The position numbers were made by a program, and so were the translations under genes. A stretch of 43,932 nucleotides of DNA from an uncultured Spartobacteria bacterium (lineage in GTDB: Bacteria; Verrucomicrobiota; Verrucomicrobiia; Chthoniobacterales; UBA6821): NCBI GenBank assembly GCA_903847935.1, contig CAINEX010000127.1, positions 1 through 43,932 on the forward strand, in the 5' to 3' direction. Position 1 is the stretch's first letter; each line of letters begins with the position of its first letter. Of the stretch, positions 1 through 43,932 are shown piece after piece. A model generated the notes under the pieces. That model was not told where the DNA came from, did not search any database, and saw only the letters and a program-made list of their open reading frames with translations.

Positions 1-1
1 A

Positions 2-1222
2 TACGGCTTCAACAAGAGCCACAGTGCTGCCTACGGACTGATCTCTTACCAGACAGCCTACCTGAAGGCGAATCACCCCGTTGAGTTCATGGCGGGACTT
101 CTTGGTAATGAAATCAATAACACCGACAAGATCGCCACCTTCGTCGGTGAGTGCGGGCGCATGGGGATCAAGATTCTACCCCCGGATTTGAACCGAAGTG
201 CCCTCACGTTCCTTCCCGAGGTGTTCCCCGGTGGCAAGGCGATCCGATTCGGACTTGCTGCCATCAAGAATGTCGGAGAGGCCGCCATGGAAGCCGCCAT
301 TGCCGATCGTGAGGCCAACGGCCCCTTTAAGTCCCTTGAGGATTTTTGTTCCCGGCTCGATTCCAGAACGGTCAACAAAAAGATCCTCGAAAGTCTGATC
401 AAATCAGGTGCTTTCGATTGGGAGAAGCGTCATCGTGCCGCGCTCATCATTGCCATTGACGGAGCCATGGGAGCAGCCGCTTCAGTCCAGCAGGACCGTG
501 CCAGCGGACAGGTCTCGCTTTTTGATTCGATGCTCGATCTCGCGCCCACGCCGAACAGTTCTGGAAGGTCGGAGACTGATGCCAGCCAGGTTGAAAGGTG
601 GAGTCGTTCCGAACAACTCGCACATGAGAAGGAACTTCTCGGCTTCTACGTGACCGGCCATCCTCTTGATGATTACCGGGGCAACCTTGAATCGGGGTCC
701 TTCGGATCGACTGCGGAAGCCCTCCTGATGAGCGAACCCGGTAGCGTTCGACTTGCGGGAGTGCTGTCCACGGTCGAGAAGAAGTTCACCAAGAAGGATG
801 GCCGTCCATTCGGTGTCATGACGATTGAGGATGACTCCGGAACTCTTGAGATGACTGCTTGGGACGAATCTTTCAGTAAGCATGAACTCATCCTCAAGCC
901 AGGAAGCGTGATCTCCTGCAACGTCAAAGTCGTTCCCCGCGATGGGGCGATCCGTGCCACGGCAAATGACTTCAAGGCACTCACCCCGAAGCCTTCCAAA
1001 AAACCTCTTCGCCTCCGCATGGATCGCGCCCGATTGATCTTGGACGACCTACACGCCATCAGTGCAGCCATCAAGAAGCATCCGGGCAAGCGAATCCTGA
1101 TCCTCGAAATCGGAACCTTGTCCGGATACATCGTTCCGCTCCGACTCAGTGAGGAATTTACCATCGGAGATGAGGTGGCATTAAGAGGGGAGTTGGCACC
1201 ATGGCTGTCAAAAACCTTGTAG
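2..1222 (+). CDS. dnaE: DNA polymerase III alpha subunit, C-terminal part
   Basis: This is the last 406 codons of the replicative polymerase subunit; the 5' part lies outside the window, and the frame is open from base 2. The first visible residues (YGFNKSHSAAYGLISYQTAY) are the highly conserved end of the polymerase/fingers region of DnaE. They are followed by the helix-hairpin-helix region (IRFGLAAIKNVGEAA) and, from about base 740, an OB-fold domain (VRLAGVLSTVEKKF, then GVMTIEDDSGTLEMTAWDE). The polymerase catalytic aspartates would be upstream and are not visible. The next gene, gpmA, starts 44 nt downstream and appears to have its own promoter. The identification is secure from the motifs. 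Confidence 0.96.
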   Translation, partial: YGFNKSHSAAYGLISYQTAYLKANHPVEFMAGLLGNEINNTDKIATFVGECGRMGIKILPPDLNRSALTFLPEVFPGGKAIRFGLAAIKNVGEAAMEAAIADREANGPFKSLEDFCSRLDSRTVNKKILESLIKSGAFDWEKRHRAALIIAIDGAMGAAASVQQDRASGQVSLFDSMLDLAPTPNSSGRSETDASQVERWSRSEQLAHEKELLGFYVTGHPLDDYRGNLESGSFGSTAEALLMSEPGSVRLAGVLSTVEKKFTKKDGRPFGVMTIEDDSGTLEMTAWDESFSKHELILKPGSVISCNVKVVPRDGAIRATANDFKALTPKPSKKPLRLRMDRARLILDDLHAISAAIKKHPGKRILILEIGTLSGYIVPLRLSEEFTIGDEVALRGELAPWLSKTL

Positions 1223-1230
1223 CCCCAGCC

Positions 1231-1260
1231 TTCACAAGAGGCGGCCTTAATGATTAAAAT
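1231..1260 (+). promoter_or_regulatory. Putative sigma-70 promoter of gpmA
   Basis: TTCACA (1231-1236), an 18-nt spacer and TAAAAT (1255-1260) each match the sigma-70 consensus at five of six positions. Only six bases separate the -10 box from the gpmA ATG at 1267, so transcription would start at or next to the start codon and give a leaderless mRNA. This is a prediction from sequence only. Confidence 0.5.
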
Positions 1261-1266
1261 GATTTC

Positions 1267-2016
1267 ATGTATAAATTAGTATTAATCCGTCACGGCGAAA
1301 GCACATGGAACCAAGAAAACCGCTTTACCGGTTGGACTGATGTTGACCTCAATGAAAAGGGTCTCCGTGAAGCCAAGGCCGCAGGCGAGCTTCTCAAGAA
1401 AGAGGGGTATAGCTTTGACCGTTCTTTTGTCTCCGTCCTGAAGCGTGCCCTGCGCACGAATTGGATGATTCTGGACGAACTAAACCAACTCTGGATCCCG
1501 ATTGAACGCTCTTGGCGACTGAACGAACGTCACTACGGTTCCCTTCAGGGGCTTAATAAGGGCGAGACTGCAGCCAAGTTCGGGGACGATCAGGTGCTTA
1601 TCTGGCGTCGGAGTTATGATGTGCCGCCACCAGCCCTTGAGAAGAGCGATGAGCGCTGGCCCGGTCACGATCCACGTTACAAGGATGTGCCGAAAGCCCA
1701 ACTCCCTCTCACCGAGTGCCTTAAGGATACGGTGGATCGCGTCCTTCCCTACTGGCACGAAGAAATCGCTCCGGCAGTCAGTCGTGGAGAGAAGGTACTG
1801 GTCACTGCTCATGGAAATACCCTGAGAGCGATGGTCAAGTACCTCGACAACCTTTCCGAAGAAGAGGTATTAGCTTTGAATATCCCTACAGGCATCCCTC
1901 TCGTTTATGAGCTGGATGAAAATCTCAAACCGATCCGTCACTACTACCTTGGTGATGCCGAGAAGATTGCAGCCGCGGCAGCGGCTGTCGCCTCCCAAGG
2001 AAAGTCTCAGAAATAA
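1267..2016 (+). CDS. gpmA: 2,3-bisphosphoglycerate-dependent phosphoglycerate mutase
   Basis: This glycolytic and gluconeogenic enzyme interconverts 3-phosphoglycerate and 2-phosphoglycerate in the cytoplasm. The 249-residue length is normal for the dPGM family. The N-terminal RHG motif (LIRHGEST) carries the phospho-accepting histidine, followed by the family signature [13 protein letters not shown]. The [12 protein letters not shown] segment holds the conserved Glu acid/base and Tyr, and the second catalytic histidine is in [16 protein letters not shown] near residue 183. The last 15 residues are Ala/Lys-rich and probably disordered. Its stop codon shares one base with the pepF start, so the two are probably co-transcribed and translationally coupled. 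Confidence 0.96.
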
Positions 2017-3887
2017 TGCACATGCCGACAGTGGCAGGTTACCCGACCAGCAGCATCTCTCTGATCGCGGATATTTCAGTCAATGCGAATCCCTCCACCT
2101 TGAAAAATCGTGCGGATGTACCAATTGCGGACACTTGGGATCTGAGCCCGATTTTTGCGGATGATGCAGCATGGGAAACGGAGTTTGCTGTGCTCTCCTC
2201 ACGTTACGAGGAGGTGAATGCTTGTCGGGGCTCTCTTGGTAAGAGCGCCGCTGATCTGGCTCGCGTCATGGAGTTCGAGAAGACGCTCGACTACTCAATC
2301 GAACGTCTTAGCCAGTATGCGGGACTGCGCCTTTCAGAAGACAGTTCCAACGCCCAATCTCTTGATCGTGACGGGCGCCTCTCCTCGCTCGGCGCAAAAA
2401 TCAGCGAAGCCTGTTCCTGGGTGGCCCCTGAAATACAGGAAATTCCGGACGAAACATTCGCAAAGTTTCTGGACGATCCGGTACTTTCTGATTGGAAGAT
2501 TTCACTCCATCGGCTCAGACGTCTCAAGCCACACATTCTGAGTAACAAGGAAGAACGAATTCTTTCCCTCGCAATGCCGGCAGTTTCAGGGCATCATGAG
2601 ACTTTCTCCCAGTTGACAAATGTCGACATGTCATTTGGATCGGTAAGGGATGACCGGGGGCGTGATATAGAGCTGACCCAGAGCAGCTTTTCCTCCCTGC
2701 TTCAACGTCCTGATCACGAGATCCGAAAGCAGGCATTCACGCGCTTTTACACGGAATTCGATGCGCACCGATTCACCCTCGCCAGTTCCCTCGCATGTTC
2801 AGTCAAGGGGGATGTCTTTCTGGCCAAGGCGAGGAACTACCCTTCGGCCCTTGAAGCTTCACTCTTCCCTGACAACGTTCCCGTCTCGGTCTATGATAAC
2901 CTGATCGTGGCTGTCCGTGAACGTCTGCCCGATCTGCACCGCTATTACGCCTTACGCAAGCGGGTCTTCAATCTTCCTGAACTTCACGTTTACGACACCT
3001 ATGCACCACTCGTTGGAGCTGTGCAGAGCGATGTCTCCTTTGATGAGGCGATCGCCAAGGTTCTTGATTCGCTGCACCCTCTTGGTGACGAATACACGGA
3101 CATCCTCTCCCGGGGTCTGAGGCAAGAGCGCTGGTGCGACCGCTACGAGAACAGGGGGAAGCGGAGTGGAGCCTTCTCCTACGGAACCTACGGGGGCCCG
3201 CCCTATATTCTCATGAATTACAAGGCGGATGTCTTTTCCGACATCTACACCTTGGCCCATGAGGCGGGGCACTCGATGCATACTTGGTATGCGAGGGGGA
3301 GTCAGAAATTCCAGAATTACCACTACCCGATTTTTTTGGCTGAGGTTGCCTCGACCTTCAACGAGATCCTTCTCACCGAGCACCTTCTTGCCACGACGAC
3401 AGACCGCGCGATGAGGGCTTACCTGATCAATCGTCAGGTCGATGATCTCAGGGGTACACTGTTCAGGCAGACGATGTTTGCCGAGTTCGAAAAGTTGATT
3501 CATGTGGCCGAGGAATCCGGGGCCGCCCTGACCTTGGAAAGCTTCCGCCTCATCTACCGGGAACTTCTCAATACATACTTCGGTGGGGGAGTCGTGATCG
3601 ATGACGTGCTGGAACTTGAGTGCCTCCGCATTCCCCACTTCTACAGTGCGTTTTATGTCTACAAGTACGCAACCGGCATTTCCGCGGCAACAACATTGGC
3701 TACCCAAGTCCTTTCGACCGGGGAGACTTCACGGTACTTCGGTTTCCTGAAAAGCGGGGGTAGCAAGTTCCCTATTGAAACGCTTGCAGAGGCAGGAGTC
3801 GATATGTGCACCCCTGCACCGGTGAATGCGGCACTGGACCTCTTCTCACGGCGAGTGGGTGAACTCGAGTCCCTCCTGCAGGAATAG
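2016..3887 (+). CDS. pepF: Oligoendopeptidase F-like M3 metallopeptidase
   Basis: This 623-residue zinc peptidase belongs to family M3 (thimet/PepF group), which cleaves short oligopeptides, normally in the cytoplasm. The zinc-binding HExxH is at residues 415-419 (LAHEAGHSMHTW), and the downstream EVASTFNEILLTEHL segment supplies the third zinc ligand Glu typical of M3. The N-terminal helical domain begins around DTWDLSPIFADDAAW. The first roughly 35 residues precede the usual family start and are poorly conserved in character, so the true start could be the second Met at 2022. The ATG at 2016 overlaps the gpmA stop by one base. The histidine kinase gene follows after 15 nt, suggesting one transcript. 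Confidence 0.93.
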   Translation: MHMPTVAGYPTSSISLIADISVNANPSTLKNRADVPIADTWDLSPIFADDAAWETEFAVLSSRYEEVNACRGSLGKSAADLARVMEFEKTLDYSIERLSQYAGLRLSEDSSNAQSLDRDGRLSSLGAKISEACSWVAPEIQEIPDETFAKFLDDPVLSDWKISLHRLRRLKPHILSNKEERILSLAMPAVSGHHETFSQLTNVDMSFGSVRDDRGRDIELTQSSFSSLLQRPDHEIRKQAFTRFYTEFDAHRFTLASSLACSVKGDVFLAKARNYPSALEASLFPDNVPVSVYDNLIVAVRERLPDLHRYYALRKRVFNLPELHVYDTYAPLVGAVQSDVSFDEAIAKVLDSLHPLGDEYTDILSRGLRQERWCDRYENRGKRSGAFSYGTYGGPPYILMNYKADVFSDIYTLAHEAGHSMHTWYARGSQKFQNYHYPIFLAEVASTFNEILLTEHLLATTTDRAMRAYLINRQVDDLRGTLFRQTMFAEFEKLIHVAEESGAALTLESFRLIYRELLNTYFGGGVVIDDVLELECLRIPHFYSAFYVYKYATGISAATTLATQVLSTGETSRYFGFLKSGGSKFPIETLAEAGVDMCTPAPVNAALDLFSRRVGELESLLQE

Positions 3888-3902
3888 CAACCCTCTCGAC
3901 CC

Positions 3903-5093
3903 ATGAATCGTGGATTTATCGACAAACTAGTCGAGCGAATCCGTTTTGTAGAACCGGGGGATATCGGTCATTACCTGCAGCTTCTTTCACGGGAGAAGGG
4001 ATTTCTGGAGGCAATCTTCAATGCGATCCTAGAGGGAGTTATCGTGACGGATCCTCAGGACAGGATCATCTACATGAACAAGGCGGCTTGTTCCTTTTTC
4101 GGAGTGGCCGGAGCGGAACATATCGGCATCCATCTCTCCAAGTCGATTCCCGGATTGGATCTCGATTCCGTAACCTCCTCGGGGGACATCATGAGTCGAG
4201 ACCTGGAGGTCTTTTATCCCGAACGTCGCTTTCTGAATTTTTATATCACACCGCTGATGAGCGATGAGAAGGAGACCTCCCGGCAGGAACTTGTCGGCAG
4301 AGCTATCATCCTCAGGGACATCACGGAGGAAAGACGAGAGAAACAGGAGACGATCGAGAGCGAGCGCTTCTCTGCGGTGACACTGCTGGCTGCAGGTGTG
4401 GCCCATGAAATCGGAAATCCACTCAACTCGCTCGACATCCAGCTTCAATTAATGGAACGCCGTCTGAGTAAATCTAAAGGAGAATCCGAGAATCTCGCAG
4501 AGATACGAAAATCGGTGGAAATAGCAAGGGGCGAGGTGGCACGCCTTGATCAAATCATCTCAAAGTTTCTCAAAGCAGTCCGTCCCTCCCCCCTGGAGAG
4601 CGAGCCTTCTGATTTCAATTCCCTGATCCTGGAATGTGTCGGCTTTCTCAAAGCAGAAATAGAAGACAGGGGGATCACCGTTGAACTTTTCCCCTCGAAA
4701 GGCATCCCTCCTGTAACTGTAGACAGGGATCAGATCAGGCAGGCTCTGTACAATGTGATTCGCAATAGTTTTCAAGCCATGGGCGCGGACGGAAAGCTGC
4801 GTGTGGCAACCGGATGCGACGATACACATATCTGGGTCAGTATCGGCGATAACGGCGGGGGAATCGACCCAAAGGTGGCCGACAAGATCTTTCAACCCTA
4901 TTTCACGACAAAAAAAGATGGGAATGGACTCGGGCTTCTTGTCGTCCAACGCATCGTCAGGGCACACGGCGGTGAGATTGAGCTCCGCAGCGCTGCCGGA
5001 AAGGGACTCCTCTTCACTATCCGACTGCCTCGAGATGACAGGAAAGTACGCTTCCTTCCACCCATCTCCGAAGACAAACATTCACAGGGGTAA
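3903..5093 (+). CDS. Soluble PAS-domain sensor histidine kinase (NtrB-like)
   Basis: This is a 396-residue two-component kinase with no membrane segment or signal peptide, so it should sense a cytoplasmic signal. A PAS domain spans roughly residues 33-140 (AIFNAILEGVIVTDPQDRI). The H-box contains the phospho-accepting His168 (AGVAHEIGNPLNSL). The ATPase domain has an N-box (YNVIRNSFQAMG), a G1 box (SIGDNGGGID), an F-box (YFTTKKDGNG) and a G2 box (GLGLLVVQRIV). The architecture is closest to NtrB/AtoS-type kinases. No response regulator is adjacent; it sits 15 nt behind pepF. The only regulator in the window, at 31 kb, lacks the normal phospho-acceptor, so the partner is probably elsewhere. 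Confidence 0.92.
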   Translation: MNRGFIDKLVERIRFVEPGDIGHYLQLLSREKGFLEAIFNAILEGVIVTDPQDRIIYMNKAACSFFGVAGAEHIGIHLSKSIPGLDLDSVTSSGDIMSRDLEVFYPERRFLNFYITPLMSDEKETSRQELVGRAIILRDITEERREKQETIESERFSAVTLLAAGVAHEIGNPLNSLDIQLQLMERRLSKSKGESENLAEIRKSVEIARGEVARLDQIISKFLKAVRPSPLESEPSDFNSLILECVGFLKAEIEDRGITVELFPSKGIPPVTVDRDQIRQALYNVIRNSFQAMGADGKLRVATGCDDTHIWVSIGDNGGGIDPKVADKIFQPYFTTKKDGNGLGLLVVQRIVRAHGGEIELRSAAGKGLLFTIRLPRDDRKVRFLPPISEDKHSQG

Positions 5094-5099
5094 AAAGTG

Positions 5100-5216
5100 A
5101 TGAAAACGATCGTGAGAAAACTTCATCCCGTATTCCATCAATTCACTTGTTTTCCAATACCACTCATCATCTTAATCCCTGTAAGTCACCTTAAAGGATC
5201 ACCACCTGCACCATGA
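5100..5216 (+). CDS. Possible 38-residue leader or small ORF before bcp
   Basis: An ATG at 5100 opens a 38-codon frame that ends in a TGA overlapping the bcp ATG (ATGA), the same coupling seen at several real gene junctions here. The product would begin MKTIVRKLHPVF and contain a short hydrophobic stretch (PIPLIILIPV). The upstream GGGGTAAAAAG is a plausible ribosome-binding region. There is no family resemblance, so it may be a chance frame; the overlap with bcp is the main argument in its favour. Confidence 0.22.
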   Translation: MKTIVRKLHPVFHQFTCFPIPLIILIPVSHLKGSPPAP

Positions 5217-5701
5217 GCACACTCAAAGTCGGCGACAAAGCCCCCGCATTCTCAACCCAAGCCGTTGGTGGAACATACGGGACCGGCACCCAGGTAAATC
5301 TCTCCGATCTTTTGGGACAAGCAGTCGTCCTCTACTTTTATCCCAAGGATGACACGCCGGGTTGCACAACGCAGGCTTGCGGAATTCGTGATGAGTGGCA
5401 GTCAATCAAGACCACCGGGGCTCATCTCTTCGGTGTTAGCATTGACTCCGAGAAATCTCATGAGAAGTTCATTGCGAAATTCGACCTCCCATTCCCCCTG
5501 CTGAGCGACAACGGCAAATCAATCGTTTCGGCGTATGGAGTATGGGTGGAGAAGTCGATGTACGGAAAAAAGTACATGGGGACGGAGCGCACGAGTTTTG
5601 TGATTGATAACAAAGGCAGGATTGCTGCGATTTTCCCAAAGGTTAAACCTGCCGAGCATCTCGGATTGGTGATGAAAGCATTAAAAGAGCTGGAAAACTA
5701 A
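5213..5701 (+). CDS. bcp: Thiol peroxidase, Bcp/PrxQ-type peroxiredoxin
   Basis: This 162-residue cytoplasmic peroxidase reduces hydrogen peroxide and organic hydroperoxides using thioredoxin. The active-site segment YFYPKDDTPGCTTQACGIRD places the peroxidatic cysteine at Cys51 and a resolving cysteine five residues later at Cys56, the arrangement of atypical 2-Cys PrxQ/Bcp enzymes. Further family features are the GVSIDSEKSHEKFI segment and the conserved Arg in GTERTSFVIDNKG. Length is standard. It is convergent with nnr, with only 35 nt between the stop codons and no obvious terminator. Confidence 0.96.
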   Translation: MSTLKVGDKAPAFSTQAVGGTYGTGTQVNLSDLLGQAVVLYFYPKDDTPGCTTQACGIRDEWQSIKTTGAHLFGVSIDSEKSHEKFIAKFDLPFPLLSDNGKSIVSAYGVWVEKSMYGKKYMGTERTSFVIDNKGRIAAIFPKVKPAEHLGLVMKALKELEN

Positions 5702-5736
5702 AGGTTTTTACTACGGGAAAATCACGTCCGCGCTTT

Positions 5737-7209
5737 TCAGCAGTCTGCTTTCCGGAGCGAAGAGAAAGCTTCTCCAAGGTGTCTGATCACTGAAGTAGCG
5801 GCAAGGGACTCCTGAGAGTCTTGGTCATTGAAGATTGCTATTTCCGCGGCACGTCCGCAGATCCATGCACCAAGCATCGCGGCATCCCGGGGAGTGTGTC
5901 CGCCACCAATCATCGCAGCAGTGACGCCGGTAAGGACATCCCCCATCCCGCCGCTCCCCATGCCCGGGTTGCCAGTACTGTTGAACACAGGCGGGTATCC
6001 CTGCTCTGCGATAATTGTACGCGCCCCCTTCAATAGCAGGGTGACTGGATAGCATGTTACAAATTCCGTAGCCCAATCACGGCGCGTTCGTCCTATTTGT
6101 GGAAAAAGCCGCTCCATTTCTCCGGGATGTGGAGTCAGAAGACGAAGGCCTGCACAGTCGGAAAGAAGCGAGGAATCTGCAGATACCGCATTCAGCGCAT
6201 CCGCATCCACGACACAAGGTGATGCGACGTCTCGGACTAATGACCGAAGCTCTTCATGATAAGCGCTTCCGAGACCTGGACCGAGCGCTAGCACATCCAT
6301 TTTCTCGTTAAGAACGTCGCCGTATGTTTCAATCTGCCGCACCATGACTTCGGGAATACAGGAAACGGCTAGAATCTCGTAGGATTCGGGCAGGGCATAG
6401 AGTGTGACAAGACCAGCGCCAGCATGAACTGAAGCCGAGGAGGCCAGCCTTGCGGCACCAAGATAACCCGATGATCCGGCAAGGATACCGATCCGGCCAT
6501 AACTTCCTTTAAAGGTATCGAAGCCACGAATCGGCAGAAGATGGCGTAATTGCGATGGAGTGATGACTGAAGCGAGATCTCCTTCTGCTAGAGAAAGACC
6601 GGGAAGGGATACCAATGCAATCCTGCCGACAAACGGGGTGGCTGTATCAGCAACCAGCCCTGATTTCACTGCTCCTACAGTTACCGTCAGATCAGCTTGC
6701 ACGCAAGGGGTGAAGACTTCTCCCGTAGTGGCATCAAGTCCGGAGGGAAGATCGACAGCAACGGTAAAACCACCAGATTCCTTACGGAGGAGATTCATCT
6801 CCATGATCTGATCAGCAACAACACCTTTGGGAGATCCAAGCGCTCCGATTCCAAGAAGCCCGTCGAGAATGACAAGGGGAGTGAAAACGGGTGGAATAGA
6901 GCTGATGTATTCGGGACGCTTCAGGGATTCCAGATGATGACGTGTCAATGGCACCATCTCATCGACAGGGACCGACAAGCGAATCAGAACACTCCATCCT
7001 CGGGCTTCAAGATGGCGAGCCACTACAACGGCATCGCCACCGTTATTACCCTTTCCACAAAAAACAACGAGTGTTGAGGACTCGGAGAAATACTGTTGGA
7101 TCAACCTGGCAATACCCTCACCAGCGATCTCCATCAAGCCAGATGGGGTAACTCCGTCACGAAAAGCAGCATTCTCAGCAGCCCTCATTTGTTCAGCTGT
7201 CGCAATCAT
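5737..7209 (-). CDS. nnr: Bifunctional NAD(P)H-hydrate epimerase / ADP-dependent NAD(P)HX dehydratase
   Basis: This 490-residue metabolite-repair fusion restores hydrated NADH and NADPH. The N-terminal YjeF_N epimerase half (about residues 1-205) shows FCGKGNNGGDAVVVARHL. The C-terminal dehydratase half (about 215-490) has the ribokinase-like signature NPGMGSGGMGDVLTGVTAAM near residue 430, with AGSSGYLGAARLASSASVHAGAG earlier (quoted in part from the nucleotide-binding region). The epimerizing and dehydrating halves are fused as in E. coli YjeF. It lies 97 nt downstream of ispH on the same strand and may be the last gene of an ldt-ispH-nnr transcript. Confidence 0.95.
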   Translation of the reverse strand: MIATAEQMRAAENAAFRDGVTPSGLMEIAGEGIARLIQQYFSESSTLVVFCGKGNNGGDAVVVARHLEARGWSVLIRLSVPVDEMVPLTRHHLESLKRPEYISSIPPVFTPLVILDGLLGIGALGSPKGVVADQIMEMNLLRKESGGFTVAVDLPSGLDATTGEVFTPCVQADLTVTVGAVKSGLVADTATPFVGRIALVSLPGLSLAEGDLASVITPSQLRHLLPIRGFDTFKGSYGRIGILAGSSGYLGAARLASSASVHAGAGLVTLYALPESYEILAVSCIPEVMVRQIETYGDVLNEKMDVLALGPGLGSAYHEELRSLVRDVASPCVVDADALNAVSADSSLLSDCAGLRLLTPHPGEMERLFPQIGRTRRDWATEFVTCYPVTLLLKGARTIIAEQGYPPVFNSTGNPGMGSGGMGDVLTGVTAAMIGGGHTPRDAAMLGAWICGRAAEIAIFNDQDSQESLAATSVIRHLGEAFSSLRKADC

Positions 7210-7306
7210 GGAAAGATTCTGTTTGTTCTTTTATTGAGAAATATAAGCCCATCCTCGTTCAATACTCCTCAACCCTGCATCCCTGCACGAGCTATAACAG
7301 ATTTCT

Positions 7307-8515
7307 TCAAACCGTCAGCCGCTCCCCCCTTAGACTTAATACTCTAAGCATGACTTCCTCGATCAGGTTATTGGGACATGAGGCTCCTGCGGTGATGGCA
7401 ACGCAGGCATTAATCCCGGTCCCGGGAAGCCAAGAGTGATGGGAACTTATCTCAAGCTTCTGTTGAAGGTCGAAGTGCCGAATCAGTTCGGGTGACTCAA
7501 GGCACTCTTGATTGCGAATGAAGTAGGTCGGGACTTGCTGTTCCCCCATCTCGGCAAGGTGCGTGGTGTTTGAACTGTTATAACCACCCACGACAAGGAG
7601 CAGATCAGGTGGTGTCACAAGAAGTTCCTTGAGCGCGTCCTGCCTATCTTGCGTAGCCCCGCAAATGGTATCGAAAAGACGAAAGTTATCCCCTGAACCA
7701 TCACGACTATGAATGGCATCCCGAAGCATGCGCTGTACGGATTCGGTCTCCTCACGAAGCATGGTGGTCTGATTGGCTACACCGATTCTCTGGAGGTGAA
7801 GATCGGGATCAAAACCATCGGAAAAATTGCCTGAAAACCGCTTCAGAAACTCGTCACGATTTCCTCTGCCCAGCAGGTAGTCGCAGACAAGTGCCGTCTC
7901 CTCAAGATTCAATACGATCAGATAGCGTCCATTCCCTGAACCAAGGGCCCTCGAAGCAGTCGCTCGTGTTTCCTCGTGGGAGGCCTTTCCATGGATGATC
8001 GAGGTGACATTCTCACCGGCATTCTGGCGAACGCGTTTCCAGACGCTCATGACATCGCCACAGGTTGTATCAACGATCCGGCAGCCATGCTTCCTGATCT
8101 CATCGAGGAGGGAAACTTCAGCCCCGAAGGCTGGTACGATCACGACATCATCAGGACCAAGATCACTGACATTGGGACGTCCCTTCTCATCAAGCAGATT
8201 ACTGATCCCAAGAGAGGCTATCTGGCTGTTGACTTCAGGATTGTGAATGATCTCGCCAATCAGGAAGAGGCGTGCTTCGGGAAAGACCTTTCGGGCAGCA
8301 TAGGCAAGATCAATGGCCCTTTCGACGCCATAACAAAAACCAAACTGCTTCGCCAACCGGATGGTTGTCTTCCCCGCTACCAGAACGGAGCCCTCAGTGC
8401 GGACCCTCTCGACAAGACTACTATGATAGTGACGCTCGACCTGCTCCTGCACCCTCTGCATGACCTCCGGCGTGCGGAGATTCACTTTGAGGGCGGGAAC
8501 GGGTAAAGTGCTCAC
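7307..8515 (-). CDS. ispH: 4-hydroxy-3-methylbut-2-enyl diphosphate reductase
   Basis: This 402-residue enzyme catalyses the last step of the MEP isoprenoid pathway, producing IPP and DMAPP. Three cysteines that would bind the iron-sulfur cluster are in their family contexts: Cys61 (FGFCYGVERAI), Cys152 (VDTTCGDVMSVW) and Cys285 (DTICGATQDRQDAL). The protein is longer than E. coli IspH (about 316 residues), with an N-terminal extension and an insert around residues 195-245, as in other long-form IspH proteins. The start chosen is a GTG at 8515, nine nt after the upstream L,D-transpeptidase stop; an ATG at residue 19 is an alternative. The two genes are probably co-transcribed. Confidence 0.95.
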   Translation of the reverse strand: MSTLPVPALKVNLRTPEVMQRVQEQVERHYHSSLVERVRTEGSVLVAGKTTIRLAKQFGFCYGVERAIDLAYAARKVFPEARLFLIGEIIHNPEVNSQIASLGISNLLDEKGRPNVSDLGPDDVVIVPAFGAEVSLLDEIRKHGCRIVDTTCGDVMSVWKRVRQNAGENVTSIIHGKASHEETRATASRALGSGNGRYLIVLNLEETALVCDYLLGRGNRDEFLKRFSGNFSDGFDPDLHLQRIGVANQTTMLREETESVQRMLRDAIHSRDGSGDNFRLFDTICGATQDRQDALKELLVTPPDLLLVVGGYNSSNTTHLAEMGEQQVPTYFIRNQECLESPELIRHFDLQQKLEISSHHSWLPGTGINACVAITAGASCPNNLIEEVMLRVLSLRGERLTV

Positions 8516-8524
8516 TCGATCCTG

Positions 8525-9172
8525 TTACTGAAGGAATACCGGCGGCTTGATTTGCTCAAAATACTTCTGAGCTGTCAGGAGGGCCGAGGGAAGATCGGGA
8601 TCGTTGTAATCCTGAGGTCTCGGTGCCTTGGCTCCGATTGTTGAGTCCTCATGTTGGCCCGAAGCAATGTTGACCGGGGTCCCCTCATGGACGAGGGCAA
8701 AGAATTTCCCGGCATCATTCGCGTGAAGACGAATGCATCCGTGACTCTTGGGCACCGGCCAGACCCATCCGAGGTGGAAACCATACCCGGGAGTGAATTC
8801 CACCCAGTAGGGCATCGGATAACCAACGTAATGACCATGTGCCTGGGAAACCTCACAGGGGACAATGGCATCCTTCAACACGGCGAATCCATATTCACCC
8901 GAACGCTTGTTGCGTTCCTTGCGTGTGACACGAAAGTTTCCCTTGGGTGTTGGGTGGGTAGGAACACCGACACAACATGCCGTTACCAGAAGTGGCCTAT
9001 TGCCCTCCATCACGTAGACCATTTGCTTGTCGAGAGAGACCTTCACCACGACTTTGGAAGGATCCTTGGGCCTATAGGCAGGTTGATCATAAACCTGACG
9101 CTGGGCTAACTGGGCACATCCCACCAAAAGAAGAGGCGTCAACAAAAGAAGTATGGGAATAAAACGTTTCAT
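8525..9172 (-). CDS. L,D-transpeptidase (YkuD family) lipoprotein, active form
   Basis: This 215-residue envelope enzyme should act on peptidoglycan stem peptides, either forming 3-3 crosslinks or attaching a protein. The ATG at 9172 was chosen because it begins a lipoprotein signal: MKRFIPILLLL, a hydrophobic core, then LLVGC with the lipidated cysteine. The frame continues upstream without a better start. The YkuD domain begins at VVVKVSLDKQMVYVMEGNRP and ends with the catalytic SHGCIRLHANDA, where Cys is the nucleophile. A His in the HGHYVGYPMPYW segment fits the usual first catalytic motif. A -35-like TTGACA precedes it, and ispH follows after nine nt. Confidence 0.93.
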   Translation of the reverse strand: MKRFIPILLLLTPLLLVGCAQLAQRQVYDQPAYRPKDPSKVVVKVSLDKQMVYVMEGNRPLLVTACCVGVPTHPTPKGNFRVTRKERNKRSGEYGFAVLKDAIVPCEVSQAHGHYVGYPMPYWVEFTPGYGFHLGWVWPVPKSHGCIRLHANDAGKFFALVHEGTPVNIASGQHEDSTIGAKAPRPQDYNDPDLPSALLTAQKYFEQIKPPVFLQ

Positions 9173-9178
9173 ACGTTC

Positions 9179-9207
9179 ATGGAAAACGGAAATGGAGCGT
9201 CTGTCAA
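9179..9207 (-). promoter_or_regulatory. Putative promoter of the L,D-transpeptidase-ispH genes
   Basis: On the minus strand a perfect TTGACA (9207-9202) is followed by a 17-nt spacer and a weak -10 box TTCCAT (9184-9179). Six bases then lead to the ATG at 9172, so the mRNA would again be leaderless. The -10 match is only three of six, so this call rests mainly on the -35 box and spacing. Confidence 0.35.
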
Positions 9208-9255
9208 ATGAGGGCTTGCTCACAAAAGTCTCCGATTAGCATGCTCCTTCCATCT

Positions 9256-9284
9256 TTGACCTTTGTTCAGTAAGCACCTATCAT
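9256..9284 (+). promoter_or_regulatory. Sigma-70 promoter upstream of the 9298 gene
   Basis: TTGACC (9256-9261), an exact 17-nt spacer and TATCAT (9279-9284) form one of the best promoter matches in the window. The -10 box ends 13 nt before the ATG at 9298, predicting a 5' leader of only about six bases. It points away from the divergent L,D-transpeptidase promoter, and the two share this short intergenic region. Confidence 0.55.
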
Positions 9285-9297
9285 AGTAAGAGAAAAG

Positions 9298-9819
9298 ATG
9301 ATTAAGGCCGATGACTATAATTATGCCTTGGAGAACACGAGGGTGGTTGTTTCCCCTGCTTCCGCGATCGAGACCTATGGACAGACCAATTTTCGATTCT
9401 TTCTCCTGACGGAACCGATGGATGAAATCGGTTCCGTGAGAATCCGCAGAGGTGTGATCCATGCAGAGCGTCCCAGGATTCTTGCTCCCCAGTATATCAG
9501 CAGGCTCCTTCTGGAGGGCTTCGGGGATAAAGCCCAGGACTTTGCGGGATGGATCGAGGATCAAAAGGATTTTCATTTCCTCCGCTACGGATTTTCCCTC
9601 AAAAAAACCGATCTTTCCGAGCATCTTCTAAGGGAGCCTATGGAGGAGGCCGTCCAGCGATTGGAAAATGAGATCAGAAATCAAAGTGATCCGATGGCCG
9701 CATTGATCGAGGGAATCGATGATGCATGGGAGGTATGCCTCATGAAATTCACCATGGATCTTATCCAACGCTCAGCCGGAGAAAATGTTGCTGATTGGAA
9801 GCGTCGCGGCCTTATTTAA
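9298..9819 (+). CDS. Protein of unknown function, 173 residues
   Basis: I do not recognise this protein. It is 173 residues, has no signal peptide or membrane segment, and looks like a compact cytoplasmic alpha/beta protein. The first half is beta-rich (NTRVVVSPASAIETYG, FRFFLLTEPMDEIGSVRIRRG). The second half is helical and acidic, ending LMKFTMDLIQRSAGENVADW. The N-terminal segment has the look of a structured small-molecule or protein-binding domain, but no catalytic motif is evident. It has a good promoter, and the LysM gene follows 20 nt later, so the two are probably co-transcribed with accA. Codon use is like its neighbours, and a real gene is likely. Confidence 0.8.
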   Translation: MIKADDYNYALENTRVVVSPASAIETYGQTNFRFFLLTEPMDEIGSVRIRRGVIHAERPRILAPQYISRLLLEGFGDKAQDFAGWIEDQKDFHFLRYGFSLKKTDLSEHLLREPMEEAVQRLENEIRNQSDPMAALIEGIDDAWEVCLMKFTMDLIQRSAGENVADWKRRGLI

Positions 9820-9839
9820 TCCTTTAACAGCTTTAATCT

Positions 9840-10790
9840 ATGAAAACCTTTAAATTTCTGACCCTTCTCATTCTTGGCCTCCTTATCTTTGGATCCGCCG
9901 GATACTTCGGATACGAACTCTTTGTCAAACCTTCCAGGATGGAAAAACGGTCGAAATCCCTTGAAACAGCAGCACCTGCGCCGACGGCGACACCTGACCC
10001 GGGCCTCCCTGAATTTCAACGTCTTAAAGCACTCCAGTCATCAGGACAACTTGCGGCGGCTCGCGATGGCTGGAACGTCTGGATCGTCACCAACAAACAA
10101 TCACCCCTCCTGCCTGAAGGCATGAATTTGCTTGGTGTTGCAAACATGGCGTTGATGTTCCAATCCTCCGGTAATCCATCAACAACAACCTACACAGTCG
10201 TCAAAGGAGACTCTTTGGCAAAGATTGCCGCAAAACATCATTCTAACGCCGAACTGATCCAGCGAGCCAACCAACTCCCGAACATTAATCTGCAAATCGG
10301 TGAGCAATTGATCATTCCAGCACCCAAGATTTCGTTGGAAATCGATCGTGCCAGCAAATCCCTTACCTTGCTTGACAACGGCTCCTTCATGAAGGCCTAC
10401 AACCTCCTCTCAGCCCCAAGAGCTCCAAAAACACCTGCCAACATCACCTCGAAGGTGATCGATAAACTCGCAACAAACGGCAACAAAAGGGTCGCCTTCG
10501 GAGACAAATCCTACTCTCAAAGCGAGCGGATCATCCTGTTGGCCCAGTCACCGGCAATCGTTGGGTTCAAAGCTGCAACCCCCACACCCGCAGCAACAGT
10601 CTCTCAACCTGCGACTAATTCTCCTGTCATAACGACCTCGGTGACAAGTAACTCCGCTGCATCCTCGCCCACTCAGGTCACCTCGCAATCGACGCCCCCC
10701 CCCTTCCCTAGCGGGTACGTCCTTTCCTCCGAAGATCTCCTTGAGATCTACCCTCTTGTCTCCCGTAATACGGTCGTCGTCATCCACTAG
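9840..10790 (+). CDS. LysM protein with a degenerate L,D-transpeptidase-like domain
   Basis: This 316-residue protein has one N-terminal membrane anchor or signal (residues 4-25, KFLTLLILGLLIFGSAGYFG), a helical linker, one LysM peptidoglycan-binding domain (residues 117-160, YTVVKGDSLAKIAAKH to IGEQLIIP) and then a region resembling YkuD. ISLEIDRASKSLTLLDNG matches the YkuD entry strands, and LSSEDLLEIYPLV with NTVVVI at the very C-terminus matches the family's final helix and strand. The catalytic SHGC is missing: residues about 245-290 are a Pro/Thr/Ser-rich stretch, and aligning SGYVLSSEDLLEIY with GCIRLSNEDLLELY puts Gly292 where the catalytic Cys should be. It is probably a non-catalytic cell-wall-binding protein. 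accA begins 29 nt downstream. Confidence 0.82.
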   Translation: MKTFKFLTLLILGLLIFGSAGYFGYELFVKPSRMEKRSKSLETAAPAPTATPDPGLPEFQRLKALQSSGQLAAARDGWNVWIVTNKQSPLLPEGMNLLGVANMALMFQSSGNPSTTTYTVVKGDSLAKIAAKHHSNAELIQRANQLPNINLQIGEQLIIPAPKISLEIDRASKSLTLLDNGSFMKAYNLLSAPRAPKTPANITSKVIDKLATNGNKRVAFGDKSYSQSERIILLAQSPAIVGFKAATPTPAATVSQPATNSPVITTSVTSNSAASSPTQVTSQSTPPPFPSGYVLSSEDLLEIYPLVSRNTVVVIH

Positions 10791-10819
10791 TAGCTCTAGT
10801 CATCACTGATAAAAATCCA

Positions 10820-11764
10820 ATGAATATCCCGCCCCTTGATTTTGAACTTCCGATCGCCGACCTCGAACGACGCGTGGCCGAATTAGCCGAAAGGCGTCCT
10901 TCTGAAGACCCCTTGCTGATTGCTGCCCGGGCTGATCTGGAAAAGGAACGAGTCGCACTCTATGGCAACCTCTCACCATGGCAGCGCGTACAGATCGCAC
11001 GTCATCCGAACAGGCCCTATTTCCTGGATTACGTCACCTCCTGCGTGACTGATTTTGTGGAGCTGCACGGAGATCGTTTTTTTGGCGATGACAAGGCGAT
11101 GCCTGCAGGCCTAGGCCGTATAGGGGGGCATCGATGCGTCATCATTGGTCAGCAGAAAGGGAGAAACGTGAAGGAGAATGTCCTCAGAAACTTCGGGAGC
11201 CCTCATCCGGAGGGTTACCGCAAAGCACTTCGACTCATGAGGATGGCGGAGAAGTTCTCCCTTCCCATCGTCTGTTTCATCGATACGCCGGGAGCTTATC
11301 CCGGCGTTGGTGCCGAAGAGAGGCACATCGCGGAAGCCATCGCGGTCAATCTTCGTGAAATGATGACACTGAAAACACCCATTGTGGCCGTCGTGATCGG
11401 TGAAGGTGGAAGCGGCGGCGCACTGGGCATCGGCGTGGCCGACCGCGTCCTGATGCTGGAGAATGCCTACTACTCGGTGATCTCTCCCGAGGGATGTGCC
11501 GCCATCCTTTGGAAACATAGGAAACATGCCCCTGAAGCTGCGGCAGCACTCCGGTTAACAGCCGATGATCTTCAGGAATTCGGACTTATTGACGGAATTA
11601 TTCCCGAGCCCCTGGGGGGAGCGCATAGAGATCCAACTGCCATTTCGGCTTCACTCACGGAGTCAATCACCTCGGCACTATCCACACTTGAGGAGATCCC
11701 GATGAAGAAACTCCTTGAGGAGCGTTATGCCAAATTCCGTGGAATGGGCATTTTCTCCGAATAG
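10820..11764 (+). CDS. accA: Acetyl-CoA carboxylase carboxyltransferase subunit alpha
   Basis: This 314-residue subunit, with AccD, transfers the carboxyl group from biotin-BCCP to acetyl-CoA to make malonyl-CoA for fatty-acid synthesis. The coiled N-terminus (LDFELPIADLERRVAELAER) is typical of AccA. The crotonase-fold core contains VELHGDRFFGDDKAM, FIDTPGAYPGVGAEERH and GEGGSGGALGIGVADRVLML, and SPEGCAAILWK follows. Length is standard for stand-alone AccA, and no accD is adjacent. Its last 40 bases overlap the end of convergent rsmI, an uncommon arrangement for two housekeeping genes. Confidence 0.97.
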   Translation: MNIPPLDFELPIADLERRVAELAERRPSEDPLLIAARADLEKERVALYGNLSPWQRVQIARHPNRPYFLDYVTSCVTDFVELHGDRFFGDDKAMPAGLGRIGGHRCVIIGQQKGRNVKENVLRNFGSPHPEGYRKALRLMRMAEKFSLPIVCFIDTPGAYPGVGAEERHIAEAIAVNLREMMTLKTPIVAVVIGEGGSGGALGIGVADRVLMLENAYYSVISPEGCAAILWKHRKHAPEAAAALRLTADDLQEFGLIDGIIPEPLGGAHRDPTAISASLTESITSALSTLEEIPMKKLLEERYAKFRGMGIFSE

Positions 11765-12573
11765 TTTTTTTTCACGGATGGCTCATTAGGATCGAATACG
11801 ATCGTGATCTCTCCCCTTGCAGGATTGGCAAGGTAATGGGCGTGGAGTTCCGAGGGAGATCCCTGGCGATACTCCTCGTGGATCTTGGTCAGTTCTCTGG
11901 CCACACAGACTCTGGCCGAGGGGGCTATCACTTCCAAGTCGGCCAGACATGCTGAAAGACGATGGGGAGACTCAAAGTAGAGGCTGGTCATCCCTGCAGA
12001 AGCTGCCCTGCGCAATTCGGTGCGACGTCCGGATCCAGATGAAGGAAGGAAACCTCCGAAAATAAAGGGAACAGGCGGAAGACCACTGCCAGCGATTGCA
12101 GTGACCACTGCACTGGGACCTGGAAGAACGGTGTAGGCAATCTTCTCATCAATACAGGCCCTCACCAGTCGATATCCCGGATCACTCACCGAAGGTGTCC
12201 CGGCGTCAGTAACCATTGCCAGAAGCTCGCCACCTTTCAGACGCCTTACCAACTCGGGAAGTCGCCTCTCCTCGTTATGCTCGTGGAAACTGACAAGCGG
12301 TCTGCGGATCCGAAGATGCCCAAGTAAGTTTGCTGCCCTTCGGGTGTCCTCAGCGATGACAACATCGCAGCACTTCAAGGCCTCGATAGCTCGCAGGGTG
12401 AGATCACCCAAGTTGCCGATTGGCGTGGATATGAGCGTGAGCGGCGGGAAGGAACGATCAACTCCCACTTCAGGTTTAGAAAATGCAACTCCATTCAAAA
12501 GCGGCAACCCATCAGGGAAATCCGATTCCGGTGACCCTGTTTGATCGCAATGATCACCTGATTCACCATTCAT
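11725..12573 (-). CDS. rsmI: 16S rRNA (cytidine1402-2'-O)-methyltransferase
   Basis: This SAM-dependent enzyme of the tetrapyrrole-methylase fold methylates the ribose of C1402 in the 16S rRNA decoding centre. Family motifs run in order: LISTPIGNLGDLTLRAIEAL, IAEDTRRAANLLGHL, MVTDAGTPSVSDPGYRLV and LPGPSAVVTAIAGSGLP. At 282 residues it is near normal, but about 45 residues precede the usual start, and that stretch (SGDHCDQTGSPESDFPDG) looks unstructured. It is the third gene after the TPR protein and lptE on this strand, 24 nt after lptE. The 3' end overlaps accA tail to tail by 40 nt. Confidence 0.94.
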   Translation of the reverse strand: MNGESGDHCDQTGSPESDFPDGLPLLNGVAFSKPEVGVDRSFPPLTLISTPIGNLGDLTLRAIEALKCCDVVIAEDTRRAANLLGHLRIRRPLVSFHEHNEERRLPELVRRLKGGELLAMVTDAGTPSVSDPGYRLVRACIDEKIAYTVLPGPSAVVTAIAGSGLPPVPFIFGGFLPSSGSGRRTELRRAASAGMTSLYFESPHRLSACLADLEVIAPSARVCVARELTKIHEEYRQGSPSELHAHYLANPARGEITIVFDPNEPSVKKNYSEKMPIPRNLA

Positions 12574-12597
12574 TTCTGTAGGATCAATGGATCGTGA

Positions 12598-13125
12598 TCA
12601 CCAACCCTCGGCCACTTTACTGACAAGTTTTTCAGCCATTCTCTGTGCCGCAATCGGGTAATTCATGTTCTGGTTGGTGACCAAGTCTGAGTTTACAAGA
12701 TCTCCCTCGGAGAAGAATGGTGTGACACCAACAGCGGTTCCCTGCAACAGGACAGCCCCCGTGATACGGTCGATAACACGGTAGGTAACCTTCAGTGTGA
12801 GTTCAAACTCCGAAGTTTGCAGAACGTTGCTGGAGAAAACACGCATCGGCAGGCGCTCCACGCTGACGATGGTTCCCTCGACGATGGCATCGGCCTGATC
12901 CGCCGATTCAATGCGATAGGTTCCATCCTGCTGGAACTGCTTCACGACGGCATCGGCCGTCTGTGACTCAAGACGAGGAAGAAGCGTTTTATTCTTAAAG
13001 GTACTAACGGCAATGGTTGTGATGCGCCGCATCGGAGTAGGCTTTATTTCACCGAGATGATAGCCGCATCCTGAAACGGCAAACAGAATCGGAATCAAAA
13101 GAAAAAAAGGAATTTTCGGCATCAT
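12598..13125 (-). CDS. lptE: LptE-like outer-membrane lipoprotein
   Basis: This 175-residue lipoprotein starts MMPKIPFFLLIPILFAVSGC, with the lipid-bearing Cys followed by GYHLG, the hallmark 'CGYxL' start of LptE/RlpB proteins. LptE plugs the LptD barrel and helps place lipopolysaccharide in the outer membrane. Secondary-structure character agrees: alternating strands and two helices (LLPRLESQTADAVVKQFQQ and NYPIAAQRMAEKLVSKVAEGW). The ATG overlaps the TPR gene's stop codon (ATGA), so the two are translationally coupled. lptD is not in the window. The assignment is by motif and size, as LptE is poorly conserved. Confidence 0.85.
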   Translation of the reverse strand: MMPKIPFFLLIPILFAVSGCGYHLGEIKPTPMRRITTIAVSTFKNKTLLPRLESQTADAVVKQFQQDGTYRIESADQADAIVEGTIVSVERLPMRVFSSNVLQTSEFELTLKVTYRVIDRITGAVLLQGTAVGVTPFFSEGDLVNSDLVTNQNMNYPIAAQRMAEKLVSKVAEGW

Positions 13126-14354
13126 GGTGCAAGCGGAGTCTTCTGCTGCGGAGTCTGGACGGGAGGCTCCTGAAGAGGGATGGGGGAAGCATCACGCATG
13201 TTTCCCTTCATTTCGGGTTGGGGCAGCGGCGCTTCGTCGCCCATCACATCTTTTTTCGGGGGGCTATCATAATTGGAAAGAGCTGTCGTCTCAACCTGAG
13301 CCTGCAGGCGACGACGCTCTGCCAGACGTTCAGCATTTTCCGGACGCTCCTGACCTGTTCGGAGTGAATCTTCCCCATAGAGGGCCTTTAATTCATCAAG
13401 TCGCGTCTTTGATGCAGTCGCTTCGGCGCTCTGTGGAAAACGACGAATCACATCGTTATAATAAATGCTGGCCGCCTTGAAATCTTTGGAAAAGTCGTAG
13501 AACCGCGCCACGCGAAGTGTGTCTGCGGACTCCTTGGTCAGCATGGATTTCATATTCTCACCTGCTTGCTGGGTTTTCTCGCTATTCGGGTACTGGAGAA
13601 GAAAGTCTTGGTAATTATTTTGCGCCTCCTTGAGGGCGGAAAGATCCTGTGATTTTCCGGTCATTCCGAGTCGCTGATAGACATAAGCGATCTGGTACTG
13701 GGCATTGTGGCAGGCTGGGCTGTTCGGATATTTATCAAGTACCTTCTGGTACTCGGCGATCGCTTCCTTTGCTTTTCCCTGCTTCTCCATGGCAAGGCCA
13801 AGGTTGAATTGGATGATTCCAGCATGCTTGCTGTAGGGCGAAACCTTCAGGATGGCCGTGTACATCTCTTCAGCTTTCTCCATCGAGGGAACCATGGGGA
13901 TACCCAGGAACTTAACCTTCATACCCTTCAGGTAATTGTTGGCAATGTTGATCTGATCCGCGACCGACTCCTCAAAGTTTGGAGTCTCCGGGTACTTTTT
14001 CAGGAGGTTTTGATACTCGTTGAAGGCTGCTTCAAACTCCCCCTTGCTCTTGAGTTGTTTAGCCAGTTTGAACTGGGCGGTCGGGGCCTCCTTGCTCTTG
14101 GGATAGTACTTTGCTATGTAACGGTAAGTCTTGATGGCGTTCTCTGTATCGCCGGAATCGACAAGCGCATCGGCTGCAGCCAACTGATCTGAACTGAGTC
14201 CCTTCGGTCCGAAACTATTGGTGGCGGGTTGTGATTTCACAAGCCCTTCAGACTGTGCCTGAAGATGAAAAGGTATCAGAAACAATGAAACCACCGTCAA
14301 AACTCCCGATACCAGGAGGCGCTCGAAGCGTAAGATGTTGCCAAGGTTAATCAT
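13122..14354 (-). CDS. Exported TPR protein, BamD/YbgF-like
   Basis: This 410-residue protein has a signal peptide (RLLVSGVLTVVSLFLIPFHLQ, cut after HLQAQ) and then repeated tetratricopeptide units such as NAIKTYRYIAKYYPKSKEAP, AFNEYQNLLKKYPETPNFEE, AIAEYQKVLDKYPNSPACHN and AASIYYNDVIRRFPQSAEA. The 'YPxSxxA' repeat style is that of BamD and YbgF/CpoB proteins, which assemble in the periplasm at the outer membrane. The C-terminal 70 residues are rich in Pro, Gln and charged residues and look disordered. I chose the ATG at 14354 over an upstream in-frame TTG at 14363. No lipobox is evident, so it differs from classical BamD. It is first in an operon with lptE and rsmI. Confidence 0.87.
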   Translation of the reverse strand: MINLGNILRFERLLVSGVLTVVSLFLIPFHLQAQSEGLVKSQPATNSFGPKGLSSDQLAAADALVDSGDTENAIKTYRYIAKYYPKSKEAPTAQFKLAKQLKSKGEFEAAFNEYQNLLKKYPETPNFEESVADQINIANNYLKGMKVKFLGIPMVPSMEKAEEMYTAILKVSPYSKHAGIIQFNLGLAMEKQGKAKEAIAEYQKVLDKYPNSPACHNAQYQIAYVYQRLGMTGKSQDLSALKEAQNNYQDFLLQYPNSEKTQQAGENMKSMLTKESADTLRVARFYDFSKDFKAASIYYNDVIRRFPQSAEATASKTRLDELKALYGEDSLRTGQERPENAERLAERRRLQAQVETTALSNYDSPPKKDVMGDEAPLPQPEMKGNMRDASPIPLQEPPVQTPQQKTPLAP

Positions 14355-14492
14355 CCGGATCAAACGAAGCTAGGGAAACAGGACCTCAATCGTCAAGAAA
14401 GGGGATCGTCTGCAGGAGAGAAGTTAACAAAGGGATGTCTGGATCTTTCTATGATTCAGCTTTAATGAAAGAGATCACTCCATCGCAGTTGT

Positions 14493-15167
14493 ATGAAATC
14501 CACCACAAAACGACGCAAAGAAACCACTCGCGAACAGATCATTCACTCCTACATGGATCAACTGCAGGAAAATGGACATTCCCCGGTTTCAGTCCGACGT
14601 GTTTGCCAGGAACTGAATATCTCCGAAGAGGCTTTTTACAAGGAATTCCCATCGTTGGATGCCGTTGAAAAACATTTTTGGAAGACTTGGATGGAGAAGC
14701 TGATCAAAGCTGTCGGCACAGGCAAGGAGTGGAAAAGCTTTACCGCAAAACAACAGTATCTGGCCTTCCTTTTTGCCTTTTCCGAGGAGGGTTTAAAATG
14801 CCGATCACTCCTTGAGCAGCGTTTTGGCAAAATCACGCTTCTGTGTAACCCATCCTGGCTGGATGCGTTGAAAAACAGTTTCAAGGATTTTGCTGCGGAG
14901 CTCATCAGTCATGGGATGGAGAGCGGGGAGATTGCATCGCGCGGTCCGCTTGGAAGTTTCTATCCCGAATTGCTCTATATTCATTGGCGAAGCGTTCTTG
15001 AGTATTTTCTCAAAGATGAGAGCCAAGGCTTTGAACATACCGATGCCTTCGTCGAGAAGACCGTTGAGTTTGCCTTCGACCTGCTCCGGACTCAGGCCAT
15101 TGATTCTGCAACCGATCTGGTCCGCTTCCTTCTTCCAAAAATCGTGCACTTCGGGAGCAAGCATTGA
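14493..15167 (+). CDS. TetR-family transcriptional regulator
   Basis: This 224-residue protein has an N-terminal TetR-type helix-turn-helix: TTREQIIHSYMDQLQENGHS, then VSVRRVCQELNISEEAFYKEF, where EEAFYKEFPSLDAVE matches the family recognition helix and following helix. The C-terminal all-helical domain (residues 60-224) would bind an unknown ligand and dimerise. The stop codon overlaps the TTG start of the downstream UbiB-family kinase gene (TTGA), so the two are translationally coupled. TetR-UbiB kinase pairs are known in Bacteroidetes-type genomes, so it may control that kinase's operon. It also faces away from the divergent TPR-lptE-rsmI operon, which could share its control region. Confidence 0.85.
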   Translation: MKSTTKRRKETTREQIIHSYMDQLQENGHSPVSVRRVCQELNISEEAFYKEFPSLDAVEKHFWKTWMEKLIKAVGTGKEWKSFTAKQQYLAFLFAFSEEGLKCRSLLEQRFGKITLLCNPSWLDALKNSFKDFAAELISHGMESGEIASRGPLGSFYPELLYIHWRSVLEYFLKDESQGFEHTDAFVEKTVEFAFDLLRTQAIDSATDLVRFLLPKIVHFGSKH

Positions 15168-16552
15168 AAGACAAGCCCCTCCCCGAGCATAAAAAAAATA
15201 CCCAGTCAGGAGAAAAGTCCTCCCAGAAATCCATCCGGAGCACCCCGATCAGCAGAATGGCTGCACTCGGAGGAACCGGAGCCAAGGTTGGAATCAACTA
15301 CCTCAAATATTACGGAAGGCGTGCATTAGCCGGAGGAAGTGATTCCTCTTTAGAAAGACATTCACGGGAACTGGATGAGGAAAACGCTTCGGCCATCTAC
15401 AATGCCTTCAGCAAATTGAAGGGTGGTCCCCTTAAGTTGGCCCAGATGCTCAGCATCGATCGCAACCTCCTTCCCCGGGCTTATGCCGACCAGTTCGTGC
15501 AGGCCCAGTATTCAGTCCCTCCTCTCTCCTACCCGCTTGTCGTGAAGACTTTTCGTCGCGACTTCGGAAAGGAACCACTCGATCTCTTCGAGTCGTTCGG
15601 GCGCGAGGCTGCACACGGAGCCTCTATCGGTCAGGTCCATAAGGCTTCACTGAAAGGGAAGTCATACGCCGTCAAGGTGCAGTACCCGGGTGTCGCTGAA
15701 AGTCTCAAGAGCGATCTTCGCGTCGTGAAGCCGTTCGCCCTGAGGGTATTGGGTCTTCGTGAGAATGATGTGGACCAGTACTTCCGTGAGGTCGAAGCGC
15801 GCCTCCTGGAAGAGACCGACTACTCGCTGGAACTCGAGCGCTCGATGCATCTCTCCGTTTCATCGTCACATCTGGAAAATATACGCTTTCCAAAATATTA
15901 CCCGGAACTTTCCTCCCGGCACGTACTGAGCATGGAGTGGATCGACGGTCAACAACTTGACCTATTCGCCGATGGTAACCCCTCTCAATCAGAACGCGAC
16001 CTGATCGGGCAGGCCCTTTGGGATTTTTACAGCCATCAGGTCCATGATCTGAACCTTTTCCATGCCGATCCTCACCCGGGCAATTTTTTAGTCTCGGAGG
16101 GTCGTCTCTGCGTGCTCGATTTCGGCTGCACAAAGCAGATCACTCACGAGTTTTATAGGAAACAATTCCGTTTCCTTGATCCGAACTTGCAGGGCAATCC
16201 CATTCTTCTGGAGGAGGCTCTTCGTGACCTGCAAGTAATCATAACAAGTGATACAAAAAAAGAGATCTCCCAGATCATATCTCTCTGCGGTACCTGGCTT
16301 GAATTGCTTGGGCGTCCCTTCCGAGCAGGAACTTTTGACTTCGGGGATCCCGGATTCCTGAAGGCCATTTACGACTTGGGTGAGGAAAACAGAAAGGCGG
16401 ACTATCTCCGCACGATGAAAGGGCAGCGAGGATCTCCCGATACGATCTACGTGAACCGTGCGTTTTTCGGTCTCTACAGCCTTCTGGGAAGACTGCGATC
16501 AAGGGTCAAGGTTTCCTTGCCCGAATGGCTCAAGCCAGGAAACAACGCATGA
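15164..16552 (+). CDS. UbiB/AarF/ABC1-family atypical kinase
   Basis: This 462-residue protein belongs to the ABC1/ADCK/UbiB family, whose members support isoprenoid-quinone and lipid metabolism at the membrane. The family's signature KxGQ segment appears as LKGGPLKLAQMLSID, with Ala in place of the usual Gly. The ATP-binding part shows GASIGQVHKASLKGKSYAVKVQYPGV, with the lysine in VKVQYPG. The catalytic loop is NLFHADPHPGNFLV and the metal-binding motif VLDFGC. No C-terminal transmembrane pair is obvious. The start is a TTG at 15164 overlapping the TetR stop; no ATG fits better. A strong terminator follows three bases after the stop. Confidence 0.92.
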   Translation: MKDKPLPEHKKNTQSGEKSSQKSIRSTPISRMAALGGTGAKVGINYLKYYGRRALAGGSDSSLERHSRELDEENASAIYNAFSKLKGGPLKLAQMLSIDRNLLPRAYADQFVQAQYSVPPLSYPLVVKTFRRDFGKEPLDLFESFGREAAHGASIGQVHKASLKGKSYAVKVQYPGVAESLKSDLRVVKPFALRVLGLRENDVDQYFREVEARLLEETDYSLELERSMHLSVSSSHLENIRFPKYYPELSSRHVLSMEWIDGQQLDLFADGNPSQSERDLIGQALWDFYSHQVHDLNLFHADPHPGNFLVSEGRLCVLDFGCTKQITHEFYRKQFRFLDPNLQGNPILLEEALRDLQVIITSDTKKEISQIISLCGTWLELLGRPFRAGTFDFGDPGFLKAIYDLGEENRKADYLRTMKGQRGSPDTIYVNRAFFGLYSLLGRLRSRVKVSLPEWLKPGNNA

Positions 16553-16554
16553 AA

Positions 16555-16587
16555 AAGCCGGGCCTCAACTGGCCCGGCTTATTTTCT
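16555..16587 (+). terminator. Bidirectional intrinsic terminator
   Basis: A 10-bp perfect stem (AAGCCGGGCC 16555-16564 with GGCCCGGCTT 16571-16580) encloses a six-base loop and is followed by ATTTTCT on the plus strand. On the other strand the A-run before the stem reads as U's. It separates the convergent UbiB-kinase and HdeD-like genes and should end both transcripts. Confidence 0.88.
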
Positions 16588-16606
16588 ATAAAACCTTGTA
16601 AAAGGC

Positions 16607-17161
16607 TTATTTCTTCTCGGATGAGAGTCCAAGGCCCAACCAACCAACGCCTGCAAAAATCAACTCAATGCCGAGGAAGAGGCCAAGCATGTAGAGTCCG
16701 GTGGCTGGCCATTGAGAGATGATCAAGGCTCCGAGAATAATCGAAATAGCTGCGCTAAAAAGAACCCACCCTGCGCCCTTGTGATGGCGCATCTTGAAAG
16801 CAAGGAACGTACGGAAAACCCCTCCGAAGAGAATCGCCCACCCGAGGAAGAGGGTGAAGGCAATCGCGGCCTTGAAAGGATGAGCAATGAAGACATAACC
16901 TGCCACTCCGTAGGCGATGGCGACAAAGGCGTACCAGAGATGGCTTTTCCAGCCATGAATGGTGAAGAGTTTGATCAACTGGAAGGCGCAGGCAAACATG
17001 AGGATGAAACCGATGAACGTCGCGACTGCTGCCGTCGAGACGAGTTGGTCACCCAAGGCAAAAATACCCAACAGGATCATGGAAATACCTCCGGCGATTG
17101 CCCAACCGCGGGAGACTGGAGGGAGTGAGAGGGAATTAAGAGAGACGCTGTTATTATCCAT
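16607..17161 (-). CDS. HdeD/DUF308-family integral membrane protein
   Basis: This 184-residue protein has six hydrophobic helices, for example WAIAGGISMILLGIFALGD, TAAVATFIGFILMFACAFQL, LWYAFVAIAYGVAGYVFIA, AAIAFTLFLGWAILFGGVF and WVLFSAAISIILGALIISQW. Short loops carrying Arg or His join paired helices, as in HdeD (DUF308), an inner-membrane family linked to acid resistance in enteric bacteria. The function in this organism is unknown. The ATG at 17161 was chosen because the upstream in-frame extension to 17254 is not conserved in character and would disturb the N-terminus. It ends near the shared terminator. Confidence 0.85.
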   Translation of the reverse strand: MDNNSVSLNSLSLPPVSRGWAIAGGISMILLGIFALGDQLVSTAAVATFIGFILMFACAFQLIKLFTIHGWKSHLWYAFVAIAYGVAGYVFIAHPFKAAIAFTLFLGWAILFGGVFRTFLAFKMRHHKGAGWVLFSAAISIILGALIISQWPATGLYMLGLFLGIELIFAGVGWLGLGLSSEKK

Positions 17162-17340
17162 AAGAAGCTTTTTATGAGGATATCCATCCAAGCTGGCAAG
17201 AGTGAAAGCAAACCTTCCAACTCTCAGGTCCACCATACCAACCAAAACAGACAAGAGGGCTAACTGAGATATCTAAAAAATTGAGGGGACGAGCGAAAAT
17301 GTTTCAGCAACAAATCCAAAGCAATCACAACAAATGCTAA

Positions 17341-17355
17341 GTCCCCCTGGGGGAC
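17341..17355. repeat. Small GC-rich palindrome
   Basis: GTCCCCCTGGGGGAC is a palindrome around a central T, able to form a hairpin with six or seven pairs. It lies about 25 nt beyond the stop of the minus-strand lipoprotein gene, so it could slow or end that transcript, but no U-run follows it on that strand. Confidence 0.4.
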
Positions 17356-17378
17356 AAAAGCCAGTTTGCGAGCCTCTA

Positions 17379-17732
17379 CTACTCTCCGGATTTTTCAGGA
17401 GAGGGTGACTTTGCCCCCTTGGCTGCCTGCTGTGACTGAATCTGGGAGGCAAGGTTTTGCACAGCCTGCTGAAGATCAGTCAGAGGCACCCATCCGATCA
17501 GATTTCCCTGCTGTCCAGTCGACTTATCGGCAAAGGAGGCCGCGTTAAGAAGTCGTGCCTCCCCTGTCTTGGAGTTCCACTCCACGACCGAGTTCACCTG
17601 CTTATCAGCGATCGTGATAACAACGGAAACACAATGGAATGCCCCCTGATCTTCAACAGCCACTTTCTTTGCACAGGCTGACAGAGAGGCGCAGGCAAAA
17701 ATCGACAAGAGAACGTAACGTGAAATCTTCAT
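17379..17732 (-). CDS. Small lipoprotein of unknown function
   Basis: This 117-residue protein starts at the ATG at 17732 with MKISRYVLLSIFACASLSAC, a lipoprotein signal whose final Cys begins KKVAVEDQ; an ATG three codons earlier (17741) is equally possible. The mature part contains a short strand-rich domain (FHCVSVVITIADKQVNSVVE, then WNSKTGEARLLNAASF) and a helical stretch (LTDLQQAVQNLASQIQSQQ) before a charged tail. No family was recognised. It is probably attached to the inner or outer membrane. It stands alone on the minus strand between the HdeD-like gene and the divergent cupin gene. Confidence 0.75.
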   Translation of the reverse strand: MKISRYVLLSIFACASLSACAKKVAVEDQGAFHCVSVVITIADKQVNSVVEWNSKTGEARLLNAASFADKSTGQQGNLIGWVPLTDLQQAVQNLASQIQSQQAAKGAKSPSPEKSGE

Positions 17733-17866
17733 AAGGATCATTCATAATTCCCCATGACCAGATCTCGCAAGATTAAATCATCATATCAGCATCAACATTC
17801 ACCACAGGGGGCATTTTGAGGCTGATCATGACATCTGAGTAACTGGCAAACTTTCTTGAGGCCTTG

Positions 17867-19213
17867 ATGTCGTTGCTAAAGAGTAAGGCTATGGACACCT
17901 ATTTCTCTGAACTCGGACGAACAGTTTACGACAAGTGGAAGGCCAAAGATTTCTCCCTGACTGAATTCCCCATGATCGCGCGGATGGCCTTGGAAAAGAA
18001 GCCTCCTGCTCGACATGTCGATCTGGATCAACTCCTCCGCGAATTTCTGCTGGATGACAATCAGCCTTTCCAGACCAGCTCTGGATTTGGCCAACCCGAA
18101 TTGATCGTTTACGACTGTCCAAAATTCTACATTCAGATTCTCTTCTGGCTTGATGGGACCACGGATATCCACCAGCACAGTTTTTCAGGTGCATTCCATG
18201 TGCTTGCCGGCTCGAGCATTCATTCACGATTTGATTTTACCGATGTCAGTCCCATCACCCCCCACTTCCAACTGGGAGATCTAAAGCTGCGGGATACACA
18301 CCTTCTCGAAAAGGGCTGCACGGTCCCAATTCATTCGGGCCACGGTTTCATCCACTCGCTCTTTCACCTTGAGACCCCCTCCGTCACGGTGGTGATCCGT
18401 ACTCATTCCGATCCCGGGACGGATCCACAATTCACTTACCTGCCTCCGCATGTGGCTCTGGATCCGCTCAAACAAGACGCTCTCACCACGCGAAGAAAAC
18501 AACTCTTGGATGTGCTTGAACAAACTGAAGACGAAAACTATGCGCCTCTGATAATCAAGATGCTGAATGGATTGGATTTCGAGCGCGGCTTTTTCATTCT
18601 GCAGAACTGCGTGGCCACCCTTAGGCATCTCGGATTTTGGGAAAAGGCATTGGAAACATTTGCCCGCAAGCATGGCCAGTTGGCCTTATTGATAGCTCCG
18701 ACATTGGATGAAATCATCAGGCGGGACGGAATCACTGCACTCAGGGCCTCCTTCGAAGATGTGGAGCACCGATTCTTCCTGGCACTCCTCCTCAATGTCG
18801 GAAGCCGGACTGAAATCCTTCGGATGATTTCGGCAAAAATGAATGAGGAGGCCCTCCGGGTCATCACTCGCTGGGCCGGAGAGTTGATTCGGGTGACGGA
18901 ATCCGGAATTTGGTTGCTCGATGCCTGCTTCCCGCTGGTGTTCGGTGAGGACGATGATCCTGAACAAGAAATGGAACTTATTCTTGATGCCTTGGAACAT
19001 TTTATCTCGGGGGAAAAACCTTCGTCAAGACTCAGGAAACTTTCCAAACCAAACCTTGAATCCCTCAAAACGACGCTAAGGCACTCCAGTTGGCGGAATC
19101 TTCTTCTTTTAGAAAAATCCTCATCATCCCGGAATAAATCGGGAAAAAAGAAGGCAGAGAATAATGCAAGCCAGGTTAAAAAACTCGGACATCCTTCGCT
19201 TGTGAACGGATGA
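17867..19213 (+). CDS. Cupin-fold protein with a helical C-terminal domain
   Basis: I recognise a fold but not a family. Residues about 75-185 look like a cupin: QILFWLDGTTDIHQHSFSGA gives an HxH pair (His102, His104), FHVLAGSSIHSRFDF continues the barrel, and PIHSGHGFIHSLFHLE (His156, His159, His163) resembles the second cupin motif. This is the metal-site layout of cysteine-dioxygenase-like and other Fe(II) cupins, though the usual motif-1 Glu is absent. Residues 190-448 are helical, with a basic Ser/Lys-rich tail. The start chosen is the ATG at 17867, preceded by GAGG at 17858-17861; a TTG at 17864 and an ATG at 17891 are alternatives. An SRPBCC gene and a TauE permease gene follow closely. 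Confidence 0.75.
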   Translation: MSLLKSKAMDTYFSELGRTVYDKWKAKDFSLTEFPMIARMALEKKPPARHVDLDQLLREFLLDDNQPFQTSSGFGQPELIVYDCPKFYIQILFWLDGTTDIHQHSFSGAFHVLAGSSIHSRFDFTDVSPITPHFQLGDLKLRDTHLLEKGCTVPIHSGHGFIHSLFHLETPSVTVVIRTHSDPGTDPQFTYLPPHVALDPLKQDALTTRRKQLLDVLEQTEDENYAPLIIKMLNGLDFERGFFILQNCVATLRHLGFWEKALETFARKHGQLALLIAPTLDEIIRRDGITALRASFEDVEHRFFLALLLNVGSRTEILRMISAKMNEEALRVITRWAGELIRVTESGIWLLDACFPLVFGEDDDPEQEMELILDALEHFISGEKPSSRLRKLSKPNLESLKTTLRHSSWRNLLLLEKSSSSRNKSGKKKAENNASQVKKLGHPSLVNG

Positions 19214-19235
19214 GTTTTCGTCAAAGAATCGCGCG

Positions 19236-19925
19236 ATGATGAAAGCCTTTCGATCTCTCCTCCTGGGTGTTTTTTTTCTAATATGCTTATCCAGTCCCGC
19301 AGAAGAGTCCTTAGGAACTAATTTTTCGAGTATTCAGCAAGAGGAGCTACTCTCCGGAAAAAAGTTAAAGATCGAAGAGGAAATACCCGGCAATCCTTGG
19401 CCACGTTTCATGATCTACCAGATGGTCAACTCTACTCCAGAAAACGTCGCAGCTGTCTTCTGGAACTGTGAACTTGATCCGGAATATATCCCCAATTGCC
19501 TCTCCGTGCGGATTCTAAAACATCCCGAACCGGGTGTGATCGAGGCGGAATACACGTTGAAAATGCCATTTTTCCTGCCGAACGAGGTTTACATTTCACG
19601 TAACGAACTGACTTCCCCGGCTCCCGGGACCTACATGATCTCATGGCGCGTGGACAAAACGCGCTACGTCAAGCAATCACAAGGCAATATTCTTCTTCAT
19701 CCCGCCCATGGGGGAACGCTCATCCGCTACACCAATCTCGTGGAACCTGGCAGCAAATTCGCACGACTCCTCCGTGCTCAGGCCGGCACCCAAGTCATGG
19801 AATCTGTTGGAGCACTCGCAAGTCAGGTCGAACAGGAGCTTGCGAATTCATCAGTCCTACTGATGAAACAGGTCGAGGCACTCCGTCAATCTCAGCAAAG
19901 AGAGAGCACTGGAAAATCAGAATAG
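19236..19925 (+). CDS. Exported SRPBCC/START-like lipid-binding protein
   Basis: This 229-residue protein has a signal peptide (MMKAFRSLLLGVFFLICLSS, cleavage near SSPAEE). The mature part resembles the SRPBCC/START ligand-pocket fold: MIYQMVNSTPENVAAVFWNC, then LDPEYIPNCLSVRILKHPEP, MPFFLPNEVYISRNEL and a long C-terminal helix (ARLLRAQAGTQVMESVGALA). Such domains bind lipids or other hydrophobic ligands, and this one is probably periplasmic. The gene lies 22 nt after the cupin gene, and the TauE/SafE start comes five nt after its stop, so all three are likely one operon. The assignment to the SRPBCC superfamily is by pattern only. Confidence 0.75.
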   Translation: MMKAFRSLLLGVFFLICLSSPAEESLGTNFSSIQQEELLSGKKLKIEEEIPGNPWPRFMIYQMVNSTPENVAAVFWNCELDPEYIPNCLSVRILKHPEPGVIEAEYTLKMPFFLPNEVYISRNELTSPAPGTYMISWRVDKTRYVKQSQGNILLHPAHGGTLIRYTNLVEPGSKFARLLRAQAGTQVMESVGALASQVEQELANSSVLLMKQVEALRQSQQRESTGKSE

Positions 19926-19930
19926 TCACT

Positions 19931-20683
19931 TTGGAAGAACTTCCCCATTTCTCCAACACTGGCTGGGTCGTTGCGATTATCGCAGCCCTCTGCATCGGCT
20001 TCACGAAGGCCGGTTTCGGCGGATTCGGCGTCGTGGCCGGCCTTTTAATGGCACAGATCCTTCCCCCGAAGGAGTCCACCGGGGCGGTTCTGCCCATGCT
20101 TCTGGCCGCTGATCTGATGGCCATCTGGAGCTATCACAGGCATGTCGCTTGGAGTGATTTTTGGAAGCTTCTGCCAACGACTTTTATCGGTCTGATTTCA
20201 GGTTGGGCCCTCATGAGTAGAATCCCGGGAGCCTCTTTCGGGCATGTCCTTGGCTGGATGATCCTGGGCATGATGGGACTGGTTATCTGGCAGCGATTCG
20301 ACCAACGGATTCTCTCCCGAGTAATCCACCACCCGACGCTCGTCTCAATTTCCGGGTTTCTAGCCGGGATCACCACGATGATGGCGAACGCCGGGGGCCC
20401 GGCCATGAGCTTCTACCTGCTGGGAAAACGCTTTGACAAGATGGCTTTTGTCGGCACCTGCGCCTGGTTTTTCTTTGTCACCAACATGACCAAGATTCCC
20501 CTGAGTTGGAGCCTCGGCTTGATTTCCAAAAACTCCCTCCATCTCAATTTCGTTCTTATTCCCGCTGTTGCCTTGGGAATGATCACGGGAAGGATGATGC
20601 TTGGCAGGATTCCCCAACAACCCTTTGAGTGGCTGGTCATCGTGATGGCCACGGGTTCTGCAATCAAACTGATTGTTGGTTAA
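19931..20683 (+). CDS. TauE/SafE-family sulfite/anion permease
   Basis: This 250-residue polytopic inner-membrane protein belongs to the TauE/SafE family, whose members export sulfite, sulfoacetate or related anions. The first conserved motif is ALCIGFTKAGFGGFGVVAG and the second, in the middle, is LAGITTMMANAGGPAMSFYL, the usual paired signatures of the family. Seven to eight hydrophobic helices are visible. The open frame continues upstream inside the SRPBCC gene, but that part is just a shadow; I took the TTG at 19931, five nt after the SRPBCC stop, as the start. No ATG lies close, so the start is uncertain. Confidence 0.88.
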   Translation: MEELPHFSNTGWVVAIIAALCIGFTKAGFGGFGVVAGLLMAQILPPKESTGAVLPMLLAADLMAIWSYHRHVAWSDFWKLLPTTFIGLISGWALMSRIPGASFGHVLGWMILGMMGLVIWQRFDQRILSRVIHHPTLVSISGFLAGITTMMANAGGPAMSFYLLGKRFDKMAFVGTCAWFFFVTNMTKIPLSWSLGLISKNSLHLNFVLIPAVALGMITGRMMLGRIPQQPFEWLVIVMATGSAIKLIVG

Positions 20684-20777
20684 CCCTACCCCCTTGATGA
20701 TCGGGAGAATGGAGGGCAGTGCACTCCTCAACCCCGTCCCTCATGGTTTGATAAGAGAAAACTGATAAGTTTACGAT

Positions 20778-20805
20778 TTCACACTGGATCCCAAGGAGTT
20801 ATCTT
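20778..20805 (+). promoter_or_regulatory. Putative promoter of dnaG-rpoD
   Basis: TTCACA (20778-20783), a 16-nt spacer and TATCTT (20800-20805) lie six bases before the dnaG ATG. This gives another candidate leaderless start. An AAGGAG (20793-20798) also lies in the spacer, so a longer transcript from an upstream promoter could use it as a ribosome-binding site. Confidence 0.4.
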
Positions 20806-20811
20806 AAACAT

Positions 20812-22622
20812 ATGTCCCGTATCGCCGAAGAGAGCATCCAGCGTGTCGCCGATGCTAGCGACATTGTTGAGATCATCGGAAGCTATTTCCCGCTCAAGCG
20901 TGCCGGAACCAGTTACAGGGCCATCTGCCCCTTTCATAAGGAGAAAAGCCCCTCATTTCATGTAAATCCGTCCAGGCAGACTTTCCACTGCTTTGGATGC
21001 GGGGCCGGAGGTGGAGTCTTCCGATTTTTAATGGATTACGAGCACCTTGATTTTCCAAGTGCAGTGCGAAAACTTGCCCAGAGATCCGGCATCCAGCTCG
21101 CGGAGGATAATGATCCCAAGGAGCGCTCCCGGCGCGATCAGCGAAGTCGCCTGTTGGAACTTCACCGAGAGGCCTCGGCATGGTTTCACCTTAACCTCCT
21201 TCGATCCAAGGCTGCCGATCACGCCCGTGCCTACCTCAAAAACAGGGGGCTCACCAAGGAGATAACCGTTGGATGGCAGATCGGTTATGCTCCCGCCGGA
21301 TGGGATACCTTCCGCAACTGGGCCCTGAGTGCGGGATTTACGCGTGAAGAGCTTCTCTTGGGGGGAATGATGACGGCAAAAGAGAGTGACTCGCAGGGGG
21401 GCTATGATCGTTTCAGGGACAGGCTCATGTTTCCCATTCGCAATGACTACGGTGACGTGATCGGCTTCAGTGGACGCATCCTGAATGACTCGCAGCGGGA
21501 AGCTAAATATGTCAATTCCCCTGAGACTCCAATATTCTCTAAGGGCAAAGTGCTTTTTGGACTCGATAAAAGTAAACGATCCTTGATTGATTCTGGACAG
21601 GCAGTGGTTTTGGAAGGGCAAATCGACCTGATTTCTGCATTCGAGAACGGAGTTACAAACGGAGTGGCACCCCAGGGGACTGCTTTTACAAACGATCAGG
21701 CCAGATTGCTCAAGAGATTCGTCGATAGGGTCATCCTTTGTTTTGATTCCGATACTGCGGGTCAGAATGCAGTCGAGCGATCACTTCCAGCACTTCTTTC
21801 TGCAGGAATCGAAGTCCGTGTGGCAAGGCTTCCCAAGGGGGAGGATCCCGATTCCCTCATACGGACTCAGGGAGTGGTGATTTTTCAAAAACACATTCAA
21901 GAGGCAAGGGACTTTTTTGATCACACCATTGAAACAGAAATACGGACATCTAATGAGCCGCTGACCCCGCGAGAACGCGCCATTTTGGCACGCCGTCTAG
22001 GGGGGTACCTGGCACTCCTTCCGGACACGGCCCTTCGAGAGACGACGACTGCACATGTCGCCTCAAGGCTAGGTCTTTCCATCACCTCACTTCTGGAGAG
22101 CGGCACCAAGAATCCCATAACTCTCCAGGCAGAAATGGAGACAGAGGAAGCCTCCACTGCCTATAGAGAAGGACTTCGACCATCAGCTTCCACCGAACTG
22201 ATTTGCCGACTAGCAATCCTATCATCCGAGGTGAGGTCATGGTTGGCCATTCAGAGGGATTTTAAACCGACAGAACTGGATCCCGAACTCTCTTTATTGG
22301 AGGAGTTGACTTCCCATTTTGGGGAATCGGAGAGTTTTTCAACGGCAATATTTTTGCCACGACTCCCGGCACACCTCGAGTCATTGGTTAGCAGTTGGGT
22401 ACTGGAGACCTTACCCCCAGATCCGCTAAAAACTGTCCAGGATGCATTCAGGGGTTTACGTTTAACATGCCTTAAGAAACAACAGGCCACGATTGCCCTT
22501 GAACTGAGAAAACAAGGGCTTCCCGTGGAAAAAATGGCATCCATCCAGAAAGAGATCCTTGACCTGCAGGAGAAGATCAACGATCTTTCCGCCCCTGCGC
22601 AACAGGCTCCAACCTCGCTCCG

Positions 22623-22626
<4 letters not shown>
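20812..22626 (+). CDS. dnaG: DNA primase
   Basis: This 604-residue enzyme makes RNA primers for replication. The N-terminal zinc-binding domain has the CHC2 set Cys39, His42, Cys60 and Cys63 ([14 protein letters not shown] and [13 protein letters not shown]). The catalytic core includes [20 protein letters not shown] and the TOPRIM motifs [13 protein letters not shown] and [14 protein letters not shown], whose acidic residues bind metal. In TOPRIM the usual EGYMD is EGQID. The C-terminal 160 residues form the variable helicase-interaction domain. It is translationally coupled to rpoD by a TTGA overlap, a reduced version of the rpsU-dnaG-rpoD operon without rpsU. Confidence 0.97.
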
Positions 22627-24650
<2,024 letters not shown>

Positions 24651-24747
24651 AGGGCCGGATTGCTCACTGGAACGGCTGGTGACTTGGGGTTCTGGGGAGA
24701 TTTTTTCCTGCAACTTTCAAGATCTTGAGGTGTTACATCAAGCGACC

Positions 24748-25137
24748 ATGCAGCTCCACAAACGCACTCCCGCCGATCATGAGGAAAATGATCCCGTTTG
24801 GGAATTGCTAGATCGGGGTAAGAAATCCAGCCAACCTGAAGCAGGACCTTGGTTTGCTGCCCGGACAACGGCCAAAGCAAAAATTTCTCGCCAATCGTCC
24901 GGCTTAATTCGTGACGTTTTCTCGCTGATCATCGGATCAGCTCACACCGGTCGCCCTGGTCACTTTTTAAGACTTGGAGCATTGGGTGTCATGACCTCCG
25001 TCGCCTTGATGGCCCTCTATCCAGTCCTCTCTACGAATCCTTCATTGAAGGATGAGACCACACAATCCTCTTCCCATTTTGTTTCTTCGGAAGACGACTT
25101 TCAGGAGCACATGGAACTTCTGACTTCAGCTGATTAA
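24748..25137 (+). CDS. Small single-pass membrane protein downstream of rpoD
   Basis: The ATG at 24748 gives a 129-residue protein; longer in-frame extensions overlap rpoD and are unlikely. It starts with a short acidic-polar region containing NDPVWELLDRGKK and GPWFAARTTAKAKISRQ, followed by one hydrophobic helix (FLRLGALGVMTSVALMALYP) and a polar C-terminal tail ending in acidic residues. This 'DPxWxLLD ... FxARxV' then single-helix layout is reminiscent of small proteins encoded after sigma-factor genes in Verrucomicrobiota, possibly membrane anchors or anti-sigma-like partners. That link is from memory and unproven. It begins 97 nt after the rpoD stop, with no clear terminator between. Confidence 0.72.
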   Translation: MQLHKRTPADHEENDPVWELLDRGKKSSQPEAGPWFAARTTAKAKISRQSSGLIRDVFSLIIGSAHTGRPGHFLRLGALGVMTSVALMALYPVLSTNPSLKDETTQSSSHFVSSEDDFQEHMELLTSAD

Positions 25138-25148
25138 TCTGCACTTTT

Positions 25149-25174
25149 TTTCAAGGTGTTAAGCCACCTTGAAA
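25149..25174. repeat. Perfect 10-bp inverted repeat between convergent genes
   Basis: TTTCAAGGTG (25149-25158) and CACCTTGAAA (25165-25174) pair perfectly around a six-base loop. A T-run precedes the stem on the plus strand, so neither strand has the stem-then-U layout of a standard intrinsic terminator. It lies between the small membrane protein and the convergent L,D-transpeptidase and may still act as an RNA 3' end structure. Confidence 0.6.
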
Positions 25175-25232
25175 GGCCGGTGTCAGGGTGCTGAAATGAT
25201 GGGCTCTTTGGCTTTTCAGCCTATTCTTACCA

Positions 25233-25829
25233 CTATTCGACCACCGATACGGGAGTCTGTAGCGACACGTATCGGTAGATGATCTCAGCCATATCGATCG
25301 GAAGACGGATGCATCCATGCGAAGCGGGGTATCCGGGAAGGATCCCCGCGTGCAGTCCAACACCTTCCGGAGTGATCCTCATGAAATATCGCATCGGTGC
25401 CCCCCGAAAATGGGTGCCACTGGGTGCCGACTCAATCCTGCTGCTGACGCCGGAACGAATCGTATGTCCAACACGATCGACAAACTCTCCATAGAGAGAG
25501 GAGTAATGATCCTTATCCTTTTCAAGGATCGTGAACTCTCCGGTGGGTGTCCATCCATGTCGTCTTCCCGAGGAGATCGGGGTATCGATGGCAATTTGGC
25601 TTCCAGCCATGAGATAGGCACGTTGCTTGGTAAGGGAAACTACCAATCTGAACGTTTCGGGTGTTCCCTTGGCAAGCGCACCGGGAAACACCTTCCCTGG
25701 AATCTGGGCCCCGATCACCTGAGATGCGGGCTTCATGACACTATTCTCACGGGATGAAGGAACGACCGCAAAGGCACTCGCCATGGGAAACATCAAAACC
25801 GTCATGAAAAGGCGTGCAGCTTGCTTCAT
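25233..25829 (-). CDS. Periplasmic L,D-transpeptidase (YkuD family), active form
   Basis: This 198-residue protein starts at the ATG at 25829 with a signal peptide (MKQAARLFMTVLMFPMASAF). An in-frame TTG at 25862 and an ATG at 25850 would extend it, but CAGGAC just upstream of 25829 favours this start. The YkuD domain runs from LVVSLTKQRAYLMAGSQIAI to the end. It has GTHFRGAPMRYFMRI and then the catalytic PASHGCIRLPIDMAEIIYRY, with Cys as the nucleophile. It should crosslink peptidoglycan stem peptides or attach proteins to them. It is monocistronic and convergent with the small membrane protein gene, and it is the second clearly active L,D-transpeptidase of the window. Confidence 0.93.
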   Translation of the reverse strand: MKQAARLFMTVLMFPMASAFAVVPSSRENSVMKPASQVIGAQIPGKVFPGALAKGTPETFRLVVSLTKQRAYLMAGSQIAIDTPISSGRRHGWTPTGEFTILEKDKDHYSSLYGEFVDRVGHTIRSGVSSRIESAPSGTHFRGAPMRYFMRITPEGVGLHAGILPGYPASHGCIRLPIDMAEIIYRYVSLQTPVSVVE

Positions 25830-25979
25830 CTTGTCCTGTAACATTATCATCGTTGCGGTCAAGCTAGGAAGTTAACATCCGTAGGTTTTGAAAAGACCTT
25901 GGGAGACAGATTCATCAGCACAGACCTAAAATAACAGAAAAGCTTCATCCTGAATCCTTGTTTTACAGGATAACGCCAG

Positions 25980-27071
25980 ATGATTGAACACCTCTACATT
26001 CACATTCCCTTCTGTCCGAATATCTGTCCCTACTGCGCATTTTACAAAGAATCAGCAGGAAGGGAGCGGGTGGAGGCCTTTTTGGATGCTCTGCTCAAGG
26101 AGTCAGAACAATGGGCTCAGAGAGTAAGACCCCGCACAATTTTCTTTGGTGGAGGGACACCAAGCGCCCTCTCAGTTCCTCAGTTTGATAAATTGCTAGC
26201 CGGACTTCACGCTAGGTTGGATCTCGGCAAACTGGAGGAATGGACGATCGAAATGAACCCGGCCACGGTCTCACCCGAGAAGGCCCGACTTCTACGCGAT
26301 GCCGGGATCAACAGGGTCAGCATGGGCGTTCAATCCTGGGATAATGAGATTCTGAAGACGCTTGGCCGCACTCATGATGCGGCCAAGGCCATGGAATCGT
26401 TCGGGATTCTGAGAGAGGCAGGCTTCGACAATCTTTCCATCGACCTGATTTTCGGGGTTCCGGGACAATCGCTCCGGTCATGGCAATCCAGCCTTGAGCA
26501 GAGCCTTCGCCTGGCTCCCGAGCATCTCTCTGCCTACGGACTCACCTACGAGGAGGACACCGATTTTTTTAAGAGATTGGGTCGCGGTGAAATGACTCCC
26601 AATGAAGGGTTGGAGGCAGATCAGTTCGAACTGACACATGAATTATTGGGATATTCAGGATACAGGCAGTATGAGATATCCAACTATGCTCTTGAAGGAA
26701 GGGATTCCATTCATAATACAGCATATTGGGAGGGCACCGACTACCTTGGACTAGGCCCGAGTGCTTTCTCGACCGTAGGGTCAAAACGCTGGCGAAACAT
26801 CAGAGACACCGGGATTTATAGTGAAACCACGCTCCATGGGAAAACAGCAGTCGATTTTGAAGAGGAAGTCACCGAGAGCTTGAAGTCTTCGGAGCGCTTG
26901 GCATTCGGCATGAGAACACTTCGAGGTATTTCCATCCAGGATGCGGGACCTTGGGAATCCCCATTGAGGGAGGCTCTCGATAACGGCCTTGTGGAGATTT
27001 CCTCCGAGCGCTGGGTCCTTACGCAGAAAGGGCGGCTTCTCGCTGACAACGTAGCGGAAATCTTCGTGTGA
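25980..27071 (+). CDS. hemW: HemW-like radical SAM heme chaperone
   Basis: This 363-residue radical SAM protein belongs to the HemN/HemW group. The iron-sulfur cluster motif is HIPFCPNICPYCAFYK, with Cys12, Cys16 and Cys19. The SAM-binding GGGTPS (FFGGGTPSALS), EMNPATVSPEKA and RVSMGVQSWDNEIL follow. The C-terminal HemN domain ends GLVEISSERWVLTQKGRLL. The short N-terminus, without the extended region of HemN, favours HemW (heme chaperone) over oxygen-independent coproporphyrinogen oxidase, but both names occur for this family. The stop codon overlaps the GTG start of the next gene (GTGA), so the two are coupled; cydAB, which need heme, come next. Confidence 0.88.
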   Translation: MIEHLYIHIPFCPNICPYCAFYKESAGRERVEAFLDALLKESEQWAQRVRPRTIFFGGGTPSALSVPQFDKLLAGLHARLDLGKLEEWTIEMNPATVSPEKARLLRDAGINRVSMGVQSWDNEILKTLGRTHDAAKAMESFGILREAGFDNLSIDLIFGVPGQSLRSWQSSLEQSLRLAPEHLSAYGLTYEEDTDFFKRLGRGEMTPNEGLEADQFELTHELLGYSGYRQYEISNYALEGRDSIHNTAYWEGTDYLGLGPSAFSTVGSKRWRNIRDTGIYSETTLHGKTAVDFEEEVTESLKSSERLAFGMRTLRGISIQDAGPWESPLREALDNGLVEISSERWVLTQKGRLLADNVAEIFV

Positions 27072-28192
27072 TCAGATACGACCTGATCGTTGTGGGAGGA
27101 GGTCCGGCAGGAAGCACCTGCGCGGCACTCTGTGCACAGCAAGGTGGTCGGATCCTGATCCTTGAAGCTGCAAGGTTCCCCAGGGACAAAGTCTGCGGGG
27201 ATTGTCTCAATCCCGCCGTCTGGCCGATTCTTGACCGTCTCGGCCTCTCTTCAGCAGTTCGTTGCCTTCCATCGACAATTCCCAGCATCATCCGCTTTTC
27301 GGTCTCCGGACATCCGGAACTCGAGATTCCTATCCAGAGCGATAGAGATCCGTCATTATCTCTCGAGGAGAGGATCATACGGCGTCGCGATTTCGATGCT
27401 TTGCTCGCCGCACGTGCCTGCGAACTCGGTGCAGGATTCAGGGATAACTCTCCGGTTACTAACCTTCGTCGCTACTCAGGAATCTGGGAGATCACCCTTG
27501 CCTCCGGAGAGAAATACCATGCACCCCGCATTATCGGCGCGGATGGACGCAACTCTGTCATTGCCAGACTTCAACATCGCTATCCCCCAAAGCCAAGAGA
27601 TGCCAGGATCGGCATCCAAGCACATATCCCCCACCCTTCGGGCTATGATGGATCTCTTGCCATGCGGATTTATCGGAATGGTTACGGAGGCTTGGCGGAC
27701 CTCGGTTCAGGCATGGCCAATCTCTGCCTTGTCGCCAACAAAGACTCCATGAGGGAACTACGCCTGGAGGCGGAGCGTTACTATGGGATCAGCACCCCCG
27801 TCGTCTGGCGGAGCATCACCCCAATCTCAAGAGGCCAAGCCAAGGAGCCTGCACGTGATGGGATTTATCTTTGCGGAGACGCTGCCCGTGTCGTGGAACC
27901 ATTCACCGGAGAGGGAATTTCTTTCGCTCTCAGAAGCGGAGCACTGCTTGCGGATATTCTGTGCACTTCGGGAGGGCTCACTTCTCCTCCCTCATCGCTT
28001 CAGGATAGGTCCTACCGACTTGCACATGCTCAACTCTATGGTCGAAACCTCTGGATCAACAGGTTGACACGCTTCCTCTCCGAACATCCCCGTATCGCCC
28101 ATCTGACAGCTCCCCTGTTGTTACGACATCCCTCCTTACTTTCATTTCTGACTAAGAAAGTCCTCAACCCAAAAAACTCGGATGTGGAATGA
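27068..28192 (+). CDS. Geranylgeranyl-reductase-like FAD-dependent oxidoreductase
   Basis: This 374-residue flavoprotein has an N-terminal FAD-binding Rossmann motif (DLIVVGGGPAGSTCAALCAQ) and the family's second motif with two cysteines (RDKVCGDCLNPAVWPIL). The C-terminal FAD segment is YLCGDAARVVEPFTGEGISF. These features place it in the geranylgeranyl reductase/ChlP-like subfamily, which reduces isoprenoid chains; the true substrate could be an isoprenoid quinone or another lipid. The GTG start at 27068 overlaps the hemW stop and no better start is present. The hemW-oxidoreductase-cydAB order suggests a respiratory membrane context. Confidence 0.85.
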   Translation: MIRYDLIVVGGGPAGSTCAALCAQQGGRILILEAARFPRDKVCGDCLNPAVWPILDRLGLSSAVRCLPSTIPSIIRFSVSGHPELEIPIQSDRDPSLSLEERIIRRRDFDALLAARACELGAGFRDNSPVTNLRRYSGIWEITLASGEKYHAPRIIGADGRNSVIARLQHRYPPKPRDARIGIQAHIPHPSGYDGSLAMRIYRNGYGGLADLGSGMANLCLVANKDSMRELRLEAERYYGISTPVVWRSITPISRGQAKEPARDGIYLCGDAARVVEPFTGEGISFALRSGALLADILCTSGGLTSPPSSLQDRSYRLAHAQLYGRNLWINRLTRFLSEHPRIAHLTAPLLLRHPSLLSFLTKKVLNPKNSDVE

Positions 28193-28230
28193 ACGAAATC
28201 CATTGAATTCAACTTGGTTACCAACTTTTA

Positions 28231-28236
28231 TCTAAT
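28231..28236 (+). promoter_or_regulatory. -10-like box immediately before cydA
   Basis: TCTAAT matches the -10 consensus at five of six positions and ends five bases before the cydA ATG. No clear -35 box lies at the right distance. It fits the leaderless pattern seen at several other genes here. Confidence 0.3.
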
Positions 28237-28241
28237 TCGCC

Positions 28242-29789
28242 ATGTCCGTCGAAATCCTTTCCCGCATCCAGTTCGCTCTTACCGTCTCCTTTCACTTCCT
28301 CTACCCCCCGATGACCATCGGTCTGGGAATGCTCTTGGTGATCATGGAGGGTCTTTATCTGAAGACCAAGAACCCCCTCTTCCATCAGTTGGCCCACTTC
28401 TGGACGAAGATCTTCGGACTGATCTTCGCCATCGGAGTCGCCACGGGCATCGTCATGGAATTTGAGTTCGGGACAAACTGGGCTGCCTACTCACGCTTCG
28501 TCGGCGACATCTTTGGGAGCGCCCTTGCGGCGGAGGGTATCTTCGCCTTCTTCCTCGAATCTGGTTTCCTTGCACTGCTTCTCTTCGGCTGGGACAAGGT
28601 CGGTCCAAAGACCCACTTTTTCGCGACCTGCATGGTCTGCCTAGGTTCCCATTTCAGCGCCATCTGGATCCTGATAGCAAACTCATGGATGCAAACTCCG
28701 GCAGGTTTTCACCTGGAGAGGATTACTGGAGCCATCCACACACGTTTGCCCAATAGTTACATCGTTCAGGCTTCTGACTTAGGTCATGTCCGTGCTGTCG
28801 TCGATAATTTCTGGGCTATGATCGGGAACCCCTCCTCTTTGAACAGGATCTGCCACGTGGTCTTCGGTGCATGGCTTGTGGGCGCATTCCTCGTCATGAG
28901 CATCTGTGCCTGGTACCTGCTCAAGGGACGCTTCACGACTTTTGCGCGGACTTCCATGACCGTGGCAGCTTGCTTTGCAGCCTTCACGACCGTCCTGCAG
29001 TCGATCAGCGCCGACTCTACAGCTCGCGGTGTAGTTCGCACGCAACCAATCAAACTCGCCTCTATGGAGGGAATCTACGAGACCCATGACTACACCCCCA
29101 TGACTCTCTTTGGTTATGTTGATACGAAAAATCAGACCGTCCATGGCCCACAGATTCCAGCGCTGTTGAGCTTCCTCTGTTTCCATAATTTCAAGCAACC
29201 CGTTCAGGGACTTCTTTCGATGCCGAGCGATGAGTTTCTTGCCGCTCGTAATCCCGGCTTATCTCCCGAAGAACTTGCCAAGATCCGGCCGAACTACTGG
29301 CCTGTTGTCGGTGCCGTCTTCCAGACCTATCATCTCATGATCTGCATCGGTTCGGCGGTCTTCGGACTCTCCTTTCTAGCGCTTACACTCCTCTGGAGAG
29401 GGTGGTTGTTTAAGACCGAGAATCCACTCATCCGCTTCCTTCTTTGGATCTATGTCTTTGCAGTGATTGCGCCGCAGATTTGCATGCAGGCTGGGTGGTT
29501 CACGGCCGAAATGGGACGCCAACCTTGGATTGTCTACAACATGCTCAAGACCTCCGACGGACTCTCACGTGCGGTACAAGCCAATCAGGTGGTCTTCTCC
29601 ATTATCCTTTTTGCCCTGATCTATATCCTTCTTTTCGTCACCTTCATTTATCTACTCAACAGCAAGATTCAGCACGGCCCGGATGACGATGAAGGCCATC
29701 ACACGAAGGCGATCGGGGCCTCCTCCGATGCGTCTGAGATTGCCGAAGACCTCTTCTCCCGCAAGGGACGCGCCTCCCATCAGGAGTAA
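28242..29789 (+). CDS. cydA: Cytochrome bd quinol oxidase subunit I
   Basis: CydA binds the three hemes of the bd-type terminal oxidase, which reduces O2 at high affinity and oxidises quinol. The 515-residue length is close to the E. coli protein. The first helix, with a heme-ligand His, is [20 protein letters not shown]. The central quinol-binding segment includes [20 protein letters not shown] and a loop from about residue 320 to 360 ([20 protein letters not shown]), and the invariant [17 protein letters not shown] is near the end. About nine hydrophobic helices are visible. cydB starts 13 nt downstream; no cydX or cydDC genes are in the window. Confidence 0.97.
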
Positions 29790-29802
29790 TAAACCATATC
29801 CC

Positions 29803-30840
29803 ATGCATCACATTCAGCATATCCCCCTCCTGAACAGCATTTGGTTCCTTCTCGTCGGCATCTTGCTCACGGGATACGCCATTCTTGACGGATTTGATTT
29901 CGGTGTCGGCATCCTCCACCTCTTTGTCAAAAAAGATGAAGACCGTCGCATTCTCCTAAATTCCATTGGCCCGGTCTGGGATGGCAACGAAGTCTGGCTT
30001 GTGACCGGAGGGGGAGCTCTCTTCGCAGCATTTCCTGACGCCTATGCCACCGTCTTTTCGGGATTCTACAACGCCTTCATGCTCCTGCTCGTTGCGCTGA
30101 TCTTCCGCGCCGTGGCCATTGAGTTTCGAAGCAAGGAATCCAGCACTCTCTGGAGAAAGTCTTGGGATATCGCCTTCAGCACAGGAAGTTTTCTGGCCGC
30201 ACTGCTGATCGGTGTCGCCATGGGTAATATCACCCGAGGGATCCACTTGGACGCTCAGGGCGATTACATTGGCAACTTTCTCGATCTTCTCAATCCCTAC
30301 TCCTTGCTGCTTGGTATCACGGTCGTGGCTCTCTTCGCCATGCACGGATCTATCTTTCTCGTGCTCAAGACCGAGGGTGAACTTCAGTCCACCATCAAGG
30401 GATGGGTCCCCCGCCTCATTGCTCTCTTTCTGATCCTTTTCCTCTCCTTCAATGCTGCCACTTTCTTCGAGTGTCCCGATCTTGTCACAACGATGATCAA
30501 GCGTCCCTACGGATTTGCTGTTTTGGCTCTGGATATTGCTGCAGCAATCTCAATCGGCCTTATGGTCAAGCGTGGTTATGAATTCGGTGCATTCCTCATG
30601 TCGGCCCTCACCATGGTCCTTCTCATGGCGGTGCTAGGCATCTCCTATTTCCCAAATATCGTGGTGTCGATGCCAGACCCTGCTAATAGCCTCACCATCG
30701 TCAACGCTGCATCATCCCACAAGACACTCGGGTACATGTTCATTATCGCCTGTATCGGTGTGCCAATCGTCCTTGCCTATACCGTAAGCATCTACTGGAT
30801 CTTCCGGGGCAAGACTCGCTTAGGGCATGTAGGGTATTAG
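29803..30840 (+). CDS. cydB: Cytochrome bd quinol oxidase subunit II
   Basis: CydB is the partner of CydA in the bd oxidase of the inner membrane. The ATG at 29803 (MHHIQHIPLLNSIWFLLVG) was chosen over an upstream in-frame start inside cydA, giving 345 residues. The family motif ILDGFDFGVGILHLF is followed by GPVWDGNEVWLVTGGGALFA, the best-conserved part of CydB, and GVAMGNITRGIHLDAQGDYI is the periplasmic loop. Eight or nine hydrophobic helices are evident. The gene is followed by about 165 nt without a coding frame and then a tRNA. Confidence 0.97.
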   Translation: MHHIQHIPLLNSIWFLLVGILLTGYAILDGFDFGVGILHLFVKKDEDRRILLNSIGPVWDGNEVWLVTGGGALFAAFPDAYATVFSGFYNAFMLLLVALIFRAVAIEFRSKESSTLWRKSWDIAFSTGSFLAALLIGVAMGNITRGIHLDAQGDYIGNFLDLLNPYSLLLGITVVALFAMHGSIFLVLKTEGELQSTIKGWVPRLIALFLILFLSFNAATFFECPDLVTTMIKRPYGFAVLALDIAAAISIGLMVKRGYEFGAFLMSALTMVLLMAVLGISYFPNIVVSMPDPANSLTIVNAASSHKTLGYMFIIACIGVPIVLAYTVSIYWIFRGKTRLGHVGY

Positions 30841-31006
30841 TCCCGAAAAGGGTGAAACCTAGAAACTCCGACCTGAAGTTCACGTTCATCGATCATTCCC
30901 CCCAGGAAGAATTCCGCCTCAAGATGGATTTTAAGGGACCACTTCTATATCCTGACTTTTCTTTCTTCAGGTTTCAGCCTTTAGGTCTCATTCTTTGATC
31001 TGACTT

Positions 31007-31079
31007 GGCGGTGTAGTCCAACGGCAGAGACAAGCGACTTAAAATCGCTCCAGTGTGGGTTCGAGTCCCACCACCGCTA
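31007..31079 (+). tRNA. tRNA with UAA (Leu) anticodon but class I shape
   Basis: A complete 73-nt cloverleaf can be folded. The acceptor stem GGCGGTG (31007-31013) pairs with CACCGCT (31072-31078), the first pair being a G-U wobble. The D-arm is 31016-31031 with a GG in the loop. The anticodon stem AGCGA (31033-31037) pairs with TCGCT (31045-31049) around CTTAAAA, giving anticodon TAA. The T-arm GTGGG-TTCGAGT-CCCAC spans 31055-31071. The discriminator is A79 and CCA is not encoded. The variable loop is only five nt (CCAGT), whereas bacterial tRNA-Leu normally has a long variable arm. It may be a divergent tRNA-Leu or one with another identity. Confidence 0.85.
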
Positions 31080-31188
31080 CGAAGAGGCACATGAAACTTT
31101 AGTAATCCAGATTGACCTAGTCTTATTGTCTTGTCCGAGATAAGTCTTTGATTAAAACAATATCCGTTAACACTTTTGCGAAGCTCCC

Positions 31189-32049
31189 ATGAATAAATCT
31201 CCAAAAAGTGCCCCCAAATCCCAGAGGGTGAAGAGGGAACGGATTGCCATTGTGGATAGCCAGCCATCCAGCCGTATCGGGCTTTCCCATTTCATTAAAA
31301 AAATCGATCGCTGGGAGGTCGCATGGTCCAGTTCTACGGCCGAGGAGGCCCTGGATAAGATTTCCAAGGATGAGCCTGATCTCATGATCTTAGAGATTCA
31401 ACTGATCGGAAAAGATGGTCTCGAATTCATCAAGAGCCTGATGCCGTTGTACCCGCATCTGAAGATCTTGGTCCACTCCGCGCACAGTGAGGAGTTCTAT
31501 GCTGAGCGGTGCCTTAGAGCCGGTGCCATCGGTTATCTTCACAAGATGGATCCCATGGCTAATTTTGAGAAGGCCGTTGAAAAGGTTCTCCAGGGGGAAC
31601 TCTATCTGAATCCACGCATCGCACGCCAAGCCCTTCAGTCAGCCACGCTCCACCCCGAGAATCTAAAAGGAGACAATCATAACCTCCATAACCTGACTGA
31701 TCGTGAACTCGAGGTCATGATCCTGATGGCTGAAGGTCGCTCATGCCATGAATCGGCTGAGAAACTCAAAATCAGTCCCCGCACAGTGCAGGTTCATCGC
31801 AACAATATCCGTCTCAAGATCGGATTGCAAAGTGCGCTCCAACTCCACGCCTACGCGGTCCGATTTTACGGGGACTCAGCTCCCCTTCATCACGAACAAC
31901 ACGTCACCCCCTCTCAGGAACCCAAGGTAACGAATCACGTACTCAGCGAGAAGTCTGTTACAATAAGCCCCTCCCCGACTGTGGAGGATCTCCTCGCGGG
32001 TCAAGCTATTCGGGACGCACTCCAAAGGGTAATTCAGCGCTTCCCCTAA
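31189..32049 (+). CDS. NarL/LuxR-type response regulator with altered receiver
   Basis: This 286-residue regulator has an N-terminal receiver (residues about 18-135) and a C-terminal LuxR-type helix-turn-helix (LTDRELEVMILMAEGRSCHE, then KISPRTVQVHRNNIRLKIGL). The output domain looks fully functional. The receiver does not: the phospho-acceptor position is Glu69 (DLMILEIQLIG, where the family has LLD), and the acidic pair before it is Asp23-Ser24 (IAIVDSQPSS). The conserved Lys119 and a Ser at the Thr position (Ser97) are kept. It therefore probably works without phosphorylation, or mimics the phosphorylated state. A basic N-terminal 16-residue tail precedes the receiver. It lies 110 nt behind the tRNA. 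Confidence 0.92.
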   Translation: MNKSPKSAPKSQRVKRERIAIVDSQPSSRIGLSHFIKKIDRWEVAWSSSTAEEALDKISKDEPDLMILEIQLIGKDGLEFIKSLMPLYPHLKILVHSAHSEEFYAERCLRAGAIGYLHKMDPMANFEKAVEKVLQGELYLNPRIARQALQSATLHPENLKGDNHNLHNLTDRELEVMILMAEGRSCHESAEKLKISPRTVQVHRNNIRLKIGLQSALQLHAYAVRFYGDSAPLHHEQHVTPSQEPKVTNHVLSEKSVTISPSPTVEDLLAGQAIRDALQRVIQRFP

Positions 32050-32078
32050 CCGTATTGGGATTTAATCTTAGGACAACA

Positions 32079-32112
32079 TCACCACCCATCGGGAGAACGA
32101 AAGGTGGTGGTT
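32079..32112 (+). other. RNA hairpin after the response regulator
   Basis: ATCACCACC (32079-32087) can pair with GGTGGTGGT (32104-32112), with one G-U, around a 16-nt loop. TTTTTG follows eight bases later, so it could be a weak terminator for the regulator gene. Confidence 0.4.
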
Positions 32113-32129
32113 CTAAGAAGTTTTTGTAG

Positions 32130-32157
32130 GCAGAGATAAGCGGGGCTACCTCTGCCG
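32130..32157 (+). other. Second RNA hairpin upstream of the 32187 gene
   Basis: GGCAGAG (32130-32136) pairs with CTCTGCC (32151-32157). A smaller AGC/GCT pair can form inside the 14-nt loop. It ends 29 nt before the next ATG, so it would sit in that gene's 5' leader if transcribed. Confidence 0.4.
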
Positions 32158-32186
32158 TTATTGCCAATCATGAGATATCATTGGAA

Positions 32187-32801
32187 ATGATGAACTCCAA
32201 CTCGCCCGAAAAACTGACTGCCAACGCTCTAAGGAAAAAACGACATTCTAAAGCGGTTTCCATATCGCCGCGTTCTCCCCAGTCAAAAATAGTTACGAAA
32301 GCAAAAGCGGGCAATACGAGCAACCCAAACACATATCAATTCAGTATCATCTGCCTCTATCCCTCCATCGAAAGCGGAAAACTTGGCAGAGCTTGGATTG
32401 AATCCGCGTTCCGAGAGACAACGCCCCATGCAAGCACCCGAGTTGAATACTATAATTATGCCGTACTGGGTCAGGATGGTATCAACTGGAGTCATGTCAC
32501 CAACCGCGTGAGACCGAACGTCATCCTGATGATCTCCGATGGCAAAAACCAGCTGATCCCCGGATTCAGGCGCTCGCTAAAGGATCTCATTATCCACTCC
32601 AGCAATGGGAATAAACCTTTGGTGATATTTCGGAATCTTGAACCCCAACCGACGCTGAATACCTCTGTCCTGCTTGATTATGTCTCCGCTCTCACGGATA
32701 AAAATCACTGCGAGTTAAATGCAATGGATGGCAACGGATCCTCCCTCGGTTGCTTCCGACATCCGAGGCACTTGCTGAAAGCACGGACCTATTGCGAGTA
32801 A
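32187..32801 (+). CDS. Protein of unknown function with basic N-terminal tail
   Basis: This 204-residue protein is not recognised. The first 45 residues are rich in Lys, Arg, Ser and Asn (KLTANALRKKRHSKAV, SPRSPQSKIVTKAKAG) and look disordered, perhaps binding nucleic acid. The rest alternates strands and helices (FSIICLYPSIESGKLGRAWI, NVILMISDGKNQL, NKPLVIFRNLEPQ), as in a Rossmann or receiver-like fold, but no catalytic or phospho-acceptor motif is visible. I used the ATG at 32187; a TTG at 32181 and an ATG at 32190 are also possible. It follows the atypical response regulator by 137 nt. It is convergent with the metallophosphoesterase gene, with only eight nt between stops. Confidence 0.7.
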   Translation: MMNSNSPEKLTANALRKKRHSKAVSISPRSPQSKIVTKAKAGNTSNPNTYQFSIICLYPSIESGKLGRAWIESAFRETTPHASTRVEYYNYAVLGQDGINWSHVTNRVRPNVILMISDGKNQLIPGFRRSLKDLIIHSSNGNKPLVIFRNLEPQPTLNTSVLLDYVSALTDKNHCELNAMDGNGSSLGCFRHPRHLLKARTYCE

Positions 32802-32809
32802 GCACACGA

Positions 32810-33649
32810 TCAGGATGCCACGAGCGTGAGCAGGGAGATCTCCGGAGGACAACGAAACCTGACCGGCGCGTAGGCAACGCCGACTCCAGCTGAAACAAAG
32901 ACATTCCCTGTTAGCGAAGGAAGCAGACCGATGGGATACTTTTCACACCCTTTAGGGATAATCGGGGCACCGATGATAGGTAGATTAATTTGTCCCCCGT
33001 GCGTATGCCCGCAACAGACCAGTTTGATTCTGGGATCCCTGATGCGGTCGACCAAGGCAGGACTATGGGTCAATGCAAGGATCACGGCTTCGGGTGTGGC
33101 ATCGGCGATTCCAGCTGGGATATCAGGGTGACCAAGCGTCACATCATCGAAGCCAGCAAGGTAGAGTCGTCCCCCCTGACGTTCCAACCAGGCCCCCTTA
33201 TTTGTGATTTCAGCAATCCCCTGACGGGCAAGTTCGCTCGATGTAAGGATCCGGTTCGCTCTGATGTCACGATTACCTTGGACGGCAAAGACACCCAACG
33301 GGGCCTTGAGTTCGCCCAACGCATCCATCACAGGCGGGATCAGCTTGGGATCATGATCGACATAGTCGCCACCGAGTAAAATCAACTCAGGTTGCAGCGA
33401 GAGAGTCCTCTTCACCGACTTCTGGACATACTCTTGGGAAATGAGCCCCCCTCGGTGAAAATCGGTTAAAAAAGCAACCTTCACTCCCTCAAACTCCTTG
33501 GGTAATCCCTGAAAAGGAATATTCAGTTCATGGACTTCAAGGTCCCCAGACTCCCAATAAGAATAACCGGCAGAAGCACCCAGAGCCGTCCACGCCGTCG
33601 CGCCCAATGCCCCCTTAACGAAGCTCCTGCGTGTGATACTCTTGCCCAT
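32810..33649 (-). CDS. Tat-exported calcineurin-like metallophosphoesterase
   Basis: This 279-residue two-metal phosphoesterase starts with a twin-arginine signal (SITRRSFVKGALGATAWTAL), so it is exported folded. The metal-binding motifs are in order: FLTDFHRGG, LGGDYVDHD, QGNRDIR, LTHSP and CCGHTHGGQ. In the third motif the usual GNHD is GNRD, as in the LpxH-type UDP-diacylglucosamine hydrolases. Overall it resembles the YkuE/LpxG-like group, which acts on lipid-linked or nucleotide diphosphates, but the substrate is unknown. It borders the exopolysaccharide locus and is divergent from the flippase gene. A strong extended -10 box lies right before its start. Confidence 0.9.
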   Translation of the reverse strand: MGKSITRRSFVKGALGATAWTALGASAGYSYWESGDLEVHELNIPFQGLPKEFEGVKVAFLTDFHRGGLISQEYVQKSVKRTLSLQPELILLGGDYVDHDPKLIPPVMDALGELKAPLGVFAVQGNRDIRANRILTSSELARQGIAEITNKGAWLERQGGRLYLAGFDDVTLGHPDIPAGIADATPEAVILALTHSPALVDRIRDPRIKLVCCGHTHGGQINLPIIGAPIIPKGCEKYPIGLLPSLTGNVFVSAGVGVAYAPVRFRCPPEISLLTLVAS

Positions 33650-33654
33650 GAATT

Positions 33655-33663
33655 AGTATACCA
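33655..33663 (-). promoter_or_regulatory. Extended -10 promoter of the metallophosphoesterase gene
   Basis: On the minus strand TGGTATACT gives an extended -10 box (TG, one base, TATACT), which ends five bases before the ATG at 33649. No good -35 box is seen, as is usual for extended -10 promoters. The mRNA would be leaderless. Confidence 0.45.
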
Positions 33664-33708
33664 TGATTTGTCGGTAAAGAATACCTTAAGACGACCCTGA
33701 TCCCACTC

Positions 33709-35265
33709 ATGAATAGGAAGTGCCAGTGGAAACATGTTGCCCTACGCTCTGAGAGAGATTTCCTACTTAATTCCGTGAACTTCCCTGGAAAATCATCCGA
33801 TTACTATTCATACCGGCATGAGTTGCTTTGGAACCAACTCTGGCAGGGACTGAATTTTGGATCGAAGGCAGCTTTCCTTCTGCTACTGACGCCGATGATG
33901 CTGTCGCGGTGGGGCAGTGAAGGATACGGACTCTTTGCCTTGGCTAGCTCACTGCTCGTCTCGATGGCCCTACTCGACGGAGGAGTCAGAGCCCTCACAC
34001 GGATCCAGATGGCGGATGCCTGGAAGCGCGGCGATTTCGATTCCATGGAACAGGTCTATTCGGAGGGCCTCCTAACCTTTGCGTCGGTCTCACTGATTGC
34101 CGTTGCGGCATGCACGATTCTATCCCGGAGCGGTTGCTTGTCTGCATGGTTTCATCTTCCGCCGGGTGGATCCGGCGTTTTAGTAATGACCGTAATCTGC
34201 ACATCCGTGCTGATGACTTCCATTCTCGGACTCGAGCCACTGGCAGCGAAGGGGAACCTCTCAACCCTCAAGGCTAGCAATACTTTGGGAGCGCTGGCCG
34301 CCATACCAGCTTGTGCGCTTCTGGTATTCCTGGGTGCAGGAGTTGGACCGGTGATCATCACCTATGCCGCCTGCATGACTCTTCCTAATCTTGTGGTGGC
34401 CTACCGCCATGATCTTTTTGCCATGATCCCTTGGAGCAGGCTGAGAGCCTTCACTCCTCGGGCAGCCTTGAGAACACTCCGTTCCGGGTTCTGGTATTAT
34501 CTCACGACAGTGTCCCTGATCGGGAAGACTCATGCGCTCACCTTTCTGGTCTCCGCGATTGCCGGTCCCGGGGAGGCCGGCATCTTCTACATCCTCCTCC
34601 GCTTCTCTGAAATCATCAGTAACGTCGCCTCCACATCGAGTGAAACCTCCCTCGCTGCACTGACAGCAGCCAGTGGCACAGACGAGCGACGGGTATGCTT
34701 CACGCAGAGTTGGCGACATGTCGCCCTCTTTTCCATTCAGGGAGCCCTGATCTTCCTCTTCATGACAGGACACCTTCTGGCTCTCTGGCTGCACGGAGAG
34801 ATCACTGTTCCTGCATGGATCGGTCTAGGTCTGGCCATCTTTGGGTTGACGGGCTCATTCAGCAGGGTTGTGGTCAATTCATCAATGGGATTGGGGCTTA
34901 CCCATTACGCTGCTACTGCGGGATTCGGTGAGGCCATCGTTGGCATTCTAGGGGCCTATGCCGGATATCACGCGGGGGGACTTACCGGACTGCTCCTCGG
35001 AGGAAGCCTCGGTTCGCTCTGCCTTCTGCCCGTGACTCGAAAAATCACCATGTCATGTGCCATGGCTGGAAAAAGATCTGCCGTGGCACTCTGGATGCTC
35101 CCCCTGAAACCTCTCCTTCCCGGAATCTTTGGCTCAGCAATAATCCTCTGGAGCAGTGCCCTGATTGGATCCCTTCCCTGTCTTCTGGGCATATCGCTTT
35201 CAGGGCTCATCACCTTGTGGGAGCTGAAAAGGCTTCACTCGCCATCATCCCGGACCGAGTTCTAG
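33709..35265 (+). CDS. Wzx-type polysaccharide flippase
   Basis: This 518-residue integral membrane protein has about 12 hydrophobic helices and the MATE/Wzx flippase look: QLWQGLNFGSKAAFLLLLTP, LSRWGSEGYGLFALASSLLV, ALLDGGVRALTRIQMADAWK. It should flip undecaprenyl-linked oligosaccharide from the cytoplasmic to the periplasmic face. The conserved 'G..YG' near residue 75 and the LDGG start of helix 3 support the family. The first 40 residues are polar and could be non-native; a later start is possible, but no ribosome-binding site helps. Its 3' end is 25 nt from the convergent Wzc-like gene. With WbaP, Wzy and GT genes nearby it completes a Wzy-dependent pathway. Confidence 0.85.
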   Translation: MNRKCQWKHVALRSERDFLLNSVNFPGKSSDYYSYRHELLWNQLWQGLNFGSKAAFLLLLTPMMLSRWGSEGYGLFALASSLLVSMALLDGGVRALTRIQMADAWKRGDFDSMEQVYSEGLLTFASVSLIAVAACTILSRSGCLSAWFHLPPGGSGVLVMTVICTSVLMTSILGLEPLAAKGNLSTLKASNTLGALAAIPACALLVFLGAGVGPVIITYAACMTLPNLVVAYRHDLFAMIPWSRLRAFTPRAALRTLRSGFWYYLTTVSLIGKTHALTFLVSAIAGPGEAGIFYILLRFSEIISNVASTSSETSLAALTAASGTDERRVCFTQSWRHVALFSIQGALIFLFMTGHLLALWLHGEITVPAWIGLGLAIFGLTGSFSRVVVNSSMGLGLTHYAATAGFGEAIVGILGAYAGYHAGGLTGLLLGGSLGSLCLLPVTRKITMSCAMAGKRSAVALWMLPLKPLLPGIFGSAIILWSSALIGSLPCLLGISLSGLITLWELKRLHSPSSRTEF

Positions 35266-35290
35266 CGATCTCTAAACAAAGATTTGATCC

Positions 35291-37324
35291 TTAATTGCTG
35301 TCGAGAACACGGGTAGGGGCATTGGTCATGATGATGCCGTTAAGGCGCCACTTTAATCGTCGGATGAGTGCGATCTTGCGTGTGAGACGACTCATGCTCG
35401 TCTTTGAGTAATCCGCTGTCAGGATCACCGATTGAAATTTTGGCAAAGAGAGGCTCATGGTTTGTTCACCAATACTGGATGAATAGATGAAAATATAATC
35501 AAACTGATCCATTAACCCACTCCACTCGGGGAAAAGCGGGCGGGGTGATGTATTATTCACTAACTCCATCGATTGAAGCCCCGCACAAAGGATAGAGATC
35601 TTTCCAGTGGAATCAGTATTGATGAACTCACCAAGTGGCCTCGAAGAATAAACCCACTCATTCAGTGAGTGCCTGATCTCGATCCCAAGATCTCCCGCGA
35701 TTAGCGGCTGTTTAAACCCGAGATCAGCAACCAGGATCCGCTTGCCGGCATCGGAGAGGACTCTGACTAAATCCGCGAGCAAACCCGAAGAGCATTGATT
35801 GGATAGAGGAGCCCACCCGTAGATCTTCCCTCGGGCCTCGGAAGAAGACGTCAGAAAGTAGGCTCTTAGGGTAAGCAGATGTGTAAGGTATCGATCTGAA
35901 TTCGACACAGCCTGAATCAACAATTGCTTCGTTGGGTGCAACGCAGCGACATTGAACACGGATCTCTTGGGAAGTATCGCGAGGCATGGAATTTGGAAAT
36001 TCGTTTCAATCTGGGCGGGGGAGACCACTTTCTCGTCCCAATAGATTCTGAACATCGAAGCCAGGAAGCCGACGATCCCACCCAATCCGATACCCAAGAG
36101 AAGATAGATTGTCAGATTAGGCCAGTAAGGCCGGGGTGGTGGCACGGCATGATTCAGTATAACAAGAACATCTGCTGTCGTTGTATTGGCCTCAGCTAAC
36201 AGAAGCATCTCGGAAGGGTTCCCTAAAGTCTCCACAAGCTTGGAACATTTCTGTTTCAGATCCTGAAGCTTTGCAGATTCTTTCTGGGCAATTTGTTTCA
36301 ACTCCTCCTGCTCACTGGATTTGATGCTGTATTCGGCACGAAGTGACTCAACAAGCTTCGTGGAATAGACTTCCAGTTGATGACGCAATGATTTCAGCTC
36401 ATTGCTTTTACCCTCAAGCCTTGATCCACGGGTGCTTGTGGAAGCAAGCGCCTTGTATTCGGAATCTACCAGGAAGTACTGGGTCTTGAGGTTGTTCAGC
36501 GTACTGTCCTGGGCAAATGCTGGGTAATTGGGAAGAGAGAGCCCTTTCTTAAGGTAGCTCTCCAACTCGTCACTTTCCTGCTGAAGTTTTAATCGTTGTG
36601 TCGTGAGATCAGCAAGTTGAGTGAACGTGATTTCTGTCTGGCTCTTCAAGAAGTCGATCTGCGACTCGAGATCCTTGATCATACCTCCGATATGATTATA
36701 GACCTTCAACTGATCCAGAATCGCATTCACCACGTTGGCGGCGAATTCAGGGCTTTGACTATCTGCCGTGATATTCGCAAGCCGGCTGTTTCTTAGCAAC
36801 GAGATCTGCACGTTGGCCTTAGGATCGCCGTTCACAAAAGAGAGGGAACGATCAAGACCAGCAAATGCTATCCGACCCGGGGGGAGGTTCAGATTTTTTT
36901 CCGTGATGACACGCATGGCTCGGTTTGAAATACCCAAGATCAGGGCCTGCACCATCTGCCTCTCCGTTTCTGCATCGTTCTGTTTCACGGTGATCATGTA
37001 TGGCAACTGATCCACCATGATCGTTCCCACAGCCCTGTAGGAGCGTGGAGAGATAACAAATGCTATTAAGGCCAAAAGAATTCCCAAACAGATATAGGCC
37101 GCAATAACAGGAAAGCTTGGCGAATAAGTGCGGAAGACTTCCTCCGAGTTAAGCGTGTATTTCCCTACCCAACTCGCTTCACGCCTTGAGTCGCGATCCC
37201 CAAAAACTTGGGTTTGTTTTGATTGATCGAAAGATACTTGTCTCTCACCTCTAGATCTCTCACCTCTAGATCTCTCATCTCCAGATCTCTTGTTTTCAGG
37301 ATTGTGATCTTCTCCATTATTCAT
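35291..37324 (-). CDS. Wzc/GumC-like polysaccharide co-polymerase with degenerate kinase domain
   Basis: This 677-residue inner-membrane protein controls chain length and export of polysaccharide. Two membrane helices (about 72-92, VIAAYICLGILLALIAFVIS, and 410-430, LTIYLLLGIGLGGIVGFLAS) flank a large periplasmic Wzz-type domain with coiled coils. The C-terminal cytoplasmic part aligns with bacterial tyrosine kinases, but the Walker A P-loop is lost (APLSNQCSSGLLADL where the family has SxxPGEGKS), Walker A' is altered (ILVADLGFKQP), and there is no Tyr-rich tail. It is therefore probably not a kinase. The extreme N-terminus carries three 15-bp repeats. It follows wza by 29 nt. Confidence 0.88.
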   Translation of the reverse strand: MNNGEDHNPENKRSGDERSRGERSRGERQVSFDQSKQTQVFGDRDSRREASWVGKYTLNSEEVFRTYSPSFPVIAAYICLGILLALIAFVISPRSYRAVGTIMVDQLPYMITVKQNDAETERQMVQALILGISNRAMRVITEKNLNLPPGRIAFAGLDRSLSFVNGDPKANVQISLLRNSRLANITADSQSPEFAANVVNAILDQLKVYNHIGGMIKDLESQIDFLKSQTEITFTQLADLTTQRLKLQQESDELESYLKKGLSLPNYPAFAQDSTLNNLKTQYFLVDSEYKALASTSTRGSRLEGKSNELKSLRHQLEVYSTKLVESLRAEYSIKSSEQEELKQIAQKESAKLQDLKQKCSKLVETLGNPSEMLLLAEANTTTADVLVILNHAVPPPRPYWPNLTIYLLLGIGLGGIVGFLASMFRIYWDEKVVSPAQIETNFQIPCLAILPKRSVFNVAALHPTKQLLIQAVSNSDRYLTHLLTLRAYFLTSSSEARGKIYGWAPLSNQCSSGLLADLVRVLSDAGKRILVADLGFKQPLIAGDLGIEIRHSLNEWVYSSRPLGEFINTDSTGKISILCAGLQSMELVNNTSPRPLFPEWSGLMDQFDYIFIYSSSIGEQTMSLSLPKFQSVILTADYSKTSMSRLTRKIALIRRLKWRLNGIIMTNAPTRVLDSN
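37242..37286 (-). repeat. Three tandem 15-bp repeats within the Wzc-like gene
   Basis: Two identical copies of CTCTCACCTCTAGAT (37242-37256, 37257-37271) and a third with two changes (CTCTCATCTCCAGAT, 37272-37286) encode repeated RSRGE-type pentapeptides in the cytoplasmic N-tail. The unit is a multiple of three, so copy-number changes would keep the frame. Confidence 0.85.
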
Positions 37325-37353
37325 TGGCGTTCATCAGGAATCCATCAGCTCTC

Positions 37354-37998
37354 TTAGAGAAAGTTTCTGGGCACAGTAATCACATCGCCTGGCTGCAGGA
37401 GGATGTTTTCCTCCATATGCCGCCCTCGCATGGTTTCCCGGAGATCAAACTCATAGACCTCCACCTTGCCGGCATTCTGCCTGACAAGACGAACGCGGCG
37501 CTTGTTGGCAAGTGGTGTGAAACCATTGGCGGCCGCGATTGCATCCATCACGCGCATCGGACCATCGGATAACTCCGTGTGAATCTGATGAAAGACCTCC
37601 CCCAAGACCGTCACACGATTCGGACGGAACTCGACGATCTTGATCTCTTTCACGCTGGGATAGGATCGCAGAAGAAGTGTCTGAAAATCCTCAAACAGCA
37701 TCCCGCGGACCATTTTAGAACCACTAGGCAGATCGATTCGGCCATCCTGCTGAATAATCACCTCGCTGATGCTGCCATCCCGGCTTTCGATTCGTGCGGA
37801 ATCAAGGGAGGCCATCACATAGGGTTGCGTGGAGGTGCTGATCGGAAGATCTGATCCGGTGCCGATGGTACTGCAACCTGCCCCCATGAGTAACATCACC
37901 GCCGAGAGAAGAATCGCACTGAATAGAGCCTTTCTCCAAGTCTTCAACTCGCAGGTCTTGGAAGCCTTCGAAAAGACCAAGCTGGAAACAGACTTCAT
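37354..37998 (-). CDS. Wza-type polysaccharide export lipoprotein
   Basis: This 214-residue protein forms the periplasmic or outer-membrane part of the capsule/exopolysaccharide exit channel. The start at 37998 yields a lipoprotein signal (LFSAILLSAVMLLMGAGC, lipidated Cys); the longer in-frame extension overlaps the barrel gene and has no signal. The Poly_export domain is centred on SEVIIQQDGRIDLPSGSKMV and YPSVKEIKIVEF, and an SLBB domain follows (RVTVLGEVFHQIHTELSDGP, then DAIAAANGFTPLANKRRVRL). The C-terminus ends NILLQPGDVITVPRNFL. It is shorter than E. coli Wza and lacks its C-terminal pore helix, so the adjacent outer-membrane barrel may provide the pore. Confidence 0.92.
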   Translation of the reverse strand: MKSVSSLVFSKASKTCELKTWRKALFSAILLSAVMLLMGAGCSTIGTGSDLPISTSTQPYVMASLDSARIESRDGSISEVIIQQDGRIDLPSGSKMVRGMLFEDFQTLLLRSYPSVKEIKIVEFRPNRVTVLGEVFHQIHTELSDGPMRVMDAIAAANGFTPLANKRRVRLVRQNAGKVEVYEFDLRETMRGRHMEENILLQPGDVITVPRNFL

Positions 37999-38035
37999 CG
38001 TGTTATCATAGATCTGCAGTGAGTTCTTGGATAGG

Positions 38036-39526
38036 CTAAAACTTGCAGTTAAAGCCCGTCGAGATCCGCAGATTCTGAACTGGTTCTCCTGTGCCTTGAA
38101 CATAGGAATAACTCATATAGCCTGCTTTGACGAAGATCCTTGAGTCGTTCGGGTAGTAGGCGCTGGGAAGCGCGTAGGCAACCTCCAGTTCAGGGCGAAG
38201 TTGGATGGCGGATGCACCAGTGGTCTCGAATTGCTGATAAGAGCCTCCGAAGTAGGGCGTCACATACCAACCCCCACCAAGGAATGTCTCCGCCTTCAAC
38301 TGAAGAAGAGTGGAGACATAGTTGTTATTAACACCCTGCTCGGTAAAGATGTAGTCACGATCATAGATAAAAGCGATCCTGAGACGCGGACTCATGTCGA
38401 AACTCGTGTAGCCGTTGAATCTGAGTCCCGACATGTTCTGTCGACCTGGCACATTCCCCTGCATCTGCACGGAATCGTAGCCAATCCGTAGTTCGCTATA
38501 GATCCGTGGGTCGGGCCTTCCATAGAAGCCGAGACCATACATGAACTCAGAACCACTCGATCCAGCGTCCGGTTGCGTGTAGCGGTATTCCCCCCAAGTC
38601 GTCACCTTGATCTGGTCAGTGACTTTCCAAGTCAGTTCCTGACGAGTCTTACCCATCACATAATTGATGTAGCCTGGGTCAGGATGAATGAGTTGGAAGA
38701 AGTCAAAGTTCTGGTTCATCCCCAACTGCCCAGTGAACTGATACTGACCGACGAGACCAGCGCCTGTTCGAAGACGACGGGTTCTATTGACCAATTCCGC
38801 TATCAAAAGGTTGCTTCCCGTGATGTCACTATATCCGAAATAAGGTCTCCAGATGGCCGAAGTACGGCCGATACGGCCTGCGAGATTCACCTGCTGATTG
38901 AAAGCAGAGAGGCTGGGGTTCCTAAAAAACTCATCAACCCAAGCCTCGTACCGGGCATTCAAGGCGGTAATCGTATCGAGGAATTCATTGTAGACAGAAT
39001 CGGGCGTTCCCAACTGGAGCTCGCCACCGACTCGCGGGGTGATGTAGAAATCCGAGATCTGATTGCTTGAGGTTAAGTTGACGTTCGATTCCCACGATTG
39101 AGCCACGCCGAACCAGGGATAAAATTCAATCAGCCCCTTCCTGTAAACCCGTGGGTGGAGACCAATCGGAGCCTGGTTCATGGTGACAGGACGGAAAGGT
39201 GTCTCATCAATCACGAATGGATTGCGCATGGCATACATCGACTGCATGTCCTGGAACTTCGAGAGTTGGAAGAGCGGCAGGTAGGAATCTACAGTCTCGT
39301 TCGTGGAAGCAAGCGGAATGGCACGCTCCGAGAGACCGGGTTCGACAGATCCCGTGAGATACTCCTCAGGGGACTGCATCTCGTAACTCCTATCAATCGG
39401 ATGACCGGTCTCCCATTGTGAGAGTGTCGAGGCGGCTTTGAGATTGCTGAACAAGGCAACCGTAAGGAAGAAAGAGAAAATCGTAAGGCCGACCTCACCC
39501 CCTCTGTTGGTTGACCTAGTAGGCAT
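38036..39526 (-). CDS. Outer-membrane beta-barrel of the exopolysaccharide locus
   Basis: This 496-residue exported protein has a signal peptide (GLTIFSFFLTVALFSNLKA) and then alternating amphipathic strands (YITPRVGGELQLG, QVNLAGRIGRTSAIW, LGMNQNFDFFQLIHPDPGYI, GWYVTPYFGGSYQQFETTGA). The C-terminal residue is Phe (STGFNCKF), the usual signal for outer-membrane barrel assembly. Size and placement between wza and the sugar-phosphate transferase match the export barrels found in exopolysaccharide clusters of Verrucomicrobiota and exosortase systems. It is coupled to the upstream glycosyltransferase by an 11-nt overlap and followed by wza after 37 nt. The exact family is not known to me. Confidence 0.85.
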   Translation of the reverse strand: MPTRSTNRGGEVGLTIFSFFLTVALFSNLKAASTLSQWETGHPIDRSYEMQSPEEYLTGSVEPGLSERAIPLASTNETVDSYLPLFQLSKFQDMQSMYAMRNPFVIDETPFRPVTMNQAPIGLHPRVYRKGLIEFYPWFGVAQSWESNVNLTSSNQISDFYITPRVGGELQLGTPDSVYNEFLDTITALNARYEAWVDEFFRNPSLSAFNQQVNLAGRIGRTSAIWRPYFGYSDITGSNLLIAELVNRTRRLRTGAGLVGQYQFTGQLGMNQNFDFFQLIHPDPGYINYVMGKTRQELTWKVTDQIKVTTWGEYRYTQPDAGSSGSEFMYGLGFYGRPDPRIYSELRIGYDSVQMQGNVPGRQNMSGLRFNGYTSFDMSPRLRIAFIYDRDYIFTEQGVNNNYVSTLLQLKAETFLGGGWYVTPYFGGSYQQFETTGASAIQLRPELEVAYALPSAYYPNDSRIFVKAGYMSYSYVQGTGEPVQNLRISTGFNCKF

Positions 39527-40931
39527 TCTTAGGGGGAAGCAACGTCATCAAAAGAATTTTGAAATCAAACATCAGGCTCCAGTTTTCGATATAAAAGAGA
39601 TCGTAATTAATCCTCTCTTCAAGCGAGGTGTTGCCACGGAAACCATTTACGGAAGCCCATCCAGTCATTCCAGGCTTACAAAGATGACGAAGGTTATAAC
39701 AATGAAGGGAAGCCCTGAGCCCTTCGATGAGTTCATAAATTTCAGGTCTTGGCCCCACCAGACTCATATCACCTTTCAGGACATTCCAGAACTGCGGCAC
39801 CTCATCGAGGTTCCACGTACGAATGAATTCACCGATCTTGAGTCGCCTCGGGTCATTCTCAATGGCACGGGTCACCCCTGTTCCTTCATTAGCATCGAGA
39901 CGCATTGAGCGGAGCTTGATAATCTGAAAGTTCTTTCCGCGAAAGCCACTCCGAGTTTGTGTGTAAAATACTGACCCCGGTGACTCTCTCTTGATCAGAA
40001 TGCCGAGCACGATAATCAGGGGGACTGAGATCACGATCCCCGCGAGAGCACCTAAAATATCGATCAAGCGTTTTAAAATAATGTTGGAAAACCGCTCCAA
40101 GGGAGGCTCCTTTATCACCATCGTTGGAACACCATTGACCATTCTCATCACCAAACGCCGCGACCAGACATCAAATGTCCAAGGGATCAACTCCAACCCC
40201 ACCATGAGATCCGCACAGATTTCAGTGATGGCCAGAAGAGGCATTTCACCAAGATTGCTAAGATCCACGATGAGCATCGTAATTTTGTGTCTCTCGAGTT
40301 GAGTGCGAAGATCTTGAAGAGAACCAAGATCCGTAAAACCAAGCGTGTCCGGAGGCCTGAGGGATGGGTACTCGGGATTGGTAAAGTATCCGACAACAGT
40401 CGTGGAGCTAAGGGCATTATGCATCGACCCCTGTAGGACTTGCTCCATTCGGTCACTCCAACTAACAAAGGCTAAACGTTCGATTCGAGAGCTCTTAAAA
40501 TAGTGTGTTTCCAAGAAAAAAACACCCAGGCGGAAGCAACTAACCAAGAGAAAGATGTAGCCTGCGTTCACCAAGAGAACCGGCAAATAACCGAAAGACA
40601 ACGTGATGTGATCCATCGGAAGCAAAAACAATCTCAGCGCCATAAAGATGAGAGATCCCGTGAGGACGGAAAGTGCTAGAAGGCGGAGCATGAGACCCTT
40701 CTTAATAAAAGGTTGCCAGCGATAGAGGCCGAATAGGCCCATGAGATAGAGATCAATGCACCCTACGAACAAACAGTTAATCCAAGTTAACCTGTCAACA
40801 TTGGGAGGAGAGAGAGCATCCCAGTAATAAGTAGTCCAATAGGCCAAAGGAAATGAGAAAGCGATCGAGAGAAGATCACTGACTCGAAGGAAAACACGCC
40901 AAGTCGAAGTCTGATGATTGGCACTATACAT
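39516..40931 (-). CDS. WbaP/WcaJ-type undecaprenyl-phosphate sugar phosphotransferase
   Basis: This 471-residue membrane enzyme should start exopolysaccharide assembly by moving a sugar-1-phosphate onto undecaprenyl phosphate. The N-terminal half has about four to five membrane helices (LSIAFSFPLAYWTTYYWDA, LYLMGLFGLYRWQPF, LLALSVLTGSLIFMALRLFL) and a Rossmann-like central domain. The C-terminal bacterial sugar transferase domain has LKRLIDILGALAGIVISVPL, the catalytic NLDEVPQFWNVLKGDMSLVG with GPRPE, and GWASVNGFRG. It is first in a minus-strand operon with the barrel, wza and the Wzc-like gene, and divergent from wzy. Confidence 0.94.
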   Translation of the reverse strand: MYSANHQTSTWRVFLRVSDLLSIAFSFPLAYWTTYYWDALSPPNVDRLTWINCLFVGCIDLYLMGLFGLYRWQPFIKKGLMLRLLALSVLTGSLIFMALRLFLLPMDHITLSFGYLPVLLVNAGYIFLLVSCFRLGVFFLETHYFKSSRIERLAFVSWSDRMEQVLQGSMHNALSSTTVVGYFTNPEYPSLRPPDTLGFTDLGSLQDLRTQLERHKITMLIVDLSNLGEMPLLAITEICADLMVGLELIPWTFDVWSRRLVMRMVNGVPTMVIKEPPLERFSNIILKRLIDILGALAGIVISVPLIIVLGILIKRESPGSVFYTQTRSGFRGKNFQIIKLRSMRLDANEGTGVTRAIENDPRRLKIGEFIRTWNLDEVPQFWNVLKGDMSLVGPRPEIYELIEGLRASLHCYNLRHLCKPGMTGWASVNGFRGNTSLEERINYDLFYIENWSLMFDFKILLMTLLPPKNAY

Positions 40932-41043
40932 TTACTGCTTTAATGATTTATCTGAGGCAGCCCCGTTTAAGAAGAGTAAAAAGTATAGATAATGCGATAC
41001 CTTTTCTTACTTCCACCTCCAAGACAATAGTATCCTCCTCAAA

Positions 41044-42576
41044 ATGAGCACCCAACTCCAGGATCAGGATGCCGATACAAAACGCTCATCGCAACACTCT
41101 GGTTCGGGAGATCAAGGGCCGCTCTTCAGACCAAGCCTGGCGATTGCCATCTCACTGCTGGTAGCCTTTGTGCTCATTCCTCTTGGAATCTTAACAGGAA
41201 TCTCAAACCCCCGATTGTTAGAGTGGGTAACCGAAGGCTTCCCACCAGCATGGCCAGGATGGTGCGCCGCACTCGCAGCCAGCTCCCTTCTGATAACACC
41301 TCTGATCTGGATAACCGTAAGCGATTCACTCGATCTCATTGCCTTCTTTCTCGCATGGGAAGCCATGATCATGTGTGGATATTTCTTTCTTGGAATCACA
41401 GCCTGGAGTCTGGATGGAAAACTCGCTCAGGGAATCCTGAACTCGGCCCCCTTGATCATCCTGATCAACTGTGTCGGCTTCGCCCTTCTTTTTGTTGGGA
41501 TGGCTCTCACCTATTCGCTACTTCGAGGTTTCAGCTTCCGGATAGGAACGATCGGAAAATCCACGAGGGATTCTGATCATCGTTTAACATGGATCCTGCG
41601 CATCATCGGTCTCCTCACGGTCGTGATCCTTGTTCTGCCGATGTGCGTCACGGGGATCATCCCGATGCTCGTTACTGATCCGGGCGGGACAGATGTGGAT
41701 CCCCGCTTGATCATCACGGAATCCTCCCCGCTACGGGCTCTCTATAACCTGGGGTACGGGCTCATGCCCTTCGTTACCGCGGGGCTCACTCTTCTCTGTA
41801 TTCGTAAGCCGCTCCGGTTTCTAGGGATTGACGGAGTGATCGTCGCAGCGCTCATGCTTGCCCAACTCCTCAGTGGCAATCGTTTCCCCCTAGCCCTTGC
41901 TGGAATAGCGGCCCTCTGCCTTGTGAGTATGGAATGGAAGATCCCCCGCTTCCTGCTCGTGGGAGCGTTTCTCCTCTACATGCTCATTTTTACAGCACTC
42001 GGAGGACTCACGGGCCTCCTTCGCTGGGATCCCTCACGACTCTCCGAAGGTAATCCTGTCGTCAACAGCCTCGAGGCGGCATTCACAGGGAACAATCTTA
42101 TTGATGTGCGTGACGCCTCGTGGGTCATGAGCCAATGGGATTACGATCCGCTCAACGGGATCACCTACCTCGGAGGCCTGACCTCTTTTCTTCCCAGCGG
42201 ACTCTTTCCTCAGAAGAAGGATTGGCACCTCGGTCTCACCGCGGTGCGGATCGTCGGTTGGGATGACACGACGCACCCGGGGCTGCGCATTAGCTTTTTC
42301 GGGGAATCATTCATGAACTTCGGACTGGCCGGGGTGATCACCCTCGGAACCATTCTCGGGATTCTCTTCGGCACACTTCTTCGCGTCTTCCACCAGGCTT
42401 CCGAAGAGCGCCCCCCCTCGCTCAACAGGAATCTCAGGATTCTCATTCTCATGGAGATGACACTTCACCTCTCCAACACAAGTAATGCCTTCTCCTTCTG
42501 GGCACTGGCCACATTCCTTTTGATCCAGTGGATCTTCGTCGATCTCCTGACGCCAGTGACATCCCGCAACGCATGA
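41044..42576 (+). CDS. Wzy-like polysaccharide polymerase (membrane protein)
   Basis: This 510-residue protein is mostly hydrophobic, with about ten to twelve membrane helices (LAIAISLLVAFVLIPLGILT, LDLIAFFLAWEAMIMCGYFF, APLIILINCVGFALLFVGMA). A large, more polar loop follows TALGGLTGLLRWDPSRLSEG and contains GLTSFLPSGLFPQKKDWHLG, before the last helices (FGLAGVITLGTILGILFGTL). The shape fits O-antigen/exopolysaccharide polymerases, which join flipped repeat units, and the EPS context supports it, but polymerases share little sequence. Its stop codon overlaps the downstream glycosyltransferase start (ATGA), so the two are translationally coupled. Confidence 0.75.
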   Translation: MSTQLQDQDADTKRSSQHSGSGDQGPLFRPSLAIAISLLVAFVLIPLGILTGISNPRLLEWVTEGFPPAWPGWCAALAASSLLITPLIWITVSDSLDLIAFFLAWEAMIMCGYFFLGITAWSLDGKLAQGILNSAPLIILINCVGFALLFVGMALTYSLLRGFSFRIGTIGKSTRDSDHRLTWILRIIGLLTVVILVLPMCVTGIIPMLVTDPGGTDVDPRLIITESSPLRALYNLGYGLMPFVTAGLTLLCIRKPLRFLGIDGVIVAALMLAQLLSGNRFPLALAGIAALCLVSMEWKIPRFLLVGAFLLYMLIFTALGGLTGLLRWDPSRLSEGNPVVNSLEAAFTGNNLIDVRDASWVMSQWDYDPLNGITYLGGLTSFLPSGLFPQKKDWHLGLTAVRIVGWDDTTHPGLRISFFGESFMNFGLAGVITLGTILGILFGTLLRVFHQASEERPPSLNRNLRILILMEMTLHLSNTSNAFSFWALATFLLIQWIFVDLLTPVTSRNA

Positions 42577-43688
42577 ACCCGATCGCCCTTAACGGACGCT
42601 TCAGCGGGACCCGCCAACCGACGGGCACGCAGATTGCCTCCTTCCAACTCTTCGATGCGATTCTCCGTCATGCAAGCAGGAGATCCGACAATCAACGTTT
42701 CGTGGTCTTTGCAGACGATCGCTTCCCCGGCGTCGGAGAATGGTCCACACTACCTGATATAACCTTTGTGCAGACCCCCTTTCAGGACTGGTCCCGGACA
42801 CGGGGTCATCTCTGGGAGCAGTGCCTCGCTGCACCGCTTGCCAAGAGTCACGGGTGCCGTCTGATGCATCATCCGATGAATACCTCTCCTGCATGGCAGG
42901 GACGAAAGCATGGGATCGATCATATCGTCACGCTACACGACCTCAACTTCCTGCTCCATCCGGAATGGTATTCTCGATCCTTCCGTATGGTTTATGACAT
43001 CTGTGCACTGCCTGGACTCCGGAAGAGTCGTTGTGTGGTTACGATCTCCGAGTATGTTCGCGGGCAGGCTGAAAATGTCTTAAGACGATCCCCTAATTAT
43101 CTGCGGATGATCCATGACGGGGTGAAACCGATGAAGGTCACCTCCCCCCGGGAAGGAAACTATCTCTTTGCCGCCGGATCCCTCCAACCCCACAAGAATC
43201 TTGCGCGATTGATCGAAGCTTTTCTCCAGATCAAGCCCTCTTATCCAGGCCTTGAACTCATCGTTGCAGGGCGCAAACAGATTCCTTTTACCTCCTCCCC
43301 CGGACTCTCCTCACTCCTTCAGAGCCCGGGAGTCCGCTTCACCGGATACCTGAGTGATGAGGATCTCGCCAATGCCTATGCCGGAGCCAGGGCCTTCTGC
43401 TTTCCCTCGCTTGAGGAAGGCTTTGGACTGCCTGTTCTGGAGGCGATGAGCCTTGGATGCCCGGTCCTCACGTCGAATATATCCTGCCTTCCTGAAATCG
43501 CTGGACCCTCATTGCAAGTTGATCCCTATTCCGTGGAAGCAATTTCAGGAGGCTTGCGGCAACTTCTTGACCTCGCGCAAAGCGAACGTGAAAAACTCAT
43601 CACCGCTGGACAAACATGGTGCCAACGCTTCAGTTGGGAAGACTCCGCCATGAAGTACATCTCTCTTTATCGCGATCTTAGCCGATGA
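42573..43688 (+). CDS. GT4-family glycosyltransferase
   Basis: This 371-residue cytoplasmic enzyme transfers a sugar from a nucleotide donor during repeat-unit assembly. The ATG at 42573 is coupled to the wzy stop (ATGA); an upstream in-frame start inside wzy is not supported. The N-domain shows RFSGTRQPTGTQIASFQLFD and a Gly-rich acceptor side, and the C-domain has the donor-binding GT4 set: YLFAAGSLQPHKNLARLIEA, GYLSDEDLANAYAGARAFCF and the EX7E motif in SLEEGFGLPVLEAMSLGCPV. The sugar cannot be named from sequence. A divergent or convergent GT fragment starts 160 nt later on the other strand. Confidence 0.93.
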   Translation: MNPIALNGRFSGTRQPTGTQIASFQLFDAILRHASRRSDNQRFVVFADDRFPGVGEWSTLPDITFVQTPFQDWSRTRGHLWEQCLAAPLAKSHGCRLMHHPMNTSPAWQGRKHGIDHIVTLHDLNFLLHPEWYSRSFRMVYDICALPGLRKSRCVVTISEYVRGQAENVLRRSPNYLRMIHDGVKPMKVTSPREGNYLFAAGSLQPHKNLARLIEAFLQIKPSYPGLELIVAGRKQIPFTSSPGLSSLLQSPGVRFTGYLSDEDLANAYAGARAFCFPSLEEGFGLPVLEAMSLGCPVLTSNISCLPEIAGPSLQVDPYSVEAISGGLRQLLDLAQSEREKLITAGQTWCQRFSWEDSAMKYISLYRDLSR

Positions 43689-43695
43689 GTATTCC

Positions 43696-43810
43696 CGCAG
43701 AGACACAGAGAATCGAACAATAACAGCATATAAGACTTAAGAGGAGCGAGAGCAATCGATGCGGGTAAACTCTCTCTTCCTTTCCAACTCATTAGCTCTG
43801 CCCCTCTGCG
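43696..43810. repeat. Imperfect inverted CGCAGAG repeats flanking an AT-rich stretch
   Basis: CGCAGAGACACAGAG (43696-43710) and the complement of CTCTGCCCCTCTGCG (43796-43810) match at 12 of 15 positions. The pair sits in the intergenic region between the two GT genes. Repeats of this 'CGCAGAGACGCAGAG' type occur in many environmental bacteria. Confidence 0.45.
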
Positions 43811-43848
43811 CGAGAAATTAGTTCATCGTTTCTCCCACGCATTCCTTC

Positions 43849-43932
43849 CTATACCGCCAGAGCCTTCCTGTATTGCTCAAGCACCGGAGCATAGCAGGCC
43901 TCATGCGAGAACTGCGTTTCGATCAGGGATCG
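43849..43932 (-). CDS. Glycosyltransferase fragment, C-terminal end
   Basis: The last 27 codons of a minus-strand gene end in a TAG read from 43849-43851. The residues RSLIETQFSHEACYAPVLEQ and YRKALAV match the usual C-terminus of GT4-family glycosyltransferases. The rest lies beyond the window. It would be transcribed toward the plus-strand GT gene (convergent), extending the exopolysaccharide locus past this edge. Confidence 0.6.
   Translation of the reverse strand, partial: RSLIETQFSHEACYAPVLEQYRKALAV

Follow-up and report, generated by a model that had tools for sequence, protein, structure and literature searches.

The window, the whole 43,932-nt stretch of DNA analyzed here, contains a single tRNA gene, located on the forward strand at positions 31007-31079. 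The gene was called by both ARAGORN and the Rfam tRNA model (31007-31079/80; E 4.6e-10, gathering score 29), and it combines a leucine anticodon with a class I body. The following features were recognized at the locus.

31007-31079, + strand: class I-shaped tRNA-Leu(UAA), whole gene without encoded CCA (ARAGORN; Rfam RF00005, 57.9 bits; present at 97-100% identity in 12 of the 16 genomes of the genus)
31007-31044, + strand: 5′ half of the gene (nt 1-38), predicted attachment-site core, empty in this window (in relatives, a second copy lies at the opposite end of integrase elements)
31016-31031, + strand: D arm GTCCAACGGCAGAGAC with A14, A15, G18G19, and A20a; family signature YCCAAYGGCAGAGRC (sequence, relatives)
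31040-31042, + strand: anticodon TAA within the loop CTTAAAA at 31038-31044 (sequence, ARAGORN)
31050-31054, + strand: variable loop of five bases, CCAGT, with U48 as its last base (the most frequent loop in the relatives listed, 75 of 243)
29683-30840, + strand: cydB (cytochrome bd oxidase subunit II), conserved upstream neighbor; true start downstream of 29683 (Pfam PF02322, 3.3e-106; synteny)
31189-32049, + strand: LuxR-family response regulator, conserved downstream neighbor (Pfam PF00072, PF00196; synteny)

Arm by arm, the sequence reads GGCGGTG TA GTCC AACGGCAGA GAC A AGCGA CTTAAAA TCGCT CCAGT GTGGG TTCGAGT CCCAC CACCGCT A, with CGA directly 3′ in place of an encoded CCA, and all stems are paired except 13-22. 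A preliminary description of this gene had noted a clean tRNA fold, the TAA anticodon, A73, a G1-U72 pair, and a five-base variable loop, all of which we confirmed. The canonical class II tRNA is defined by a long variable arm of at least 10 nt, and the loop found here has 5 nt. The G1-U72 pair also occurs in the class II tRNA-Leu(CAA) of the same genome (GCCGGTG...CGCCGGT-A), as well as in 109 of the 243 distinct relatives listed, and is thus ordinary for the family. A search for a promoter-like match for the tRNA gene found none.

Conservation and integrative elements in the genus

The comparison of homologues proposed in the preliminary description showed that 71 of the 73 positions are invariant across the 12 carriers in the genus, while the flanks have diverged and do not align. 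The two variable positions are 16 (C/T) and 27 (A/G), the latter keeping the 27-43 pair. This pattern of conservation fits a working gene. In most members of the genus with enough contig, the gene lies between cydB and the LuxR-type response regulator gene; the contig of G009 carries the tRNA without these neighbors, and in G004 an element is inserted at the tRNA locus. No relatives of the neighboring response regulator were found in viral contigs. With a search pattern allowing both shapes, neither a class I nor a class II tRNA-Leu(UAA) was found in the draft genomes G001, G008, and G014. The ~0.7 kb that follow cydB in G001 yielded no tRNA.

In G004, nucleotides 1-38 of the tRNA are repeated upstream of the intact gene, at a distance of about 7.5 kb, and a tyrosine integrase is encoded just before the intact copy. 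A related integrase fragment occurs at the corresponding place in G009, and in G010 a half copy precedes a similar element end. The partial tRNA copy that bounds the integrase element of G004 on its far side marks the 5′ half of the gene, instead of the usual 3′ half, as the attachment core, a predicted integration target that is rebuilt by the element. The integrative element of G004 (G004:C19 5170-12817, locus L058; ~7.5 kb) also carries a RecA/DnaB-type ATPase. A group I intron behind the 5′-half copies was considered and is unsupported, as the half and intact copies of G004 flank an integrase element.

Decoding of UUA and leucine identity

The genome that contains the window is 95% complete and gave 43 tRNA hits, among which the class II leucine tRNAs have the anticodons UAG, CAA, CAG, and AAG, and UAA occurs only in the class I form. 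The preliminary description had suggested looking for a canonical class II tRNA-Leu(UAA) in this genome, and none was found. Across the genus, the pattern allowing both shapes detected a class II UAA gene only in G006, which lacks the class I gene, and in G003, which has both forms, the class II copy being located on a 6.8-kb contig; by this pattern search of draft genomes, the class II gene is absent from 10 of the other 11 carriers. In drafts, a class II copy could sit in gaps, implausibly so in all carriers, and since nine class I carriers without the class II UAA gene are at least 90% complete, missing contigs are a poor explanation for its absence. The class I tRNA is apparently the only UUA decoder of its own genome and of most carriers. 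In G006, whose cydB is more diverged (73%), cydB is followed by lexA (Pfam), and the class II UAA gene is adjacent to lexA, ~1.1 kb past cydB and encoded on the opposite strand. The sister genus (G295) also keeps a class II tRNA-Leu(UAA). In G003, the class II gene and an odd tRNA-Lys lie beside genes for an AAA ATPase and a VWA/metallopeptidase-type protein (G003:C19 2651-6245, locus L130), both of which have PHROG matches and are perhaps of phage or mobile DNA; a defense role for these neighbors was considered, and PADLOC gave no convincing hit.

UUA is used at 2.1 per 1000 codons. In an alignment of 57 ORFs with their counterparts in the sister genus, where a class II UAA tRNA is present, UUA codons were aligned with leucine at 27 of 40 sites (68%), compared with 67% for UUG and 74% for CUU. 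On this result recoding of UUA was rejected, and it lends indirect support to charging with leucine. The leucyl-tRNA synthetase (LeuRS) of the genome is of the ordinary bacterial type and scores well above the model cutoff; a second or unusual LeuRS partner was considered, and the other matches to the LeuRS model are far below the cutoff and look like related synthetases.

The preliminary description assumed that bacterial LeuRS depends on the long variable arm, which is too strong a premise. The leucine identity set of E. coli comprises A73, A15-U48, G18G19, A20a, and contacts between the D and T loops; the sequence and folding of the long arm were uncorrelated with leucylation, and truncated variants without the long arm were still active (PMC9976931). 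The identity bases of this set, including A73, U8-A14, A15-U48, G18G19, A20a, and the D/T-loop contacts, are all present in the 31007-31079 tRNA. As A15-U48 is also found in non-leucine tRNAs of the same genome, it is the whole set and the association with the anticodon that carry weight. Of the options raised initially, a tRNA-Leu with new identity rules comes nearest, although new rules are not needed, since the tRNA has the E. coli determinants and leucylation reportedly does not depend on the arm.

Misreading of UUA by this tRNA is unlikely. The features expected of a mistranslating or recoding tRNA are not seen, as UUA stands at leucine sites and most carriers have no normal decoder. The earlier suggestion that UUA is misread with another amino acid is contradicted both by this alignment and by the exclusive tie of the class I body to leucine anticodons.

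Short-armed relatives, origin, and alternative explanations

The gene belongs to a class I family of phage type, as shown by its D arm YCCAAYGGCAGAGRC, its variable loop of five bases closing with U48, its A73, and its leucine anticodon. The class I pattern with a leucine anticodon gave at least 120 matches each in the genome and viral collections, and an anticodon-free scan of viral contigs returned 123 matches, all with leucine anticodons (TAA 86, TAG 22, CAA 11, GAG 3, and AAG 1), counts that represent related sequences and not independent events. Among the 243 distinct relatives listed, A73 is present in 239 and U48 in 241, neither being set by the pattern, and position 11-24 covaries, being C-G in 182 and U-A in 59. 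On the anticodon counts, the class I body goes with leucine. The preliminary description had named the absence of relatives elsewhere as a point against an unusual tRNA; they are instead widespread, occurring in phages (e.g., cyanophage P-SSM7), in the tRNA arrays that other Verrucomicrobiota carry, and as solitary genes whose hosts are mainly Actinobacteria, with all usual leucine anticodons represented. A UAA pattern run against 22 genomes, most of them actinobacterial, recovered class I genes but no class II counterpart in 15 and matched nothing in the other seven; class II genes whose loop departs from the pattern would escape it.

The annotated tRNA-Leu of cyanophage P-SSM7 (codon UUA) is likewise class I, is 92% identical over nucleotides 5-68, and shares the D-arm signature. 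In contrast to the short-armed leucine tRNAs of phages and arrays, the tRNA of the genus is encoded by a lone chromosomal gene and, rather than being accessory, is apparently the sole decoder of UUA. Microbacterium, Arthrobacter, and other Actinobacteria have putative lone tRNA-Leu(UAA) genes of the same class I shape and with the same D arm, but these belong to other phyla and differ in their acceptor stems. The class II tRNA-Leu(UAA) of G295 and G006 resembles the genus tRNA in its anticodon loop, T arm, A73, and leucine identity set, and differs in its long variable arm and D arm (TGGCG-AAATGGCAGACGC). One further sequence of the genome that had been aligned with these genes as a leucine tRNA is a tRNA-Ser and was left out of the comparison. 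Our literature search for a direct precedent yielded only a passing mention of a tRNA-Leu(TAG) with a short loop, encoded in a tRNA cluster of Mycobacterium (PMC6582537), that has the class I shape and a leucine anticodon in common with our tRNA; others may exist. Animal mitochondrial tRNA-Leu(UUR) is leucylated without a long variable arm, via A73 and A14 (PMC9976931); it belongs to a mitochondrial system with its own LeuRS, and we claim no close relation to it. The tRNA-Leu of phage T5 was rejected as a precedent, its gene of 85 nt being of class II size.

We consider it highly likely that the gene encodes a working, short-armed leucine tRNA for UUA that was acquired horizontally, took over UUA decoding with loss of the class II gene, and is charged by the ordinary LeuRS; we infer that it is expressed and leucylated by LeuRS, and likewise infer its donor and the succession of events. 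Within the order, matches to the family were found in 12 of 197 genomes, all of this genus. The core of the gene (nt 8-65) is 97-98% identical to sequences from a phage contig and from Mycetocola and at most 88% identical to the class II genes at hand, and the phage contig carries a tail-fiber-type chaperone domain. Horizontal acquisition and replacement fit best with the restriction to one genus of the order, the likeness of the core to phage and Mycetocola sequences, and the class II gene of G006. With only 73 nt, the gene cannot support a dependable tree, and the donor is therefore uncertain. In the proposed scenario, an ancestor of most species of the genus would have acquired a class I tRNA-Leu from phages or other mobile DNA; UUA decoding would have passed to this tRNA, followed by loss of the class II tRNA-Leu(UAA). 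The ordinary LeuRS would charge the class I tRNA with leucine via A73, A15-U48, G18G19, A20a, and the D/T-loop contacts. Points against this scenario are the presence of both forms in G003 and of neither in G001, G008, and G014.

Alternatively, the genus could have shortened the arm of its own class II tRNA-Leu(UAA) by vertical descent, the likeness to phage genes being due to convergence or outward transfer. The anticodon and T arms do resemble those of the sister genus gene, and the class II gene of G006 also lies downstream of cydB, but that gene is on the opposite strand beside lexA, the D arm and variable loop are closer to the phage and actinobacterial class I genes than to class II, as the core identities indicate, and the class I form is absent elsewhere in the order. 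We regard this explanation as improbable. The chance that the tRNA carries another amino acid, with programmed or tolerated misreading of UUA, is considerably smaller: a class I shape is not that of a textbook tRNA-Leu and would alone point to another identity, but UUA sites are leucine sites, wholesale misreading would hit every UUA in the majority of carriers that have no normal decoder, leucine anticodons are kept in 123 of 123 relatives, and the leucine identity elements are present.

The pseudo-tRNA option of the preliminary description, here a relic that persists solely because integrative elements use it as an attachment site, has a slighter probability still. An attachment site in the 5′ half could by itself conserve that half, and the lack of a promoter-like match would agree with a relic. 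However, the 3′ half, outside the attachment core, is equally invariant in the carriers, which such a site leaves unexplained; the gene shows neither relaxed selection nor broken stems; and the overall conservation, together with the failure to find another UUA decoder in most carriers, contradicts a pseudo-tRNA. A main role outside translation, for example in regulation or a tRNA-dependent side pathway, is compatible with the sequence alone and was also raised in the preliminary description, but as a main role it is unneeded and its probability is close to nil, as this tRNA is the only UUA decoder found in a genome that uses UUA, and its relatives cover all usual leucine anticodons. The 31007-31079 tRNA is very probably an acquired, functional leucine tRNA of unusual shape and not a recoding device, and it cautions that shape alone is insufficient to call a pseudo-tRNA or a recoding tRNA.

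The norm of long-armed bacterial tRNA-Leu is broken in this genus and, it appears, in many Actinobacteria, phages, and tRNA arrays, which suggests that the long arm can be dispensed with. Such natural short-armed leucine tRNAs provide material for testing the requirements of LeuRS, and the genus presents a case of a horizontally acquired tRNA that apparently turned into the sole decoder of a sense codon. More tentatively, and with less than an even chance in our estimation, a mobile lineage of short-armed tRNA-Leu may have repeatedly replaced class II tRNA-Leu(UAA) as the sole UUA decoder, in this genus and in many Actinobacteria, perhaps favored by phages if armless tRNAs escape host nucleases that cut the arm. 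This phage preference is suggested by the tRNA-Tyr of phage T5, which reportedly resists the arm-cutting retron-Eco7 through its distinctive variable loop (PMC13096335).

Many Actinobacteria, with L133, L141, L149, and L155 among the loci concerned, appear to possess no tRNA-Leu(UAA) other than a class I-shaped one, a pattern broader than that of the genus. Dense tRNA arrays were observed in other Verrucomicrobiota (G249 and G255; loci L062 and L070), where nine tRNAs within about 3 kb include a short-armed tRNA-Leu with the anticodon CAG or TAG, and the planctomycete and Chloroflexaceae records at L209 and L211 contain 34 and 24 tRNAs in 8 kb, respectively.
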